DNA from: Clostridia bacterium
GTDB lineage: Bacteria > Bacillota > Clostridia > Christensenellales > Aristaeellaceae
Assembly (NCBI GenBank): GCA_017519405.1
Contig: JAFWSH010000005.1
Coordinates: 160,329-224,328 of the forward strand
Length of the DNA stretch: 64,000 bases
Direction of reading: 5' to 3'
Both the position numbers and the translations under genes were made by a program. The notes below the pieces were generated by a model. That model did no database searches, was not told where the DNA came from, and saw nothing but the letters and a program-made list of their open reading frames with translations. Positions 1-64,000 of this stretch are shown piece after piece. The stretch's first letter is position 1. Each line of letters opens with the position of its first letter.

Positions 1-278
1 TCCACGTCGAAGATCTCCAGCATGCCGATCACCTTCCCGGTGCTCTTCAGCTCCATCCCCCAGATAAAGTCGTGGGAGGGCTTTCGCTTGACCCAGGGCC
101 GCGCGTCCACGAACAGCTCCTCCGGGTTTTTCTCCCCCTTGCTCGCCGGCCGACCCCAGTACGTGTAGACCTCATCCAGGCCGAACCACTCCCGCAGGTC
201 CTCCGCGTCCGCCGCCGTCAGCTTCCGGAGCAGGAGCCGCTCCGTCTCCAGCTCGGGGATGTACAGGCATTCCTTCAT
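1..278 (-). CDS. GNAT acetyltransferase, partial (C-terminus outside window)
   Basis: Ninety-two N-terminal residues are visible. The opening LETERLLLRKLTAADAEDL is the typical start of RimJ/RimL-type GNAT enzymes, which transfer an acetyl group from acetyl-CoA to an amine. The start is the ATG at 278, with GAGGAGG upstream. The acetyl-CoA motif lies beyond the window edge, so catalytic competence and substrate cannot be judged. It is followed upstream by two more acetyltransferase-type genes on the same strand. Confidence 0.75.
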   Translation of the reverse strand, partial: MKECLYIPELETERLLLRKLTAADAEDLREWFGLDEVYTYWGRPASKGEKNPEELFVDARPWVKRKPSHDFIWGMELKSTGKVIGMLEIFDV

Positions 279-314
279 GGCGTTTTCCTCCTCAGCTCCC
301 GCTTTTCCCGGGCG

Positions 315-839
315 TCACAGCCGGATCCAGTACCGCCGCATCCGGTGGTCCCCCTCGGCCCCATTGTGCGCATCGATCACGTCCATCAGCTCCCCGCCCG
401 CCTTCTCGCAGAGGCGGATGGAGGCGGCGTTCCCCTCGCTGACGGTGTAGAGCACCCGTTCCATGCCGTGCTCCCGGGCCTTCTCCAGGCCCAGGCGGAG
501 AAGGGCCGTCCCGTACCCCTTCCCCCACTCCGACACCCGCACCGCCAGCCCCACGCTGCCGATATCCCGCATCACCCGCTCCGGGAACTCCGTCCGGAGC
601 TGGAACTCCCCGATGAAGCGCTCCCCTTCCACCGCCCACCAGTGGAAGCTGACGGGCTGCCCCTCCACCAGGCCCTGCTCCTTCCGGTCATACCAGTCCT
701 TCGTCCGGGCAAACCAGGTTTCGTCGATGCGGTCCGGGTCCGTGGGCCGGAACCAGAGCACATGATGGTCATACAGTTCCCGGCAGTAGTCCCGGTATCC
801 CGAAACGAACTCCGGGCATCGCCTGATCAGCCGCAGCAT
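315..839 (-). CDS. GNAT family N-acetyltransferase
   Basis: A 174-residue protein of normal single-domain GNAT length. The beta4 strand and the acetyl-CoA pyrophosphate loop are visible around VGLAVRVSEWGKGYGTALL (roughly residues 96-115), followed by the usual late N-A-A-S-I-R-L-C helix near residue 137. The family acetylates small amines or protein N-termini in the cytosol; the substrate is unknown. GGGAGG stands upstream of the ATG at 839. Its stop lies 36 nt upstream of the next GNAT gene on the same strand, so the three acetyltransferase genes may be cotranscribed. Confidence 0.85.
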   Translation of the reverse strand: MLRLIRRCPEFVSGYRDYCRELYDHHVLWFRPTDPDRIDETWFARTKDWYDRKEQGLVEGQPVSFHWWAVEGERFIGEFQLRTEFPERVMRDIGSVGLAVRVSEWGKGYGTALLRLGLEKAREHGMERVLYTVSEGNAASIRLCEKAGGELMDVIDAHNGAEGDHRMRRYWIRL

Positions 840-927
840 GTCCGCCTCCCGTTCCCTGTCCTACTTCAGAACGGGGATCCACTCGTCCCCCTCCACCAGG
901 TACTGAAACTCCGTCAGCGCCGGACCC

Positions 928-2250
928 TCAGTCCGCCGCCAGCGGCTTCCGGGCCAGCTCCAGGTCCAGGGTGTCCCCCACGGTGATGGAGCCCCCGTGC
1001 CGGAGGATGGCCTCCCCGATCTCGGCGTAGAAGGGCTCCCGGACATCCGGGTCCATGGCGATGTGGTCGGAGTAGGTTCCGATCAGCGCGACATATTCGG
1101 CGGCCGAGTAAGTGCGTGTCTGATAAAAGAGGAAATACCGGGTGTCGGCAAAGCCGTACTTCCGGGCGATCTCCGCCCGCTCCGCCGCCTGCTGTTCGCT
1201 GTATTCCGCGATCTTCCCCGGCTCTTTGCCGTAGAACGGGTAGAAGTACCTCGCGTAGGCGCGGTCGATGGCCTCCCCCAGCTCGGGCTGATCCTTCGCC
1301 CGGAAGGGGTGGTGGGCGAACCGCGCGAAGGCCCCGCCCGGCTTCAGCAGCCGGAGCACCTTCGGATACCCGATCTCCTCCGGCACCCAGTGGAAGGCCG
1401 ATGCGGAGTAGACCAGGTCAAAGGTGTTCTCCGGGAGGCTGGCCTCCTCGAACCGCCCCACCGTCACGGAGAAGCCGGGGAACGCGGCGTACTTTTCCCG
1501 GCAGATCCGGGCAAAATGCTCCCCCAGCTCCACCGCCGTCACGGCGCAGCCCGTCTGCAGTACCGGCAGGGTGGCCTGGCCCCCGCCGATGCCGATCTCC
1601 ACCGCCCGGCTGGCGGCACCTACCGGACAATAGTCGAAAATGGCCCGGTACAGCTCCTCCGGATACCCCGGCCGCAGCCTCTCATACTCCGCCGCCTTCG
1701 TGTCGAATGTCCACTCCTGTCCCCGGAAAACCGGCATCCTCCCCGCCTCCCACGTTTGTCTGCTCAACTCCATATGGCATCTGTCCCATGCCTCGTCCCG
1801 GAAAGCAAAGGCGCCGCGCTCCGTGTTCCGCCCGGAGAAGCCGATACGCTCATAGCATCTCTTTGCCCTTGCGTTCACCGGGAACACGCACAGGGATACC
1901 CGCGCCACCGACGGATTCCCGAACGCCCGTGCCAGCGCGAGGCGTAGCATCTCCCGGGCCGCCCCTTTCCCCCGGAGCGCCGGGTCGACGATGACGAATT
2001 TCAGCCTGCACACGCCCGCCTCCCGGTCTGTCGCGCAGCAGAGAAAGCCCGCCGGGCTGCCGTCCTCCGAGGCCGCCGTCAGCGGTTCGTCCCCTCTCCG
2101 GGCCATGTCCGCCAGCACGCGTGTGAAATCTTCCTGCTCCAGCGGGCAGCGGAACCGTCCGGCACACCACAGGACATGCGCCCGCTCGTCCGCCGTCCAG
2201 CTTCTGATGGCCGCGAAATCCGTCTCCGCGGCAAACGGCCTCAGCTTCAC
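928..2250 (-). CDS. GNAT acetyltransferase-SAM methyltransferase fusion
   Basis: About 440 residues. Residues ~1-160 form a GNAT domain (VIVDPALRGKGAAREML contains the acetyl-CoA loop). Residues ~175-440 form a class I methyltransferase: VEIGIGGGQATLPVL is motif I for SAM binding, FDLVYSASAFHWV and LLKPGGAFARF are the later strands of the Methyltransf_11 type. The start is taken as the GTG at 2250 because GGGAGG lies 5 nt before it; an in-frame GTG at 2307 has no ribosome site. The acceptor substrate is unknown. The two domains could be modification enzymes acting on the same small molecule, but this is inference. A 67-nt stretch follows before the next gene. Confidence 0.75.
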   Translation of the reverse strand: MKLRPFAAETDFAAIRSWTADERAHVLWCAGRFRCPLEQEDFTRVLADMARRGDEPLTAASEDGSPAGFLCCATDREAGVCRLKFVIVDPALRGKGAAREMLRLALARAFGNPSVARVSLCVFPVNARAKRCYERIGFSGRNTERGAFAFRDEAWDRCHMELSRQTWEAGRMPVFRGQEWTFDTKAAEYERLRPGYPEELYRAIFDYCPVGAASRAVEIGIGGGQATLPVLQTGCAVTAVELGEHFARICREKYAAFPGFSVTVGRFEEASLPENTFDLVYSASAFHWVPEEIGYPKVLRLLKPGGAFARFAHHPFRAKDQPELGEAIDRAYARYFYPFYGKEPGKIAEYSEQQAAERAEIARKYGFADTRYFLFYQTRTYSAAEYVALIGTYSDHIAMDPDVREPFYAEIGEAILRHGGSITVGDTLDLELARKPLAAD

Positions 2251-2368
2251 CCTGCTCCCTCCCTGTGCTTTCGCTGCTCCTGTGCCGATGGTGGGATCGT
2301 ACCACACAAAACCGTTTTTTTCCAGAGACGGGGGCTGTCTCTTCCGCCTATCTTTTCCCGCACATCGG

Positions 2369-2396
2369 TTGACATCCGCCCAAAAGGTGCTAAACT
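2369..2396 (+). promoter_or_regulatory. promoter of the sirtuin gene
   Basis: TTGACA at 2369-2374 and TAAACT at 2391-2396 are separated by 16 nt, about 55 nt before the cobB-like ATG. Confidence 0.6.
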
Positions 2397-2449
2397 GTTT
2401 TCAGAGAACCAACTGCATGCCTGTTTTGGGCGTTTCCGGAGGTGGTTTT

Positions 2450-3181
2450 ATGGACCTGCAGCAGATCATCGACGAGTCCTCGCGCATCGTCTTCTTCGGC
2501 GGGGCCGGGGTCAGCACGGAGAGCGGCATCCCGGACTTCCGCTCCGTGGACGGGCTCTACCATCAGCGCTACGACGTGCCCCCGGAGACCCTCCTCTCCC
2601 GGAGCTACTTCGACCGGCATCCCGAGCAGTTCTTCCGCTTCTACCGGGACAAGATGCTCCCCCTGGACGCCCGGCCCAACGCCGCCCACCTGAAGCTGGC
2701 GGAGCTGGAGCAGGCGGGGCGGCTCACGGCGGTGGTGACCCAGAACATCGACGGCCTCCACCAGAAGGCCGGCAGTAAGCGGGTCTACGAGCTCCACGGC
2801 AGCATCTGGCGCAACTACTGCATGGCCTGCGGCAAGGCGTATCCCCCGGAGTTCATCCGGGACAGCGAGGGCGTCCCCCACTGCAGCTGCGGCGGCGTCA
2901 TCAAGCCGGACGTGGTGCTCTATGAGGAGGGCCTGGACAACGAGGTGGTGGCCGGGGCGGTGCACGCCATCCGCCAGGCGGACACCATGATCGTGGCCGG
3001 CACCTCCCTCACGGTCTACCCCGCGGCGGGCCTGCTGAATTACTTCCGGGGGAAGCACATCGTGCTGATCAACCGGGACGCCACCCCCTACGACCGCCAG
3101 GCGGACCTGGTGCTCCACCGGAAGGTGGGTGAGGTCCTCTCGGCCATCCGGGTGACACCCCCGCCGGAGGCGCCGGTCTGA
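2450..3181 (+). CDS. cobB: NAD-dependent protein deacylase, Sir2 family
   Basis: A 243-residue sirtuin of normal bacterial length. It shows the NAD-binding [15 protein letters not shown] near residue 18, [12 protein letters not shown], the catalytic His in ELHGSIW, and a four-Cys zinc module (CMAC ... CSC). Known enzymes remove acyl groups from lysines using NAD+, giving nicotinamide and O-acyl-ADP-ribose. The start at 2450 follows GGAGGT; the open frame extends further upstream but has no ribosome site there. The phosphorylase gene starts 29 nt downstream, suggesting a two-gene operon. Nicotinamide/ribose metabolism could link them, which is inference. Confidence 0.9.
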
Positions 3182-3210
3182 CCCCATCATCTGCAAAGGA
3201 GGTTTCCCCG

Positions 3211-4539
3211 ATGAACATGGTGGAAATCATCACCCAGAAGAAACTGGGCCGGCCCCTGACCCCGGAGATGATCCGCACCTTTGTGGCGGGCGCGGCGGAC
3301 AGGAGCATCCCGGACTACCAGCTCTCCGCCCTGCTCATGGCCATCCGCCTGAACGGCATGACGGCGGAGGAGACCACGGAGCTGACCCTGGCCATGCGGG
3401 ACTCCGGGGACGTGGCGGACCTGAGCGCCATCCCCGGGGTGAAGGTGGACAAGCACTCCACCGGCGGCGTGGGCGACACCACCACCCTGGTGCTGGCGCC
3501 CCTGGTGGCCGCCTGCGGGGTGCCCGTGGCCAAGATGAGCGGCCGGGGCCTGGGCCACACCGGCGGCACCCTGGACAAGCTGGAGTCCATCCCGGGCTTC
3601 AGCGTCTCTCTGTCGGAGGAGGCCTTTGTGCGCCAGGTGCAGGAGATCGGCCTGGCGGTGATCGGCCAGACCGGCACCCTGGCCCCCGCCGACAAGACCC
3701 TCTACGCCCTGCGGGACGTCACCGCCACGGTGGACAGCCTGCCCCTCATCGCCTCCTCCATCATGTCCAAGAAGCTGGCCAGCGGGGCCGACGCCATCGT
3801 GCTGGACGTGAAGACCGGCTCCGGGGCCATCATGCAGACCCTGGAGGGCTCCATTGAGCTGGCCCGGGCCATGGTGGACATCGGCACCCTGGCGGGGAAG
3901 CCCGTCACCGCCGTGGTCACCGGCATGGCCCAGCCCCTGGGCACCCACGTGGGCAACGCCCTGGAGGTGAAGGACGCCATCGACGTGCTCTCCGGCCGCA
4001 CCAAGGGCGATCTGCTGGCGGTCTCCCTGCTGCTGGGCAGCCATATGCTGATGCTCGCCGGCGCGGCGGACACCCCGGCGGAGGGCGAGGCAAAGCTCCG
4101 CCGGGCGCTGGAGAGCGGCGCCGGTCTGGAGAAGCTGCGGCAGATGATCCGCGCCCAGGGGGGCGACCCCCGGGTCTGCGACGACCTCTCCCTGCTGCCC
4201 CGGGCGGCGGTGCAGCGCACCGTCACCGTGGGCCGGGAGGGCTGGGTGGCCGCCATGGACACCACCGCCCTGGGGCTGGCCGCCCAGGCCATGGGCGCCG
4301 GCCGCATCCGGAAGACCGACGTGCTGGACTATGCCGTGGGCTTTATTCTCCCGGTGCGCATCGGGGACCATGTGACGCCCGATACGCCGCTGTGCACCCT
4401 CTTTGCCCGGAGCGAGGCGGAGGCGGAGACAGCCGAGGCGGCCATCCGCCGGGCCATCACCATCGGGGAGACCCCCGTGGCGCCGTCCCCCCTGTGGTAC
4501 GCCGTGGTGACCCGGGACGGCGTGGTGCGGGCGGAGTAA
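3211..4539 (+). CDS. pdp: pyrimidine-nucleoside phosphorylase
   Basis: A 442-residue member of the thymidine/pyrimidine phosphorylase family at typical length. KVDKHSTGGVGD (phosphate and nucleoside binding) and the family signature GRGLGHTGGTLDKLE are intact, and the C-terminal alpha/beta domain is complete. The enzyme splits uridine, deoxyuridine or thymidine with phosphate into base and (deoxy)ribose 1-phosphate. The AAAGGAGG site lies 7 nt before the ATG. It follows the sirtuin gene. It converges with the class M sirtuin gene, with only 26 nt between the stops. Confidence 0.93.
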   Translation: MNMVEIITQKKLGRPLTPEMIRTFVAGAADRSIPDYQLSALLMAIRLNGMTAEETTELTLAMRDSGDVADLSAIPGVKVDKHSTGGVGDTTTLVLAPLVAACGVPVAKMSGRGLGHTGGTLDKLESIPGFSVSLSEEAFVRQVQEIGLAVIGQTGTLAPADKTLYALRDVTATVDSLPLIASSIMSKKLASGADAIVLDVKTGSGAIMQTLEGSIELARAMVDIGTLAGKPVTAVVTGMAQPLGTHVGNALEVKDAIDVLSGRTKGDLLAVSLLLGSHMLMLAGAADTPAEGEAKLRRALESGAGLEKLRQMIRAQGGDPRVCDDLSLLPRAAVQRTVTVGREGWVAAMDTTALGLAAQAMGAGRIRKTDVLDYAVGFILPVRIGDHVTPDTPLCTLFARSEAEAETAEAAIRRAITIGETPVAPSPLWYAVVTRDGVVRAE

Positions 4540-4565
4540 GCCTCCCCCTCCAGTGCCGCCTGCCG

Positions 4566-5450
4566 TTACGCCAGGAGCTCCCCGATGAGCCGGTGGGCGT
4601 CCCCGGCCAGCAGGATGGACCGGTCCTGAATCTGCTCCGGCACCGGGTCCTCCTCCATGTTCAGGCAGGCGTAAACCGCCCGGGGGTTCCGGTACACCTG
4701 CTGCCAGAAGGAGAACTTGATGATGCCGGGGGTGTTGTAGCCCACACCGATCTCCAGGTAGACCACAGCGCCCTCCCGGTGGGCCGCCAGCCAGGCCTCG
4801 TATGCCGCTGCGGCCCGGTGCCAGCCCTCGTCCTCCACAAAGGTGTCATCCGCCCGGAGGTTCAGGGTCAGGGGACGGCCGCAGTTGGGGCACCGGGGCA
4901 CCAGGGTCCCGGGAATCGCCATGGCCGGCTCCCTGCCCTCCGGCGGGATCAGCTCCCCGCCCTCCCCGATGGAGAAGCCCTGGGCCAGGAGCATCTCCCG
5001 CACCATGGCTTCGTTGTCCCAGGTGGTTTGGCAGCAGGGCCTGGAACACTGGAACAGGCCGTAGTCCCCCTGGGTGTAGAACAGCCGCGCCTTGTCAAAG
5101 CCTGCCCGCTGGAAGCAGTGGTCCACGTTGGTGGTGAGGACAAAGTAATCCTTCCCCTGCACCAGGCGCAGCAGGTCCCCGTAAGTGCCATTGGGGATGC
5201 CGCTGTAGCGGTTGATCCAGATGTTCCGGCTCCAGAACGCCCACTTCTCCTCCGGGGTGGCGTAAGGGTAGAAGCCGCCGGAATACATGTCCTGGAAGCC
5301 GTACTTCCGCCGGAAGTCGGCAAAATATCGTTCAAAGCGCTCCCCGCTGTAGACATAGCCTGCCGCGGTGGAAAGGCCGGCGCCTGCACCGATGATCACG
5401 GCGTCGGCTTTTTGTATGCCGGTCCTGAGGTTCTCAATCCTCCTGTCCAT
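4566..5450 (-). CDS. class M sirtuin (SirTM), putative protein ADP-ribosyltransferase
   Basis: A 294-residue divergent Sir2 protein. The NAD loop is GAGAGLSTAAGY, followed by FYPYATPEEKWAFWS and LTTNVDHCFQRAGF. The canonical catalytic His is absent: the ELHG position reads YTQGDYG, as in class M sirtuins. A zinc module is present (C-S-R-P-C-C and C-P-N-C). Characterised SirTM enzymes of staphylococci and streptococci ADP-ribosylate a lipoylated GcvH-like protein rather than deacylate lysines. The gene overlaps the preceding macrodomain gene by 17 nt, so the two are translationally coupled. No gcvH-L or lplA2 gene is nearby, which differs from the best-known loci, so the acceptor is unknown. 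Confidence 0.85.
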   Translation of the reverse strand: MDRRIENLRTGIQKADAVIIGAGAGLSTAAGYVYSGERFERYFADFRRKYGFQDMYSGGFYPYATPEEKWAFWSRNIWINRYSGIPNGTYGDLLRLVQGKDYFVLTTNVDHCFQRAGFDKARLFYTQGDYGLFQCSRPCCQTTWDNEAMVREMLLAQGFSIGEGGELIPPEGREPAMAIPGTLVPRCPNCGRPLTLNLRADDTFVEDEGWHRAAAAYEAWLAAHREGAVVYLEIGVGYNTPGIIKFSFWQQVYRNPRAVYACLNMEEDPVPEQIQDRSILLAGDAHRLIGELLA

Positions 5451-6264
5451 GACGACTCCCTCCGCTGCCTTCCGTTTGCACCGGGCCGTTCAGCAGCTGT
5501 TCATAGATTTCCCGGTCCAGGTCCTTGAACACGTTGAACACCACCTGCATGCCGCTGCCGGTCTCCGCCTGCCAGCGCCGCACCGTCTCCACCGCGATCT
5601 CCGCCGCCCGCCGGTTGGGGAAGCAGAACACCCCGGTGGAGATGCAGCAGAAGGCGATGCCCGCCAGCCGGTTTTCCCGGGCCAGGTCCAGGCAGGCCCG
5701 GTAGCAGGAGGCCAGCAGCTGCTCGTGGGCCGGGGTCAGTTCCCCCTCCACGATGGGCCCCACGGTGTGGATGATGTATTTGCAGGGGAGGTTGAAGCCC
5801 GGCGTGATCTTCGCCCGCCCCGCGGGCTCCGGGTGTCCCTGCTGTTCCATAAGCCGGCTCAAATGCAGCCGCAGCCCCACGCCGGCCCGGGAGCCGATGA
5901 TGTTGTCGATGCAGTTGTGCAGGGGCTGGTAGCAGCCGGTCATGCCGCTGTTGGCCGCGTTGACGATGGCGTCGATGCGCAGGGTCGTGATGTCCCCCTG
6001 CCACAGGAACAGGCGGTCCGACATGGCGCAGGGGCGCAGCTTCGCCGCATCCGTGATCCCCCGGCTGCGGTTCTCCTCTGACAGATACGCGTCCTGCACC
6101 TGCAGGAACGCATCGTCCACAGGCGCCGCCTCCCGCACGTTCATCAGCGCCCGGAGCAGGTCCCTCTGCCGCTGCGCCTCCTCCGGGATCCCGACATCCT
6201 TGTACTGCGGATCCTCCGCCAGCAGGCGGCGGATCAGCCACAGCCGCTTTTCCTCCTGATTCAT
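5434..6264 (-). CDS. zinc-type macrodomain ADP-ribosyl hydrolase
   Basis: A 276-residue protein with an extra ~90-residue N-terminal region and a macrodomain. RLFLWQGDITTLRIDAIVNAANS is split here as GDITTLRIDAIVNAANS, the ADP-ribose loop. It is followed by GCYQPLHNCIDNII, whose Cys/His/Cys residues match the zinc-binding motif of the Zn-macro subfamily found with SirTM. Members remove ADP-ribose from proteins, reversing the partner sirtuin. The start is the ATG at 6264, preceded by GGGGGAGGA; the frame is open further upstream only by chance. It lies 101 nt after coaBC on the same strand, so the ADP-ribosylation pair may share the upstream operon's transcript. Confidence 0.88.
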   Translation of the reverse strand: MNQEEKRLWLIRRLLAEDPQYKDVGIPEEAQRQRDLLRALMNVREAAPVDDAFLQVQDAYLSEENRSRGITDAAKLRPCAMSDRLFLWQGDITTLRIDAIVNAANSGMTGCYQPLHNCIDNIIGSRAGVGLRLHLSRLMEQQGHPEPAGRAKITPGFNLPCKYIIHTVGPIVEGELTPAHEQLLASCYRACLDLARENRLAGIAFCCISTGVFCFPNRRAAEIAVETVRRWQAETGSGMQVVFNVFKDLDREIYEQLLNGPVQTEGSGGSRHGQED

Positions 6265-6365
6265 GTGTCCTCCCCCGGCCGCCTTCTGCGGGGCGCCGCG
6301 CCGCTGTTGCTTTTCGGTGAAAAAACAGAGAGACCCGTCAGCGGCCTCCCTGTGCATTCCTGTGG

Positions 6366-7571
6366 TTATTGCCCGGCCCGCAGCGTCAGGACCCTGTCCA
6401 GGATCCGCTCCGCCACTTCCCGCTTGGTCATCATGGGCAGGGCTTCCTCCCCCTCCGCGGTGAGGAGGGTGACGATGTTGGTATCCACATTGAAGCCGGC
6501 GCCGGGCCGGGTGACATCGTTGGCCACAATCAGGTCCAGCCGCTTTTTCGCCAGCTTTTCCGCCGCATGCTCCCCCAGGCGCTCCGTCTCGGCGGCGAAG
6601 CCCACCAGGGTCTGGCCGGGGCGCTTCATCCGGCCCACGGCGGCCGCCACGTCGGGGTTTTCCACCAGGCGCAGCACCAGGGCCTCCCCGCCGGCCTTCT
6701 TGATCTTCTGCTCCGCCACGGTCTCCGGGCGGTAGTCCGCCGGGGCGGCCGCCTGGATGATCACGTCCATTTCCCCGGCCCGGCCGGTGACGGCGTCGTA
6801 GAGGTCCCGGGTGGAGGTCACGTTCACCGTCTCCACCCCTGTGGGCTCCGGCGCCGTGGTGCAGCCCTTCACCAGCAGCACTTGGGCGCCCCGGTCCCGG
6901 GCGGCCTCCGCCAAAGCGAAACCCATCTTGCCAGAGGAGTCGTTGCTGAGGAAGCGCACCGGGTCCAGCCGCTCCCGGGTGGCGCCGGCGGTGACCATCA
7001 CCCGCAGCCCCGCCAGGTCCTGCACGGGCTCCAGCAGCTCCCGGATCCCGTCGGCGATGGCCTCTGGCTCGCTCATCCGGCCCGCTCCCTCGTCCCCGCA
7101 GGCGAGGAAACCGCCCTCGGGGCCGATGAAGTGCACGCCCCGGGCCTTCAGGGTCTCCACATTCTGCTGCGTGGCCGGGGCCGTCCACATGCCGGTGTTC
7201 ATGGCCGGCGCGATGAGCAGGGGCGCCTTGGTGGCCAGGGCGGTGGTGGAGAGCATGTCGTCGGCGATGCCGCAGGCCAGCTTGGCGATGATGTTGGCCG
7301 TGGCTGGGGCGATGACGAAAAGATCCGCCGCCTTGGCCAGGGCGATGTGTTCCACCTCCCAGGTCTCCGGGCGGGCGAAGGTGTCGGTGACGACGGGGTG
7401 GTTGGACAGGGTCTCAAAGGTCAGCGGCGTCACAAACTGCGTGGCGTTGCGGGTCATGATGACATGGGTCTCCACGCCCCACTTGCGCAGCCGGGACGTG
7501 AGGGCGCAGGCCTTGTAGGCGGCGATGCCGCCGGTGACGCCCAGTACCACGCACTTCCCCTTCAGGCTCAT
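6366..7571 (-). CDS. coaBC: bifunctional phosphopantothenoylcysteine decarboxylase / phosphopantothenate-cysteine ligase
   Basis: A 401-residue CoaBC (Dfp). The N-terminal flavoprotein CoaC half carries [11 protein letters not shown], the active-site His in [17 protein letters not shown] and the Cys in [13 protein letters not shown]. The C-terminal CoaB half carries [18 protein letters not shown] and the [11 protein letters not shown] loop. Together they make 4'-phosphopantetheine from 4'-phosphopantothenate and cysteine for coenzyme A. The ATG at 7571 overlaps the rpoZ stop by 4 nt. The gene order with rpoZ, gmk and remA is the classic Bacillota one. Confidence 0.95.
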
Positions 7572-7801
7572 ACTTCCCCGTGCTCCTCCTCGGCGCTCAC
7601 CGTGTCGTAGGTGATGAGATCCCGGTCGATCTCCTCCACGGCGATGCGCAGCGGCTTGGTCTCCTGGTCGTGGGCGTCCATGATCATGGGCTGGGCGCCG
7701 GCCACCAGCTGCCGGCCGCGCTTGGCGGCCACCACCACCAGGGTGTAGCGGCTGTCCACATGGTTCAGCAGTTCCAGGACGTTGGGCTCGATAATGGACA
7801 T
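7568..7801 (-). CDS. rpoZ: RNA polymerase omega subunit
   Basis: A 77-residue protein. EPNVLELLNHVDSRYTLVVV and AAKRGRQL are the conserved N-terminal part of omega, which stabilises assembly of the beta' subunit. KPLRIAVEEIDRDLI resembles the usual K-P-l-x-x-A-l-x-E-I motif. GGAGAG precedes the ATG. It overlaps coaBC by 4 nt and follows gmk by 24 nt. Confidence 0.93.
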   Translation of the reverse strand: MSIIEPNVLELLNHVDSRYTLVVVAAKRGRQLVAGAQPMIMDAHDQETKPLRIAVEEIDRDLITYDTVSAEEEHGEV

Positions 7802-7825
7802 GGTTTCTCTCTCCTTCTCTGTCGG

Positions 7826-8431
7826 TCAGTCGTCCAGGACGACGGTGCAGCGGCTGTTGGCCATCTTCTCCGCCTCCACAATGGTCCGGAGGCACTCGAA
7901 GGAGCGCTCCGGCGGGGCATAGTTCACCAGGGTGTACTCATAGCGGGACATCTCCGCCACCTCGGCCCGGGCGTTGCCCAGCCGGGTCTCGATGGCCTCC
8001 GGCGTCTCGGTGCCGCGCCCTTCCAGGCGGGCCCGCAGCTCGGCGAAGGAGGGCGGCACCACGAAGACGCTCACCACATCCACGCCCCCCGCCATCACCT
8101 GCCGGGCGCCCTGGACGTCGATGTCCAGCAGCACGTTCTCCCCGGCGGCCAGGATCTGCTCCACCTCGCTGCGCAGGGTGCCGTAGCGGTTGCCGTGGAC
8201 CGTGGCGTACTCCAGGAAGGCCCCTTCCTCCACCAGGCGGTCGAAGGCCGCGTCGTCCATGAAGTGGTAGTGGACATCCTGCACCTCCCCGGGCCGGGGC
8301 GCCCGGGTGGTGGCGCTGACGGAGAAACGGAAGCTGGGGTCGTGGCTTATGAGCATCCCGGCCAGGGTGCCCTTTCCGGCCCCGGAAGGCCCCGAGAGCA
8401 CCAGCAGCATGCCCTTGCGTATCTCTTTCAT
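7826..8431 (-). CDS. gmk: guanylate kinase
   Basis: A 201-residue enzyme of normal length converting GMP and ATP to GDP and ADP. The P-loop is GPSGAGKGTL near residue 15. SATTRAPRPGEVQDVHYHF is the GMP-binding segment, and DIDVQGARQV and VVPPSFAELRARL follow in the canonical order. The ATG at 8431 follows AAGGAG and overlaps the remA stop by 4 nt. Confidence 0.96.
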   Translation of the reverse strand: MKEIRKGMLLVLSGPSGAGKGTLAGMLISHDPSFRFSVSATTRAPRPGEVQDVHYHFMDDAAFDRLVEEGAFLEYATVHGNRYGTLRSEVEQILAAGENVLLDIDVQGARQVMAGGVDVVSVFVVPPSFAELRARLEGRGTETPEAIETRLGNARAEVAEMSRYEYTLVNYAPPERSFECLRTIVEAEKMANSRCTVVLDD

Positions 8432-8709
8432 TCCGTTTCTCCTTCCTCTGTCCCGTTTCTTCGGCCGGTCTCCCCCGGCTCCGCCAGCCGGGCCGCCAGT
8501 GTCTCCGGCTGCAGGGCGGAGAGCAGCAGATGGCCGCTGTCCAGGATCAGCACGGTGCGGGTCTTGCGCCCCGCGGTGGCGTCCACGGCGCGGCCCTCCT
8601 CCCGGGCCGACTGGATCAGCCGGCGGATGGGCGCCGCGTCGGCGTTCACCAGCGCCACCACCCGCTCCGCCATCACCAGGTTGCCAAAGCCCGCGTTCAG
8701 CAGTCTCAT
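8428..8709 (-). CDS. remA: RemA/DUF370 DNA-binding regulator
   Basis: A 93-residue protein starting at the ATG at 8709 (MRLLNAGFGNLVMAERVVA). The conserved RemA core is present: N-A-G-F-G-N, V-N-A-D-A-A-P-I-R-R and the S-A-R-E-E-G-R-A-V-D-A-T segment, then T-R-T-V-L-I-L-D-S-G-H. RemA proteins form ring-shaped oligomers on DNA and activate biofilm and osmoprotection genes in Bacillus. It is longer at the C-terminus than Bacillus RemA, with a Glu-rich tail. It overlaps yicC upstream (that stop is at 8735 only 25 nt away) and gmk downstream by 4 nt. Confidence 0.88.
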   Translation of the reverse strand: MRLLNAGFGNLVMAERVVALVNADAAPIRRLIQSAREEGRAVDATAGRKTRTVLILDSGHLLLSALQPETLAARLAEPGETGRRNGTEEGETE

Positions 8710-8734
8710 CCTGTCATCCCCTGTCCGGCGGCCC

Positions 8735-9604
8735 TCACTCCACATTCTGTACCTGCTCCCGGAGCTTCTCGATCTCGCTCTTGAGGGCCACCACCCGCCG
8801 GGCGATCTCCCCGTCGTTGGCCTTGGAGCCGATGGTGTTGGCCTCCCGGTTCATCTCCTGGATGATGAAGTCCAGCTTTTTTCCCGTCTCGCCCTCCGCC
8901 GCCAGGCAGGTCCTGAACTGGCCGATGTGGCTGAGGAGGCGGGAGAGCTCCTCGTCGATGCAGCTGCGATCCGCCAGCAGAGCCACCTCCTGGGCCAGCC
9001 GCTGGGGCTCCACCGGCTCCACAGGCAGCTGGGCCAGGCGGGCGGTGAGCCGTTCCCGGTAGTCCGCCGCCACCCGGGGCGCCAGCTCCACAATCTCCTG
9101 CCGCAGGCTCTCCACCTCCAGCAGGTGTTCCGTCAGGTCCCGCCGCAGGCTTTCCCCCTCGGCGCGGCGCATGTCGGTAAGGCGGTCCAGGGCATCGCCC
9201 AGGGCCCGGCCGAACAGGGCGGTGACCGTCTCCTCGTCCATGGCGGACTCCCGGGTGGTCAGCACGCCCTCCATCCCCAGGAGGGCCTCCGTGGAGAGGC
9301 CGCCCGCCGCGCCGCAGGCCTGCAGGGCATCCGCCGCCGCCAGGTACTGCCGCGCCAGGGCCTCGTTCACCTCTACCGTCGTCTCCGACGCCTGCAGGGC
9401 CCGGACCGTGATCCAGCACTCCACATGGCCCCGCCGGAGGCCGCCGCCCAGGGTCTTGCGCAGGGGCTCCTCCAGGAAATTCAGGTTCCGGGGAAGGCGG
9501 CAGGCGATGTCCAGAAAACGGTGGTTGACGCTCTTGAGCTCCACCGTGACCTCCCAGTCCATGTCCGCGGCGGTGCCTCTGCCGCAGCCTGTCATGCTCT
9601 GCAA
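8735..9604 (-). CDS. yicC: YicC/YloC-family endoribonuclease
   Basis: A 289-residue protein. QSMTGCGRG, VELKSVNHRFLDI and the C-terminal FIIQEMNREANTIGSKAND are the family hallmarks. E. coli YicC is an endoribonuclease involved in small-RNA turnover. The start is a TTG at 9604, supported by GGGAGGAGG upstream; the only nearby ATG is internal (residue 4). It is the first gene of the remA-gmk-rpoZ-coaBC block, and a good promoter lies directly before it. Confidence 0.92.
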   Translation of the reverse strand: MQSMTGCGRGTAADMDWEVTVELKSVNHRFLDIACRLPRNLNFLEEPLRKTLGGGLRRGHVECWITVRALQASETTVEVNEALARQYLAAADALQACGAAGGLSTEALLGMEGVLTTRESAMDEETVTALFGRALGDALDRLTDMRRAEGESLRRDLTEHLLEVESLRQEIVELAPRVAADYRERLTARLAQLPVEPVEPQRLAQEVALLADRSCIDEELSRLLSHIGQFRTCLAAEGETGKKLDFIIQEMNREANTIGSKANDGEIARRVVALKSEIEKLREQVQNVE

Positions 9605-9637
9605 TGCCTGTTCCTCCTCCCGGTTGGTATCTCATAG

Positions 9638-9666
9638 ATTATAGCACAGGGGTGCATTTCGCGCAA
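9638..9666 (-). promoter_or_regulatory. promoter of the yicC-remA-gmk-rpoZ-coaBC operon
   Basis: On the minus strand TTGCGC (9661-9666) and TATAAT (9638-9643) are 17 nt apart, about 35 nt before the TTG start of yicC. The -35 box abuts the end of the neighbouring pseudogene. Confidence 0.7.
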
Positions 9667-9670
9667 CCGG

Positions 9671-10123
9671 TTATTGCGCCGGCGTATCCGGCCGGATGAA
9701 CAGCCCCCACACTCCTCCGGCCTCATTGGCGGCGCAGCCGAAGTCCCCGGGGCCGGCGGTCTCGCTCAGGACCCGGACAATGGTCTGCATCACGGCAGAT
9801 TTCCGGGGCTCCAGGGTGAACTCCCGGGGCAGGCGGAACTCGAAGGCCAGCTGTCCGCCGGGATGGCGGCGCGCAGGTGCCGCACCAGGGCCTCCTCCGA
9901 GGGGAAGGCCAGGCCGTGGGCCGCGTACCAGTCATAGCCGCCGGCAGCCCGGGGAAGGTCCCGGAGAGCGGGCCTGCGCCGCTGGAGGCTCTCCTCGTCG
10001 GACAGGCTGAAGTAGTCGTGCCGGATCAGCCCCGGGGCGCACAGGGCCATGTCCTGGGTGATGTCCATGTGGCGGAAGCCCCGGCACGTGCTGCCGGATC
10101 CACTCGATGGGGCCTTCGCTCAT
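9671..10123 (-). pseudogene. frameshifted gene of unknown function
   Basis: A good ribosome site (GGAGGAAAAA) precedes an ATG at 10123, but the reading frame is broken twice. The first frame begins MSEGPIEWIRQHV. A second frame carries FRHMDITQDMALCAPGL through RHLRAAIPAD (about 10085-9850). A third, ending at a TAA at 9671-9673, reads GQLAFEFRLPREFTLEPRK and ends GLFIRPDTPAQ. The pieces join into one plausible ~150-residue protein, with shifts near 10080 and 9860. Either the gene is dead or the assembly has two indels. I do not recognise the family. Confidence 0.6.
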
Positions 10124-10254
10124 GCGCTTTTTCCTCCTCAGGATGATCCTGAAACCATCATAGACGGTTTTCCCTGTTTGTCAAGAAAGCCCGGCGGACC
10201 GCCCCCCACAGGGCAGACACCGGGCCGGCGCCGCGCCCCCGGGTCCGGTTTTTG

Positions 10255-10283
10255 TTGACAGCATCCATGGGCGCTGGTATAAT
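10255..10283 (+). promoter_or_regulatory. consensus promoter of the secreted protein gene at 10347
   Basis: TTGACA (10255-10260), 17 nt, TATAAT (10278-10283): a perfect vegetative sigma-factor promoter 63 nt before the ATG. Confidence 0.85.
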
Positions 10284-10346
10284 GGCCCCAACACCACGGG
10301 AACCACACGACCACCCCTTTTTCGACCGAAAGGAGCACGTGAAAGA

Positions 10347-11180
10347 ATGAAAAGACTGCTTGCCCTTCTCCTGGCCCTGGCCCTGCTGCTGGGTCTTTGT
10401 TCCGCGGGCGCCCTGGCTGAGGAGGCCGACGGCATCCCCGCCGGCAGCCGGGTCGCCTTCCCGGCCCCCGAGGGCTGGACCATCCTGCAGATCAACCCGG
10501 AGGACAATGCCAGCCTGGCCGCCATCAAGGGCGGCGAGGACGCCTCCGCCTTCCTTTTCTGCCCCTACATCACCGTGATGTTTATGCCCCATGGCACCAT
10601 GGTGCTGGACGCCCGGGAATTCACGGACTCCTCTGAGGACATCGAGCCCTTCTCCCTGGGGGGCTACGACTGGACCGGCTACAGCTATGAAAGCATGGGC
10701 ATGGCCGGCATCAGCCTCACCTCCCGGGGGGACTTCGGCACCATCGTGGTCATGCTGGTGACCAAGCCCATGCTGGGCGGGGACGACAGCGAGCCCCTCA
10801 CCCTGGCCGATCCCGACGTGCAGGAGATCATTTCCGGCATCCGGGTTCAGGCCACGGTGGAGGCAGACTGGGTGGTGTTCAACGAGGACGGCAGCGTGAC
10901 GGTGCAGCTGCCCGGCCGGGAGGGCTACAGCTGGGGCCAGGGCGGCACCGGCAATTTCGTCCTTCAGGAGGGAGATCCCTTCCCGGAGTGCGAGGTGGAG
11001 GAGGAGGTCGGCGCAGACGCCTACACGGCCCGCATCACCATGCAGGGCGACGGCGTGATCAGCTGCAGCTTCTCCCTGTTCAACGACGAGGAGACCGCCA
11101 TGGTGGCCGGGGTATCCATCCTCTGCCGGGACGGCAAGGCCGTCTCCCTCACCGACGCCTATCTGCGGGACGGCGAATAA
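10347..11180 (+). CDS. secreted protein of unknown function
   Basis: A 277-residue protein with a clear signal peptide (M-K-R, a Leu/Ala-rich core, cleavage after G-A-L-A near residue 25). The mature part is acidic and has no motif I recognise. VAFPAPEGWTILQINPEDNA resembles the start of surface proteins that handle amphipathic ligands, but this is weak. It is a monocistronic unit, with a perfect promoter upstream and an intrinsic terminator 28 nt after the stop, implying strong constitutive expression. Confidence 0.75.
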   Translation: MKRLLALLLALALLLGLCSAGALAEEADGIPAGSRVAFPAPEGWTILQINPEDNASLAAIKGGEDASAFLFCPYITVMFMPHGTMVLDAREFTDSSEDIEPFSLGGYDWTGYSYESMGMAGISLTSRGDFGTIVVMLVTKPMLGGDDSEPLTLADPDVQEIISGIRVQATVEADWVVFNEDGSVTVQLPGREGYSWGQGGTGNFVLQEGDPFPECEVEEEVGADAYTARITMQGDGVISCSFSLFNDEETAMVAGVSILCRDGKAVSLTDAYLRDGE

Positions 11181-11208
11181 CCCCCGCCGCATCCCCTTCG
11201 GAAAACAG

Positions 11209-11242
11209 GCCCTCCCGTCCGCCAAGGCCGGGAGGGCTTTTC
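11209..11242 (+). terminator. intrinsic terminator after the 10347 gene
   Basis: GCCCTCCCG and CGGGAGGGC form a 9-bp stem with an 11-nt loop, followed by TTTTCT. Confidence 0.85.
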
Positions 11243-11253
11243 TGCTGCCGGGG

Positions 11254-11337
11254 TCAGCGCTCAATGTATACGTCCATCTCCCTCACCCGGCCGTCCCGGA
11301 CAGCCCGGGCCGGGGCCTCCGGCGGTGTGCCTCCCCG
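11254..11337 (-). repeat. duplicated 3' tail of the GH94-type gene
   Basis: This 84-bp stretch aligns without gaps to the last 84 bp of the gene ending at 12421. In the same frame both end with the peptide ARAVRDGRVREMDV followed by a terminal Arg-rich pair and stop. It lies directly after the stop codon of the LRR gene, so the LRR gene sits between two direct copies of the GH94 tail. Confidence 0.85.
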
Positions 11338-12393
11338 TCACTCGTCCCGGTCCCGGAAGATGCAGTCGATGTGTTGGGTCCAGCAGTATCTGTGGGCGAA
11401 GGTGCCCCAGTCGGCGGCGATGTGCAGGACGGGGCAGCCATCGAAGGCCCCGTGGCCGATCTCCGTCACGCTGCGGGGCATCAGCACCAGATCCAGGCTG
11501 GGGCAGCCGCAAAACGCGCCGTCCCCGATGGCCGTGACACCCTCCGGGATCGACACCAGCGCCAGACGCTCACAGCCGGCGCACAGGCCGAACGGGATCC
11601 GGTCAACGCCCTCCGGGATCAGCATGGACCCAAGCGCATCGCAGTCGGCGAAGGCATACCTTCCCAGCGCCCTCAGACCCCCGGGGAGCTGGATCTCCGT
11701 CAGGCCGCTCCTGCAGAAGGCGATGCTGCCGATCTCCATCACGCTGTCGGGTATGCCGACCCGTGTCAGCCGTCTGCAGCGGTAGAAGGCGCTGCCGCCG
11801 ATCACCCGGGTGCCCTCCACGATATCGTACTCCGTCGCCTCCGGATTCCGGGGATAGCTGACCAGCCGCCGGTCCGGCCGGCTGTACAGCGCCTCGCCGT
11901 CCAGCTTCAGGACAGGGTGGCCCGGCGCAAGGCGGATCCTCTTCAGCACCGGACAGCCGCAGAAGGGGTTGTCGCCGACCAGGGCGACGCTGTCGGGGAT
12001 CGTTATCTCCGTCATGGCGCAGCCGGTAAAGGCGCCGCTGCCGATGCGGGTCACGCCCCCGGGGATCGCGATGTCCTTCAGCTGCCGGCAGTCCGCAAAG
12101 CACTCGTCCGGAATCTCCTCCAGGCCGGCGGGGAGCCTGACCGATACCAGGCGGCGGCATTTCGCAAAGGCCCGGGGCCCCAGGCGGCGCACAGGATCGG
12201 GAATCGTCACCGATGTCAGGCTGTTCCTGCCCTGGAACGCCTCCTCCCCCACGGCGGTGACCGTCAGGCCGTCCAGCCGCTCGGGGATCGACGCCTCTTC
12301 CACGTCGCCGGGGCATTCCCGGATCTGTGCCGTGCAGTCCGCCAGGCGCACATAGCCCCAGCCGCCGGAGCACTGGATTTCTTCTTCTCTCAC
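11338..12393 (-). CDS. BspA-type leucine-rich repeat protein
   Basis: A 351-residue protein built almost entirely of LRR_5 repeats of ~23 residues, for example LTSVTIPDPVRRLGPRAFAKC and LKDIAIPGGVTRIGSGAFTGC. No signal peptide or membrane segment is visible, so it is probably cytosolic or released by another route. Such repeats usually mediate protein-protein or adhesion contacts. The start is a GTG at 12393 with GGAGA 6 nt upstream. The gene interrupts the 3' end of the GH94 operon and is bracketed by an 84-bp direct repeat, indicating recent insertion or tandem duplication. Confidence 0.85.
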   Translation of the reverse strand: MREEEIQCSGGWGYVRLADCTAQIRECPGDVEEASIPERLDGLTVTAVGEEAFQGRNSLTSVTIPDPVRRLGPRAFAKCRRLVSVRLPAGLEEIPDECFADCRQLKDIAIPGGVTRIGSGAFTGCAMTEITIPDSVALVGDNPFCGCPVLKRIRLAPGHPVLKLDGEALYSRPDRRLVSYPRNPEATEYDIVEGTRVIGGSAFYRCRRLTRVGIPDSVMEIGSIAFCRSGLTEIQLPGGLRALGRYAFADCDALGSMLIPEGVDRIPFGLCAGCERLALVSIPEGVTAIGDGAFCGCPSLDLVLMPRSVTEIGHGAFDGCPVLHIAADWGTFAHRYCWTQHIDCIFRDRDE

Positions 12394-12420
12394 AGGCTCT
12401 CTCCTTCCCGGCGTCCCGGT

Positions 12421-15400
12421 TCACCGGCGGATGAAGACATCCATCTCCCTCACCCGGCCGTCCCGGACCGCCCGGGCCGTGGTCTCCGGCAGGGTATCCC
12501 CCGCCACCCGCTCCCCGTCCAGGCTGTAGGCCTCAATGGCATAGCCGCCGGGGATCAGGCTCTCCCGGCCCGGGATGTGGAAGCGCACCAGGGTCTGCCC
12601 CAGGAAGACGGCCTCCACCACCCCCTCCGCCGGAATCAGCCGGGCGGGGATCATGGGGGTCAGCCGCAGGGTCAGCCTGCCCGCCTCCACGGAGAAGGGC
12701 GAAAAACCGAACATCATCTCCTGCCACATGGACAGGAACTCCGCCGTGCTGCCGGAGAGCCGGGCCACAAAGCCCCGCCCGTGGATGGCCGGCGTGGGGT
12801 TGGCGCCCGAGGCGATGAAGGACACGTTCTCATAGGTGGAGCGCCCGTACACCGCCGGGTCCATGAAGGGCACCAGGGCCGTGTCCAGGGCCTCCTCATA
12901 CGCCCCGTACAGCCCGGAGCGCAGCAACTCCAGCAGATACTTGTACTCCATGTGCAGCCAGATGGACTCGTTCTCCAGCCAGCCGGGGGTGAAGGCCTTG
13001 CAGCGCCCCGCCTCAAAGGTCAGCCCCGCCAGGCTTTCGTTCACCTTGTACATCCGCAGCTTTTCGTCGTAGAGCCCGCTTTCTTTCACCTTCTGCACCA
13101 TGGCTTGTTTTTCCCCGGCAGGGGCGTCCAGCTTCAGCCAGCGCACGGGGCCCTCCAGGAAGGCGGGGGTGGGCCGGCCGGTGTCGGCGGGGTCCTCCGC
13201 CGTCTCGGGGGAGAAGATCAGGTAGGCGGGGCAGATGCCCTTCCCCAGGGCCACCGCCCGGGCCAGGCCCTCCGTCATGTCCGCCTCCATGGACCGCAGG
13301 ATGGCCGCCGCCGCCCGGCAGCTCAGGCGCTCCTGCGCCCCGTCCACGCCGTCCGCCGTCCGCGCCCGGTAGTCCTCCAGCGCCGCCATGCGCGCCGTCC
13401 AGTCCGGCCGCCCGTCCATGGCCCGCAGCAGCGCCGCCATCTCCCGGTAGAGCCGGATTTCCCCGTCCTTCTCCTCCAGGGCCGCGGCGGTCCAGCCGAT
13501 GAGCCGCTTCAGCTCGCAGGCGTCCGCCACCGAGGAGCCGAAGATCCCCGGCAGGCCGTTGAGGGCGTCGTACCAGCCCGGCTTGCCTGCCTCCATCTCG
13601 ATGCCGATCCCCGCCCGATCCCGGGCCGCATACTTCACCGCGCACAGCAGCACCATCTTCGCCATGAGGCTGCTCGCCGCCCGGTTCCCCTGCCCGTGGG
13701 CCTCCCGCATCCAGCGGTGGGGGGTCTCCCGCTCCCGGAGGAAGCGCACCTGGCGCAGGCCGTTCTCCGTCCGCTCCGCCCGCTGCCCCCGGGGCAGCAC
13801 CGCCGCCCGAATCTCATACCAGGGGTAGTCCTCCGCCCCGAAGAGCAGCCGGTCCTTCTCCTCCGGCCACACCGCCAGGAAGCTCTCGATCAGGTCCAGG
13901 CTGTAGGTCCAGTGGTCCGTCCAGTAGCCCTCCTTGAAGCTGGCGTTGGGCTCCCCCTCCGCCCGGGCCAGGACCTTCTCCACAAAGGCCGGGGCGTCCA
14001 GACCACGCAGGGCCCAGCCCTCCGCCGCCATGGCCAGCTGCCCCGGGGTGAAGCTCCCCGAAAGCAGCTCCCGGGCCGCCTCCCGGTCTTTCTTTTCCAC
14101 ATAGTCCAGCAGCTCCGCCGGTTCCTTTGTGTGGAAAGTCATCCGGTCGATCACCAGGGGGTTGTAGCCGTCGGACTGCACCAGGCTGAAGAACAGCCGG
14201 ATGCCGCTGTCCCCCACCCAGGGGTGGAAGCGCACGTCGCAGCGCCGGTTCTGGGCCACGTCCCGGAAGTTGCCGTTCCCCTGGCTGAAGTGCTCCGGGG
14301 ACATGACGAAATAGTTGTACTCCCGCTCCATGTCCCCGTGCTTGCGGGAGTAGCAGTAGAAGATGTTCTGCCTGTCCCCGTCGGCAAAGCGGATGGGCTC
14401 GCCGCCCCGGAGGAGGTTGTCCAGGTAGCTCTGGCGGCTGTAGGCGTCGAAGACCGGGTCGGCGGTCTTTCCGGCGATGACGGCGGTGAGGCGCTCCGCC
14501 AGGGCGTCCGCCTCCGCCCGCTTGGCCGCGAACCAGGCGCCGTCCAGGGGGAAGCGGCGCACCAGGCCCTCCACAAAGCGCTCCCGGCTCTCCGCCCCGC
14601 CGTAGAGCTCGTTGACGGTGAGGCTCTCCCCGGTGCCCAGCACCGCCCGGCGCCGGAAGAAGGCGCAGGGGAAGAGGTTGGACACCGCCTGCCGCTCCAA
14701 CAACGCGTCAAAGTCCTCCCCCAGGAAGCCCAGGGGCCGCCCCAGGGCGGTGTCATAGCCGAAGACCGCCTCCGGGTCCACCGTCACCGGCAGCCGCTCC
14801 CCGGCCTCCGTCAGGCCCAGGGCAAAGTGGCAGGCCCGGATCTCGTGGATGGTGGCCGAGTCCTCCATGCTGTAGCGCACCCGGTAGATGGCCCAGCGCT
14901 TTTCCGCCTCGTCCGGCACCGCGTCCTCCGCCTGCATCCAGGCCTTGCAGAGCTGGGTCATGTTCTTCAGGAAATCCTGGTTCACGCCGGCGGGCACCAG
15001 GGCCGGCATGCCGTCCAGCAGGTCCACCTCTGCCGGGGCGCCCAGGTTGGTGAGGGTGACCCGCCGGGCCAGGGCGCCCACCTGGCAGCCGGGGAGGACA
15101 AAGTAGTCCACCGCCACCCGGGTCTCCCCGTTCTCCCAGCACAGGGAGAGCCCGTTGGGGCGGATGGCCATGTCCCCGCTGCCGTCGGCGAAGGCCTCCA
15201 CAAAGGACCACGTCCCTTGCTTCCCGTCCGCCCCCGTCTCCCGGCGCTTCACAAAGCTGCGGAAGCCCGTCCGCTCCACGGTCTGATACGCCACATGGGC
15301 CGGGGAGAACTCCATGATGGCGTGGTCCTTGTCCGAGGTGCCGAAGCTGCACACCCCCTGGCCCCGGTTGGCGTAGTAGCACCACACCGGGATGCCCCAC

Positions 15401-15480
15401 TCCCCGGCGATCCCCGGGAGGAAGCTGGCGAAGGCGGGCTTCCTTGCGTATTGCTTCATGACAAAGGTGTCGTTGCTCAT
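12421..15480 (-). CDS. GH94/GT36-type glycoside phosphorylase-like protein (1019 aa)
   Basis: A large protein with an N-terminal beta-sandwich (residues ~1-280), a helical linker, an (alpha/alpha)6-barrel region (~400-900) and a C-terminal jelly roll. The overall plan is that of GH94 and related phosphorylases acting on beta-glucosides. The D-W-N-D general-acid motif seen in the partner gene is absent; the corresponding stretch reads EGYWTDHWTYSLDLI, with Asp near residue 522. It could belong to a neighbouring family (such as GH161 or GH189) or be a specificity variant; I cannot decide from sequence. No signal peptide: cytosolic. Its ATG overlaps the stop of the partner gene (ATGA), implying coupled translation. 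Confidence 0.7.
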   Translation of the reverse strand: MSNDTFVMKQYARKPAFASFLPGIAGEWGIPVWCYYANRGQGVCSFGTSDKDHAIMEFSPAHVAYQTVERTGFRSFVKRRETGADGKQGTWSFVEAFADGSGDMAIRPNGLSLCWENGETRVAVDYFVLPGCQVGALARRVTLTNLGAPAEVDLLDGMPALVPAGVNQDFLKNMTQLCKAWMQAEDAVPDEAEKRWAIYRVRYSMEDSATIHEIRACHFALGLTEAGERLPVTVDPEAVFGYDTALGRPLGFLGEDFDALLERQAVSNLFPCAFFRRRAVLGTGESLTVNELYGGAESRERFVEGLVRRFPLDGAWFAAKRAEADALAERLTAVIAGKTADPVFDAYSRQSYLDNLLRGGEPIRFADGDRQNIFYCYSRKHGDMEREYNYFVMSPEHFSQGNGNFRDVAQNRRCDVRFHPWVGDSGIRLFFSLVQSDGYNPLVIDRMTFHTKEPAELLDYVEKKDREAARELLSGSFTPGQLAMAAEGWALRGLDAPAFVEKVLARAEGEPNASFKEGYWTDHWTYSLDLIESFLAVWPEEKDRLLFGAEDYPWYEIRAAVLPRGQRAERTENGLRQVRFLRERETPHRWMREAHGQGNRAASSLMAKMVLLCAVKYAARDRAGIGIEMEAGKPGWYDALNGLPGIFGSSVADACELKRLIGWTAAALEEKDGEIRLYREMAALLRAMDGRPDWTARMAALEDYRARTADGVDGAQERLSCRAAAAILRSMEADMTEGLARAVALGKGICPAYLIFSPETAEDPADTGRPTPAFLEGPVRWLKLDAPAGEKQAMVQKVKESGLYDEKLRMYKVNESLAGLTFEAGRCKAFTPGWLENESIWLHMEYKYLLELLRSGLYGAYEEALDTALVPFMDPAVYGRSTYENVSFIASGANPTPAIHGRGFVARLSGSTAEFLSMWQEMMFGFSPFSVEAGRLTLRLTPMIPARLIPAEGVVEAVFLGQTLVRFHIPGRESLIPGGYAIEAYSLDGERVAGDTLPETTARAVRDGRVREMDVFIRR

Positions 15481-18095
15481 GTCTGCGCATCCCCTTCCAG
15501 ATCAACATAAACTGTGGCGTCCCGGGCCTGGAGAATCGCCTGCCGGGGGATCAGATCCCCCCAGGCCTTCCCGTCCAGCACGGCCTGTTTCACCTTCCAC
15601 CCGCCTGCGGACGGGCCGGTTTTGCGGTAGACCACCCGCAGGGGTTTCCCGGCGAAGAAGCAGCGGATCTCCGTCTTCCCCTCGCCGTCAAACAGCTCCT
15701 CCGCCAGATGGGGCGCCAGCCGGAGGTCGCCCCCCCGGCCCCGGACGCCCCAGGTCCGGGTGATGAGGCACAGCATCAGCCAGCTGCCCGCCCCGGTGAG
15801 GTAGGGGTACATGCCCCGGCCCCGGGGGTCGAAGTACTCGGGGATGCCCGGGTAGAGGCGGCTGATCCCCGTGTCCATGCTCTGGCGGATCGGGCGGGAG
15901 AGCGCCTTCCAGGCCGCCCCGTCATAGCCCTGGCCGTACAGGGCGTAGGCGTACATCACCGCCATGTGGCAGAACACCGCCCCGTTCTCTTTGTGGCCGT
16001 AGGCGAAGCCGAACTGCCGCCCCAGGGGCGGGATGTCCGCCCCGAAATCCGTGTTCAGGCAGTAGCCGCCCCGTTTTTCATCATAAAGCAGGGCGTCCGC
16101 CGCGCGGATGATCTCCTCCGCGTCCCGCCCGGCGGCCGTGTCCGACATGAGGGCGAAGACCTGGCCGGTGAGCATCATCCGCCCCCGGGCCACGGCCTCC
16201 CCGTTGTTGTCGTAGTAGCTGTTCAGCCAGCGGTGGCCGGCGCCGTCCTCCACAAACTCGTGCTCGATGAGGTGGTCCTGGAGCCAGCAGGCCATGCGCT
16301 GCAGGATGGCCGCCGTCTCCGCCATGCCCACCGCCACGGTGGCCGTCTCCGTCTCGCACACCGCCTCGTAGGCCCGCCGGGCCGCGTTGCGCCGCTCCGG
16401 GGAGACCCAGGCGGTGGAGTCCGTCTCCAGCAGTGCCGCCAGGGCTGCACTCACCGGCAGGGTCCGGGTGCCCTGCTCCGCCAGCGCGCCGCACAGGTCG
16501 GCCAGGGCGTGCAGGTTCCCGGCGTAGGCCGCGGTGAAGGCCACGCTCTCCCCCTTCTCCGCCGCCATGTCCAGGGCGTCGTTCCAGTCCGCCCCCCGCA
16601 GCCGGATGCAACCGTGGGCCCCGGCGTCGTAGAAGGCCGTCAAGTTCTGGACCAGCAGGTGCTCCAGCACGGTGCTCTCCGGGGGCGCGGCGCCCTCCTG
16701 CCCGGCCTCCGCCAGCACCTCCCCCCGGCACTTCCGCCGGTCGATGAACCAGGGCTGCCGCTCCAGGAGCAGGGAGAGGTCCCCGCTCTGCCTCACGTAC
16801 TCCTGCAGCGTCACCAGGGGCCAGTAGCCGTGGTCCATCCACACCCGGACGATGTTGTTCCGGTCGGCCACGAACTCCCCGGGCCGGCTGCCGATGATGG
16901 TGGCGTTGGTGCCGTCCCGGCGCACCCCGGCGAAGTAGCGGACCAGGTCCTCCCGCACCGGGGCCGGGTCCCGGAGCAGCAGGGCCAGGGAGTCCTGCCA
17001 CAGGTCCCGCCAGCCCCGGCCGCCCCGGCCGTAGTCGTGGTGGGGCAGGAAGCTGCAGCCGCAGATCCGCCGCAGCTCCGGCTGGATGGCCGCCCAGGCG
17101 AGCCACCCGTCCAGGGCCGTGTCCCCGGTGGAGAAGGCCGCCGCCCCCACCTGCTGCCAGTGGTCCTTTGTGCGGGCCAGGGCCGCGTCAAAGGCCCCGG
17201 GGGTCAGGTAGTCCTCCCCGGCGTCGTCGATGCCCAGGGCGATGTACCAGCGTTTCTCCTCCCCCGGCTGCAGGGTGACTGTGCCGAAGCGCAGCACCGC
17301 CGCCATCTCATAGCCCTCGGCCTGGTCCCCCGGCCGGAGCCAGCGCGCCTCGTCCCCGCGCAGCAGGGCCTCCGGCCAGTCCCAGCCCAGGGCGCCCACC
17401 CAGTCCTGCACCGGGCCCAGCATCCGCTCCGGTTTTTCTCCGCCATTCCCTTGCGCCGCTATGGTGTAAGTGTGGGTTCCCGGCCGGTGGCCCCGCTCGT
17501 CGAAGGTCATGGTGGGGTGCAGGGACACCCCCCGCTCCGTCACGGTGAGCCGGTTCAGCAGGCTGGTGACGTGCCGGTGGTCCCGGATGTTGTCGGCGCT
17601 GCGGCCATAGAGGGGGAAGGCGGCGGCGGGGGTGAAGGTCAGGGGCGCGTCCCCGGTGTTTGCCACGGCCACCCGCATCAGCTCCACCGTCCGCGCGTCC
17701 GCGGGCACGAAGGACAGCACCCGGGCCGTCACGCCCAGGCGGGTGTTCTCCCGCACCGTCTCCTGCCACAGCAGGCCCCCGTACACCGCCGCGGTCTCCT
17801 CCCCGCTCCCCCGGCGCTGCTGCTGGGCCGCGGAGTTCCCCGCCGCGCTCCACAGCTCGCCCCCCGGCAGGCTCAGGAAGAAGTTCCGCCCCGCCCGGCT
17901 CTCCTGCAGGGTCTCCACGCTGGCCGGGGGCAGCAGCCAGCTGTTCTGGCCGGTCTTGGCGTCCCCCGCCAGCCGAGGGGTGATGCTGCTCATCATCCCG
18001 GCGGCGTTCACCAGGGGGAACACCATCTCCGGCGCCCGGTCGGCGTCCTCCAGCACAAAATCTCCCCGGGCGTTCAGGTATCTCAGGGAAGGCAT
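15477..18095 (-). CDS. GH94 family glycoside phosphorylase (cellobiose-phosphorylase-like)
   Basis: An 872-residue cytosolic protein related to cellobiose phosphorylase (~810 aa). It shows HHDYGRGGRGWRDLWQD near the active site and GADWNDALD, whose first Asp (about residue 503) is the expected general acid. Later come NGEAVARGRMMLTGQVFA and the C-terminal ISRLYPGIPEYFDPRGRG. GH94 enzymes phosphorolyse beta-glucosides to glucose 1-phosphate plus a shortened sugar; the exact disaccharide or oligosaccharide is unknown. The start is the ATG at 18095 with GAGGAGG upstream, not the earlier in-frame codons. It is the first gene of a two-gene unit. Confidence 0.85.
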   Translation of the reverse strand: MPSLRYLNARGDFVLEDADRAPEMVFPLVNAAGMMSSITPRLAGDAKTGQNSWLLPPASVETLQESRAGRNFFLSLPGGELWSAAGNSAAQQQRRGSGEETAAVYGGLLWQETVRENTRLGVTARVLSFVPADARTVELMRVAVANTGDAPLTFTPAAAFPLYGRSADNIRDHRHVTSLLNRLTVTERGVSLHPTMTFDERGHRPGTHTYTIAAQGNGGEKPERMLGPVQDWVGALGWDWPEALLRGDEARWLRPGDQAEGYEMAAVLRFGTVTLQPGEEKRWYIALGIDDAGEDYLTPGAFDAALARTKDHWQQVGAAAFSTGDTALDGWLAWAAIQPELRRICGCSFLPHHDYGRGGRGWRDLWQDSLALLLRDPAPVREDLVRYFAGVRRDGTNATIIGSRPGEFVADRNNIVRVWMDHGYWPLVTLQEYVRQSGDLSLLLERQPWFIDRRKCRGEVLAEAGQEGAAPPESTVLEHLLVQNLTAFYDAGAHGCIRLRGADWNDALDMAAEKGESVAFTAAYAGNLHALADLCGALAEQGTRTLPVSAALAALLETDSTAWVSPERRNAARRAYEAVCETETATVAVGMAETAAILQRMACWLQDHLIEHEFVEDGAGHRWLNSYYDNNGEAVARGRMMLTGQVFALMSDTAAGRDAEEIIRAADALLYDEKRGGYCLNTDFGADIPPLGRQFGFAYGHKENGAVFCHMAVMYAYALYGQGYDGAAWKALSRPIRQSMDTGISRLYPGIPEYFDPRGRGMYPYLTGAGSWLMLCLITRTWGVRGRGGDLRLAPHLAEELFDGEGKTEIRCFFAGKPLRVVYRKTGPSAGGWKVKQAVLDGKAWGDLIPRQAILQARDATVYVDLEGDAQT

Positions 18096-18150
18096 GCTTT
18101 TTCCTCCTCTCCGTGTCACGGGAGCATAAAAACGATCATGATTCTCCTGC

Positions 18151-18179
18151 ATTCTACCATTGTTCACCCGGGATTTCAA
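18151..18179 (-). promoter_or_regulatory. promoter of the GH94-type operon
   Basis: Minus-strand TTGAAA (18174-18179), 17 nt, TAGAAT (18151-18156), about 55 nt before the ATG at 18095. Confidence 0.7.
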
Positions 18180-18459
18180 CCGATTTCGGCTGATTTCGGC
18201 CCCATTGGGCGCCCGGGCTGCACAGATTCAATTGCAGGAATCCGGCGATGCCTGAAGAAATATATCCCGGGCTTCGGCCCGGCAAATCGGGATTGGCAGA
18301 GAACATCGCGAAAGATCCCGTGATCCGGCGGGATTCCGCGTTTTTCAGGGCATGGGATGATTCCGATCGAAGCAGGCCGCATCGCAAAGGCAGTCTGTGA
18401 CGGACAAAGCCCTCCAGAGGCAAGCCTCACGAACCAGATCATGAAAACGGGAGAGAAAA
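18180..18459. other. intergenic region between divergent GH94 operon and MATE gene
   Basis: No gene seen. It holds short inverted stretches such as ATCCCGGG and GATCCCGTGATCCGGCGGGAT, but no convincing promoter or regulator site for the MATE gene. Confidence 0.4.
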
Positions 18460-19818
18460 GTGGCACGGATCAAGGATATGACGTCGGGAAATCCCGTGAA
18501 GCTGATATTGTTTTTTGCATTGCCGGTCTTGGCGGGGAATATGCTGCAGCAGCTTTACAGCCTGGTCGATTCCCTGATCATCGGACAGCTGCTGGGCGTC
18601 AGGTCGCTGACGGCGGTTTCGGCGTCCGGATGGCTGGATTGGGCCGTGCTGTCGGTTCCCATGGGGCTGGCGCAGGGATACTCCATTCACGCGTCCCAGT
18701 GCTACGGCGGAAAGCAGTACGCGGAGCTGAAAAGAACCGTTGCGCAAAGCTATCTGATCTCCGCGGCGGCGACGGTCGCGCTGGAGGTGACCAGCCAAAT
18801 GCTGCTCCGCCCAGTGCTGACATGGATGAACTCGCCGGCAGATACCATCGACCTGACAGAAAACTATCTGCGGATCATTTATGCGGGCCTGCCGGTGGTG
18901 ATGTGCCTGAATGTGTTCAGCGGCTATCTGCACGCGCTGGGAAACAGCAGGACGCCGCTGCTGGCTCTGGCCTGCTCCACGGCGGTCAACATTGCTCTGG
19001 ACTGGTGGTTTGTCGGCTCGCTGGGTCTTGGCACCAACGGCGGCGCGTACGCGACCGTGATCGCACAGGTTGTTTCCGCCTCGATTTGCCTGGCCGCGGT
19101 GCTAAAAATCCAGGTGCTTCGCCCGCAGCGGTCGGATTATCGTCCGGATCGGCGTGTGATCCGCAAGCTGACGAGGCTGGGATTCCCGATCGCCTTCCAG
19201 CACCTGATCATTTCGCTGGGCGGACTCGTGCTGCAGGGTGTGGTCAACGCATTCGGTTTTGTCTTTATGGCCGGATACAACGCAGCTTCCAGGCTGCAGG
19301 GACTGGTTGAAATCGCGGGTTCTTCCCTGGGGAACGCGGCGGGAACCTTCACCGGACAGAATTTCGGCGCCGGGAGAATGGACCGTATCAAGCTGGGCCT
19401 GCGGCGCTCAGCACAGATCGCTTTTCTGCTTGCGCTTGTTGTGGGAGGACTGATGATCCTGCTGGGGAAGCCCATTCTCTCGCTGTTCATCCGGGATGAA
19501 GCGGCACTGGCTGAACAGGTGCTGGCCATCGGATACGACTTTCTGCGGGTGATGGCAGACGGGCTGCCCATGCTGTACCTCCTTTTCATATATCGAACCA
19601 CCCTGCAGGGCCTGGGTGATACCATGATGCCCATGGTTTCCGGTTTTCTGGAACTGGTGCTCCGCATCGGAGCGGCTCTGCTGCTGCCTGCGCTGCTGGG
19701 ATACTTGGGTGTTTATCTGGCGGAGATTGCAGCATGGGTCGGTGCAGGCGTCTTTCTGATCATAGCCTGCTATCACAGGCTGCATACACTGATCAATGCC
19801 ACGGAAAAGAAGATATGA
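18460..19818 (+). CDS. MATE family multidrug efflux transporter
   Basis: A 452-residue protein with twelve hydrophobic segments and the MATE plan of two six-helix halves. The opening MTSGNPVKLILFFALPVLAGN and the LYSLVDSLIIGQLLG loop are typical. Members export cationic drugs or metabolites in exchange for Na+ or H+. The start is a GTG at 18460 with GGGAGAG upstream. Base composition is lower in GC than both neighbours, compatible with transfer or relaxed codon use. Confidence 0.9.
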   Translation: MARIKDMTSGNPVKLILFFALPVLAGNMLQQLYSLVDSLIIGQLLGVRSLTAVSASGWLDWAVLSVPMGLAQGYSIHASQCYGGKQYAELKRTVAQSYLISAAATVALEVTSQMLLRPVLTWMNSPADTIDLTENYLRIIYAGLPVVMCLNVFSGYLHALGNSRTPLLALACSTAVNIALDWWFVGSLGLGTNGGAYATVIAQVVSASICLAAVLKIQVLRPQRSDYRPDRRVIRKLTRLGFPIAFQHLIISLGGLVLQGVVNAFGFVFMAGYNAASRLQGLVEIAGSSLGNAAGTFTGQNFGAGRMDRIKLGLRRSAQIAFLLALVVGGLMILLGKPILSLFIRDEAALAEQVLAIGYDFLRVMADGLPMLYLLFIYRTTLQGLGDTMMPMVSGFLELVLRIGAALLLPALLGYLGVYLAEIAAWVGAGVFLIIACYHRLHTLINATEKKI

Positions 19819-19963
19819 CGCGACATTGCAGAATCATCGAGCATGGCAAATTCCAGTTTACCCTTCTCCCTGGCGGGACGCTGAACCCGGCCGGGGAGTT
19901 TTTCCTTGCCGTCCCCCGCCGCGCCGGCCTGTCCGGCCTTGCGGCACAAAAAGACGATCTTTG

Positions 19964-19992
19964 TTGCGCCCCGGCCCGGGGTATGGTAGAAT
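19964..19992 (+). promoter_or_regulatory. putative luxS promoter
   Basis: TAGAAT at 19987-19992 with a weak TTGCGC 17 nt upstream, ~32 nt before the luxS ATG. Confidence 0.45.
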
Positions 19993-20023
19993 AGGCACGA
20001 AACTGATCCCGGGAGGGCTTTCC

Positions 20024-20491
20024 ATGCTGAAGAAAATCGCGTCCTTCACCATCGACCACGACCTGCTGAAGCCCGGCCTCTACGTCTCCCGGGTGGACGG
20101 GGACTGCGTCACCTACGACCTGCGCCTCAAAACCCCCAACGCCGGGGACTACCTGGGCCAGGGCGCCCTGCATACCCTGGAGCACCTCATCGCCACTTAT
20201 GTGCGCTCCTCCCCCCGCTCGGAGGAGGTGGTGTACTTCGGCCCCATGGGCTGCCGCACCGGCTTCTACCTCATCCTCCGGGACAGCGTGAGCCGGGAGG
20301 ACGCCCTGGGGCTGTGCCGGGAGGCCTTCGCCTTCGCGGCGGATTTCACCGGCAGCATCCCCGGCGCCCGGCGGGTGGAGTGCGGCAACTACCGCGGCCA
20401 CGACCTCCCCGGGGCGAAGCGGGAGGCAGCCGCCTATGTCCGGGTGCTCTCGGCCTGCGGCCCCGACACCTTCACCTATCCCCGGGCATGA
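20024..20491 (+). CDS. luxS: S-ribosylhomocysteine lyase
   Basis: A 155-residue LuxS. Metal ligands are His50 and His54 in HTLEH and the Cys in ECGNYRGHDL; the catalytic Cys is in GPMGCRTGFYL. The enzyme splits S-ribosylhomocysteine to homocysteine and DPD, recycling SAH and making the AI-2 precursor. GGGAGGG precedes the ATG. The permease gene follows after a short gap. Homocysteine recycling connects it to the methionine genes far downstream in this window. Confidence 0.96.
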   Translation: MLKKIASFTIDHDLLKPGLYVSRVDGDCVTYDLRLKTPNAGDYLGQGALHTLEHLIATYVRSSPRSEEVVYFGPMGCRTGFYLILRDSVSREDALGLCREAFAFAADFTGSIPGARRVECGNYRGHDLPGAKREAAAYVRVLSACGPDTFTYPRA

Positions 20492-20517
20492 CGCCCCGTC
20501 CAAGGGAGGGGAAACTC

Positions 20518-21951
20518 TTGCGCAAACCGTCCCTGATCCGTTTTCTGGCCCTGTTCACCGCAGGGTTTTTCGCGCTGGCTGCCCTGCTGAGCTGGGTGCT
20601 CCGGGACGACTGGTCCCGCACCGTGGTCCTCACCGATTCCCCCTCCCGGGGCCAGGTGCTGGAGGAGCTGACCCCCGGCCGGGCGCTCCGGCAGACCTTC
20701 ACCGCCGGGATGGATGAGCTCACCTGCCTCTGGCTGGACGGCAGCGTGTGGAACGCCGCCCCCGGGGAGACGGTCTCCCTCACCCTCACCGGCGCCGACG
20801 GCGCTTTGCTCGCCGCCCTGCGCGTCCCGGCGGAGACCTTCGCCGGGGACACCCTGACCGCCGTGCCCCTCCCCCAGCCCGTGGCCGGGCACCGGGGGGA
20901 GTCCCTCACCCTGGCCCTCTCCGCCGGCGGTGGCCTGTCCTTCTGGGCCGGCACCGGGGTGAACACCGGGCGCTTCACGGTGGAGACCGGGGACTCCGGC
21001 GGCCTCACCCTGGACGGGGAGAGCCGCCCCGGGGCGCTGGTGATGCGCCAGCAGGGCGTCAACCGCCTCCGGGCCATGGCCTGGTTCTGGCCGGGGGCCC
21101 TGGCGCTCTGGGCCCTGCTCATGGGCACGTTCCTCCACGCGGCGCACTGCGAATCCAAGGGGAAATCCCACTTTCTCCTGCGCTGGCGGGACCTGTGGGG
21201 GCGCTACGGCTATCTGCTGCGGATGCTGGTGGCCCGGGACTTCCGGGTGAAGTACAAGGCCAGTGTCCTGGGAGTGCTCTGGTCCTTCCTGAACCCCCTG
21301 CTGATGACCGCCGTGTACTTCTTCGTCTTCAACACCCTCTTCCGCTCGGACATCCCCCACTTCCCCGCCTACCTCATGAGCGGCATCATCGTCTTCAACT
21401 ACTTCTCCGACGCCACCAACCTGGGGCTCCACGCCATCGTGGGCAACGCCTCCCTCATCGTGAAGGTGGCCATGCCCCGGTTCATCTATCCCCTCTCCAA
21501 GGTGCTCTCCTCCGGGATCAACCTGGTGATCTCCCTGATCCCCCTGCTGGGGGTGATGCTCCTGTCGGGGATCCCCCTGCGGCTCTCCATGCTGCTGCTG
21601 CCCTTCGCCCTGGCGCTGCTGGCGGTGTTCTGCACGGGCATGGCCCTGCTGCTCTCCGCCTCCATGGTTTTCTTCCGGGACACCCAGTTCCTCTGGGGAC
21701 TGATGCTCACGGTGTGGAACTTCCTCACCCCCATCTTCTACCCGGAGTCCATCATCCCCGCCGCCCTGCGCACCCTCTACCACTGCAACCCCCTGTACCA
21801 GCTGATCTACTTCCTGCGCTCCATCACCATCGGCGGCGTGGCCCCCACCCCCGTCACCTTCCTGTACTGCCTCATCGCCGCCTTCGGCACCCTGGGGGTG
21901 GGTGCCCTGGTGTTCAAAAAGACCCAGGACCGCTTCGTGCTCTATCTGTGA
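20518..21951 (+). CDS. ABC-2 type polysaccharide export permease with extra extracytoplasmic domain
   Basis: A 477-residue protein. Residues ~1-25 form one membrane segment, ~26-175 a Gly/Thr-rich beta-type extracytoplasmic domain, then a second segment (~185-205). From ~225 on it is a TagG/RfbA (Wzm)-type permease: RDFRVKYKASVLGVLWSFLNPLLM, five to six helices, and the terminal KKTQDRFVLYL. These permeases export teichoic acid or polysaccharide chains with a TagH/Wzt ATPase. No ATPase gene is adjacent, so the partner must lie elsewhere. The TTG at 20518 is chosen because GGGAGGGG lies 7 nt before it; an ATG at 20488 overlaps luxS. Confidence 0.82.
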   Translation: MRKPSLIRFLALFTAGFFALAALLSWVLRDDWSRTVVLTDSPSRGQVLEELTPGRALRQTFTAGMDELTCLWLDGSVWNAAPGETVSLTLTGADGALLAALRVPAETFAGDTLTAVPLPQPVAGHRGESLTLALSAGGGLSFWAGTGVNTGRFTVETGDSGGLTLDGESRPGALVMRQQGVNRLRAMAWFWPGALALWALLMGTFLHAAHCESKGKSHFLLRWRDLWGRYGYLLRMLVARDFRVKYKASVLGVLWSFLNPLLMTAVYFFVFNTLFRSDIPHFPAYLMSGIIVFNYFSDATNLGLHAIVGNASLIVKVAMPRFIYPLSKVLSSGINLVISLIPLLGVMLLSGIPLRLSMLLLPFALALLAVFCTGMALLLSASMVFFRDTQFLWGLMLTVWNFLTPIFYPESIIPAALRTLYHCNPLYQLIYFLRSITIGGVAPTPVTFLYCLIAAFGTLGVGALVFKKTQDRFVLYL

Positions 21952-21964
21952 GGAGGCCTTGCCC

Positions 21965-23341
21965 GTGCGTCTCAAAAGGTTCCTGACCCTGGCCCTGCTG
22001 GCCCTGCTCCTGGTCACCGCCCCGGTGCCGCCCGCCACGGCCGCCCGCCTGGTGCGCACCACCTGCCTCCCGGCGGATCAGCTGGCCTCGGCGGAGGTGC
22101 GGCTTCCCGGCCCTGTCCGGCTCTCGGCGGAGGAGCAGGCCGCCATCCTCGCCGCCGGCAGCCTCGCCGCCCACCCCATGCTGGACCAGGCCCTGTCGCT
22201 GCTGGAGGAGGGCAACCCCTTCCTGGTGCGCTACAACCTGATCACCGACAGCCGGGTGACGGCCCGGATGCCCTTCGGCGTGCCCTACCTCTTCGGCGGC
22301 CAGGCGGCGAACCACGTCTTCGCCAAGGAGCCGGACTATGTGGTGCAGCAGGCCGGCAGCAACAGCCCGGCCTACTACCGCAAGGGCACCTGGTACCTCT
22401 ACGGCTTTGACTGTGTCGGCCTGGCGAAGTGGCTCTGGAAGCAGAATTACCAGACGGCCTGGCCCACAGTGGACCTCCTGCTGGAGAGCCGCGCCCGCCA
22501 GCTCTGGAACAGCGCCGGCAAGCCCATGCCCGCCTGGGAGGAGCTCCCCGGCCTGCTGACCCCCGGGGACATGCTGATCTACCGCCACCCCGGCACCCAC
22601 GTGGTCTTCTACGCCGGCACCCTGCGGCAGTACGGCTATACGGAGGCGGAGGTGGACCCGGCCCTGGCCCCCTGGCTGGACTGGCCCCTGGTGATCCACT
22701 GCGGCACCAACGCCGGGGTGGCCCGGCGCTTCGCCTGGCTCATCGAAAACGGCCTGAGCAAATACCGCATCGCGGCGGACACCGACGGCGGCGTGGCGGT
22801 CTCCCTGCTGGGGGTGGACGCGGTGGAGGCCCCCTACCACATCCACCAGCAGAACCAGGACACGTCCTACTTCACCCTCCCCGACGGCACCTGGCTGACG
22901 GTGGTGCCCTGGAAAAACATCGACCGCTACGCCTGGTTCCCCCTGGGCAGCGAGGTGGCGCCGGACCGGCCGGTGCGCCGGGAGGAGCTCTTCGTCCTGC
23001 CCCTGGAGGAGGGCCTCGCCACCGTGGTGGAGAGCCCCCGGGGCGCCGTGCGGCTGGGCAGCTGCAGCGGCCGGGTGGAGAGCGCCGATTTCACCGGTGA
23101 AATCCTCCCCGGCGCTCAGCTGGCCCGGGTGGGTGAGGCGGCCTCCCTGCGCTGCTGTCTTCGGGGCACCGACGCCGGCGGGGACGCCTGTCTGGTCTAC
23201 CTGGACTGGGACGGCGACGCCCTCACCCTGCGCACGGACAGCCCGGCCCTCGCTCCCCTGGAGAAGGAGACCCTGGCCGCCGAGCTGGCGGAGGAGGACG
23301 GCGGCGCCACCCTCCGGGTCTTCCGCCTGGTGCAGGAGTAG
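21965..23341 (+). CDS. secreted NlpC/P60-like cysteine peptidase
   Basis: A 458-residue protein with a signal peptide (V-R-L-K-R then a Leu-rich core, cleavage after A-T-A). The middle carries the papain-like amidase pattern: FDCVGLAKWLW with the nucleophilic Cys, LLTPGDMLIYRHPGTHVVFYAG with the His, and VIHCGTN. Such enzymes cut peptidoglycan stem peptides. The rest is an uncharacterised beta-rich C-terminal domain. The GTG at 21965 follows AGGAGG by 8 nt, 13 nt after the permease stop, so the export permease and a wall enzyme appear to be cotranscribed. Confidence 0.78.
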   Translation: MRLKRFLTLALLALLLVTAPVPPATAARLVRTTCLPADQLASAEVRLPGPVRLSAEEQAAILAAGSLAAHPMLDQALSLLEEGNPFLVRYNLITDSRVTARMPFGVPYLFGGQAANHVFAKEPDYVVQQAGSNSPAYYRKGTWYLYGFDCVGLAKWLWKQNYQTAWPTVDLLLESRARQLWNSAGKPMPAWEELPGLLTPGDMLIYRHPGTHVVFYAGTLRQYGYTEAEVDPALAPWLDWPLVIHCGTNAGVARRFAWLIENGLSKYRIAADTDGGVAVSLLGVDAVEAPYHIHQQNQDTSYFTLPDGTWLTVVPWKNIDRYAWFPLGSEVAPDRPVRREELFVLPLEEGLATVVESPRGAVRLGSCSGRVESADFTGEILPGAQLARVGEAASLRCCLRGTDAGGDACLVYLDWDGDALTLRTDSPALAPLEKETLAAELAEEDGGATLRVFRLVQE

Positions 23342-23360
23342 CCCCGTTTCCGGCGCCGTG

Positions 23361-23389
23361 TTGCATTTTTCGGCGTACCGGCTTATAAT
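23361..23389 (+). promoter_or_regulatory. promoter of the 23435 gene
   Basis: TTGCAT (23361-23366), 17 nt, TATAAT (23384-23389), 45 nt before the ATG. Confidence 0.75.
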
Positions 23390-23434
23390 GGCATCGCCCT
23401 TCGGGGCATCCCACAGGAAAAGGAGAGATGAACC

Positions 23435-23917
23435 ATGAAGAAGATTATCGCATTGCTGACCGTGCTGTGCCTGCTGTGCGCGGCCTGCTCCGCCATGGCC
23501 GACATGGGAACGCCCACCTGGGACGCCATGCCCGCCGCGGTGATGGAGGATGAGGATACCCACGTGGATGAGGCGGCGTTCCAGGGCGACTGGATGCCCA
23601 GCGCGGCCTTCCTGGGCACCGAGTACATTTCCCCGGAGGAGCTCCTCAACACCTACGGCTATGTGTTCACCCCCATCCGCATTGCCGACGGCAAGCTGAT
23701 GATGGACTATCAGCAGGAGAACGGCGAGTTCGTGACCCTGGAAGCGCCCTATGTCTTCGAGGCCGGCCAGCTCCAGAGCGTGGAGGGCAGCGAGGATAAC
23801 TTCGCCGTCGACCTGCTGGAGGACGGCACCATCGCCCTGGCCATCTTCCTGCCCGGCGAGGGGGACACGCTCCAGTGCCTGACCCTGTTCATGGTGCGCC
23901 CCACGGTGGTTGAATAA
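23435..23917 (+). CDS. small secreted protein of unknown function
   Basis: A 160-residue acidic protein with a signal peptide (MKKIIALLTVLCLLCAACSA) and probable cleavage after A-M-A. A Cys at residue 18 could be read as a lipobox, but the -3 to -1 residues fit poorly. The mature part has no recognised domain. It is a single-gene unit with its own promoter and a long-stem terminator. Confidence 0.7.
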   Translation: MKKIIALLTVLCLLCAACSAMADMGTPTWDAMPAAVMEDEDTHVDEAAFQGDWMPSAAFLGTEYISPEELLNTYGYVFTPIRIADGKLMMDYQQENGEFVTLEAPYVFEAGQLQSVEGSEDNFAVDLLEDGTIALAIFLPGEGDTLQCLTLFMVRPTVVE

Positions 23918-23918
23918 C

Positions 23919-24003
23919 AAAAAACCGCAATGAAAGGCCGGGGCATCAACCGGCGGCCCTTCCGGGTCCCCGTGATGCTCCGGCTTTTCTTATGCGGTTT
24001 TCT
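23919..24003. terminator. bidirectional long-stem terminator
   Basis: AAAACCGCA (23921-23929) pairs with TGCGGTTTT (23993-24001), with a nested GGCCGGGGCATC / GATGCTCCGGC stem inside. It serves the converging genes ending at 23917 and 24039. Confidence 0.8.
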
Positions 24004-24038
24004 TCATCCGGTCTCCCGGTCTCCCCGGAGGGATGCCG

Positions 24039-24917
24039 TTACTCCCCGATGGTGAAGATCGCGCAGCTGTAGCCCTCCAGGGGCGCTTCGATGATCTCCT
24101 TCACGGCCGCCTCGTCCGCGTTCACCACGGCGCTGTAGCCCTCGCCCTCCGCGTCCTTCAGCTCCGTGTAGCCGGCGATGAACGCCTCCCAGCCCTTGGG
24201 CTGCAGGACCTTGACCGCGCTGGTAACCGCCTGGAAGGCCAGGTCGTCCAGCGCGCCGTACTCCATCACCAGGAACTGGGCGCCATCCGCGTTGCCGTTG
24301 GCCACCATGCTGATCTTTCCGAAGTTGATGGCGCGGCTGAGGTAGGTCTCGCCGTAGGGCTCGTAATCGTTCTGCTTCAGGACATCCTCCGTCAGCACAA
24401 AGGAGTCCAGGTCCGGCATCTCATAGGGGCCGGCCACGCTGAAGCCGATCCGGACGGTTCCATCCTCCTCCTGCCGGTAGGAGACGAGTTCGGTTTCCTT
24501 CCCGGCCATCTGCGCGGCGGAGATGTAGCCGTTGAACAGCGCGGTGTTGACGCCCTGGGCGGACACGGCGGCGTTCATGACGATCTGGGCCATGGCCACG
24601 CCCATGTAATCCGAGGGCGCCAGGGTGACGGTGAGGAAGTCCCCCTCCTGGACGAACTGCCAGACGGCGGATTCCACAAACTCGCTCTCAGAGGTCTGGG
24701 TGATGGTGATCCCGTTGTCCTCCAGGGCCGCTTCCAGGGTCACGCCCTCGAAGTACTGGGCATACATGTCCCTGCTCTGGTTGAAGTTGGAGCCCTCTGC
24801 CGTCAGCGCGTCGTAGACAGCCCGGAGCTGGTCGGAAGGCTCGGCCAGGGCGGTCCAGGACACCGTCAGAATCAGGGCCATCACAACCAGGGCCAGGCGC
24901 AGCGTCAGCTTCTTCAT
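24039..24917 (-). CDS. secreted protein of unknown function
   Basis: A 292-residue protein with signal peptide MKKLTLRLALVVMALILTV and cleavage after A-L-A near residue 25. The mature chain starts EPSDQLRAVYDALTAEGS and has no motif I recognise; it is acidic and Ala-rich. GAGGGA precedes the ATG. A promoter lies about 190 nt upstream, leaving an unusually long leader that contains an inverted repeat. Confidence 0.7.
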   Translation of the reverse strand: MKKLTLRLALVVMALILTVSWTALAEPSDQLRAVYDALTAEGSNFNQSRDMYAQYFEGVTLEAALEDNGITITQTSESEFVESAVWQFVQEGDFLTVTLAPSDYMGVAMAQIVMNAAVSAQGVNTALFNGYISAAQMAGKETELVSYRQEEDGTVRIGFSVAGPYEMPDLDSFVLTEDVLKQNDYEPYGETYLSRAINFGKISMVANGNADGAQFLVMEYGALDDLAFQAVTSAVKVLQPKGWEAFIAGYTELKDAEGEGYSAVVNADEAAVKEIIEAPLEGYSCAIFTIGE

Positions 24918-25044
24918 GCTTCAGTTCCCTCTCTTCAAGATCTAACGCATTTTGTATAATTCCCGTGCGTTGTCGTCCAGGTGGCTGCTCCGAATATCTG
25001 TGATCTTTCTGTTCCACTGCCTCTACCGCCTCCGGTTATCATTT

Positions 25045-25063
25045 TGTTATCAGGGTGATAACA
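25045..25063. promoter_or_regulatory. inverted repeat in the leader of the 24917 gene
   Basis: TGTTATC and GATAACA are perfect 7-bp arms with a 5-bp centre. It could bind a regulator or form a leader hairpin. Confidence 0.4.
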
Positions 25064-25105
25064 GGGGGCTGGCTGCTGTGGCGGATAGGGTTATTCCGCA
25101 GGGAT

Positions 25106-25134
25106 ATTATACTGCAAATCGGTGGCGGCGGCAA
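25106..25134 (-). promoter_or_regulatory. promoter of the 24039-24917 gene
   Basis: Minus-strand TTGCCG (25129-25134), 17 nt, TATAAT (25106-25111). Confidence 0.6.
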
Positions 25135-25143
25135 GGGGTACGA

Positions 25144-26163
25144 TTAATCCTCATCCTCGTAGTACCCCAGTTCGTCCTCGTACCAATCGTGCTCTGTTGG
25201 GCCGATATCCGTAAAGGCTGACTCATCAGCAAAGGCAACCGTATCCACGTTGATCTGTACAAGCCATCTGCCGTCCGGACATTTGCCAATCAACCACAGC
25301 CGGGTGCTGCTTTCATCTGTTTCGATATCAACATCAGGAAAAACACTGTCCAGGTTTTCGAAAACATCCCAGTTATATGACGGGAAGGAACAAACAACGT
25401 ATTCCGTCTCTTCTCCAAAGACAAGATCCTCGGTGTGATACCAGCCCTGCAGACCGGTCTCAGGCGAGCCAATTTGCAGGCAGGTCCAGCCATCGGTCTG
25501 TTCAATGACTGTGCCGGCAACGCGCAGGGGGCAAGCTGCAATCGGTTCGCCATCCGGAGCATCATACAGGATCGCGCCTTCAACATGGACACAGGCCCAG
25601 CCGTCCGGATCAAGAATCGGATTGAATACACCTGTATATGGCGGAAGAAGCTCCAAATTGACATCCTCCAGCGCCAGTGAGACCCGCAGGCTGCCATAGT
25701 GGAAATCATCATTGTTGTCGCGATGAAAAATGCAGGTCTCTACAATATAGGGGACATCCTGGCGGAGAAAGCAGCCATCCAGCTCTCCGAGATACCAAGC
25801 CCCTGTCTCATCAGGAACAAGATAAAAGGAAACAAACAGTTCTTCCTCATCCAAATCATATCCCAACTCGATCCATTCATCATTGGAATGATAATCGTTC
25901 ATCCAAATGGGCAGCGCCATCCACGGCGAAGACTGCAGGATCCATGATTCATCCGCTGCTTGATGCGCAACCCGGATGCAGCGCTGGCCTTCATCGTTTT
26001 CTACGACGGCTGCTTTGACTCTATAGGCTTCCATCAGGTCTTGCGTTTTCTCTTCTGCGGTGATCTGCAGAATCGTCTCAGAATTCTCCGCCTTCGATAG
26101 ATTGAAGCACAACATGAGACACAGCATCATCACCCAAACCAGCATCAGGCGTTTCATGGTCAT
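25144..26163 (-). CDS. secreted SH3-domain protein
   Basis: A 339-residue protein with a signal peptide (M-T-M-K-R-L-M, hydrophobic core, cleavage after S-K-A near residue 25). Residues ~180-250 form a bacterial SH3 domain: EGAILYDAPDGEPIA followed by GTVIEQTDGWTCLQIG and GLQGWYHTEDL. Such domains usually bind cell-wall peptides. The remainder is acidic and unrecognised. AGGAGG lies 4 nt before the first of two possible ATGs (26163 and 26157). Base composition is clearly AT-richer than in the flanking genes. Confidence 0.75.
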   Translation of the reverse strand: MTMKRLMLVWVMMLCLMLCFNLSKAENSETILQITAEEKTQDLMEAYRVKAAVVENDEGQRCIRVAHQAADESWILQSSPWMALPIWMNDYHSNDEWIELGYDLDEEELFVSFYLVPDETGAWYLGELDGCFLRQDVPYIVETCIFHRDNNDDFHYGSLRVSLALEDVNLELLPPYTGVFNPILDPDGWACVHVEGAILYDAPDGEPIAACPLRVAGTVIEQTDGWTCLQIGSPETGLQGWYHTEDLVFGEETEYVVCSFPSYNWDVFENLDSVFPDVDIETDESSTRLWLIGKCPDGRWLVQINVDTVAFADESAFTDIGPTEHDWYEDELGYYEDED

Positions 26164-26238
26164 CGCTCCTCCTGTACAGCATGATTGAGCAGTATGTCTT
26201 TGATCAGGCTGCTTTGCCTGACTGATTGGGCATGGCGC

Positions 26239-26847
26239 TCAATTCGACTTGTCTTGACCGGCCAATGTAATGTTGCGAAGCCGTAAACCGATGACCTCTT
26301 CCTCATCCCATTTATGCAAAAGCACCATTGCATCAGCATCGCGATCGTACCAATAAAGGCAGCAAGGAGTCCACAGATTTACATTCAGTTCAAGGTAAAC
26401 AAATGTCTGGTTTCCTGTTTCGATCAAGCGAATAGGGAACATGTCATGTTCCAGCTCGGCTATATGCTGGAAAACCCTTGCATGTGTTTCGCTCACAGGC
26501 ACCTGATTCCCTGCCTCATCCTTCAGAGCCATATGGTCAAGTCGGTTCAGAACCTTGTTTCTATCCCTGTCAATGTATGATTCAAAACAACCATTTGGAA
26601 TCGTGTAGAATGTGGCTGGATCAGGCTCAAACGGCTCTGATAAGCAGATGCGGTCACCACTGGCAAGCGAATAATACCTCGTTTCAGATTCTTCTCGGTT
26701 GCTCATGATTGATTTGCCAGCGATGACGATGACATCGACAATACCTTCCTTTTCCACATCGAATTGATCGTAATGATATCCCCTTGTGCAGCCTGTCATT
26801 GAAAGCGCCATGAGTACTATACATAACAACAACGCGATTCGTTTCAT
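26239..26847 (-). CDS. lipoprotein of unknown function
   Basis: A 202-residue protein beginning MKRIALLLCIVLMALSMTGC, a lipoprotein signal with lipobox L-S-M-T-G-C (lipidated Cys at residue 20). The mature part is acidic with no recognised domain. The ATG at 26847 has GGAG 9 nt upstream; the in-frame codons further upstream do not. It lies in the AT-richer islet with the two following lipoprotein genes. Confidence 0.72.
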   Translation of the reverse strand: MKRIALLLCIVLMALSMTGCTRGYHYDQFDVEKEGIVDVIVIAGKSIMSNREESETRYYSLASGDRICLSEPFEPDPATFYTIPNGCFESYIDRDRNKVLNRLDHMALKDEAGNQVPVSETHARVFQHIAELEHDMFPIRLIETGNQTFVYLELNVNLWTPCCLYWYDRDADAMVLLHKWDEEEVIGLRLRNITLAGQDKSN

Positions 26848-26918
26848 TTTTGCAATCTCCATATTAGTCAGCAATGAAATCAGCACCATGCATTTACGAC
26901 GCATAAAAGGCTCCTCCG

Positions 26919-27356
26919 TCAATAGTGGGCTTCATAATAGAAAAAATGGTTTCCGAGAGGCTCCACGTAATATCGCTTATTGCTTTCAGAAAAAGGTGGC
27001 ACATATATAAAACCCGGTCCTTGATGCTGCAATTCTTCACGTGATCCCAGAGAGACATTGACTGCGAAAAGATCATCCGAATCAGAATAGAATATGCCGT
27101 AATAGCTTGTGCCGGATCCGAAGCCAATGCCGCCGCAAAGCATGTTGATGCACCGCTCTTCTGCCTCAATTCGTTCGATTCCGTTGATTTCCGAAAGAGC
27201 CTCCCAATCTCCGGTTTCAGAAGCTCTGCGGAAAGCTCCTGCGTTTTCCCTATACAGGCTTACAATGCTCTCTCGGTTGGTTAATCCTCTGCATGAAGTC
27301 AGGCAGAAAATGCAGGCAGCCATCATAAAGGGGAACAGCAGAAATCTATGTCTCAT
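26919..27356 (-). CDS. lipoprotein of unknown function
   Basis: A 145-residue protein. The N-terminus MRHRFLLFPFMMAACIFCL ends in lipobox L-T-S-C at about residue 22. The C-terminus PPFSESNKRYYVEPLGNHFF is aromatic-rich. No family recognised. AGGGGGAG precedes the ATG. It may be cotranscribed with the lipoprotein gene at 27376. Confidence 0.7.
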   Translation of the reverse strand: MRHRFLLFPFMMAACIFCLTSCRGLTNRESIVSLYRENAGAFRRASETGDWEALSEINGIERIEAEERCINMLCGGIGFGSGTSYYGIFYSDSDDLFAVNVSLGSREELQHQGPGFIYVPPFSESNKRYYVEPLGNHFFYYEAHY

Positions 27357-27375
27357 GATTCACTCCCCCTGGAAA

Positions 27376-27750
27376 CTAACGATAATCAAATGACTCATAG
27401 TACTCTGTATGGATATTCAGCGTGATGTCATTGATCTGCACATGTTCATCGTCCAACCAGCTAATGGAATTCGGCTCATATTCATGATAATGAAAGTAAA
27501 CATTCCTCTCGTGTCCAGTGGCGATTTCCACTACAGAAATAGTTGTGGACCAGTCCACGGTCGCACCGCCGTCATTTCGATAGACATTCATTTTGTATGC
27601 TCCGTCCGGTGAGGGGATGGATCGGGTCAGAAGCTCTCTGGGCCTGCCGCGCTGGCTGAAGCACCCGCTGACGACAAGGCAGCAAAGGAGCAGAAGGGCA
27701 GCAAGCAGCAACCGCTTGCGATGCTTCCTCATATCTGTACGCATATCCAT
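27376..27750 (-). CDS. small lipoprotein, resembles DUF5412
   Basis: A 124-residue protein with a basic N-terminus, hydrophobic core and lipobox V-V-S-G-C. The mature part SPDGAYKMNVYRNDGGATVDW, split as SPDGAYKMNVY and NDGGATVDW, then EPNSISWLDDEHVQIND, resembles DUF5412 proteins of Bacillota, whose function is unknown. The ATG at 27750 is preceded by AAAGGA. It begins 5 nt after the stop of the XRE regulator gene, so it is probably the last cistron of that operon. Confidence 0.65.
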   Translation of the reverse strand: MDMRTDMRKHRKRLLLAALLLLCCLVVSGCFSQRGRPRELLTRSIPSPDGAYKMNVYRNDGGATVDWSTTISVVEIATGHERNVYFHYHEYEPNSISWLDDEHVQINDITLNIHTEYYESFDYR

Positions 27751-27755
27751 GGTTC

Positions 27756-27986
27756 TTATCCTTTCCGGTACTCCATCAGATCCCCCGGCTGGCATTCCAG
27801 GGCCTCGCACAGGGCCGCCAGGGTGGTGACCCGGATGGCCTTGGCCTTGCCGGTTTTCAGGATGGACATGTTGGCCAGGGTGATGCCCACCCGCTGGGAG
27901 AGCTCCGTCAGGCTCATCTTGCGCCTGGCCAGCATCACGTCGATGTTGAAGATGATCTCGCCCTTGTCTTCTCTTTCCATATCCAT
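27756..27986 (-). CDS. XRE-family (Cro/CI-like) transcriptional regulator
   Basis: A 76-residue single-domain helix-turn-helix protein. IIFNIDVMLARRKMSLTEL, GITLANMSILKTGKAKAI and ALCEALECQPGDLMEY follow the YozG-type pattern. It is encoded 10 nt after the DUF2975 gene; the two are a recurrent pair in Bacillota in which the small regulator probably controls its own operon. Two identical-spacing palindromes at the operon promoter are candidate binding sites. Confidence 0.88.
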   Translation of the reverse strand: MDMEREDKGEIIFNIDVMLARRKMSLTELSQRVGITLANMSILKTGKAKAIRVTTLAALCEALECQPGDLMEYRKG

Positions 27987-27996
27987 GCCGCACCTC

Positions 27997-28476
27997 TCAG
28001 ATGGTCAGGTCGCTCTGTTCCTGCAGGTCCGCCGCCTTGTACACCAGGTGGGACAGGCAGGCCGCCACCACCGTCACGGCCACGCCCACAAAGCAGATCA
28101 GCAGGGAGATGAGCACCACGCCCACGTGGTTCATGCTCAGGAAGAGCAGGATGATGTTCCCCAGGAAGAAGTACAGGGTATCCACCGCGGCCAGCCAGGC
28201 GATGCGGTGCAGCAGCCGGGCATTCTCCCGGGAGAAGGACCGGTCCCTGCCGATGTTCACCGCGATCCTCCAGCCCGCCGCCAGGGCGATGCCGCAGGGG
28301 ATGGCCGTCAGCCACAGGAAGATCTGCCAGGGCCAGTACCATCCGGCAAACTCCGGGTAGGCGGTCACCGTGGACCGGCCGATGTCGGGCAGCACGGCAA
28401 AGTATACGATGCACCCGCACAGGCCCACGCCCATAAGGATGCCTTTCAGCCAGACGGAGAATTTGTGTTGGTTCAT
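27997..28476 (-). CDS. DUF2975 membrane protein
   Basis: A 159-residue protein with four hydrophobic segments (about residues 10-28, 48-66, 90-110, 120-142). The NIGRDRSFSRENARLLHRIAW stretch (NIGRDRSFSRENARLL) is the DUF2975 signature. Function unknown. It is the first gene of a unit with an XRE regulator and a lipoprotein gene. GGAGG precedes the ATG at 28476. Confidence 0.85.
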   Translation of the reverse strand: MNQHKFSVWLKGILMGVGLCGCIVYFAVLPDIGRSTVTAYPEFAGWYWPWQIFLWLTAIPCGIALAAGWRIAVNIGRDRSFSRENARLLHRIAWLAAVDTLYFFLGNIILLFLSMNHVGVVLISLLICFVGVAVTVVAACLSHLVYKAADLQEQSDLTI

Positions 28477-28498
28477 GGTTCATTCCTCCTTCACCTGC

Positions 28499-28527
28499 AT
28501 CATAGCACAGAGCATTCTCTGTGTCAA
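28499..28527 (-). promoter_or_regulatory. promoter of the DUF2975-XRE operon
   Basis: Minus-strand TTGACA (28522-28527), 17 nt, TATGAT (28499-28504), 23 nt before the ATG. Confidence 0.8.
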
Positions 28528-28536
28528 TAAGAAATT

Positions 28537-28570
28537 ATCGTTTTACGATATTTTTGTATCGTGTTTCGAT
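28537..28570. promoter_or_regulatory. twin palindromic operators
   Basis: ATCGTTTTACGAT (28537-28549) and ATCGTGTTTCGAT (28558-28570) are 13-bp palindromes whose starts are 21 bp apart, two helical turns. They lie just upstream of the -35 box, centred near -51 and -72, a placement more usual for activation or upstream-element control. Confidence 0.65.
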
Positions 28571-28655
28571 TTTCTGTCTTCCGGACGCTTCCCGATCATG
28601 CGTGCTGAGGGCCGGGCATCATCCGCGCCTTCCCCATGGACGCCCGCCGGCGCAG

Positions 28656-28709
28656 CACAGAAAAGCCCTTCGTCTGCGGAAGATGGCTTCCACAGCGAAG
28701 GGTGTTTTG
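28656..28709. terminator. terminator of the giant-protein operon; dispersed repeat copy 1
   Basis: On the minus strand CCCTTCG pairs with CGAAGGG, enclosing a second stem, followed by CTTTTCT. The element is nearly identical to 63642-63693. Confidence 0.75.
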
Positions 28710-28729
28710 CGTCGCTTGCCGCGCAGACC

Positions 28730-31700
28730 TTACTCCGCCACAAACACGCAGTTGTCATGGGCCGCGCAGTAGTTCTCCGCAGGGCTCCCTGCCGTGCCGT
28801 ACACATACACTGTGCCGCAGCCGGAGAACACATCCTTCCCCAGGGTACACGCCGCAGGAATGCGGATCTGCGTGAGGTGCACACAATCCCTGAAGGCCGC
28901 ATTGCCGATGCTTCCACAGCCGACGGGAATGGACACCACCGTCATGGCGGCGCCCTCGAAGGCGCTGTCTTCGATGGCGGCAACCCCGCCGGGCAGGGTG
29001 AAGTCCGGGGTGCCAAAGGGCGGGATCTCCTGCCACGCGGCGGTCAGGGTGATATCCGCGGTCACGGGGGTTTCAAAGTCATAGTCCGCGCCCTCCAGCT
29101 GCCAGCCCAGGAAAAGGAAGCCCTTCCGCTCAGGGCGCTCAGGCTCCGCCAGGGCGGTCCCGTCGGCCACCCGGATCAGCCGGGCTTCCGAACTGCCGTC
29201 GTTCGGGTCGAGGGTCACGGTGCGCGCTGTGGCCAGCACCACCTCGCCGTCTGCGTTCAGCGTCACCGCGTAGCCGTATTTCGCCGAGGTGAAATTGTCG
29301 AGCGCGCCGTGGCCGGCAAGGCCGCTCGTGAGCACGGCGCCTTGCTTCGCGGCGCTGTTCGAGCAGGTCAGGCCGATCCGGGCGCCAGGATCCAGCGCGC
29401 CATCGACGGTGACCAGGGTGTTGGCGGCATAGACTTCCATGATGTCGGGATGGCCGGAGACGGCCATGCCCACGGCGTTCAGATACACATCCTGGCCCAG
29501 GTCCGCGTCGTTGCTCCAGAGGGAGCCGCCGGTGATGTGCACGGTGGATCCCGCGCCGACCCACAGGCCGCCGCCCTTGCCCACCGCTCCGTTGACGCAG
29601 ATTTCGCCACCGTTCATGACGAAGGTGCCGCCCTCCACCCTGACGCCGCCGCCATTGCCGTCGGTGTCGTTCTCAGAGATCCGTCCGCCGTTCATGACGA
29701 GGGTGCCGGTGGTCACGGCCACGGCGCCGCCGCCATTGCCGGCAGCATTGCCGGTGATGACGCCGCCGTTCAGGGTCAGCAGCCCGCCGCTCTGTACTAT
29801 GAAGGCGCCGCCCACCGTGTTTTCCGCCAGGCCGCCCGTGACCGTGCCGCTGCCCGTGATGGTCAGCTCGCCGCCGCCCACGGTAAAGACCCGCGCGCCG
29901 CTCTCCCCGGCATCGATAGTGTGGCCGTTCAGGTTGATGGTCACCCGCTGTCCGCTGAGGACCTTCAGCGGCACATCACCCTCCACGCCCCGGTAATCCC
30001 GGGTCAGGGTGATGGTTCCGCCGGCGGATGCCCCATCCATCAGCTCCTGGAGCTTCATCCAGTGTGTCTTGTTCTCAAATACCGCCGTCACGGTCACGGC
30101 TGCGGCGGGCATGGTAAAGGTATACTCCCCGGTCTCCCCGTTCCCGGTCAGGGACAGGGCCCCGCCCTCCACTGTGCAGGTCAGGGACCCCAGCAGCCAG
30201 CCCTCCTCCGGAGCCGCGGTGACGGTGATCGTTTCTCCCAGGGCGGCGGCCCGCTTGCTCACCGAGACCGTGCCATCCCCGGTCTCCTGGATCTCAATGC
30301 TCTCCGCGGAGGACAGGGTCAGCGTCGACTGGCCGTCGGCGTGGGTGCTGCCGGTCAGCGAATAGCCCGCCGGCAGATCGCTGTCATGGATCGTCCAGCT
30401 GTAGCTGGCCACCTCGCCGTTGTGGTTCGTGCTCAGGTCGGTCCGGGTATCTGCCCAGCCGGCGGCGGCTGTCAGCTCCACGGCGCAGACAGGCTCCCCC
30501 AGGTCCAGCAGGGTCACATTCACCGCCTCAGGACGGCGGCCGTCGGCGTTGCCGTCATCGTCCCAGACGATCTGTACCGCCGCGCTGGTCTTGTCCGGGA
30601 TAAAGCCTGCGTCAACCGCCACGTTCGCGGCGGGCATGGTGAAGCAATACGCGCCCGTCTCCCCGTCGGGCAGAATCCTCATCGCCTCGCCGCCCTCCGG
30701 GGTCACGATCAGGCTGGCCAGGATGTGATCCGCCGCCGGCGTGACGGTGAGTGTGACGGTGTCCCCCGCATGGCAGGACGCCCGGTCCGCCGTGACCGTG
30801 CCGTTATCCATGCCCTCTGAGACGGTGACCATGTAGTCCTGTGCAATGGCCAGATACAGCTTGCCGTCCTCGCTGTGGTATTCGATCGCATAGTCGCTGT
30901 GGTCGCTGAAGAGCTGCGGGAGGGCGCCGGTGACGCCGGATACAATCCCCACAGGCCCATCCACCGTGGGCGCGGCGCTGCTGGAGATGCCGATGGTGCG
31001 GGCATTCCCGGCGGAGGCCGGATCCAGGTTCACCGTAAAACTGGTCTGCCCCGGCTCGATATAGACATTGCTCACGGCGCCGCTCGTGCGGGTGTTGCCG
31101 GTGATCACGGGCGCGCCGGAGAGACGCAGCCCGCTCCTGCCATCGCTGGAAACGCCCGCGCCCGGACTGGTGGATCGGTTGCCGGTGATGGTGCCGCCGC
31201 TGATTGACAGCGTGTTGGAGTTGGAAATGCCGCCGCCGTCAGTCCCGCCGAAGTTGCCGCTGATCTCGCCGCCGGTCATCGTCATCTGCTTCCAGTTCCA
31301 GACACCGCCGCCGTACATTCCGCTGGTATTGCCGGTGATGACGCCGCCGCTCATGATCATGGTTTGATCATTGAACACCGCGCCGCCTCTCCAGTTGCTC
31401 CGGTTGCCGGTGATGGTGCCGCCCTCCAGCGTCAGCGTCCCCTTGTTTACAATGGCGCCGCCGTCGGAGGAGGTATAGCCGCCGGTGATGATGCCGCCGC
31501 CTCTGCTGTCCCGGATGGTGAGTGTGCCGTTGTTGGTGATGACCTGTCCGTCTCCCTTCGCAGACGTCAGGCCCCTGTTGAGGGTATAGCCGTTCAGATC
31601 CAGGGTGATGGTTTTGCCGGAGGGGATCGTCAGCGCGCCGTCATATGCGCTGGCGGTGGCCTTTCCGGTCATGGTGATGACCGCGCCGCTGGCCGCCTGG

Positions 31701-34327
31701 TTGATGGCCGCCTGCAGCTCGGGCCAGTAGTTCCGCCATATGGCGGTCAATGTGGAGCTGTCCGTGAACTGATACGCTTCCCCCTCGGCCAGGATCACAT
31801 CGGAATCCCCCACCTGCCAGCCGCCAAAGACAAAGCCGTCCAGCACATAGGCGCAATTGGCGGCGGGATGCACCGAATCCGGCACATACTGAACCGCTGC
31901 CATCTCGCCTGTGGCATCGTCATGGCCCGGCTGGTAGGTGACGGTCACAAAGGCGTTGCTGTAGCCGCAGGCGATGCAGTGGCCGCTGCCGCCGTCCTCG
32001 CCAAAGTCGTGCGCCTCCGGGGAAAGCCTGGTGAGGCAGTATTGGCAGATCGCGGTATGGGTTTCGTGGGTGACCTCATAGCTGCAGCCGATGTGCTCTG
32101 CGCACACATCGATCCTTGCGTAGCGGCTGCGGCACCCGCCGACGCGCTTCTCCACATTCTGGAAGGCCGCGCCGGAGCCTGAGGAATTGCTGCCGGAGCT
32201 GACCCGCATCTGATCCCCCAGCCGCAGGGTCCCTTCTTCATCGGCCTTTCCGCCGTGGCCGATGGCCTGCCCCTGCAGTCCGTTCTCATTGGCCCGCGCG
32301 GTGACGGTGCCGCCGGTGATCTCAATGGTGCCACGGCAGTCGCCGCCGTTCATGTCGTCGTTGGCGGTGTCCTTTTCCAGGCCGGCGCCGATACCCGCGC
32401 CCCCCTTTGCGGAGCTGGCGTTCACCTGGCCGCCGGAGATGGCAATGGTGCCGTTGAAATCGCCGGCATACCCGGCGCCGATGCCCGCACTGACGACACC
32501 GTACGCCTCCCTGATCACACCCCCCGTGATGGTGATGGATGCAGAGCAGTTTGCCTCTGCGCCGCCGCCGATGCCCGCGCCGTTGTAGCCCTTAGCCGTA
32601 ATGGTCCCGCCGGAGATCAGAATCGTCCCGCCGGCTCTTCCATAGCCTCCGCCAATCCCTGCGCCGCCCTTGAGGGGTTCGCATGCGTCTGCGGTCACCG
32701 TGCCGCCCTCGATGGTGATGGTGCCGGCGTTCCCGTAAAGGCCGCCGCCGATGGCCGCGCCGCCCGAGACGTCCACATCTCCGAAGAATGAGTTGTCCTT
32801 TTTCGGATCCGCCTCAAAGCTGCCGTAGGCTTTGACCGTACCGCCGCGGATGGTGATGGTGCCGCCGCTGCCCTTCTCGCCGCCGCCAATGCCCGCGCCC
32901 TGGGCACCGCCCGTAGCTGTCACAGTGCCGCCCTGGATGGCGATATCGCCGCCGCTGCCGCCTTCGCCGCCGCCGATGCCCGCGCCGTCGTGACCGCCGG
33001 TGGCTTTCACCGTACCGCCGTAGATGCGGATGGTGCCGCCGTCCCGGTCCTCGCCGCCGCCGATGCCTGCGCCGTATTTGGTGCTGGAGGCAGTAACCTC
33101 GCCGCCGTAGATCACAATCGGCCCGCAGTCGTCGGGGCTGTTCTGCTGACCCTTGCCGATGCCGGCGCCGCTGGAGCCGCCCTTCGCAGTCACCTTGCCG
33201 CCGTAGATCACGATGTTCTGGTATCCGCTGTTATGGTTGCCTCCGCCGATGCCGGCCGCGTTGGTGCCGCCTGTGGCCTCAATCACGCCGCCGTGGATGT
33301 AGAGGCTGCCGCCCACCGTGTCCGCCATACCGCCGATGCCGGGGCCGCTTTCCGGCTTGGCGATCAGTTTGCCCGTGCCCTTGCTCTGGCCGTAGATGGA
33401 CAGGCTGCTGCCCTTTTTGATGTAAACGCCGTCCCCTGCGGTCAGCTTCGCGCCGTCGCAGAGGATGAGGTGCACGTCGCCGGTCACACGCAGGGTGGTG
33501 TCCTTGCTCAGGCTCACACTGCCCCGGACCACATACCAGCTGTCGTTCGCACTGCTCAGGTCATACCACTTGGCGCTGCTGTTCGTCACCGGCGACCACT
33601 CCGTGCAGGACTGCTCCCCCAGGGCGGCGCCGCTCGCGTCATAGCTCAGGTAGTGGATGGACCCGTTGACGGAGATGTACACCTTGTCCTCGGGCATGGT
33701 CAGTGTGCCGGTGACCGCACCGCTCTCGTCCGTGGAGAAGGGGATGTCCCTGGGGAGCGGGTCGCCGAAGGTCGTGTAGCGCATGCTGTCGATGGTGTAG
33801 CCGTCCTCAGGCACGGCGGTCACGGTCAGCGTGCTGCCCGGCGCCGCATCCAGGGGGCCGATGCCCGTCTGCTCGCCGTCGGAGATCGTCCCGGTGCAGT
33901 GCAGGAACGAGCCCTCCACCGCGTAGGCTGCCGCGCCCTCCCGGGACATGGTGATGGTCACCACCACATCCGCCGGCGGCATGCGGAAGGAAGCCGTGAC
34001 GGCCCCGGAGGCGTCCGTGCGGAGCGTGCAGTTCTCCCGCAGGGTGGCACCGTTGTCCGTATACCTGTACCCGATGGCATCCACGCCGCAGTTGGCGGCC
34101 GGGACAATCCGGATGGTGACATCCCCATTGACCGGGGCGCCGATGCTGCTGGAATTGATCTCGCTGCCGCCTGCGATGGCCAGTTCGGTTTCCGCGCAAT
34201 ACGGCATGACGCCGCGATCGAAGTTTTCAATATTGACGCTGTAAATCTCCGCCATGGCACAGCTGCACACAAGCAGGGCGCACAGGGTCAGCGTCAGCAG
34301 GATTATCAGGCGCTTGGCTGTCATCAT
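28730..34327 (-). CDS. giant secreted beta-helix surface protein (~1865 aa)
   Basis: Signal peptide with cleavage near A-M-A-E (residue ~27). Then: beta-rich repeats with DGYTIDSMRYT-type segments; about 400 residues of Gly-rich parallel-beta repeats of the form I-x-G-G-x-V-T-A-x-G-G-x-x-G-A-G-I-G-G-G (roughly residues 310-720); a zinc-ribbon-like C-x2-C pair; an InlB-type segment; two further right-handed helix blocks with GGxITGN and GGGxxV units (~900-1120 and ~1500-1640); a final InlB-like motif and a single LRR_5 unit ending in NCVFVAE. Such proteins bind polysaccharide or host surfaces. No LPXTG or SLH anchor is seen. GGGGGAGG precedes two adjacent ATGs (34327, 34324). Last gene of a four-gene operon. 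Confidence 0.82.
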   Translation of the reverse strand: MMTAKRLIILLTLTLCALLVCSCAMAEIYSVNIENFDRGVMPYCAETELAIAGGSEINSSSIGAPVNGDVTIRIVPAANCGVDAIGYRYTDNGATLRENCTLRTDASGAVTASFRMPPADVVVTITMSREGAAAYAVEGSFLHCTGTISDGEQTGIGPLDAAPGSTLTVTAVPEDGYTIDSMRYTTFGDPLPRDIPFSTDESGAVTGTLTMPEDKVYISVNGSIHYLSYDASGAALGEQSCTEWSPVTNSSAKWYDLSSANDSWYVVRGSVSLSKDTTLRVTGDVHLILCDGAKLTAGDGVYIKKGSSLSIYGQSKGTGKLIAKPESGPGIGGMADTVGGSLYIHGGVIEATGGTNAAGIGGGNHNSGYQNIVIYGGKVTAKGGSSGAGIGKGQQNSPDDCGPIVIYGGEVTASSTKYGAGIGGGEDRDGGTIRIYGGTVKATGGHDGAGIGGGEGGSGGDIAIQGGTVTATGGAQGAGIGGGEKGSGGTITIRGGTVKAYGSFEADPKKDNSFFGDVDVSGGAAIGGGLYGNAGTITIEGGTVTADACEPLKGGAGIGGGYGRAGGTILISGGTITAKGYNGAGIGGGAEANCSASITITGGVIREAYGVVSAGIGAGYAGDFNGTIAISGGQVNASSAKGGAGIGAGLEKDTANDDMNGGDCRGTIEITGGTVTARANENGLQGQAIGHGGKADEEGTLRLGDQMRVSSGSNSSGSGAAFQNVEKRVGGCRSRYARIDVCAEHIGCSYEVTHETHTAICQYCLTRLSPEAHDFGEDGGSGHCIACGYSNAFVTVTYQPGHDDATGEMAAVQYVPDSVHPAANCAYVLDGFVFGGWQVGDSDVILAEGEAYQFTDSSTLTAIWRNYWPELQAAINQAASGAVITMTGKATASAYDGALTIPSGKTITLDLNGYTLNRGLTSAKGDGQVITNNGTLTIRDSRGGGIITGGYTSSDGGAIVNKGTLTLEGGTITGNRSNWRGGAVFNDQTMIMSGGVITGNTSGMYGGGVWNWKQMTMTGGEISGNFGGTDGGGISNSNTLSISGGTITGNRSTSPGAGVSSDGRSGLRLSGAPVITGNTRTSGAVSNVYIEPGQTSFTVNLDPASAGNARTIGISSSAAPTVDGPVGIVSGVTGALPQLFSDHSDYAIEYHSEDGKLYLAIAQDYMVTVSEGMDNGTVTADRASCHAGDTVTLTVTPAADHILASLIVTPEGGEAMRILPDGETGAYCFTMPAANVAVDAGFIPDKTSAAVQIVWDDDGNADGRRPEAVNVTLLDLGEPVCAVELTAAAGWADTRTDLSTNHNGEVASYSWTIHDSDLPAGYSLTGSTHADGQSTLTLSSAESIEIQETGDGTVSVSKRAAALGETITVTAAPEEGWLLGSLTCTVEGGALSLTGNGETGEYTFTMPAAAVTVTAVFENKTHWMKLQELMDGASAGGTITLTRDYRGVEGDVPLKVLSGQRVTINLNGHTIDAGESGARVFTVGGGELTITGSGTVTGGLAENTVGGAFIVQSGGLLTLNGGVITGNAAGNGGGAVAVTTGTLVMNGGRISENDTDGNGGGVRVEGGTFVMNGGEICVNGAVGKGGGLWVGAGSTVHITGGSLWSNDADLGQDVYLNAVGMAVSGHPDIMEVYAANTLVTVDGALDPGARIGLTCSNSAAKQGAVLTSGLAGHGALDNFTSAKYGYAVTLNADGEVVLATARTVTLDPNDGSSEARLIRVADGTALAEPERPERKGFLFLGWQLEGADYDFETPVTADITLTAAWQEIPPFGTPDFTLPGGVAAIEDSAFEGAAMTVVSIPVGCGSIGNAAFRDCVHLTQIRIPAACTLGKDVFSGCGTVYVYGTAGSPAENYCAAHDNCVFVAE

Positions 34328-34365
34328 GGTCCCTCCCCCTGTTTCCGGCTTCATGGGGAGCCGGA

Positions 34366-36501
34366 TTAAAAATGTTTCGTGATCCGAAGGATATTCCGTC
34401 CGTCCACCCGCTCGTGGTGCATCTCATCCACCAGCTTCTTCGCCAGGAAGATGCCCAGACCGCCCTCCTGCCGCTTGTCCGCGCTGAGGCTGACATCCGG
34501 CTCCGGCGCCTCCAGGGGATTGAAGGCCACCCCCGTGTCGATGAAGGTGATCATGGCGCCGCGGGTGTCCCTGGTCCCTTCGATCCGCACCGTCACAGAG
34601 CCGATGCCCATGCCATAGGCATAGTGCGCGATGTTGCTCATGATTTCATCGATGGCGACGGACAGGAGGTGCTGTGTCTTCACAGGGCACCCCATGGCCT
34701 GCAGTTCCTCCCCGGCAAAGGCGATCACCTTCGGGATGCTCTCCACGGCGGCGGGCAGCAGGCATTCCTTCACGGGCTCCTCCGGGCCTTTGAACTCCAG
34801 GCAGAGCATGGTGATATCGTCGAATTGCGCTGCCTCGCCCACAAACGCGTCGATGGATTCCCGCATATGCGCCAGAATGCGCTGGGGCGTCTCATTCTCC
34901 GCCTCCACCAGGGCCCGGAGGAGCCGGTCCATGCCGAACATCCTGCCGCCGGCGTCCGTGGCCTCCGGCACGCCGTCTGTATAGACAAAGAGCTTGGAGC
35001 CCCGCTCCAGCTGGAGCTCATAATCCGTGTAACGGATGCCGCCCTTGATGCCCACGAACGGGCCGTGCCGGTCCCGAAGGATCTCAAAATCGCCGTTGGG
35101 ATGCCGCAGGGCCGGGTATTCGTGGCCGGCGTTGGCGGCGGTCAGCCGTCCGGTCTTCAGGTCCAGGATTCCCAGCCAGACGGTCACAAACATCTGCTCC
35201 CGGTTGTTTTTGCTGAGCTGGTTGTTCACCATCTCCAGCACTTCCCGGGGGCTTCCGCCCAACTGCGCATAGTTCTGCACCATCATCTGGGAGATCATCA
35301 TGAACAGGGCGGCGGGAACCCCCTTGCCGGAGACGTCCGCGATGACCAGGCCCAGATGGTCCGCGTCCAGCAGGAAGAAGTCGTAGAAGTCGCCCCCTAC
35401 CTCCCTGGCCGGATCCATGCTGGCATAGAGATCAAACTCCGTCCTCTCCGGGAACGGTGGGAAGACGTTGGGCAGGGATTCCGCCTGGATCCGCCGGGCC
35501 ATGTCCAGCTCGGTGCTGATCCGCTCGTTTTCGGCCGTCGTGGAGGTGAGCACCCGCTCAATATCCAGCAGGTTCCGCTCCATGTCCGCCATGGTCAGGC
35601 CGAGATGCTCCACCTCATCGCCGGTATGGATCTGCAGTTTGCCGAAGTGGTCGCTCTCCTGGGAGCCGCTCCGCTTGTCCGCCACGTAGGCCTGGGCAGC
35701 GCCGGCGATGGCGTTGATGGGATCCACCACCGCTTTTCGCATCCACCGGTTATGAATCCAGGTGATCAGCGCCGTCACCAGCAGAATGGCCAGCGTAATG
35801 GGCAGCGCGAATTTGTTCATGTCGGCCAACAGGCTCCGCATGGCCACATCCACAAACAGGTATGCGACCAGCGTGCCCTCCTCGTTCTCCACCGGGACCC
35901 CCACCGTACAGGCCAGACCGGCGTCCCGGATCAGCCGGTACTGCAGCAGCTCGCCCTCCTTGTTCCAGTCCCGGAAGGCCCTGAGAAACCCTGCCGGGAC
36001 GTCCTTGCGGTCGCCGGGCTTCTGCGGGGCGCTGCCGCCTGCTTCCACAATGACGACAAGATCGCCGCTCTCAGGATCCGGCATGGCGATGCTCACGTCA
36101 TGCACGTCCGTGATGCTGCAATAGTAGCGCAGCATTTCCGCCAGCTGATGATAGGCGCCGTTCCGCTCAATCTCCGCATACAGCGCCCGATAGGCCGCCG
36201 GCTCCATGGATTCACGCTCCGCCTTTGTGTGTACGGCGTAAACAGAGAGAACGTCCCCGGTCAGGGTATCATACTCCGTGCCGTGGCGGACGGCGACCGC
36301 CACCTGCTTGGCGGCGTTGCTCGCCATGTGCTCATATTCCCTCACCAGGATCAGCCCGTACAGCGTGATGCCGATGATCAGGATCAGCATGCCCAGCAGC
36401 ACGCAGCTGATGGCGACGGATCGGGTCACTTTGGAAGAAAGGGACCTGTGCTTCCTCCTTTTTCCCCCGTTTTGCACCTGGTCCCGCGAGCTTTCCTGCA
36501 T
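34366..36501 (-). CDS. membrane PP2C (SpoIIE/RsbU-type) phosphatase with C-terminal RsbW-like ATPase domain
   Basis: A 711-residue sensor. Membrane segment ~29-52, extracytoplasmic sensor ~53-230, second segment ~233-253, HAMP-like linker and coiled coil ~255-345. Then a SpoIIE phosphatase domain: MDPAREVGGDFYDFFLLD, IADVSGKGVPAALFM, FVYTDGVPEATD and the Asp pair in QFDDITML supply the metal ligands. Residues ~575-711 form a HATPase_c anti-sigma-type kinase (DEIMSNIAHYAYG, ADKRQEGGLGIFLAKKLVD). Such proteins reset partner-switching via anti-anti-sigma factors; no STAS protein or sigma factor is adjacent. The ATG at 36501 has GAGGAG 5 nt upstream. It lies between two giant surface-protein genes. 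Confidence 0.87.
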   Translation of the reverse strand: MQESSRDQVQNGGKRRKHRSLSSKVTRSVAISCVLLGMLILIIGITLYGLILVREYEHMASNAAKQVAVAVRHGTEYDTLTGDVLSVYAVHTKAERESMEPAAYRALYAEIERNGAYHQLAEMLRYYCSITDVHDVSIAMPDPESGDLVVIVEAGGSAPQKPGDRKDVPAGFLRAFRDWNKEGELLQYRLIRDAGLACTVGVPVENEEGTLVAYLFVDVAMRSLLADMNKFALPITLAILLVTALITWIHNRWMRKAVVDPINAIAGAAQAYVADKRSGSQESDHFGKLQIHTGDEVEHLGLTMADMERNLLDIERVLTSTTAENERISTELDMARRIQAESLPNVFPPFPERTEFDLYASMDPAREVGGDFYDFFLLDADHLGLVIADVSGKGVPAALFMMISQMMVQNYAQLGGSPREVLEMVNNQLSKNNREQMFVTVWLGILDLKTGRLTAANAGHEYPALRHPNGDFEILRDRHGPFVGIKGGIRYTDYELQLERGSKLFVYTDGVPEATDAGGRMFGMDRLLRALVEAENETPQRILAHMRESIDAFVGEAAQFDDITMLCLEFKGPEEPVKECLLPAAVESIPKVIAFAGEELQAMGCPVKTQHLLSVAIDEIMSNIAHYAYGMGIGSVTVRIEGTRDTRGAMITFIDTGVAFNPLEAPEPDVSLSADKRQEGGLGIFLAKKLVDEMHHERVDGRNILRITKHF

Positions 36502-36539
36502 TGCCACTCCTCATTTACTCCTGTTGACAGAAAGGATGG

Positions 36540-37349
36540 TCACCGGGTGAGGTCATTCAGGTCCAGCACGACCTCCGAGAGCATGTTGGCGCCGAAGGCG
36601 GCAAAACCGGAACGGGCCGGAAGCCGCATGACACGGGTGAAACCAGCGCCTTCGGCGATCCGGACCGCCCGGTCCATGTGATAGTCGCTGCTGATCATGA
36701 CGACGGGCGCGTCCTTGGAGAAGCCTTCCATCGCCGCGATGTTCCCGAAGTTCTGGCGGGTGGAGGCCGCCTGGTCCTCCAGGATCAGCCGGTCCTCCGC
36801 CACGCCCTGCCCCATGAGAATGTCCCGCATGACCACCGCTTCCGTGCGGCCCGAAGCGTCGGGGTTGCCGCCGGTCAGGATGAGCTGTGCCTCCGGGTAT
36901 TTCTCAAGATAGGCCCTGCCCGTGTCCAGCCTCGAGCGCAGGTCCGGGGCGGCCTCGCCGTTTTCCAGCGCCAGGCCCAGCACAATGGCATGATCCGCCG
37001 GGCCTGCGGTGTGGATCATCCCGCCGATGACCACCTTTCCGCAGAAGAAGATGATCACCGCGCTGAGCAGGGCCAGGGCCACGCGGAGAACCCAGCCGAT
37101 CCCTTTCAGGACGGCGGGCTTCCAGCAGGTGAGAAAGCCGAAGCGCAGATCCAGCGCAGAGAACAGCAGAATGGCGCACAGGATGAGCTCATAGACAAAT
37201 ACTTTCTGGACATCCGTCTTCAGGACCACGGCGTTGATCCGCGCCGGCATAACCAGCAGGACGTCGGCCGTCAGCAGGACGACCAGTCCCAGCAGGATGT
37301 CGCCGATGATCCTCCGGGCGGGGGAAATGGGGTCATTCACTGTCATCAT
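36540..37349 (-). CDS. DUF218 (YdcF/SanA/ElyC-like) membrane protein
   Basis: A 269-residue protein with three or four N-terminal membrane segments (to ~residue 105), then the extracytoplasmic DUF218 domain: DHAIVLGLALENGEAAPDLRSR, LILTGGNPDASGRTEA, ILEDQAASTRQNFGN and VVMISSDYHMDRAV. Family members affect envelope integrity and peptidoglycan or lipid-carrier metabolism; the reaction is not established. The start overlaps the stop of the upstream surface-protein gene as TGATG, implying coupled translation. Confidence 0.88.
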   Translation of the reverse strand: MMTVNDPISPARRIIGDILLGLVVLLTADVLLVMPARINAVVLKTDVQKVFVYELILCAILLFSALDLRFGFLTCWKPAVLKGIGWVLRVALALLSAVIIFFCGKVVIGGMIHTAGPADHAIVLGLALENGEAAPDLRSRLDTGRAYLEKYPEAQLILTGGNPDASGRTEAVVMRDILMGQGVAEDRLILEDQAASTRQNFGNIAAMEGFSKDAPVVMISSDYHMDRAVRIAEGAGFTRVMRLPARSGFAAFGANMLSEVVLDLNDLTR

Positions 37350-40300
37350 CAGTCTCCTTGGGTTTCCGCCACAAACACACAGTTGTCGTGGCTCAGGCAG
37401 TAATCCTCCGCCGGGCTTTCCTCCGCGCCGTACACATAGACCAGTGCGCAGCCGTCCAGCACGCCCTCCCCCAGGGTGCAGCCCTCCGGGATGCGGATCT
37501 GCGTAAGATTCCCGCAGTTCTTGAAGGCATGGGCGCCGATGCTCCTGCAGCCGTCGTGAATGTACACCGAGCTCATGGCCGCGCCCTCAAAGGCGCTCTC
37601 CTCAATGGCGGTGACGTGATCCGGCAGCAGGAAGTCCGGCGTGCCGAAGGGGCGGTAGATGAACGGCGTCACGGTCGTATTCCCCGCTGGCATGGTGAAG
37701 GGCACAGGGTACACCACGGTGCCGTTCCCGGCGTTGATCGGGGTCACCTCTGCCAGGCTCCGGTCGGCAATGTCCCGGCTGACCCGCACGGGGGAAATGT
37801 CCGCGCCGGTCAGGTTCAGCGCCAGCAGGCGCCATCCCGCGTCATAGGCGCTCTGGTCCAGGTACACCATGGCTGTCACCCGCTCCCCCGCGGCGGCCTC
37901 CGCGTTGCCGCTGGTGCGCCAGCCCGCGTCCGCCTGGGCCGCCCAGGTGATGGTGTGGATCTGCGCCCACTGGGCCGTGAGGGTATACGCCGGCTTGTTC
38001 AGGCCCACCACGGGCATGTGTTCGGTATGCAGGACTGTCCCTTCGTCCACCAGCCAGCCCCGGAAGGTCAGGCCCTCCGGTGCGGTGAAGCCCTCCGGTA
38101 CGCCGGGGCAGGTGAAGTGGGTGCCGTCGCTGTTGGTGAAGTATTTGCCGGCGCTGATGGCCTCCGCCCAGTTGGCCGCGTCCTCGCTGCTGAGGATCAC
38201 GGGCTCGCCGGTGCCTTCGCCGGGGAGGAGGGTGAAGGTGTAGCCCTCGCCCCACCGGGCCCGGAGGGTGATGTCCTCCGTGATGGGCTCCAGGCAGCCG
38301 AAGCCCTCCTCCGTCATCACGCCGTCCCGCACATAGAACCAGCCCTCGAAGGTATGCCCTTCCTTCGTGGGCACTTCGGGAAGCTCGGCGGTCTCGCCGC
38401 TGATCACGGTCTGGGCCGGGATCTCGGTGCCGCCGTTGGCGTCGAAGGTGACGATGAAGGTGCCCAGCGCCCGCCAGACGGCCTTCAGGGTCAGGCTCCC
38501 GGTGACCGGGGCGGTGAAGTCATAGGCTGTCTCCGCCAGGGTGCCCGCCTCCGCGTCCAGCACCCGGTACCAGCCCTCGAAGGTATACCCGTCCTTCGTG
38601 GGCGCTTCCGGCTCCGTTGCCGCCGCGCCGGTGGTCACCATCTGGGCCTCGGTTTCGGTGCCGCCGTCGGCGTCGAAGGTCACCATGAGGCTGTGGGAGT
38701 CATATCCGCACACGGTGCAGACGCCGTTTGCGTCCGGGGTGTGCGCTTCCTCGGGGTTCTTTATCCGGCAATCGTCGCAGACCAGCTTGTGGGTCGTGGG
38801 GGTGATGTTGTAGTGCGTGTGCTCGTGGGTGCAGGGCTCGATATCGACATCATAGGCGTATGAAACCACTTCGGTTAAATCGTTCTCGATATGGCTTGTC
38901 GGGTTCTGATGGGTCTTTACAGAAATTTTCAGGTTGTCGGCAAAGTAGATTCCGTCGAAAAAACTACCACCGTGACTTGAACTGGCTGCACCTCCTGACA
39001 TTCCCAAAGCACATGCCCAAGTTATTTTAGATTTATTTTGAGCCTCTTCATACTGATGTACTGTAACATGTCCGCCGTTAATGTCGACATACCCCCGAGA
39101 ATAGTTTTGTCCGACAAATGTTGCGCCTGAACCGATTCCGGCGCCATAGCCTCCTAAAACCATGGAAACAACGTATCCTCCGTTGATCGTAATTCTGTTC
39201 ATCAGAGGACCTTGCTGTCCGCCGCCAATCCCGGCAGCCCCACCGTTAGCTACAGTCGATACACTTCCGCCGTTGATTGTAATGTTTGGGTTTGAAGCCA
39301 ACTCACCACCGCCAATCGGTGATCCGGGGCCGCCAAAGGCAACTACATCGCCTCCATTGATGATGATGTCATCGCCTGTGCCGGCCAATTTTTCACCTGA
39401 GCCAATTCCTGCGCCGTTGCCTTCAGCTTGCGCTGTAATGGTTCCGCCGTTGATCGTGATATGCCCGTTGACACCTTTGCTGTTGCCGCCTATCGCCGCA
39501 TTCCCGCCCTGTGATATGGCCCACAATACGCCATTGGCGCTTGTCCCCCAAATGGTCAGCGAATGCGAGCCCGGCACATGGATTCCTTTGTTTACAAGGA
39601 TAGTAGAATTCCCGTCAAGCACCAGATTGACGTTTCCTGAAATTGCCAGTCGGGTGTCAAGGGTTATATCAGTATTCATGACATACCACCCGCTGGTCAG
39701 CGTGGTCATATCCTTCGTGAAAACCTGATAGTCGTAGAGGTCAATGTCCGCGCCCCGGGGATTCTTCACCAGAATGCTGGCGTAGACCGTCGCGTTCTCC
39801 GCCGGCGCGCTGAAGGTGAAGACACCGTCGCTGCCCTCTTCGGCGAAGATCTCCTCGCCGCTGCCCGTTTTCGCGATGATGGCGTGATAGCGCGCACCGT
39901 TCTGAAGGGTTACCCGGACGATGTCCCCCTCCCCGGCGAAAACGCTGGCAAAGCCGTGGTTCAGGGAGATGACGGAGACCAGGTTCGGGGCAAGCGCGAA
40001 CAGCTTCGTGGCGCTCTTCTCTGCGCTCAGTTCCAGGTTCACGCTGCATTCCGGCATCACAAAGCTCCAGCCGAAGGGCTCGTCGGGGATCAGGTGTGGC
40101 ATCACCTTGACGCCGTCGCTCCGGGTGACGCTCAGGGGCGCGTTGCCGGTGGTGACGCTCTCCAGCTGCGCCTGCACGGTGAAGACCTCGCCGCCCCAGG
40201 CCACCTTCAGGTCGGGGCTCAGGGTGAGGGTGCCGCTGCCCAGCTCGCTGGCCTGGGGCAGGGTGACATACCAGCCCTTCCGCTGCACCGCCGTCAGCAT

Positions 40301-41545
40301 CACCGGCGCGTCCGGCATCACGAAGGAGCCGGAGGCGTTCTTGGTGGCCTCGTCGAAGGCCCGGACGACCCACCCGCCGGTGACGGTCTCGCCGTTCTCC
40401 TCATAGGTATAGGTCAGATTGCTGATGCCCAGGAAGTACTCGTCCACCGCGCTGCCGCCCGTGACGGTCACCTCCACCGTCTGCCCGGCCTCGGCATAGA
40501 AGCTGCCTGCGTTCAGCGCCGTGCCGTTCACGCTCAGCGAGAAGGTGGCGCGGTTGCTGCCGGTGATCTCCTCTCCCGTGGCCTCGTCCAGCGCGCTCAG
40601 GCTGATGGGCCAGCCCGCCACGGGGATCTCCGCCGTGACGGTGACAGGGGCGGCAGGCATCAAGAAGGTCGCCCGGTTGTTGACCACATCGGACACCGTC
40701 ACATCCACCCGCTGGCCATCCGCGGTGTAATACGCCAGCACCGTCGCCGTGGAAGGCGATACCGTGACGGTGACCGTCTCGCCCACGTGCGCGGTTTCCT
40801 TGTCCGCGGCCAGGGTGAAGCCGGCGGGGGTCTCCACCGTGACGGCGTAGTCGATGAACTCGAACACGGCCGCCACCCGCACGTCGTACCCGGGCATGGT
40901 GAAGGTGTAGTGGGTGTCGTCCACCTGCGTCAGCGCCAGCGTGGTGCCGCTGTCCCCGGCCTTGTACGCCGTCAGCCCGCCGGTGGCCAGCTTCGTGCCC
41001 GGGTTCATGCCCAGGGTGACGGTGACGGTCTCCCCCGCCTCGGCGGAGGCCTTGTCCACCGTCACGGTGCTGCCCGTCCCGCCGTCGTCCGCTACGGCGG
41101 CGGTCACGGCGTACACGACAGGCCCGGCCTCGGTATGGTGCGCCTCGACGAGCAGGCCGTTATTATTCACATAGGTTTTGCCTGTGGGCACAGTGAAGGT
41201 ATATGTCGAGTCGGTTGACGACGTAACGTAATCCTCTGTGTCCGTCGACATACGGGTCATATTTTTGATGGCGTAGACCGCGCAGCTGTCCAGCCGGTAT
41301 CCGCTGGCGGGCGTGCTGATCAGCGTGACGGTATCCCCCTCCGCCACGGTGTAATACCAGTAGATCCCCTGCTTGACATTGGTCTCGATGACCGTCCCGT
41401 TCCGCTGCACGGCAAACGAACCGTACTCTGATTCGGGAATCACCAGATTGACGTCACCCGCCAGCGCGCTCCCGCACAGCAGCAGGGCACACAGGCACAG
41501 GATCAGGGCCGCCCACAGCTTCAGACGCATTTTCATAACAGACAT
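37349..41545 (-). CDS. giant secreted beta-helix/InlB-repeat surface protein (~1398 aa)
   Basis: Signal peptide KLWAALILCLCALLLCGSALA. The N-terminal ~600 residues are tandem beta domains with repeated motifs such as VTVTLGMNPG and GETVTVTVSP. Residues ~610-830 form a Gly-rich beta-helix with repeated INGG and GAGIGSG units. A C-x2-C pair follows, then two InlB/Listeria-Bacteroides repeats (VTFDADGG and VTFDANGG, each ending in L-K-A-V-W or L-R-A-R-W), and a C-terminal LRR_5 unit (FEGAAMSSVYIHDGCRSIG) ending CVFVAETQGD, paralogous to the other giant protein. The centre (about 38860-39735) is AT-richer than the rest. Start is ATG 41545 or, with longer spacing, 41536. First gene of the operon. 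Confidence 0.82.
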   Translation of the reverse strand: MSVMKMRLKLWAALILCLCALLLCGSALAGDVNLVIPESEYGSFAVQRNGTVIETNVKQGIYWYYTVAEGDTVTLISTPASGYRLDSCAVYAIKNMTRMSTDTEDYVTSSTDSTYTFTVPTGKTYVNNNGLLVEAHHTEAGPVVYAVTAAVADDGGTGSTVTVDKASAEAGETVTVTLGMNPGTKLATGGLTAYKAGDSGTTLALTQVDDTHYTFTMPGYDVRVAAVFEFIDYAVTVETPAGFTLAADKETAHVGETVTVTVSPSTATVLAYYTADGQRVDVTVSDVVNNRATFLMPAAPVTVTAEIPVAGWPISLSALDEATGEEITGSNRATFSLSVNGTALNAGSFYAEAGQTVEVTVTGGSAVDEYFLGISNLTYTYEENGETVTGGWVVRAFDEATKNASGSFVMPDAPVMLTAVQRKGWYVTLPQASELGSGTLTLSPDLKVAWGGEVFTVQAQLESVTTGNAPLSVTRSDGVKVMPHLIPDEPFGWSFVMPECSVNLELSAEKSATKLFALAPNLVSVISLNHGFASVFAGEGDIVRVTLQNGARYHAIIAKTGSGEEIFAEEGSDGVFTFSAPAENATVYASILVKNPRGADIDLYDYQVFTKDMTTLTSGWYVMNTDITLDTRLAISGNVNLVLDGNSTILVNKGIHVPGSHSLTIWGTSANGVLWAISQGGNAAIGGNSKGVNGHITINGGTITAQAEGNGAGIGSGEKLAGTGDDIIINGGDVVAFGGPGSPIGGGELASNPNITINGGSVSTVANGGAAGIGGGQQGPLMNRITINGGYVVSMVLGGYGAGIGSGATFVGQNYSRGYVDINGGHVTVHQYEEAQNKSKITWACALGMSGGAASSSHGGSFFDGIYFADNLKISVKTHQNPTSHIENDLTEVVSYAYDVDIEPCTHEHTHYNITPTTHKLVCDDCRIKNPEEAHTPDANGVCTVCGYDSHSLMVTFDADGGTETEAQMVTTGAAATEPEAPTKDGYTFEGWYRVLDAEAGTLAETAYDFTAPVTGSLTLKAVWRALGTFIVTFDANGGTEIPAQTVISGETAELPEVPTKEGHTFEGWFYVRDGVMTEEGFGCLEPITEDITLRARWGEGYTFTLLPGEGTGEPVILSSEDAANWAEAISAGKYFTNSDGTHFTCPGVPEGFTAPEGLTFRGWLVDEGTVLHTEHMPVVGLNKPAYTLTAQWAQIHTITWAAQADAGWRTSGNAEAAAGERVTAMVYLDQSAYDAGWRLLALNLTGADISPVRVSRDIADRSLAEVTPINAGNGTVVYPVPFTMPAGNTTVTPFIYRPFGTPDFLLPDHVTAIEESAFEGAAMSSVYIHDGCRSIGAHAFKNCGNLTQIRIPEGCTLGEGVLDGCALVYVYGAEESPAEDYCLSHDNCVFVAETQGD

Positions 41546-41723
41546 CTCCCTCCGCAGATCACAGACGGACAAAAGCCGACAGGGGGAACGACGCGGGCAT
41601 CATTCCCCTTGCCGGCTGAAAAAAGAGCGCGTTGAACAGGGCGCAGTTATCCCGCTTGCCTGCTTGAGCGTGGCACAGCGCAGCATCCCTGTCAGCCCCT
41701 TCCCGTGAGCAGGATCGGGCATT

Positions 41724-41745
41724 TACAATAACCCATGGTATTGTA
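41724..41745. promoter_or_regulatory. inverted repeat overlapping the surface-operon -10 box
   Basis: TACAATA and TATTGTA are 7-bp arms with an 8-bp centre. The right arm contains the -10 box, so a bound protein would block transcription. Confidence 0.5.
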
Positions 41746-41768
41746 GCATTTTTCATGCGGCAGGACAA
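41740..41768 (-). promoter_or_regulatory. promoter of the giant surface-protein operon
   Basis: Minus-strand TTGTCC (41763-41768), 17 nt, TACAAT (41740-41745). Confidence 0.6.
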
Positions 41769-41849
41769 GGGACAGAAGAAATTTCCGTGCCCGGGAGACG
41801 GCCCGGCTTTTAGTTCACGCACAAAACCCCTGAATCCATGCAAACATTC

Positions 41850-41878
41850 TTGCGTTTCTCTCCGGGCTCCGCTATCAT
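41850..41878 (+). promoter_or_regulatory. putative promoter of the GH43-like gene
   Basis: TTGCGT (41850-41855), 17 nt, TATCAT (41873-41878), about 70 nt before the ATG. Confidence 0.5.
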
Positions 41879-41947
41879 ATGGTTGAACCACCCCTGCCCA
41901 TCCAAATCCATCCGGGCGTCCTGCCCGAACAGAAAGGGGACAGCACC

Positions 41948-43393
41948 ATGCAGGCCTTCAATCCCTACCTCCCCGGCTGGGAGTACATCCCCGACGGCGA
42001 GCCCTACGTCTTCGGCGACCGGGTGTACGTCTACGGCAGCCACGACCGCTTCGGCGCGCCGCTGTTCTGTCTGAACGACTATGTGTGCTGGTCCGCGCCG
42101 GTGGACAACCTGGCGGACTGGACCTGCTCCGGGGTCATCTTCCGGAAGAACCAGGACCCCATGAACCGCCTGGGCCTGCGGATCCTCTTCGCCCCGGACG
42201 TGGCGCAGGGCCCCGACGGGCGGTTCTACCTGTACTACGCCTACGACTTCCTGGGGGTCATCGGCGTGGCGGTGTGCGACAAGCCGGACGGGCAGTACCA
42301 GTTCTACGGCCATGTCCACTTCCCGGACGGCACCGTCTGGGGCCGGCGGAAGGGGGACGAGTTCCCCTTCGACCCCGGCGTGCTGGTGGACGACGACGGC
42401 CGGGTGTTCCTCTACTCCGGGTTTGAGACCCATGTGCCGGCCATCATGAGCCGCTTCCGGGGCCACAGGAACTCCGGCGGCGTGGTGCTGGAGCTGGAGC
42501 AGGACATGGTGACGGTGAAGGCCGGCCCCAAGCTCCTCTTCCCCCTGAAAACCAACACGGAGACGCCCCCGCCGGCGGACTTCCGGGGCCACGAGTTCTT
42601 CGAGGCCTCCTCCATCCGCAAGATCGACGGAAAGTATGTCTTCGTCTACTCCTCCACCAACAACCACGAGCTGTGCTGGGCGGTGAGCGACCGGCCGGAC
42701 GGGGGCTTCCGCTTCGGCGGCACCCTGGTGGACCAGGGGGACCTCTACCTGGACGGCCGCACCGACGAGACCCACGCCCTGAACTACCTGGGCAACACCC
42801 ACGGCGGCATGGTGCAGCTGAACGGGAACTGGTACATCTTCTACCACCGCCAGACGAATCAGCACTCCTACAGCCGCCAGGCCTGCGCGGAGCGGCTGAG
42901 GCGCACCCCGGAGGGCGGCTTCCTGCAGGCGGAGGTCACCTCCTGCGGGCTGAACGGCGGCCCCCTCCAGGGCAAGGGCGAGTACCCCGCCCGCATCGCC
43001 TGCAACCTCTGGAGCCGGGAGGGCACCGCCCGCTACGACCGGAAGTTCGACAAGGCCGCCCACCCCTTCTTCACCCAGACGGGGAAGGACCGGGAGGACA
43101 GGGATGACCAGTACATCGCCAATATGCGCTCCGGGGCGGTGGCGGGCTTCAAGTACTTCGACTTCCTGGGCGCCGGCCGGCTCGCGGTGCAGTACAGCGG
43201 CCAGGCCACGGGCAAGCTGGAGGTCTCCACCACCCCGGACTTCTCCGCCCTCTGCGCTGTGGCCGCCATCCGTCCCTCCGCCGCCCCCGCCTGGGAGGAC
43301 ACCGCCCTGGCCATCCCCGACGGCGTACATCCCCTGTACTTCCGCTTCGTGGGGGAAGGCGCGCTGAATTTCCACCGCTTCAGGCTGGGGTAA
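41948..43393 (+). CDS. GH43-like five-bladed beta-propeller glycoside hydrolase
   Basis: A 481-residue protein without a signal peptide. The propeller starts FNPYLPGWEYIPDGEPYVF and contains GSHDRFG, a W-S-A-P-V-D motif, LFAPDVAQGPDGRFYLYYAYD, EFPFDPGVLVDDDGRVFLY and a catalytic-type Glu in GHEFFEASSIRKIDGKYVF. These match GH43 enzymes that trim arabinose, xylose or galactose from plant polysaccharides. A C-terminal ~110-residue beta-sandwich (CBM6-like) follows. The exact substrate is unknown. The start is the ATG at 41948; the frame extends upstream without a ribosome site. A terminator follows. Confidence 0.83.
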   Translation: MQAFNPYLPGWEYIPDGEPYVFGDRVYVYGSHDRFGAPLFCLNDYVCWSAPVDNLADWTCSGVIFRKNQDPMNRLGLRILFAPDVAQGPDGRFYLYYAYDFLGVIGVAVCDKPDGQYQFYGHVHFPDGTVWGRRKGDEFPFDPGVLVDDDGRVFLYSGFETHVPAIMSRFRGHRNSGGVVLELEQDMVTVKAGPKLLFPLKTNTETPPPADFRGHEFFEASSIRKIDGKYVFVYSSTNNHELCWAVSDRPDGGFRFGGTLVDQGDLYLDGRTDETHALNYLGNTHGGMVQLNGNWYIFYHRQTNQHSYSRQACAERLRRTPEGGFLQAEVTSCGLNGGPLQGKGEYPARIACNLWSREGTARYDRKFDKAAHPFFTQTGKDREDRDDQYIANMRSGAVAGFKYFDFLGAGRLAVQYSGQATGKLEVSTTPDFSALCAVAAIRPSAAPAWEDTALAIPDGVHPLYFRFVGEGALNFHRFRLG

Positions 43394-43438
43394 GCAGCGT
43401 GCCCGCTCCCCATCCTCCTGCCAAACTGCACAGAAACA

Positions 43439-43475
43439 GGGCCGGCTGACTTTTACAGAAGCAGCCGGCCCTTTA
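43439..43475 (+). terminator. intrinsic terminator after the GH43-like gene
   Basis: GGGCCGGCTG and CAGCCGGCCC form a 10-bp stem, followed by TTTATC. Confidence 0.85.
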
Positions 43476-43625
43476 TCCCGGAATGATGGGTTTGTGCTGT
43501 CAATCTCTGTGGCCTTGGTTCCGCTGCCGCTGCAGCCTCCGGTTAGGAGCAATCATCAGATCGGTGCCGTCGTCGTTCAGCCAGATCCTGCGGGCCAGGC
43601 CGGCGGTGTGCGCCCAGCCGGAAGC

Positions 43626-43739
43626 GCCATGCTCCGCTTCGCCAACGCAGCCGCCTATCTGGTGACCGCCCGCAAGGGTGCCATCCGCTCCATGCCCGAG
43701 GCGGCAGAGGTGGTCGAGCTGCTGGCGGGGAATCCGTAA
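43626..43739 (+). pseudogene. C-terminal remnant of a PfkB-family sugar kinase
   Basis: The in-frame peptide AMLRFANAAAYLVTARKG, followed by A-I-R-S-M-P-E-A-A-E-V-V-E-L-L, is the characteristic C-terminus of fructokinase/ribokinase-type PfkB proteins. The catalytic G-A-G-D motif and everything before it are missing. Nothing recognisable of the gene remains upstream. Confidence 0.65.
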
Positions 43740-43819
43740 AGCCGGGCTGGTCCCGCATGCACGGTCCGGACTGATCAGACGGTCTTTGACACGCGCACAC
43801 GGTCATTCTCTGTGAAAAC

Positions 43820-43850
43820 AAGCGGCAGGGTTGCATGCCCCGCCGCTTTT
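43820..43850. terminator. bidirectional terminator
   Basis: AGCGGC-GGG arms around TTGCATG, with TTTT on the plus strand and TTGTTTTC on the minus strand. It can end the minus-strand ECF gene. Confidence 0.7.
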
Positions 43851-43976
43851 GCGTTCATGGCCCTTCCAGGCTTCCTGCAGCGTCTTAGCTCTGCACCGTG
43901 AACCAGTAAGTCCGTGTCGGGCTTCAGGCCGGTCAGCGCCGGCGAAAGCGATCCCATGCAATCGCCTCCGCCTGCC

Positions 43977-44552
43977 TCAGCGGCGGGAAGCGGTATTCTG
44001 CGGCGGGATGTCCGGACGGACATGGAAGCACTGCCGGAACACCTTTCTCAGCTGCATCGGGTAGAGCAGGATCATGGAGGCGGCGGCACCGAAACCGGCC
44101 TGGAGGAACTCAAAGGGGAGCTTGAGCACGGCCAATTCCGGGGTGGAATAGACAAAGGCGCGGCCCAGGGTGTAGCCCAGCACCATGATCAGCGCGCCCG
44201 CAGTGACGGCGACGGAGGAGGACAGCAGCTGCCGCCGCTGCCACAGCCTGTGGGAGAGCAGCGAGATCACGACGGCCTGCAGGCCATGGGTGACCAGGGA
44301 GACAAACATCGGCGCGGGGTAGAAGAAGAAGTCCCCCAGGAAGGAGCCGACGCCGCCCACAATGAAGGCGGCCACCGGGTCCAGCAGCACGGCGGCTGTG
44401 TCAATCACCACATCGCAGAAATACAGGTGCCCGCCGGGGACGGGAATCGAGAAGATGCTCAGCGACAGGACCACATTCATCGCGGTCAGGAGGCCGGTCA
44501 GGGTCAGCCAGAGCGGGCTGCCCCTGCGAAGGCTCATCGCGGCTGTGTGCAA
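43977..44552 (-). CDS. ECF transporter S component (substrate-binding membrane subunit)
   Basis: A 191-residue hydrophobic protein with five to six membrane helices. LTGLLTAMNVVLSLSIFSIPV and GHLYFCDVVIDTAAVLLDPVAAF (as DVVIDTAAVLLDPVAAF), then GGVGSFLGDFFFYPAPMF, are typical of S components, which bind a vitamin or amino acid and dock on the shared EcfAAT module. The start is a TTG at 44552 with GGAGG 8 nt upstream. It lies 71 nt after metY on the same strand, suggesting a sulfur compound such as methionine as substrate; that is inference. Confidence 0.78.
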   Translation of the reverse strand: MHTAAMSLRRGSPLWLTLTGLLTAMNVVLSLSIFSIPVPGGHLYFCDVVIDTAAVLLDPVAAFIVGGVGSFLGDFFFYPAPMFVSLVTHGLQAVVISLLSHRLWQRRQLLSSSVAVTAGALIMVLGYTLGRAFVYSTPELAVLKLPFEFLQAGFGAAASMILLYPMQLRKVFRQCFHVRPDIPPQNTASRR

Positions 44553-44571
44553 GGAAAACACCTCCGGCTAC

Positions 44572-44609
44572 AGCGCGGGGAGCAGAGACGCTGCCCCGCT
44601 CCCTGCGCT
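44572..44609 (-). other. hairpin between metY and the ECF gene
   Basis: AGCGCGGGGAGC (44572-44583) pairs with GCTCCCTGCGCT (44598-44609), one wobble pair. No U-run follows, so it is more likely an mRNA-processing or stability element than a terminator. Confidence 0.5.
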
Positions 44610-44623
44610 GCCGTCATGGATGG

Positions 44624-45928
44624 TTATTTGACCGCTTCGAAGGCCGCATCCAGCGCGGCAATCAGGTCGTTCACGTTCTCCGTGCCGATGGAGAGGCGGA
44701 TCGTGTTGGGCCGGATGCCCTGATCCAGCAGCTCCTCCTCCGTCAGCTGGCTGTGGGTGGTGGTAAAGGGGTGGATCACCAGGGACTTCACATCGGCCAC
44801 ATTGGCCAGCAGGGAGAAGATCGCCAGATGATCGATGAACTGCTTGGCGGTTTCACTGTCGCCCTTGATCTCGAAGGTGAAGATGCTGCCGCCGCCGTTC
44901 GGGAAGTATTTCTGATACAGCGCATGGCTGGGCTCCGTCTCCAGGGCCGGATGATGGACGGCCGCGACCTGGGGATGCTTCGCCAGGTATTCCACGATCT
45001 TCAGCGCGTTTTCCACGTGCCGCTCCACGCGAAGAGACAGGGTCTCCAGCCCCTGCAGGAAGATGAAGGCGTGGAAGGGGGAGAGGGTGGATCCGGTGTC
45101 CCGCAGCAGGATCGCGCGGATATAGGTGGCGAAGGCGGCGGGGCCGACCGCGTCGTAGAAGGAGATGCCGTGATAGCTGGGGTTGGGCTCGGCGATCCAG
45201 GGATACTTGCCGCCGGCCTTCCAGTCAAACTTGCCGCCCTCCACAATCACGCCGCCGATGGCCGTGCCGTGGCCGCCGATGAACTTGGTGGCAGAGTGAA
45301 CCACAATGTCCGCGCCCCATTCCAGCGGCCGGACCAGGTAGGGCGTGGCGAAGGTGTTGTCCACCACCAGGGGCAGACCGTGCCGGTGGGCGATCCGGGC
45401 CACCGCCTCGATGTCGATGATGTTGGAATTCGGGTTGCCCAGGGTTTCGATGTAGATCGCCTTCGTGTTGTCCTGAATGGCGGCCTCAAAGCTCCCTTCG
45501 GCGTCCGGGTCCACAAAGGTGGTGGTGATCCCGCTGGTCAGGGGCAGGGTGTGGGCCAGCAGATTGAAGGTGCCGCCGTAGAGTGTTTTGGAGGCCACAA
45601 TGTGCTCTCCCGCCTTGGCGAGGGCCTGGATCGTGTAGGTAATCGCGGCTGCGCCGGAGGCCACGGCCAGCGCCGCGCTGCCGCCCTCCAGGGAGGCGAT
45701 GCGGGCCTCGAAAACGCCCTGGGTGGGGTTCGTCAGGCGGCCGTAGATGTTGCCGGCATCCCGGAGGCCAAAGCGGTCCGCGGCATGCTCGCTGGAGTGG
45801 AACACATAGGAGGTGGTGGCGTAGATCGGCACCGCCCGCGCGTCGGTGGCGGGATCGGCCTGCTCCTGGCCGATGTGCAGCTGGCGGGTTTCAAAGCTCC
45901 AGTTCGCGGGATTCTGAATATCTGACAT
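44624..45928 (-). CDS. metY: O-acetylhomoserine sulfhydrylase / aminocarboxypropyltransferase
   Basis: A 434-residue PLP enzyme of the Cys/Met metabolism family. [41 protein letters not shown] (as [20 protein letters not shown]), [18 protein letters not shown] and the PLP-lysine region [18 protein letters not shown] are intact. It converts O-acetylhomoserine plus sulfide (or a thiol) to homocysteine. The neighbouring MetA is predicted to make the acetyl ester, so the two form direct sulfhydrylation for methionine. GGAAAGGAG precedes the ATG. It has a 210-nt leader containing a small ORF. Confidence 0.93.
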
Positions 45929-46138
45929 GGTTCTTTCTCCTTTCCAATTTCGGCATTATCTCATCCGAGGCGCGGCCCGGCATCCTGTCCGAGAAGGAAG
46001 GGTTTGTCCGTTCGTGCCGTATGGCGCAGCGCCGTCACATTCGGTTGCGGCTCAGCAGCACGGCATAGGATCTGCACCGGCGTCTCATCCCCACAGCCTC
46101 CTCCCGCCTGTTGCGGATTTGTTCGGTATTCCGGCCGC
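45929..46138 (-). promoter_or_regulatory. structured leader between metA and metY
   Basis: The minus-strand RNA contains a small ORF (46035-46088) and a possible long stem TGCCGT / ACGGCA (about 46065 and 46016) enclosing GGCG-CTG-CGCC. No SAM riboswitch core was found and no intrinsic terminator. Confidence 0.35.
46035..46088 (-). CDS. possible 17-residue leader peptide of metY
   Basis: MRRRCRSYAVLLSRNRM, starting at an ATG with AGGAGG 8 nt upstream, an ideal ribosome site. It contains one Cys and ends in Met directly before the stop. It might sense sulfur amino acids by ribosome pausing, but there is no terminator downstream, so control would have to be translational. Could be fortuitous. 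Confidence 0.35.
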   Translation of the reverse strand: MRRRCRSYAVLLSRNRM

Positions 46139-47059
46139 CTATTTTCCCACATCGCTCAGATGATAGGGCGTGATCTGGTAGACCTCGTAGTTCAGCCAGT
46201 TGGTGAAGAGCAGGTTGGCATGGGCCTTCCACTGGAACAGCGGGATGCCTGCCGGATTGTCATTGGGGAAATACCGTACGGGAACCGCGGGATGAATGCC
46301 CTTGGCCAGATCGCGGGTGTACTCCCTGGCCAGGGTTGCCCGGCTGTACTCCGGATGTCCCGTCACAAACAGGCGGTGCTTCTCCCGGTCATGGATCAGG
46401 TAGATGCCGGCGACATCGGATTCCGCCAGAATGTCCAGCTCCCGGTGCCGCTGTACCTCCTCCTTCAGGATGCCCGTATAGCGGGAATGGGGGGCGTGGA
46501 ACACATCGTTGAAGCCCCGGGTCAGCGGCTCCTCCCGGTAGATCGTCCGGTGGGAATACACCCCGGACAGCTTCGCGGGCAGCAGATGCTTCTGGATCCC
46601 GTAATGATGGTACAGACCGGCCTGCGCCGACCAGCACAGATGCAGAACCGCCGTCACATGCTGGTCCGCCCATTCCATCAGCTCCACCAGTTCCTGCCAG
46701 TAGTCCACCTCTTCAAAGGGCAGGGTCTCCACCGGCGCGCCGGTGATGATCAGCCCGTCGAAGCGCCGGTCCTTCACGGAGGAAAAGGAGTGATAGTACT
46801 TCTGCAGGTAGTCCTCCGTGACGTGCTTGTACAGATGGGAGTCCAGCCGCAGAAAGGTGGGCCGCACCTGCAGCGGCGTGTTGGACAGCAGCCGGAGGAG
46901 CTGCAGCTCGGTGTCCTCCTTGTCCGGCATGATGTTCAGCACGGCGATTTCCAGCTCCCGGATATCCTGCGATGCCGCCCTCGACTCATGCATCACAAAG
47001 ATCTGCTCTGCCTCCAGCTTCCGGACAACCGGCATCTGTTCGTTGATCCGTATCGGCAT
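46139..47059 (-). CDS. metA: homoserine O-acetyltransferase, MetA type
   Basis: A 306-residue MetA. It starts MPIRINEQMPVVRKLEAEQI at an ATG with GAGGTG upstream. The catalytic Cys is in CWSAQAGLYHHYGI and the His/Glu pair in VTGHPEYSRATL. The acyl-CoA-selecting position lies in ITGAPVETLPF: Glu where E. coli MetA has Gly, the known mark of acetyl-CoA rather than succinyl-CoA use. It therefore makes O-acetylhomoserine for MetY, which follows on the same strand. Confidence 0.93.
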   Translation of the reverse strand: MPIRINEQMPVVRKLEAEQIFVMHESRAASQDIRELEIAVLNIMPDKEDTELQLLRLLSNTPLQVRPTFLRLDSHLYKHVTEDYLQKYYHSFSSVKDRRFDGLIITGAPVETLPFEEVDYWQELVELMEWADQHVTAVLHLCWSAQAGLYHHYGIQKHLLPAKLSGVYSHRTIYREEPLTRGFNDVFHAPHSRYTGILKEEVQRHRELDILAESDVAGIYLIHDREKHRLFVTGHPEYSRATLAREYTRDLAKGIHPAVPVRYFPNDNPAGIPLFQWKAHANLLFTNWLNYEVYQITPYHLSDVGK

Positions 47060-47133
47060 TGCGTTCACCTCGTCACTGCAGGATAATGGGAGTTCCGGCC
47101 TGCTGCAGCCTTTTCGGGGAATCACCGGATTGG

Positions 47134-47205
<72 letters not shown>

Positions 47206-47237
47206 GTCATCGCTGCCGGGAATGGCAGCCGGGGCCT

Positions 47238-47282
47238 CCGGGATGAGGGAGCGGCCGCGCGGGCCGCACTCCCTCATCCCGG
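47238..47282. other. 45-nt near-perfect hairpin after the substrate-binding protein gene
   Basis: CCGGGATGAGGGAG (47238-47251) and CTCCCTCATCCCGG (47269-47282) are perfect 14-bp arms, with further CGGCC/GGCCG pairing inside. No U-run. It may act as a 3' stabiliser of the upstream mRNA or as a processing site before tRNA-Cys. Confidence 0.7.
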
Positions 47283-47312
47283 CCAGCCTGTCCGGAATGA
47301 AGGCTCCGGCGC

Positions 47313-48146
47313 TTACTCGATCACGCCGCCCTCCACCACCAGGCTGTCCGCGTCCGCGTTGGGGCCGTAGGTCTCCCGGAGGGTGGCCTCATAGTCGGCG
47401 TGGAAGAAGTTCTCCTGGCCCAGGGCGACGATCTCGTCATTGATCCAGTTGAGCAGGGTTTCGTTCCCCTTGGTGACGGCGGGATTGATCGTGTCCAGGC
47501 TGCCCAGGGACTCAATGCCCACGCTGAAGCCGGGATTCTCGATGGCCCAGGCCAGCACCTCGGTGTTGTCGGTGGACAGCGCGTCGCCGCGGCCGTCGAT
47601 CAGGGCGATGTAGGCCTCCGTGTAGCTGTCGAACTTGAGGAGATTGACCTCCGGATAGTTGGCCTCGAAGAAGGTCTCCGCCGTGGTGCCCTTGGAGACG
47701 ATGAGGGTCCTGCCGTTCAGCTGCTCCGGCTCGGTGATCAGCGCGGCGTCGGGGCTGACCACACCCAGGGCCACCTTCATGTAGGGCAGGGCGAAGTCCA
47801 CCTGCTGGGCGCGGTCCTCGGTGTAGGTGAAGTTGGCCAGCACCACGTCCACCTTGTAGGACTGCAGGTACTCAATCCGGTTGGGGGCGTCCAGGGAGAC
47901 GATCTCCAGCGTCACGCCCAGGTCGGCGGCCAGGCGGCGGGCCAGATAGACATCGTAGCCCTGATACTCGCCGTTCTCATCCACATAGCCGAAGGGCTTC
48001 TTGTCGGAGAACAGGCCGATGACGATCTTCCCGCTATCCTTGATCTCGTCCAGGGTGCGGAAGCCGTCCGCGATGGCAGCGGAGACGGCGGTCAGGGTCA
48101 GAACCAGGGCCAGAATCAGGGCGGCGATCTTCGCGATGTTCTTCAT
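47313..48146 (-). CDS. polar amino-acid ABC transporter substrate-binding protein (probable cystine/cysteine)
   Basis: A 277-residue SBP_bac_3 protein with signal peptide MKNIAKIAALILALVLTL and cleavage after A-I-A near residue 26. KPFGYVDENGEYQGYDVYLARR, DVVLANFTYTEDRAQQVDF and the late SLGSLDTINPAVTKGN are typical of amino-acid binders. Lacking a lipobox, it might be anchored otherwise. The gene has its own promoter, a Cys-rich leader ORF and an attenuator-type terminator. The ligand is inferred as cystine or cysteine from this control and from tRNA-Cys, MetA/MetY and Rrf2 nearby. Confidence 0.85.
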   Translation of the reverse strand: MKNIAKIAALILALVLTLTAVSAAIADGFRTLDEIKDSGKIVIGLFSDKKPFGYVDENGEYQGYDVYLARRLAADLGVTLEIVSLDAPNRIEYLQSYKVDVVLANFTYTEDRAQQVDFALPYMKVALGVVSPDAALITEPEQLNGRTLIVSKGTTAETFFEANYPEVNLLKFDSYTEAYIALIDGRGDALSTDNTEVLAWAIENPGFSVGIESLGSLDTINPAVTKGNETLLNWINDEIVALGQENFFHADYEATLRETYGPNADADSLVVEGGVIE

Positions 48147-48191
48147 TTTGATTTCTCCTTTTTCATCTTCAAATGTGCGGATGTGGCAGGG

Positions 48192-48254
48192 TCACGGGAA
48201 GGGGCTGCCTGTGCGCCGGCATCGGTCCTTGGCGCAGCGGGATCGGATCGTCAT
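48192..48254 (-). CDS. possible second small leader ORF before the binding-protein gene
   Basis: Twenty codons, beginning MTIRSRCAKDRCRR, with GGGAGG 6 nt before the ATG. It has Cys at residues 7 and 12 and lies between the attenuator terminator and the binding-protein gene. Too short to prove. Confidence 0.35.
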   Translation of the reverse strand: MTIRSRCAKDRCRRTGSPFP

Positions 48255-48274
48255 GCGGAACCTCCCTTTCGTTT

Positions 48275-48313
48275 CAAGGAAAAGAGGCGGACAGTCTCGC
48301 AGCTGTCCGCCTC
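48275..48313 (-). terminator. attenuator terminator of the binding-protein gene
   Basis: Minus-strand GAGGCGGACAG and CTGTCCGCCTC form a perfect 11-bp stem with an 8-nt loop, followed by TTTTCCTT. It stands between the promoter/leader ORF and the structural gene. Its 5' arm can also pair with GTCCGTCTC at 48368-48376 inside the leader ORF (8 Watson-Crick pairs, one wobble), a ready-made antiterminator. Confidence 0.85.
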
Positions 48314-48344
48314 TCTGAAGGCATATGTTCTGTCTGTGCTGTTC

Positions 48345-48422
48345 TCAACGCAAACAGAGCTTCAGGTGAGACGGACGCCTGAAACAACACATGCGGCACA
48401 TCATGAGCTTTCTGGCTGTCAT
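48345..48422 (-). CDS. cysteine/methionine-rich leader peptide B (25 aa)
   Basis: GGGAGGACGGAGCC precedes the ATG at 48422. The peptide begins MTARKLMMCRMCCFRR and ends K-L-C-L-R: Cys at 9, 12, 13 and 23, Met at 1, 7, 8 and 11. The stop is 31 nt before the terminator stem. The arrangement of promoter, Cys codons, antiterminator segment and terminator is that of ribosome-mediated attenuation: scarcity of Cys-tRNA would stall the ribosome on the Cys codons and free the transporter gene from termination. The mechanism is inferred; the elements are seen. Confidence 0.75.
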   Translation of the reverse strand: MTARKLMMCRMCCFRRPSHLKLCLR

Positions 48423-48443
48423 GGCTCCGTCCTCCCTTCTTAT

Positions 48444-48464
48444 TGTCCACTATGTCGGTGGACT
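48444..48464. promoter_or_regulatory. inverted repeat at the transcription start of the binding-protein gene
   Basis: TGTCCAC and GTGGAC(T) arms with a 7-nt centre, covering about +1 to +21. A candidate operator for the Rrf2 regulator, with half-site G-G-A-C-A shared in part with the sites at 50803 and 50917. Confidence 0.5.
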
Positions 48465-48470
48465 ATGCGG

Positions 48471-48499
48471 ATTATAACCGCCTGGGTTCCTCCTGTCAA
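48471..48499 (-). promoter_or_regulatory. consensus promoter of the binding-protein unit
   Basis: Minus-strand TTGACA (48494-48499), 17 nt, TATAAT (48471-48476). The -35 box overlaps the stop codon of the ATPase gene, so the binding protein has an internal promoter of its own. Confidence 0.88.
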
Positions 48500-49290
48500 G
48501 GGGCACATTGTATTTCTCCTGTATTTGTGTCCGGCGGGGCGGCGCGCTTCCGGGGCGCGTAGTCGAAGCTCTGCAGGAAGCGCTTCGCCCGGTCCGTCTC
48601 CGGCCGGTGGAAGAAGATCTCCGGCGGGTTCCGCTCCACCACGCAGCCGTCCTCCAGAAAGACCACCTGATCCGCCACGGCTTCCGCGAAGCGCATCTCA
48701 TGGGTGACGATCACCATGGTCATGCCGTCCCGGGCCAGATCCAGCACCACATTCAGCACCTCGCTGACCATCTCCGGATCCAGGGCCGCGGTGATCTCGT
48801 CCAGCAGCAGGATCTCCGGCTGCATCAGCATCGCGCGCACCAGGGCCACGCGCTGCCGCTGTCCGCCGGAGAGGGTGCGCGGGTAGACGCCGGCCTTGTC
48901 CGCCAGGCCCACCCGGGCGAGCATCCGCAGGGCCTCCTCCCGGGCCTGCTCTTTCGGCTTGCCCAGGGCTTTGACCGGCCCCAGCATCAGGTTGTCCATC
49001 ACCCGCATGTGGGGGAAGAGATCGTAGCTCTGGAAGACCATGCCGATCTTCTGCCGCACCAGGTGCAGGTTCTTCCGCCGGCCGGAGATCACCTCGCCCC
49101 GGAGGAGGATCTCGCCGCCGTCGATCTGTTCCAGGCCGTTGATGCAGCGCAGGAGCGTGCTCTTGCCGCAGCCGCTTGGGCCCACCACCACCAGCACCTG
49201 CCCCTCGTCCAGGTCCAGTGAGACATCCCGCAGCACGGGATTCTGCTCAAAACCTTTGGAGATATGCCTGACCTGCAGGATTGCACTCAT
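48496..49290 (-). CDS. amino-acid ABC transporter ATP-binding protein
   Basis: A 264-residue HisP/GlnQ-type ATPase. Walker A is VGPSGCGKSTLL, the Q-loop is VFQSYDLFPHM, the signature is TLSGGQRQRVALVRAML, Walker B is ILLLDEITAALDPEM and the switch His is in IVTHEM. A ~20-residue C-terminal extension after the usual end includes one Cys. AGGAGG is 8 nt before the ATG, 12 nt after the permease stop. It energises the two neighbouring permeases. Confidence 0.93.
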   Translation of the reverse strand: MSAILQVRHISKGFEQNPVLRDVSLDLDEGQVLVVVGPSGCGKSTLLRCINGLEQIDGGEILLRGEVISGRRKNLHLVRQKIGMVFQSYDLFPHMRVMDNLMLGPVKALGKPKEQAREEALRMLARVGLADKAGVYPRTLSGGQRQRVALVRAMLMQPEILLLDEITAALDPEMVSEVLNVVLDLARDGMTMVIVTHEMRFAEAVADQVVFLEDGCVVERNPPEIFFHRPETDRAKRFLQSFDYAPRKRAAPPDTNTGEIQCAP

Positions 49291-49302
49291 GCCGAAATCC
49301 TC

Positions 49303-49974
49303 CTATGCCCAGCGCTTTTCCAGCCAGCCCGCCAGAGCGGAGATCGGCCAGCAGATGAGGAAATACAGGATAAAGATCGTGAGATAGACCCAGAAGGGCG
49401 CCTCCCGGAGGCGGTAGAACTGGCCGATGATCTGCTGGCCCACCTTCAGCACCTCGGTGACGTTGATCATCTTCACCAGCGCCGTGGTCTTGATGATGCG
49501 GGTGGAGAGGTTGATGGCCTGGGGCAGCAGGCGGCGGACCGTCTGCGGAATCAGCACATGGCGGTAGGCCTGCATCGGCGTCAGCCCCAGGGCCGCAGCG
49601 CTCTCCCGCTGGTGCAGCGGGATGGAGCTGACAGCGCCGCGGACCAGATCCCCCATCTCCGCCGTGCCCCAGAAGGTGAACACGATCACGGCGCTGGTCT
49701 CGCCGTCCAGATCCCAGCCGAAGAGACGCGCGAAGCCGAAATACACCAGATACAGCAGCACGAGCTGCGGCATGAAGCGCACAATCTCCAGCCAGGCCCG
49801 GCAGACTGCCCGGAGCGTTCTCCTCCGGCTGAGCATGAGCAGGCCGAAGGCAAGGCCCAGCACCACGGACAGGCCGATGGTGATCAGGGCGATGCGCAGG
49901 GTCACCCACAGCCCGCCCATCAGGCGCTGAAAGTTGACGCCCTTAAACAGAATGCTGATGCCCGAATCCTGCAT
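49303..49974 (-). CDS. amino-acid ABC transporter permease 2
   Basis: A 223-residue HisM-type permease with five to six membrane helices. LMGGLWVTLRIALITIGLSV is the usual N-terminal helix and SAAALGLTPMQAYRHVLIPQ the EAA loop that contacts the ATPase. The ATG at 49974 has GGAGG 8 nt upstream and lies inside the end of permease 1 (32-nt overlap), so the two are translationally coupled and probably form a heterodimer. Confidence 0.9.
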   Translation of the reverse strand: MQDSGISILFKGVNFQRLMGGLWVTLRIALITIGLSVVLGLAFGLLMLSRRRTLRAVCRAWLEIVRFMPQLVLLYLVYFGFARLFGWDLDGETSAVIVFTFWGTAEMGDLVRGAVSSIPLHQRESAAALGLTPMQAYRHVLIPQTVRRLLPQAINLSTRIIKTTALVKMINVTEVLKVGQQIIGQFYRLREAPFWVYLTIFILYFLICWPISALAGWLEKRWA

Positions 49975-50614
49975 AGCGCATCCTCCTCTCCACAAGCGTC
50001 GCCAGCACGGACACCGGCAGTAGAATGGCCACATAGGCGATCACCAGCATGGACAGCACCTCGATGGTACGGCCGCCGCTGGTGCGCAGGGTATCCGCCA
50101 CGTTCATCAGGTCCATCATGGCCAGGACGGAAAACATGCTGGTCTCCTTGATCAGGAAGATCATGTTGGCGAAGACAGCGGGCGCGGCGGTGGCAAAGGC
50201 CTGGGGCAGCACGACATAGCGCACCGTCTGCGGCAGCGTCAGGCCGATGCACTCCCCCGCCTCGCGCTGGGTGCGGTCCACCGCCTCCAGTCCGCTGCGG
50301 AAGGCTTCCGCCATGTAACCGCCGCCCAGGAAGGTGAGGCCGACGACCGCGCAGGCCTCGGCGCTCAGCCGGATGCCGATCCGGGGCAGGCCGGCGTACA
50401 GGAAAAACAGCTGCACCAGCAGCGGCGTGTTCCGGGACAGCTCCACATAGGCCCGGACCAGCGCCCGCAGCACCGGCACGCGGTATGCCAGCACCAGGCT
50501 GCACAAAAGCCCCAGCATGGCCGAGCAGGCCACGCCGTACAGGCCGAACCGCAGTGTCACCCATGCGCCAGCGAGAAAATCAGGCACATGGGCCGTGATG
50601 AATGACCAGTCCAT
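49943..50614 (-). CDS. amino-acid ABC transporter permease 1
   Basis: A 223-residue HisM-type permease: GAWVTLRFGLYGVACSAMLG, ELSRNTPLLVQLFFLYAGLP and the EAA loop GECIGLTLPQTVRYVVLPQA. It is the first structural gene of the permease-permease-ATPase unit. The ATG at 50614 follows AGAGG directly behind a terminator (50628-50655), so its expression depends on read-through. Confidence 0.9.
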   Translation of the reverse strand: MDWSFITAHVPDFLAGAWVTLRFGLYGVACSAMLGLLCSLVLAYRVPVLRALVRAYVELSRNTPLLVQLFFLYAGLPRIGIRLSAEACAVVGLTFLGGGYMAEAFRSGLEAVDRTQREAGECIGLTLPQTVRYVVLPQAFATAAPAVFANMIFLIKETSMFSVLAMMDLMNVADTLRTSGGRTIEVLSMLVIAYVAILLPVSVLATLVERRMRYAGFGHQHSV

Positions 50615-50627
50615 CTTCCTTCCTCTT

Positions 50628-50657
50628 ACAAAAAACGCGCCCGTCAGCGCGGGCGTC
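50628..50657 (-). terminator. attenuator terminator of the permease unit
   Basis: Minus-strand CGCCCG and CGGGCG around CGCTGA, followed by CG and six T. It lies 13 nt before the permease ATG and 22 nt after the leader ORF stop. Confidence 0.82.
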
Positions 50658-50677
50658 AGGATCTGCCGGTCACGGCG

Positions 50678-50755
50678 TCATCTTTCTCCGCATGCTGAAC
50701 ATCGGCCCATCTGCATGGACCGACAGCACATTCCATGGCGCATGTCCTTCAGCAT
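50678..50755 (-). CDS. cysteine/methionine-rich leader peptide A (25 aa)
   Basis: AGGAGGAGTCCGCG precedes the ATG at 50755. The peptide starts MLKDMRHGMCCRSMQMGR and continues C-S-A-C-G-E-R: Cys at 10, 11, 19 and 22, Met at 1, 5, 9, 14 and 16. It has the same length (25 codons) and the same Met-Cys-Cys core as leader B at 48345, but a different remainder. It sits between a good promoter and an intrinsic terminator, so it is proposed as a cysteine-sensing attenuator controlling the two permeases and ATPase. Confidence 0.75.
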   Translation of the reverse strand: MLKDMRHGMCCRSMQMGRCSACGER

Positions 50756-50782
50756 CGCGGACTCCTCCTTCCCGGCAGCAAA

Positions 50783-50811
50783 AAAATAGCACAGTCCATT
50801 CACAATGTCAA
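50783..50811 (-). promoter_or_regulatory. promoter of the permease-ATPase unit
   Basis: Minus-strand TTGACA (50806-50811), 17 nt, TATTTT (50783-50788). The -35 box lies within the left arm of the operator at 50803-50829. Confidence 0.75.
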
Positions 50812-50829
50812 TGGATATGGTAGACATTG
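50803..50829. promoter_or_regulatory. 27-bp operator 1, candidate Rrf2 site
   Basis: CAATGT, 15 bp, ACATTG: the same arms and spacing as at 50917-50943. It overlaps the -35 box of the permease promoter. Confidence 0.7.
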
Positions 50830-50906
50830 CGTGTTCTTGCTGTGTTTTTCGTTCGGACGGCTGTTCCGGAAGCGGTGCACGGCAGAGCTGTCAGGATTCC
50901 GGGACT

Positions 50907-50935
50907 TTGACATTTTCAATGTACAGGATTATAAT
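50907..50935 (+). promoter_or_regulatory. consensus promoter of the rrf2 gene
   Basis: TTGACA (50907-50912), 17 nt, TATAAT (50930-50935). Confidence 0.88.
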
Positions 50936-50943
50936 GGACATTG
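50917..50943. promoter_or_regulatory. 27-bp operator 2, candidate Rrf2 autoregulatory site
   Basis: CAATGT, 15 bp, ACATTG. It covers the spacer and -10 box of the rrf2 promoter, so binding would repress. Confidence 0.7.
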
Positions 50944-50972
50944 TGTATGATATCCTCAGGAGGTGCGAACCT

Positions 50973-51422
50973 GTGCTGATTTCCACGAAAGGCCGCTATG
51001 TCACCCGCATGCTGGTGGACATCGCCATGCATCAGGGCGACGGCTATGTGCCCATGAAGGATGTGGCAGCGCGCCAGCAGATTTCCAAGAAGTACATCGA
51101 GAGCCTGACCGCCCCGCTGGCGGAGGCGGGCATTCTGGGCATCCGCCGGGGCCATACGGGCGGCTACCGCCTGCTGGTGCCCCCGGAAGAGGTGACCCTG
51201 TGGCGCATCGTCAGCCTGACCGAGGGCTCCCTGCATGCCGTGGCCTGCCTGGAGCGGCCGGTCAACACCTGCGCCCGCTGCGGCTTCTGCATCACCCTGC
51301 CCGCGTGGGAGGGGCTGGAAAAGGTCGTCCGGGACTATCTGGAGAGCGTCACCCTCGGACAGCTGATCGGGCAGGCCAGACCACAGCCGGAGAACATCGC
51401 AGATTACCCCTGCGGCGTCTGA
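50973..51422 (+). CDS. Rrf2-family transcriptional regulator (CymR/IscR-like)
   Basis: A 149-residue protein. The canonical N-terminus (M)LISTKGRYVTRMLVDIA begins at a GTG at 50973 with AGGAGG 9 nt upstream; the open frame before it is not coding. The winged helix (VAARQQISKKYIESLTAPL, RRGHTGGYRL) is complete. The sensor region ACLERPVNTCARCGFC has four Cys (C-x7-C-x2-C-x2-C), which could bind an Fe-S cluster as in IscR. CymR-type members repress cysteine uptake genes. Divergent from the permease unit with shared operators, hence the likely regulator of both. Confidence 0.88.
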   Translation: MLISTKGRYVTRMLVDIAMHQGDGYVPMKDVAARQQISKKYIESLTAPLAEAGILGIRRGHTGGYRLLVPPEEVTLWRIVSLTEGSLHAVACLERPVNTCARCGFCITLPAWEGLEKVVRDYLESVTLGQLIGQARPQPENIADYPCGV

Positions 51423-51472
51423 CCGGGCGATGCAGTCCGCGCAGAATTGCGGAGGGCTGAAGGAGGAAGCGC

Positions 51473-52228
51473 ATGTTGAACCAGTTTTCCCGCACGCAGT
51501 TGCTCTTTGGCGAGGCGGGCATGGAAAAGCTGCAGCGCAGCCGCGTGGCCGTGTTCGGGATCGGCGGCGTGGGCGGCTACGCGGTGGAGGCGCTGGCCCG
51601 CAGCGGCATCGGCGCGCTGGACCTGATCGACGACGACCGGGTCTGCCTGACCAACCTGAACCGGCAGCTTCACGCCACCCGGAAAACCGTGGGCCGCTAC
51701 AAGGTGGACGCTGCCATGGAGCGCATCCGCGACATCAATCCGGACTGCACCGTGCGCACGTACAAGACCTTCTACATGCCCGACACGCAGGATCAGTTTG
51801 ATTTCACCGCCTTCGACTATGTGGTGGACGCCATCGATACGGTGAAGGGCAAGCTGACCCTGGTGGAGGCGGCACGCGCAGCCGGCACGCCCATCATCTG
51901 CTCCATGGGCGCCGGCAACAAGACGGACCCCGCCGCGTTCCGCGTGGCGGATCTCTACCAGACCTCCGTCTGTCCGCTGGCCCGGGTCATGCGCGCAGAG
52001 TGCCGGAAGCGCGGCATCCGCCATCTGAAGGTGGTCTATTCCACCGAGCCGCCCATCCGCCCCCTGGAGGATCCGTCCATCAGCTGCCGCAGCCACTGCA
52101 TCTGCCCGCCCGGTGCCCGCAAGTGCACCGTCCGGCGGGACATCCCCGGCTCCACGGCCTTCGTCCCGTCGGTAGCCGGGCTGATCATCGCCGGCGAGGT
52201 CATAAAGGATCTGCTCGCGATGGACTGA
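51473..52228 (+). CDS. tcdA: tRNA threonylcarbamoyladenosine dehydratase
   Basis: A 251-residue ThiF/MoeB-type E1-like enzyme. VFGIGGVGGYAVEALARSGI is the ATP-binding loop, IDDDRVCLTNLNRQ follows, and VDAIDTVKGKL and the Cys-rich SCRSHCICPPGARKC are typical of CsdL/TcdA. It uses ATP to cyclise t6A37 to ct6A in tRNAs. Known partners are cysteine desulfurase-type proteins, fitting the sulfur neighbourhood. AAGGAGG precedes the ATG. It lies 50 nt after rrf2, so cotranscription is likely. Confidence 0.92.
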   Translation: MLNQFSRTQLLFGEAGMEKLQRSRVAVFGIGGVGGYAVEALARSGIGALDLIDDDRVCLTNLNRQLHATRKTVGRYKVDAAMERIRDINPDCTVRTYKTFYMPDTQDQFDFTAFDYVVDAIDTVKGKLTLVEAARAAGTPIICSMGAGNKTDPAAFRVADLYQTSVCPLARVMRAECRKRGIRHLKVVYSTEPPIRPLEDPSISCRSHCICPPGARKCTVRRDIPGSTAFVPSVAGLIIAGEVIKDLLAMD

Positions 52229-52276
52229 CACCGGAGACCCCGCACAGCCCGCTGCTCCATCCCCCTGCCTCCGCGC

Positions 52277-52342
52277 CCCGGCAGGCTCTCCATCCCGGTC
52301 ACCGGATTCAGTCCCGGCCGCTGAGACCCTGCCGGGTTTTTG
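52277..52342 (+). terminator. terminator after tcdA
   Basis: CCCGGCAGG and CCTGCCGGG form a 9-bp stem around a long internally structured loop, followed by TTTTTG. Confidence 0.7.
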
Positions 52343-52465
52343 CGTGTTTGCGCAGCCGCGGAGCGATGGGCGGCGGAAGAAGTGTGGCTGGCACTGTGAG
52401 GATTCTCTGCTGACAAACTGATTCGTCATGGCTTTTCGGAGCATATAGTCAAGCGAATACAGCTG

Positions 52466-52676
52466 AACGGATAAGGAGCAGTTCATCCGGCGGGTCAAGG
52501 ACCGCGCGATGGGAATCGACCACCTGGACGGTACGATCCTGCACGAGCGAATTGAGCGGATCGAAGTCGGCGCGTCCGACAAGAGCAGCGGAAAACGGGT
52601 GCAGCACATCCACATCAAATACGACGATGTTGGGTTCATCCCGATCCACGAGCTGACGGAACAAGAAACGGCGTGA
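52466..52676 (+). pseudogene. C-terminal remnant of a large serine recombinase
   Basis: The frame ending at the TGA 52674-52676 reads RRVKDRAMGIDHLDGTILHE, then R-I-E-R-I-E-V, then DKSSGKRVQHIHIKYDDVGF. This matches the DUF4368-type C-terminus of Tn-borne serine recombinases. The catalytic and DNA-binding parts are missing and the frame is closed upstream near 52465. It marks a former integrative element next to the sulfur/iron boundary. Confidence 0.65.
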
Positions 52677-52732
52677 CCGCGATCACTACCCTCTCCTGTT
52701 TACCCCTCCTCCCTTGTGCATGAAACAATCTG

Positions 52733-53101
52733 TTACTCTGCCGAAGCGCCCGCGTACAAATGTTGGAAAGCCTCAAACGACGCCTCGCTCATCTCCCAGG
52801 AGAAAGAAATGGCGTCCTGCAGGGCCTGGGCGGGCTCGACACCGGCCTGCGTCAGCAGCCGCCGGAAAAAGCGGACCCGGGTATCCAGGTGACCGGAACG
52901 AGCCCTTCCAAGCTCCGTCAGCAGAATGTTCCCATCCGGTTCGGTTTCGATCAGGCCCTGCTCCCGCATCTGCCGCAGTGCGATGCTGACGGAGGCTTTT
53001 GAGAACCTCAGATAATGGGCCACATCCACCGCGCGCACGCACAGATACTTCTCCTTCAGCGTGTGAATCGCGTACAGATATCGGTTGAATGTTTTGTTCA
53101 T
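52733..53101 (-). CDS. DtxR/MntR-like transcriptional regulator, atypical metal site
   Basis: A 122-residue protein with the DtxR-type winged helix: YLYAIHTLKEKYLCVRAVDV, LRFSKASVSIALRQMREQGL and LLTELG. A short dimerisation region follows and there is no SH3-like third domain. The place where MntR/DtxR proteins have the metal-binding Glu-His pair reads SFSWEMS, so normal metal sensing may be altered. It overlaps the AraC-like gene by 4 nt (ATGA). It is divergent from the iron permease operon, whose upstream region carries DtxR-like palindromes. Confidence 0.78.
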   Translation of the reverse strand: MNKTFNRYLYAIHTLKEKYLCVRAVDVAHYLRFSKASVSIALRQMREQGLIETEPDGNILLTELGRARSGHLDTRVRFFRRLLTQAGVEPAQALQDAISFSWEMSEASFEAFQHLYAGASAE

Positions 53102-53472
53102 GGGGAGGTCCCCTCCTGGTCGGCGAACCTGTTCCGGTTGCGGTATTCGCTGGGTGTGCAGCCCTCTGTCTTCCGAAAGATGTGGGAGAAATGCGAGGAA
53201 GAGACAAAGCCCACCGCCTCGCCGATTTCCGAGACCGTCTGATCGGTGGCGTCCAGAAGCTCCTTCGCTCTCCGGCAGCGGATCAGATGATGATAGGCCA
53301 GCGGCGTCATCCCTGTGCGGCGCTTGAAGACCCGCAGCAGGTAGCTGCCGTTCACAAACAGCGCGCCGGCCATCTCCTGAAGCGAAAACCTTTCCGCACT
53401 GTGCGCCTCGATGTAATCCTGCGCGGCTCTCGCCAGGTCTTTTCCATCGCTGTGCTGATCCTTCATGGTCAA
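53098..53472 (-). CDS. short AraC-family transcriptional regulator
   Basis: A 124-residue protein that is essentially only the two helix-turn-helix motifs of AraC: FSLQEMAGALFVNGSYLLRV (first) and TVSEIGEAVGFVSSSHFSHI (second), with KRRTGMTPLAYHHLIRCRRA between them and TPSEYR at the end. The effector domain is absent, so it may act as a stress- or constitutive-type regulator or with the coupled DtxR-like protein. It is divergent from the FTR1 operon and has a GTTAG palindrome just upstream. Confidence 0.87.
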   Translation of the reverse strand: MTMKDQHSDGKDLARAAQDYIEAHSAERFSLQEMAGALFVNGSYLLRVFKRRTGMTPLAYHHLIRCRRAKELLDATDQTVSEIGEAVGFVSSSHFSHIFRKTEGCTPSEYRNRNRFADQEGTSP

Positions 53473-53501
53473 ACCTCCCGCGAACCTTTTTCGGGATGAT
53501 A

Positions 53502-53543
53502 GTTAGCTCCTCCTAACCTTTATTAATGTTAGCATAAACTAAT
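53502..53543. promoter_or_regulatory. two GTTAG-N6-CTAAC-type operators near the AraC-like gene
   Basis: GTTAGCTCCTCCTAAC (53502-53517) and GTTAGCATAAACTAAT (53528-53543): the same 16-bp design. The core resembles DtxR/IdeR iron boxes. A weaker match (ATTAG) is near 53595. Confidence 0.6.
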
Positions 53544-53665
53544 CGTTTTGTCATCCGTTATCCCGCCGTTTCTTCAAATGGTCAATTTCAGACAATTAGT
53601 TGAATCAAACAAGTCAATATCAGGATAGCGGGATGCGGCGGTGTTGTGTTATCATACGTCCTGCG

Positions 53666-53681
53666 GTTAGAAATATCTAAC
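53666..53681. promoter_or_regulatory. GTTAG-type operator upstream of FTR1
   Basis: GTTAGAAATATCTAAC, perfect 6-bp arms with an AATA centre, 70 nt before the permease start. Confidence 0.65.
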
Positions 53682-53751
53682 ATCGAACCTGCTGTCCGCT
53701 CTCCTCTCCGTCAGATTCGTGACGGCAGGTTCATGAAGGGAAGGATTCTTG

Positions 53752-55491
53752 ATGAAGCTGAGACGGCTGGCCGCGTTGCTGCTGTGCAGTCTGATGCTGA
53801 TGAGCCTGTGCAGCGGTTATGCGGAGAGCGGCCCTGCCACCCGCTGGGCGGACGCTGCGGATGAGATTGACCGGTATCTGGACGCGGCCTTTGAGGCCTA
53901 CCTGGACGGCGATCCTGCTGCAGCCTACGGCAATGTGAGCAACGCCTATTTCCGGGTCTATGAGACCACCGGCTTTGAGCGGCAGACCATGAGCTATGTG
54001 TCCGGCAACCGGAAGAACGCGGTGGAAATGCAGTTCTCCGCCTGCAAGGCCGCTGTGAAAAAGGAAAACACAGACCAGGAAACCATCGTCTCCGTCCGCA
54101 GCGCCCTGCAGAAGCTGAAGGCCATGATCCGGGAGGACGGCAACAAGCTGGCGGCCATGCAGGGCGGCGTGCAGAGCGAAACCAAGTTCTACAAGCGCGG
54201 GGAGCTGGTCTCCGCCGACCCCTACCCGGAGTACTCCGCCGACCCGAACGCGGCGCAGAAGTACGCCAGCTGGTACGAGGCAGCGACGCTGGTGAAGGAG
54301 CTGCTGGACACGGCCTACATGGCCTATCTGGACAAGGACTTCGAGGCCGCGGACGACAACCTGAACACGGCCTTCTACATGGTCTATGAGGAATCCGGCC
54401 TGAGCCACAAGATCTACACCGATCTGTCGCTGAAGGATCGGCAGAAGATGGACGGTTACTTCGACGACCTGCGCGCCTTGGTCGCCAATGGCTCCGTCAA
54501 GTATCAGAAGAACAAATACCGCACCACCACCGACGGGGCCAAGAACCTGGTGCTGAGGCAGGCCAGAAAACTGGATGACCAGGCGGCCGAAGCGGCTGCG
54601 GCTGTCGAGGAAACCGGCGAGGCTGCCGCCGTGGCACAGGTGGAAGAGAAGCCGGCCGATCCGCGGCTGCTGACCTTCCTGGGCGCCTTCGGCATCATTG
54701 TCCGGGAGGGCCTGGAGGCCATCCTCGTGATTGCCGCCATCATCGCCTACCTGACCAAGAGCGGCAACGGGAAGAGTCTGAAGAACGTGTACATCGGCGC
54801 GATCGCCGGCGTCATCGCCAGCTTCATCGCCGCCGCCATCCTTGCCTGGGCCAAGCAGGCCTTTGTGGGCGCCGGCATCGCCCAGGAGGTCATCGAGGGC
54901 ATCACTGCCCTGATCGCCGTGTGCGTGCTGTTCTATTTGAGCAACTGGATGATCAGCAAAGCGGAGGCCGCCTCCTGGAGCCGCTACATCGACGGCAAGG
55001 TGCAGTCCTCCGTGGAGCGGGGGAGCGCCTTCGCCCTGGCCTTCACGGCCTTCCTCTCTGTGTTCCGGGAGGGCGCCGAGGTGGTGCTGTTCTACCAGCC
55101 CATGCTGTCGGAGGGCAATCCCGGCATGGTGTGGGCGGGCTTCGGCGTGGGCTGCGTGCTGCTGGTGTTCGTATACCTGGCCATCACCAGGCTGTCCATC
55201 AAGCTGCCCATCAAGGTCTTCTTCACCGCCACCTCCATCCTGATGGCCGTGATGTGCGTCTCCTTCCTGGGCAGCGGCATCAAGGAGCTGGCGGAGGGCA
55301 ATGTCTTCGACCTGACGCTGCGGGTGCCCGGCGTGCCGGAGAACGATGTGATCCAGATCTTCGGCATCTATCCCTGGCTGGAGACCCTGCTGCCGCAGCT
55401 GATCCTTGGCGTCATCCTGCTGGTCACCTTCCTGATCGCCCACTACCGGGGCAAGATGGACGCCCTGAAGGCGCAGTACGCCAAATCATGA
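53752..55491 (+). CDS. FTR1-family high-affinity iron permease with N-terminal extracytoplasmic domain
   Basis: A 579-residue protein. Signal peptide to ~residue 25, an Ala-rich helical extracytoplasmic domain with two similar halves (~25-280), then seven membrane helices. The two iron-transport motifs R-E-G-x-E are present as VREGLEAIL and FREGAEVVL. The N-terminal part resembles the periplasmic-type region of bacterial FTR1 proteins in P19 systems. The ATG at 53752 has AAGGA 6 nt upstream. First gene of the iron-uptake operon. Confidence 0.92.
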   Translation: MKLRRLAALLLCSLMLMSLCSGYAESGPATRWADAADEIDRYLDAAFEAYLDGDPAAAYGNVSNAYFRVYETTGFERQTMSYVSGNRKNAVEMQFSACKAAVKKENTDQETIVSVRSALQKLKAMIREDGNKLAAMQGGVQSETKFYKRGELVSADPYPEYSADPNAAQKYASWYEAATLVKELLDTAYMAYLDKDFEAADDNLNTAFYMVYEESGLSHKIYTDLSLKDRQKMDGYFDDLRALVANGSVKYQKNKYRTTTDGAKNLVLRQARKLDDQAAEAAAAVEETGEAAAVAQVEEKPADPRLLTFLGAFGIIVREGLEAILVIAAIIAYLTKSGNGKSLKNVYIGAIAGVIASFIAAAILAWAKQAFVGAGIAQEVIEGITALIAVCVLFYLSNWMISKAEAASWSRYIDGKVQSSVERGSAFALAFTAFLSVFREGAEVVLFYQPMLSEGNPGMVWAGFGVGCVLLVFVYLAITRLSIKLPIKVFFTATSILMAVMCVSFLGSGIKELAEGNVFDLTLRVPGVPENDVIQIFGIYPWLETLLPQLILGVILLVTFLIAHYRGKMDALKAQYAKS

Positions 55492-55565
55492 TACCCCCGC
55501 GGCACCGCCCCGCGCAGTCCGCGAAGGATATACAACCAAACCAAGCTTTTGAGGAGGGTTTCACC

Positions 55566-56117
55566 ATGAAAAAGTTTGTTGCTCTGCTGCTGGCCGCCAT
55601 GATGCTGATGAGCATGTCCGCTCTCGGCCTTGCTGAAGAAGAAGCGGGCTTCGATGAATATCCGCTGGGCGTGGAGGGCGAACAGGAAGTCGGTTTCATG
55701 ACCATGGAGATGGTGTATTTCCAGCCCGTGGACATGGCGCCCGTCGAGAACGCCACCCCCAAGGAGGGCTCTGACCTCCACATCGAGGTGGACCTGACCG
55801 CCAACGAGAATCCCTATGGCTTCCCCGTGGACGGCTGGGTGCCCTATCTGAGCATCGACTTCGTCATCAAAGACCTGGAGGGCAAGGAAGTGTATTCCGG
55901 CTCCATGATGCCCATGGCAGCCTCTGACGGCCCCCACTACGGCAACAACATCCCGCTGCCCGAGGGCGAGTACACCGTGACGCTGTACATCAAGAGCCCC
56001 GCGGAGAACGGCTACCTGCTCCACGTGGACGCTGAGACCGGCGTCGAGGCCGATGAGTTCTGGGCCGAGCCCCTGGAAGTGACCTGGACCGGCTGGAAGT
56101 TCGTTAAGGAGTGGTAA
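55566..56117 (+). CDS. P19/FetP-family iron-uptake protein
   Basis: A 183-residue secreted protein: signal peptide MKKFVALLLAAMMLMSMSAL, then an acidic segment and the P19 beta-sandwich with VGFMTMEMVYFQPVDMAP, HIEVDLTANENPYGF, VPYLSIDF and MPMAASDGPHYGNNI. The conserved Met and His residues bind copper and iron in homologues. P19 works with FTR1 and the downstream ABC/DUF2318 proteins in Campylobacter and Yersinia. GAGGAGG precedes the ATG. Confidence 0.9.
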   Translation: MKKFVALLLAAMMLMSMSALGLAEEEAGFDEYPLGVEGEQEVGFMTMEMVYFQPVDMAPVENATPKEGSDLHIEVDLTANENPYGFPVDGWVPYLSIDFVIKDLEGKEVYSGSMMPMAASDGPHYGNNIPLPEGEYTVTLYIKSPAENGYLLHVDAETGVEADEFWAEPLEVTWTGWKFVKEW

Positions 56118-56223
56118 TTCCCAGGACCTGACCGAAAACCTGTCTGCATGCTGGCACGTCATCCGCGGGGGATGGCGTGCCAGCATTGCGCGTATGAATG
56201 CTTTGATTGTGTGGAGGTTTGCC

Positions 56224-57519
56224 GTGTTCAAGTATCTCTGGATGGTGACCCAGGACTTGTTTGTCACCGTGATCCTGACCACCCTGATGCATGCCGTTCT
56301 TTCCCGCCTCTTTGGACGCAGGGCGCGTCTGTTTCACGGCATCGCGCTGGGCACGGGCGTGCTGTCCTCCATTGCGCTGGCCGCGGTGAAATACAACACC
56401 CGGCTGATCATCTCCAGCCGCTGGAACCATGCCATTTATGCGGTTATTCTGGGCCTGACGCTGGTGTTTCTGGTCCTGATGCCGCTCTTTGGCCGCAGGG
56501 AGAACCGAACCTTCAACGCCGGGGGCGCCCTGCTCTGCGCGGCGGGTTCTCTGCTGTCGGCTGTGCTGATTCTCTATTCCCTGCCCGGGGTGCTGCTGTA
56601 TCCCTTCAGCTTCAACACCATGGGACAGGGGTATCTGTCGTCCTATTATCTGGTGCGCATGGCCGGCTGGCTGGGCGCGCTGGTGCTGCTGCTGATTCTT
56701 GCGCGCCTTCTGTACACATGTGCGCGCTCTCTCAGGCAGTATGCGCCTGTCCCGGTATGCCTGAATGCCGGCCTTCTGAGCTTTGCCGCTTACTGCTTCG
56801 GCCGTTTCTTCGTGCCGTGGGTCAACCGGGCCAATTGGCTGAACTGGCCGGTGAAGTACACGGACGCAGCGTATGGCTGGATCGGCGGCTGGATGATGTT
56901 CACCGCCAACCACGCCATGCTGTTCGTCTGGATCACGGCGGCGATTCCGGTCCTGATGGCCTTGATCCTCTTCCGCCAGGGAACCGTTATCCGCGAGCCC
57001 TATGACAACCCCGCCCAGCTGCGGAAGCTGAAGGCCCGGAACCGGCGCTGGCGGCGCATTGCTGCGGGCCTGCTGGTCTGTGTGGCGCTGTGCGCCGTCA
57101 TCATGACGGTGGTCAAGACCGACGACACCAAACAGGTGGAGCTCTCCGCGCCGGAGGCCTACACCGTGGATGAGGCGGCGGGGGTCATCCTGGTGCCCAT
57201 GGAGACTGTCAGTGACGGCCACCTGCACCGCTTTGAATATCGGACTGAGAAGAACATCAACGTGCGCTGGATTGTGGTGAAGAAGCCCAATTCCGCTGCC
57301 TTCGGCGTCGGCCTGGATGCCTGCGAGGTCTGCGGCAACGCCGGGTACTTCGAGCGCAGCGGGCAGGTCATCTGCAAGCGGTGCGACGTGGTGATGAATA
57401 TCAATACCATCGGCTTCAAGGGCGGCTGCAATCCCATTCCCCTGCCCTATGAAGTCAGGGACGGAAATCTCGTTTTCAAGCTGACCGACATACTCGCGGG
57501 TGAAAAGGAATTCAGGTAA
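56224..57519 (+). CDS. DUF2318 membrane protein of the P19 iron system
   Basis: A 431-residue protein with about eight membrane segments in the first ~290 residues and a C-terminal extracytoplasmic DUF2318 domain. That domain has C-E-V-C, C-K-R-C and a later G-G-C-N-P (five Cys), suggesting a metal or Fe-S-like site for electron transfer. Members occur in P19/FTR1 loci, where reduction of ferric iron is suspected. The GTG at 56224 has GGAGG 6 nt before it; the earlier ATG at 56194 has no ribosome site. Confidence 0.88.
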   Translation: MFKYLWMVTQDLFVTVILTTLMHAVLSRLFGRRARLFHGIALGTGVLSSIALAAVKYNTRLIISSRWNHAIYAVILGLTLVFLVLMPLFGRRENRTFNAGGALLCAAGSLLSAVLILYSLPGVLLYPFSFNTMGQGYLSSYYLVRMAGWLGALVLLLILARLLYTCARSLRQYAPVPVCLNAGLLSFAAYCFGRFFVPWVNRANWLNWPVKYTDAAYGWIGGWMMFTANHAMLFVWITAAIPVLMALILFRQGTVIREPYDNPAQLRKLKARNRRWRRIAAGLLVCVALCAVIMTVVKTDDTKQVELSAPEAYTVDEAAGVILVPMETVSDGHLHRFEYRTEKNINVRWIVVKKPNSAAFGVGLDACEVCGNAGYFERSGQVICKRCDVVMNINTIGFKGGCNPIPLPYEVRDGNLVFKLTDILAGEKEFR

Positions 57520-57533
57520 GGAGGGCGCTTCCC

Positions 57534-58829
57534 ATGCTGTTTCGGATGATTCGCGGCGTGCTCTTTCACCAGAAGGGCAAGATGCTGCTGATTGCGCTGA
57601 CCATTATGCTGGGCGCGTCCCTGGCGACAGGCATGCTCAATGTGGTGCTGGGCGTGGAGGAAAAGGTCAACAAGGAGCTCAAGAACTACGGCGCCAACAT
57701 TGTGGTGAAGCCCAAGGACTCCTCCCTGCTGGCCGACATCTATGATGTGGGCGAAGGGACGGAGCTGAACACCGCCTGGCTGCGGGAGGATGAGCTCGGG
57801 AAAATCAAGACCATCTTCTGGGCGTTCAACATCGTGGATTTCACGCCCTTCCTGGACACAGCGGTGACGCTGCCGGACGGGAGCCAGGCGAGGCTGACCG
57901 GCACCTGGTTCAACCACCACCTGGATCTGCCCACCGGCGAGAGCCTGGACACCGGGGTGGTGAGCATACGCTCCTGGTGGGATGTGACCGGGGGCCGCTG
58001 GCTGGACGAGCAGGATGAAAACGCCGACGCTGAAATCATGGCCGGCACCCTCCTGGCCCAGCGGATGGGCTGGCAGGCCGGGGACAAGGTGCACCTGACC
58101 TGCCCCCAGGGGGAGATGGATGTCATCATCGCCGGCATCTACGACGCGGGCGGTGACGAGGACGAGCAGCTGTTCGCCACGCTGGATCTGGTGCAGGCCC
58201 TGACCGGGCTGGAGGGCAAGGTCGCCTCCATCGAGGTCTCGGCGCTGACCACCCCGGACAACGAGCTGGCCCGCCGGGCGGCCCGCAATCCCGCCGCCCT
58301 GTCCTCCCGGGACTATGAGACCTGGTACTGCACAGCCTATGTCAGCGCCGTCTGTTATCAGATCCAGGAGGTCATCACCGGCTCCGTGGCCAGCGCGGTC
58401 CGCAAGGTGGCGGAGAGCGAGGGCACCATTCTGGACAAGACAAAGCTGCTCATGATCCTGATCACCGCCCTGAGCCTGATCGGCTCGGCCCTGGGCATTT
58501 CCAACCTGGTGACCGCCTCCGTGATGGAGCGCAGCCAGGAGATCGGCCTGCTGAAGGCCATCGGCGCGAAGGACCGTTCCATCACCGGCGTGGTGATGAC
58601 GGAGATCCTGATCACCGCGCTCATCGGCTCAGTGGCGGGATACTTCCTGGGCTTCGGCTTTGCGCAGCTCATCGGGCACAGCGTGTTCGGCTCGTCCATC
58701 GAGATGAACCCCCAGGTGATCCCCATCGTGGCCGGTCTGATCGCCCTGGTCACTGTGGCAGGCAGCCTGCCGGCCATCCGCATGGTGCTGCGCCTGCGCC
58801 CCGCGGAAGTACTGCACGGCGGTCATTGA
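57534..58829 (+). CDS. FtsX/MacB-type ABC permease (iron module, first)
   Basis: A 431-residue protein with one N-terminal membrane helix (~15-40), a ~250-residue extracytoplasmic MacB-type domain and three C-terminal helices (LLMILITALSLIGSALGI, VMTEILITALIGSVAGY and the last near 395-415). The cytoplasmic loop SQEIGLLKAIGAKDRSI is the FtsX coupling loop. GGAGG precedes the ATG, 14 nt after the DUF2318 stop. It corresponds in order to the permeases of the Campylobacter P19 locus. Confidence 0.88.
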   Translation: MLFRMIRGVLFHQKGKMLLIALTIMLGASLATGMLNVVLGVEEKVNKELKNYGANIVVKPKDSSLLADIYDVGEGTELNTAWLREDELGKIKTIFWAFNIVDFTPFLDTAVTLPDGSQARLTGTWFNHHLDLPTGESLDTGVVSIRSWWDVTGGRWLDEQDENADAEIMAGTLLAQRMGWQAGDKVHLTCPQGEMDVIIAGIYDAGGDEDEQLFATLDLVQALTGLEGKVASIEVSALTTPDNELARRAARNPAALSSRDYETWYCTAYVSAVCYQIQEVITGSVASAVRKVAESEGTILDKTKLLMILITALSLIGSALGISNLVTASVMERSQEIGLLKAIGAKDRSITGVVMTEILITALIGSVAGYFLGFGFAQLIGHSVFGSSIEMNPQVIPIVAGLIALVTVAGSLPAIRMVLRLRPAEVLHGGH

Positions 58830-58845
58830 GGAGGTGCGACAGACA

Positions 58846-60306
58846 ATGACGAAGCGAAAGATGTTTCTGCGCATGATCACCGCCTCCCTGCTGCGCCGAC
58901 GCTCCCGGATGCTCATTGCGCTGCTCTCCATCGGCATCGGGGCCACGATCCTGGCGGGCCTGGTCACCATCTATGTGGATGTGCCCCGGCAGATGGGCGC
59001 GCAGTTCCGTTCCTACGGCGCCAACATGCTGCTCCTGCCCCGGGAGGGGGAAACCCTGACGCGGGCGGATCTGGCGGAGACCCTGCAGGCCATCCCGCCG
59101 GAGGAACTGGTGGGCGCCGCGCCCTACCGCTATGTCCGCCTGGACATGACCAGCCGCCAGCAGTCCTTTACCGCGGCGGGAACCGATTTTGCCGGAATCA
59201 CGAAGACCAGCCCCTACTTCAGCGTGGAGGGCACCTATCCCGCTCGGACGCGGGAGCTGCTGGTGGGCAAGGAGATTGCCGATACCATCGGCGTGAAGGT
59301 CGGCTCCACCATGGAACTCACCTGGCAGCCGACAGCCGCGGCCGGCAGCCTCTCCCCGGAGGAGAGCCGGGTTCCCGGCGCGTCCCTCTCCGGCAGTGCG
59401 GAGGGCTTCGGCGGCGGAATGGTCTATGTGACCGCGGTGCTGAATGAGGAAGCCGCCATTGACAGCCTCACCGTGGATGTCTCCACCCAGACGCCGGAAT
59501 ACGGCGGACGCATCCCGGAGGACGAGGCCTTTCTCCGGCAGTTCGTGGGCAAATCCCTGCCCCTGACCCTCGGAGAGGACGTGGACGCCCTCTCCGGCGC
59601 CACGGTGACATCGGGCGCGGTGGTGGATGCCCTGAACAGGGCCACGCAGGCTGTGTCTCCCGCCAAGCCCAGGACGGTGATCTTCACCGTCACCGGCATC
59701 CTGACCACCGGCGGCGAGGAGGAGGGCTATGTTTTCCTGTCCCTGGAGGACATGGAGAGCATGACCGGATCGGATCAGCTGGATGTGGCGGAGCTCAGCG
59801 TGTCAGCGGGCGCGGATCAGCTGCAGGCCTACGCTGACGCCATCACCGGCGCCGAGGGAAAGGCGCAGGCCCGCCTCGTGAAGCGGGTGACCCGTTCGGA
59901 GGCCTCCGTGCTGGAGAAGCTGACCGCGCTGGTCTTCCTGGTCACGCTGGTGGTGCTGCTGCTGACCATGATCTGTGTCAGCACAACCATGATGGCCGTT
60001 GTCTCCGAGCGCAGGCGGGAGATCGGCCTGCGGAAGGCGCTGGGCGCGTCGGACAGCTCCATCCGGGCGGAGTTCCTGGGGGAAGGATTGTTCCTCGGCC
60101 TGCTGGGCGGCGTCATGGGCGGCCTGCTGGGCTTTGTCTTCGCCCAGGTGGTGAGCGTGAACGTGTTCGGCTCCTCCATCACGTTCCAGCCGCTGCTGCT
60201 GCCGGCCGCCATCCTGGTTTCCATGGCGATCGCCGCCCTGAGCTGCCTGCTGCCCATCAAGCGGGCTGTGGCCATTGACCCCGCCCTGGTGCTGAAAGGA
60301 GAATAA
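58846..60306 (+). CDS. FtsX/MacB-type ABC permease with embedded FMN-binding domain
   Basis: A 486-residue permease with the FtsX plan: helix ~20-45, large extracytoplasmic part, three helices after ~350 with coupling loop RREIGLRKALGASDSSI. Inside the extracytoplasmic part, residues ~190-266 match the FMN_bind domain: G-x-G-M-V-Y-V-T-A-V-L-N-E-E, then VDVSTQTPEYGGRIPEDEAF, RQFVGKSLPL and DALSGATVTSGAVVDAL. S-G-A-T is the covalent flavinylation motif (Thr253 here), as in RnfG/NqrC. ApbE would be needed to attach FMN; it is not in the window. GAGGAGG precedes the chosen ATG at 58846. Confidence 0.85.
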   Translation: MTKRKMFLRMITASLLRRRSRMLIALLSIGIGATILAGLVTIYVDVPRQMGAQFRSYGANMLLLPREGETLTRADLAETLQAIPPEELVGAAPYRYVRLDMTSRQQSFTAAGTDFAGITKTSPYFSVEGTYPARTRELLVGKEIADTIGVKVGSTMELTWQPTAAAGSLSPEESRVPGASLSGSAEGFGGGMVYVTAVLNEEAAIDSLTVDVSTQTPEYGGRIPEDEAFLRQFVGKSLPLTLGEDVDALSGATVTSGAVVDALNRATQAVSPAKPRTVIFTVTGILTTGGEEEGYVFLSLEDMESMTGSDQLDVAELSVSAGADQLQAYADAITGAEGKAQARLVKRVTRSEASVLEKLTALVFLVTLVVLLLTMICVSTTMMAVVSERRREIGLRKALGASDSSIRAEFLGEGLFLGLLGGVMGGLLGFVFAQVVSVNVFGSSITFQPLLLPAAILVSMAIAALSCLLPIKRAVAIDPALVLKGE

Positions 60307-60309
60307 ACA

Positions 60310-60984
60310 ATGAGTCTTCTGGAACTGAGAAATGTTTCGAAAATCTATGGGGAATTGAAGGCGCTGGACCGGGTGAGCCTCCATGTGGACCAGGGAGAGT
60401 GGGTGGCCATCATGGGCCCCTCCGGCAGCGGAAAAAGCACGATGATGAACATCATCGGCTGCATGGACAAGCCCACCAGCGGCGAGGTGCTGCTGGACGG
60501 CGTGGACATTTCCAAGGAGAGCAGCAAGCGCCTGACGGACATCCGCCGGGACAAAATCGGCCTGATCTTCCAGCAGTTCCACATGGTCAGCTATCTGACC
60601 GCTGTGGAGAATGTGATGGTCAGCCAGTATTATCACTCCATGCCCGACGAGGCGGAAGCCCTGGAAGCCCTGGGCCGGGTCGGCCTGCGGGAGCGGGCGC
60701 GTCATCTGCCCAGCCAGCTCTCCGGCGGCGAGCAGCAGCGCGTGTGCGTGGCCCGGGCGCTGATCAATCATCCGGAGCTGATCCTGGCGGACGAGCCCAC
60801 CGGCAACCTGGACGAGGCCAACGAGAACATCGTGCTGGATCTCTTCGCCCAGCTGCACAGGGAGGGCACCACGCTGATCGTGGTCACCCACGACCCGGAG
60901 GTGGCGGACGCCGCCCAGCGAACCATCGTACTGGAGCACGGCAAGGTGGCCCGGGAGGTCATCAACGAGAACTTCGGGAAGTGA
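60310..60984 (+). CDS. LolD/MacB-type ABC ATPase (first module)
   Basis: A 224-residue ATPase: Walker A MGPSGSGKSTMM, Q-loop LIFQQFHMV, signature QLSGGEQQRVCVARAL, Walker B LILADEPTGNLDE, switch His in VVTHDPEVA. It starts 3 nt after the stop of the FMN-domain permease, so it powers the preceding permease pair. Confidence 0.94.
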   Translation: MSLLELRNVSKIYGELKALDRVSLHVDQGEWVAIMGPSGSGKSTMMNIIGCMDKPTSGEVLLDGVDISKESSKRLTDIRRDKIGLIFQQFHMVSYLTAVENVMVSQYYHSMPDEAEALEALGRVGLRERARHLPSQLSGGEQQRVCVARALINHPELILADEPTGNLDEANENIVLDLFAQLHREGTTLIVVTHDPEVADAAQRTIVLEHGKVAREVINENFGK

Positions 60985-60998
60985 CGGAGGAGGACAGC

Positions 60999-61400
60999 AT
61001 GAAGAAGAGCATGATCCCCGCCGGAGTGATCCTGGTCCTGTCCCTGGTGATCGTGATCGGCGAAATGACCTTCCTCGCCCCCTGCCTCCATGAGGACGGC
61101 GCCTTCGGCCCGTGCCACTGGGCAGGCCGGGCGCTTCTGGGGACCGGCTGCGTGCTGGGGGTGCTGGCGGCGCTTGCCCTGGGCGTAAAACGTGTGCGCC
61201 CGGGCGTATATCTCAGCGCCCTGCCCGTCTGCGCGCTGGGCATCCTGACGCCGGGCACGCTCATTGATCTGTGCCACATGAGCACGATGCGCTGCCGGAT
61301 GGTGACGCAGCCGTCGATGATCATCCTGTTTTCCGCGGCCATGCTGTGCGCCCTGATCGGCGCGATCCTCAGCGCAAGAGAGAGAAGCCATCATGAATAA
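60999..61400 (+). CDS. DUF4418 membrane protein
   Basis: A 133-residue protein with four hydrophobic segments. The Cys pair in FLAPCLHEDGAFGPCHWAGR (C-x8-C-H-W) is the DUF4418 hallmark; a second pair (DLCHMSTMRC) lies in the next loop. The extracytoplasmic Cys/His could bind metal. Function unknown. GGAGGAGG precedes the ATG. Its 3' end overlaps the next permease gene by 8 nt. Confidence 0.8.
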   Translation: MKKSMIPAGVILVLSLVIVIGEMTFLAPCLHEDGAFGPCHWAGRALLGTGCVLGVLAALALGVKRVRPGVYLSALPVCALGILTPGTLIDLCHMSTMRCRMVTQPSMIILFSAAMLCALIGAILSARERSHHE

Positions 61401-62592
61401 ACTGCCTTTGCCGCTTGTGAATCTCCTCCGCAAACCCGGACGCACCCTGGCCCTGGCGCTGCTCATCGCCTTCCTGGCCCTGGCGGTCTTCGGCGGGTCG
61501 GTGGTGGTGCTGTCCCTGCGGGGCGGCCTGCAGAGTCTGGAAGCCCGCCTGGGGGCGGACATCATTCTGGTGCCCTCCGAGGCGCAGAGCAAGGTCAGCT
61601 TTCAGAACATGTTCCTGCAGGGGACGACAGGCGCCTTCTACATGGATGCCTCTGTGCTGGACAAAGCCCTGGAGGTTGAGGGTGTGGAAAAAGCCGCGCC
61701 CCAGACCTTTCTCGCTTCCCTGAAGGCGGACTGCTGCTCCATCAAAATCCAGGTGATCGGCATCGACCCGGCGCTGGATTTCACCGTGCAGCCCTGGATC
61801 TCCCGGAGCCTCAGCCGGGAGATGGGCGACATGGATGTGGCGGTGGGCTGCAAGGTGGAAGCGGACGTGGGCGAAACCATCCGCGTCTATGATCAGCGCT
61901 GCAAGGTGACGGCCCGGCTGGAGCCCACCGGCACCGGCCTGGATACGGCGGTGTACTGCAACATGGACACCATGAACACGCTGCTCAGGGCCGCGGAGGA
62001 GAAGGGCGTCAGCCACCGGATCGAAAGCGGCGACAGCGTGATCTCCGCCGTGTATGTGAAGGTGAGGGACGGAGCCGACATCGACGCCGTGAACAGCTGC
62101 CTGAACGGGCACATCCGCAAGGTCACCGCGGTGCGCACCCGCAGCATGATCACCGGTGTGTCCGACAGCCTGGCGGGCATCAGCCGGACCGTGACAATCC
62201 TGATCGCGGCGGTGTGGGTGCTGGCCATCGTGATCCTGCTGCTGACCTTTGTGCTGATCATCCGGGAAAGAAGCCGGGAGTTCGCCGTGCTGCGGCTGGC
62301 AGGCGCGTCCCGGGGAATGCTCTCCCGGATGGTGCTTCGGGAATCCGCCCTGTGCGGCCTGCTGGGCGGTGTGGCCGGCACGGGGCTGGCGGCGCTGCTG
62401 CTCTTCCCCTTTGCCCAGCTCATCGAGAGCGCCCTGAACCTGCCCTATCTGATGCCGGAGACGGGCACCGTGCTGCTGCTGGCCGTGGGCACCGTGCTGC
62501 TCTCCGTGGGGGTGGCAGCCCTGTCCAGCGTGACAGCGGCGTATCGCCTGAGCCGTGTGGATCCCGGCACGGCACTGCGGGAGGGAAACTGA
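61393..62592 (+). CDS. FtsX/MacB-type ABC permease (second module)
   Basis: A 399-residue permease with the four-helix FtsX topology: N-terminal helix (~18-42), extracytoplasmic domain to ~265, then three helices. The loop RSREFAVLRLAGASRGMLSR is the coupling segment. KADCCSIKIQVIGID contains a Cys pair in the extracytoplasmic domain. Unlike the first module it is a single permease, presumably a homodimer, with its own ATPase directly downstream. Confidence 0.9.
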   Translation: MNKLPLPLVNLLRKPGRTLALALLIAFLALAVFGGSVVVLSLRGGLQSLEARLGADIILVPSEAQSKVSFQNMFLQGTTGAFYMDASVLDKALEVEGVEKAAPQTFLASLKADCCSIKIQVIGIDPALDFTVQPWISRSLSREMGDMDVAVGCKVEADVGETIRVYDQRCKVTARLEPTGTGLDTAVYCNMDTMNTLLRAAEEKGVSHRIESGDSVISAVYVKVRDGADIDAVNSCLNGHIRKVTAVRTRSMITGVSDSLAGISRTVTILIAAVWVLAIVILLLTFVLIIRERSREFAVLRLAGASRGMLSRMVLRESALCGLLGGVAGTGLAALLLFPFAQLIESALNLPYLMPETGTVLLLAVGTVLLSVGVAALSSVTAAYRLSRVDPGTALREGN

Positions 62593-62593
62593 C

Positions 62594-63274
62594 ATGACTG
62601 TGAAAGCAGAAGGCGTTTCCAAGCGCTATTTCCGAAAGGCTGGCGGCGCCAATTATTTCTATGCGGTGCAGCCGGTCAGCCTGGAGATCGCGCCGGGCGG
62701 GGTGACGGTCCTGACCGGGCGCAGCGGCAGCGGCAAAACCACACTGCTGAACATGCTCTGCGGCCTGCTCAGGCCAAGCGAGGGCAGCGTGTGGTATGAC
62801 GGCACAGACCTCTACGCGCTGGATGACAAGGTGCTCTCCCGCCTGCGCAGCGGGCAGATCGGCATCGTTCCCCAGGGCCGCAGCGCCGTCGATACGCTGA
62901 CCGTGCTGGAGAACATCCTGCTTCCGGCCCGGCTGTACCGCCGCCCCCTCCCGGAGGCAGCGGCAGTACAATGGATGGAGAAGCTTGGCATCGCCCCTCT
63001 GCGGGATGCCCGTCCCACCGAGCTGTCCGGCGGCGAGCTTCGCCGGATGGCGATTGTCCGCGCGCTTGCGCAGGAGCCGGAAGTCCTGTTTGCCGACGAG
63101 CCCACCGGCGATCTGGACGATGAGAACACCCGCCTGGTGCTGTCGGCGTTCCGGGACTATGCCCATGAAAAGGAAAAAGCGGTTTTCATGGTCACCCACG
63201 AAAACGACGCTTTGCAATATGCCGATCGGGTTTATCGGATGGACAGCGGGAATATAACCCGGCAACCCGGATGA
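62594..63274 (+). CDS. LolD-type ABC ATPase (second module)
   Basis: A 226-residue ATPase: Walker A LTGRSGSGKTTLL, Q-loop IVPQGRSAVDTL, signature ELSGGELRRMAIVRALA, Walker B VLFADEPTGDLDDE, switch His in MVTHENDAL. The ATG lies directly after the permease stop. It is the last gene of the iron-uptake operon. Confidence 0.93.
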   Translation: MTVKAEGVSKRYFRKAGGANYFYAVQPVSLEIAPGGVTVLTGRSGSGKTTLLNMLCGLLRPSEGSVWYDGTDLYALDDKVLSRLRSGQIGIVPQGRSAVDTLTVLENILLPARLYRRPLPEAAAVQWMEKLGIAPLRDARPTELSGGELRRMAIVRALAQEPEVLFADEPTGDLDDENTRLVLSAFRDYAHEKEKAVFMVTHENDALQYADRVYRMDSGNITRQPG

Positions 63275-63409
63275 GTTTCATCGGTTCTTCCGGGTGTCAA
63301 CCTTTCGCTAAAGCGCATTATTACTCCGTGAGTTGCTGTTGCACGTATGTCCGCTCCCGCCCGCCCTTCATCACAATCTCCGCGCAATACCTCACCATCA
63401 GCAGCCTGC

Positions 63410-63499
63410 TCAGCTCCTCATCAGCAGGCTCACATGGCTGTGCCGGATATCGTGCACCCGGATCCGCTTCACACCCGTCGCCTTGCAGCCCCGGTCCAT
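63410..63499 (-). pseudogene. C-terminal fragment of a tyrosine recombinase/integrase
   Basis: The frame reads GVKRIRVHDIRHSHVSLLMR then stop. H-D-I-R-H-S-H is the catalytic H-x-x-R box of phage/ICE integrases. The catalytic Tyr and N-terminal parts are absent. Confidence 0.7.
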
Positions 63500-63641
63500 C
63501 TCGTGGTATGACCGCTGGCGCTACCGCTACCCGGAATTCGACGACACCCGCATCCGCGCCGCGATTCCGCCGGAAGCGCCCGCGCCCAGGAAGCGTGGCC
63601 GGAAGCCCCGGCCGAAGGATTGACCGGCATAACCATACAGA

Positions 63642-63693
63642 CACAGAAAGCCCTCCGTCTGCGGAAGATTTTCTCCACAGCGAAGGGCTTTTG
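63642..63693. repeat. dispersed hairpin repeat copy 2
   Basis: GCCCTCCGTCTGCGGA and TCCACAGCGAAGGGC arms with T-runs on both sides, almost identical to 28656-28709 including the loop GTCTGCGGAAGA. Confidence 0.75.
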
Positions 63694-63809
63694 GAAACAG
63701 GTTATAGATGCTGCCATTGAAGCTGTAACACAGGAGACTGATGAGCTGCAACCTATGACTGAAAGATCGTTGCAGGAAAAGGATCACGATCAGGAACGGT
63801 AATGAAAAC

Positions 63810-63843
63810 TCCCCGGCTGGGCTGTGAAAGGCCCGCCGGGGAA
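63810..63843 (-). terminator. terminator of the 63874 gene
   Basis: TTCCCCGGC / GCCGGGGA stem with inner GGGCC/GGCCC pairing, followed on the minus strand by GTTTTCATT. Confidence 0.75.
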
Positions 63844-63873
63844 CACGACAAACCGGAAGTTGTAAAATGATGC

Positions 63874-64000
63874 TTACAGCTTTTTGCAGGTGAGTCCGTC
63901 GTACGCCACACAGCTGTCACTGAAGGTCAACTTGAGCATCCCGCCCTTCCTGCCGAACTCGTTTTCCCCGATGGGATAGAGCATGAATTCGATTTCATCG
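63874..64000 (-). CDS. 3' end of an unidentified gene (partial)
   Basis: Forty-one C-terminal residues: EFMLYPIGENEFGRKGGMLK, then L-T-F-S-D-S-C-V-A-Y-D-G and ending C-K-K-L. The pattern F-x-L-x-P-I-G-E-N-E-F is common at the end of beta-lactamase-fold serine hydrolases, but the fragment is too short to assign. The 5' part lies outside the window. A terminator follows. Confidence 0.55.
   Translation of the reverse strand, partial: DEIEFMLYPIGENEFGRKGGMLKLTFSDSCVAYDGLTCKKL

Follow-up and report, generated by a model that had tools for sequence, protein, structure and literature searches.

Leader B, a cysteine-rich ORF upstream of a gene for an amino acid-binding protein, is very probably part of a ribosome-mediated transcription attenuator of the trp/his type, which reads the supply of cysteine and probably that of methionine. 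Judged from sequence, the same arrangement of leader, terminator and solute-binding protein (SBP) gene is kept in dozens of related species.

Organization of the locus and its occurrence in the family

The window (the whole 64-kb stretch of DNA that was analysed) comes from a 2.27-Mb draft genome, 80% complete, whose near relatives are MAGs of uncultured Clostridia, several of them of gut or rumen origin. Reading along the minus strand, on which all features located below lie apart from a divergent regulator gene, one meets leader A, two permease genes, an ATPase gene, a promoter with leader B, mini-ORF C and the binding-protein gene, followed by tRNA-Cys and the genes for a homoserine acyltransferase (PF04204) and an O-acetylhomoserine/serine sulfhydrylase (TIGR01326, 613.9 bits, above cutoff). 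The putatively regulated gene (47313-48146) encodes a family-3 SBP of a polar amino acid (cystine-like) ABC transporter (PF00497, 94.7 bits). Cystine is our best guess for the substrate, with cystine models under cutoff and other amino acid models scoring equal or higher: the protein reached 95.5 bits against the cystine-SBP model NF008426 (cutoff 312) and 116.8 bits, also under cutoff, against the lysine/arginine/ornithine model TIGR01096.

The SBP gene was found (E ≤ 1e-40) in 76 of the 308 family genomes, and 50 of these 76 loci, from 11 genera, carry a Cys-rich leader ORF in front of it. A scan for short ORFs with a Shine-Dalgarno sequence and a Cys-Cys or Cys-x-Cys motif found 47 of these leaders, three were added by hand, and 44 of the 50 contain a Cys-Cys pair. 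The 26 loci lacking leader B comprise 20 of a distant subgroup (58-64% identity) and those of G071, G076, G074, G090, G078 and G203. Within the stretches fetched, tRNA-Cys is present in five of the 76 loci. In the window the tRNA-Cys (GCA; 47131-47205) lies downstream of leader B, in the same direction and inside the sulfur operon; therefore, the operon may carry the very tRNA that its leader senses. One relative (G008) has a second stretch elsewhere in its genome that is 85% identical to the operon tRNA-Cys stretch, and this genome may therefore have a tRNA-Cys besides the operon copy.

Leader B (48345-48422) is a 25-codon ORF, MTARKLMMCRMCCFRRPSHLKLCLR, preceded by the Shine-Dalgarno sequence GGGAGG (48431-48436). 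As the initial annotation had it, the peptide contains Cys at positions 9, 12, 13 and 23 and four Met including the start. With its Shine-Dalgarno sequence, start codon and Cys/Met codons, repeated at 50 loci, it is a predicted leader peptide rich in codons for amino acids of the pathway. When the 64 kb were scanned for an ORF that follows a Shine-Dalgarno sequence, has at least four Cys and a Cys-Cys pair and is accompanied by a high-scoring terminator, leader B was the single match, and 30 shuffled windows gave none; leader A fails the terminator threshold of this test. The leader peptides searched against NCBIfam and Pfam gave no matches. The equal 25-codon length of leaders A and B, previously used as an argument against chance, is a coincidence and means little, because leader B has between 21 and 31 codons in relatives, a range that depends on the chosen start codons. 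In one close relative (G006, locus L031) the second Cys codon of the pair has changed from TGT to CGT and the terminator arm contains a mismatch, a pattern resembling that of a decaying attenuator.

The perfect sigma-70-type promoter TTGACA-17-TATAAT of the initial annotation was confirmed at 48471-48499 (12/12 matches), its -35 element overlapping the stop codon of the upstream ATPase gene. With a scoring that gave a small bonus to 17-nt spacers, the best promoter had such a spacer in all 50 homologues, and both hexamers matched at 12/12 positions in 40. An inverted repeat, GTCCAC-N7-GTGGAC (48445-48463), follows directly after the -10 and is likely either an operator or a 5' hairpin of the transcript. 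Palindromes alike in form and place, compared without a chance control, occur in many but not all homologues, and in several relatives the form is ATAACCCA-N9-TGGGTAAT. The repeat is possibly the operator of the Rrf2-type regulator encoded by a divergent gene starting near 50973 (TIGR00738, 99.2 bits, cutoff 73.3). Identification of this regulator as CymR was rejected (NF047409, 79.3 bits against a cutoff of 195), and only its membership in the Rrf2 superfamily holds. It is extremely improbable that a DNA operator alone matters here, with an Rrf2/CymR-type repressor acting at the promoter and the small ORF an evolutionary leftover. The palindrome, the divergent Rrf2 gene and the loss of a Cys codon and a terminator-arm pair in G006 would fit such control, but a leftover ORF would not retain the placement of its Cys and Met codons and covarying helices, the leaders occur in 11 genera, and an operator can coexist with an attenuator.

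Terminator, antiterminator and the switch strand

Downstream of the leader, the 11-bp stem of the initial annotation is present at its original place (48313-48303 with 48294-48284, loop of 8 nt), whereas its U-run is interrupted, since the tail reads TTTTCCTT. The 5' arm is part of region 3 (48303-48320), which also holds the antiterminator 3' strand (48320-48315 and 48313-48305); the 3' arm and the U-rich tail constitute region 4 (48276-48294). A simple terminator scan of the window did not list this hairpin, probably because its stem can extend into the U-run. The order of terminator and binding-protein gene proved correct, yet about 130 nt separate them and mini-ORF C (48254-48192) lies between. 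A shuffle control was made because the hairpin finder always gives a best hairpin. The best hairpin downstream of the leader stop outscored all 20 of its own shuffles in 47 of the 50 homologues, the exceptions being G003 (scored before a reset by hand), G101 and G104. The mean score was 42.7 compared to 19.9 for the shuffles, and scores of at least 35 were reached by 37 of 50 homologues versus 1 of 1000 shuffles. The hairpin starts 16-34 nt past the leader stop in the 50 homologues (G003 was reset by hand from a script value of 47). These results point to an intrinsic terminator between the leader B ORF and the gene.

Control linked to translation or Rho, as for mycobacterial Cys-rich ORFs, would have stalling alter access to the gene's ribosome-binding site, or that of Rho, with the hairpin serving as the terminator of the upstream ATPase operon. 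Since the promoter is located inside the final part of the ATPase gene, transcripts from further upstream run into the terminator as well, and the mycobacterial Cys leaders are described, in the portion of that report available, without conserved terminator hairpins (PMC1262725). We consider such control very unlikely for leader B, where the hairpin keeps its distance of a few tens of nucleotides from the leader stop and its 5' arm covaries with a strand of the leader.

That strand, region 2 (48359-48379), is the predicted switch of the attenuator, with region 0, 1 or 3 as alternative partners according to duplex prediction, alignment and re-pairing tests. In the window its pairing with region 3 gives a 15-bp antiterminator (48376-48360 with 48320-48305), found by hand and by duplex prediction, in which GUCCGUCUC-AC-CUGAAG faces CUUCAG-A-GAGGCGGAC. 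The initial annotation had paired only 48368-48376 with 48305-48313; these nine pairs (eight Watson-Crick and one G-U) stand, and the helix is longer by 48365-48360 with 48320-48315. The duplex of region 2 with the terminator arm has an energy of -25.3 kcal/mol, which was reached by 5 of 2000 dinucleotide shuffles. Across 25 clusters, none of 100,000 random re-pairings reached the matched sum (means of the representatives -24.4 kcal/mol matched and -21.1 kcal/mol mismatched), which supports the earlier proposal of a built-in competing structure; since the clusters are mutually related, the permutation counts are not strict probabilities, and the leaders were chosen for Cys content. Relative to shuffles of region 2, the effect is modest (mean z -1.56 over the 25 representatives), with G020, G003 and G103 at or near the shuffle median. 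Taken alone, the core arm gave 15 of 20,000 in the re-pairing test, and the flank immediately preceding the terminator arm gave no significant signal over the clusters (z -1.06).

Alignment A1 covers 26 of the 50 leaders, the other 24 having been left out, most for poor alignment. In it, 85.6% of the cells of the 15 antiterminator pairs are paired, compared to at most 61.3% when the strands are slid. Two-sided changes preserving the helix occur in 20 cells versus 10.4 in shuffled alignments, but they are confined to three pairs, all in the outer six-pair helix, and neither the number of such pairs (3 versus 3.7 shuffled) nor that of pair types (17 versus 17.5) is in excess. The nine-pair core shows one-sided changes or none, and 19 of the 26 sequences are mispaired at the column of the window's G-U pair. 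Thus, covariation between 48368-48376 and 48305-48313, which the initial annotation had set as its test, was found for the helix as a whole, whereas the core contributes its re-pairing result and no two-sided changes. The predicted antiterminator is mutually exclusive with the terminator and covaries with two-sided changes in the outer six pairs.

Region 2 is also contested by two more partners, neither of them in the initial annotation. RNAalifold proposed a protector hairpin 1:2, whose 5' arm (region 1, 48378-48385, GUUUCAGG, pairing with 48366-48359) begins within the Cys pair. In this hairpin 79.8% of cells are paired versus at most 58.7% when slid, the covariation score is 0.325 versus 0.226 shuffled, and two-sided cells number 18 versus 6.9 shuffled, but one slid version exceeds it in two-sided pairs (5 versus 4) and pair types (13 versus 12). 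Region 0 (48423-48432, GGACGGAGCC), beside the leader Shine-Dalgarno sequence, pairs with 48379-48369 of region 2. In the re-pairing test of this helix 0:2, 1 of 20,000 re-pairings reached the matched sum (z -4.70), compared to z values of 0.03 and -0.73 for two negative-control pairings.

Codon placement and the position of the leader ribosome

Region 2 was located on each leader by duplex prediction starting at codon 5, with no use of Cys positions, and the front edge of the ribosome was set, from the ribosome footprint size, at 15 nt past the first P-site base. Codons that place this edge 0-4 codons before region 2 include 51 Cys (40.8%) and 37 Met (29.6%) among 125, whereas all other leader codons include 57 Cys (12.2%) and 36 Met (7.7%) among 468. 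The share drops once the edge would enter region 2, from 44% to 24% for Cys and from 24% to 4% for Met. The leaders had been selected for the presence of Cys, not for its position, and not for Met; the p-values (8e-12 and 1e-9) overstate the effect because the clusters are related. In the window the corresponding control codons are Met11-Cys12-Cys13 (48384-48392), where Cys and Met codons are concentrated relative to region 2 over the 25 cluster representatives. Clustering of both kinds of codon just short of region 2 suggests a leader that probably responds to both sulfur amino acids; it is the best evidence that methionine counts too and favours the original label of a cysteine/methionine leader.

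A peptide with such residues could also act by arrest, binding a metal or thiol ligand with its Cys and Met residues, so that the ligand and not tRNA charging sets the stalling. Clusters of the MCCMC type resemble thiol metal ligands, a conserved RPS...CLR tail is present in the leader peptides of part of the family, and the accessible text on the copper-sensing CruR of Bordetella offers a precedent for a ligand-bound arrest peptide (PMC9426467). However, the leaders differ greatly in how many Cys and Met they contain and in what order (MCRMCC, CMCMCMCMC, MCCMC, CCCMC), these residues cluster by ribosome-edge position, and the RNA strand encoded there accounts for the tail. The identified leaders precede transporters or enzymes of sulfur amino acids, an SDF symporter gene and one unknown gene, with no metal gene among them, and the arrest-peptide explanation appears very improbable.

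Folding with the leader segment covered, a check named in the initial annotation, was carried out on transcripts ending at the terminator 5' arm and on complete ones. With the truncated transcript of the window, the fraction of the arm paired to region 2 was 0.04 ribosome-free, 0.54 with Cys13 in the A site and 0.00 with the ribosome at the stop codon. Over the 50 homologues the means were 0.46 for a ribosome with the last core Cys in its A site, 0.06 for one at the stop codon and 0.40 ribosome-free, so the ribosome-free state fails to hold region 2 in most relatives. The stalled value exceeded that at the stop by more than 0.05 in 44 of 50, and the ribosome-free value by the same amount in only 21. 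Together with codon placement, this modelling indicates that a stalled ribosome would leave the antiterminator strand free. It also bears on the predicted protector pairings: both 0:2 and 1:2 covary and 2:3 is rare with the ribosome at the stop, but in ribosome-free transcripts region 2 is kept from region 3 only in some leaders, that of the window among them. In complete transcripts the terminator was favoured in the window even with a stalled ribosome (0.99), and its means over the 50 were 0.90 free, 0.87 stalled and 0.94 at the stop. Antitermination must therefore be kinetic, taking place before region 4 is transcribed.

For the attenuator we infer translation, stalling, termination, tRNA charging as the signal and methionine sensing as follows. 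Transcription would start at the strong promoter, and a ribosome would translate leader B. When Cys-tRNA (or Met-tRNA) is charged, the ribosome would reach the stop codon, region 2 would be held by 0:2 and/or 1:2, the terminator 3:4 would form, and transcription would end before the SBP gene. A ribosome stalled at Met11-Cys12-Cys13 would have its front edge at about 48377 with Cys12 in the A site, covering region 1 and leaving region 2 free from 48376; region 2 could then take the terminator 5' arm (2:3), and the polymerase would read on.

Related leaders and known systems

Leader A (MLKDMRHGMCCRSMQMGRCSACGER, 50755-50678) and its terminator (50655-50636), together 50636-50755, precede the permease genes. 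By a loose filter, an A-type ORF with a terminator-like hairpin occurs in 34 of 68 permease loci tested, 18 of them with both leaders and 16 with A only, so leaders A and B are separable modules. The best competing pairing of the window's leader A is weak (-14.7 kcal/mol); of the two independent attenuators initially proposed, A is therefore less well supported than B. The distant subgroup has a longer A-type peptide with a conserved CRMLISRAC.MAGASACMC before its permease gene. Mini-ORF C (MTIRSRCAKDRCRRTGSPFP, 48192-48254), with the conserved motif A-[KRT]-D-x-C, lies between the leader B terminator and the SBP gene and was found in 28 of the 76 loci, 27 by DNA motif and one by peptide; loci without leader B were counted only if the DNA motif was present. 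It is absent where the terminator is near the gene and in four longer-spaced loci (L087, L088, L090 and L104). Versions of it occur in three loci lacking leader B (G076, G074 and G203), and a RATDRCR version stands before another Cys-leader gene in G318 (L238/L239).

In a search outside the family, 31 of the best 80 of 544 named loci had a CC-type leader; 30 of these appear to come from family genomes, and the remaining one, L156 (Herbinix), has an unlike ORF without the core motif. The filter found no CC-type leader in the other 49, among which L130 is G006, with its Cys pair lost and only mini-ORF C seen. Model R1 was strong (E < 1e-20) in 26 family genomes, which is no independent test because it was built from them. 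Against 396 genomes of the order it gave five matches at E ≤ 0.001, strong in G000 and G082 (both of the family) and weak in G203 (family), G370 and G531 (both outside it). Four of the 46 weaker R1 places listed are known leader-B loci; 20 of the other 42 were fetched, of which seven had a Cys-rich leader ORF with a terminator-like hairpin, 12 had none and one was unclear. A scan of 89 further loci (L259-L347) gave three more candidates.

Further Cys-rich leaders with terminator-like hairpins were seen at L239 (G318), L240 (G221), L241 (G242), L242 (G235), L248 (G169), L249 (G279) and L253 (G020). Downstream of them lie MetN-like (L249, L253) and MetQ-like (L240) genes, which match the NCBIfam MetN and MetQ models under cutoff, a Cys/Met PLP-enzyme gene (L241), an SDF symporter gene (L248) and a gene for a protein without a Pfam match (L239); L242 is at a contig end. 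Similar leaders before MetN-like, MetQ-like and Cys/Met-enzyme genes agree with methionine sensing.

Cysteine control in Firmicutes is usually credited to CymR-type repressors, T-boxes and S-boxes, and T-boxes dominate in this phylum. T-box matches were present in 12 of 12 tested family members at E ≤ 0.001, ten of them above cutoff. A T-box or other Rfam riboswitch was rejected for the window, whose 64 kb gave only tRNA matches at gathering score. In trp/his attenuators, tandem regulatory codons, a protector, antiterminator and terminator that share strands, and a stalled ribosome make up the switch. Leader B resembles them in its leader peptide with tandem regulatory codons, its shared strands and its predicted stalled-ribosome switch; unlike them, it would read cysteine and probably methionine, and its region 2 has a third partner, the strand at the leader ribosome-binding site.

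Among known Cys-rich leaders, the polycysteine leaderless ORFs upstream of mycobacterial sulfur genes (Canestrari et al. 2020) are cited as a case of Cys-responsive translation attenuation (PMC13236596, PMC9094748). They share with leader B a short Cys-rich ORF before sulfur genes and Cys-responsive attenuation, which for leader B is predicted; as far as those citing passages describe them, they differ from leader B, which has a Shine-Dalgarno sequence, an intrinsic terminator and a covarying antiterminator. The predicted cys leader peptides of Mycobacterium, Propionibacterium and Bifidobacterium likewise have runs of Cys codons before cys genes, and the part of the report available leaves the mechanism open and gives no conserved terminator (PMC1262725). 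According to the excerpts available, His leader peptides before hisS*/hisZ in bacilli (PMC2965389) and a Leu attenuator peptide in Staphylococcus aureus (PMC5794164) represent leader-peptide attenuation in Firmicutes as proposed for leader B, with other amino acids and genes. CruR, also a Cys-containing upstream ORF controlling transporter genes, differs in sensing copper via the nascent protein and in its dependence on Rho, as outlined in the accessible text (PMC9426467). A Cys leader with an intrinsic terminator and antiterminator was not reported among the literature matches listed, in a search that covered mostly freely available papers.

More tentatively, and at slightly less than even confidence, we propose a lineage-wide attenuator regulon in which one leader peptide reads cysteine and methionine jointly and one RNA strand chooses among four states, region 2 acting as cover of the leader ribosome-binding site, as protector, as antiterminator or remaining open. 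If this is true, the 0:2 pairing would shut off further leader translation after the first ribosome, so that a single ribosome decides. With leader B, the sensing of two amino acids by a single peptide can be put to a direct test, and further sulfur attenuators that have been missed can be searched for on its pattern. Such an intrinsic, covarying Cys/Met attenuator, present across 11 genera within a single family of gut Clostridia, would be a clean case of leader-peptide control operating beside T-boxes.
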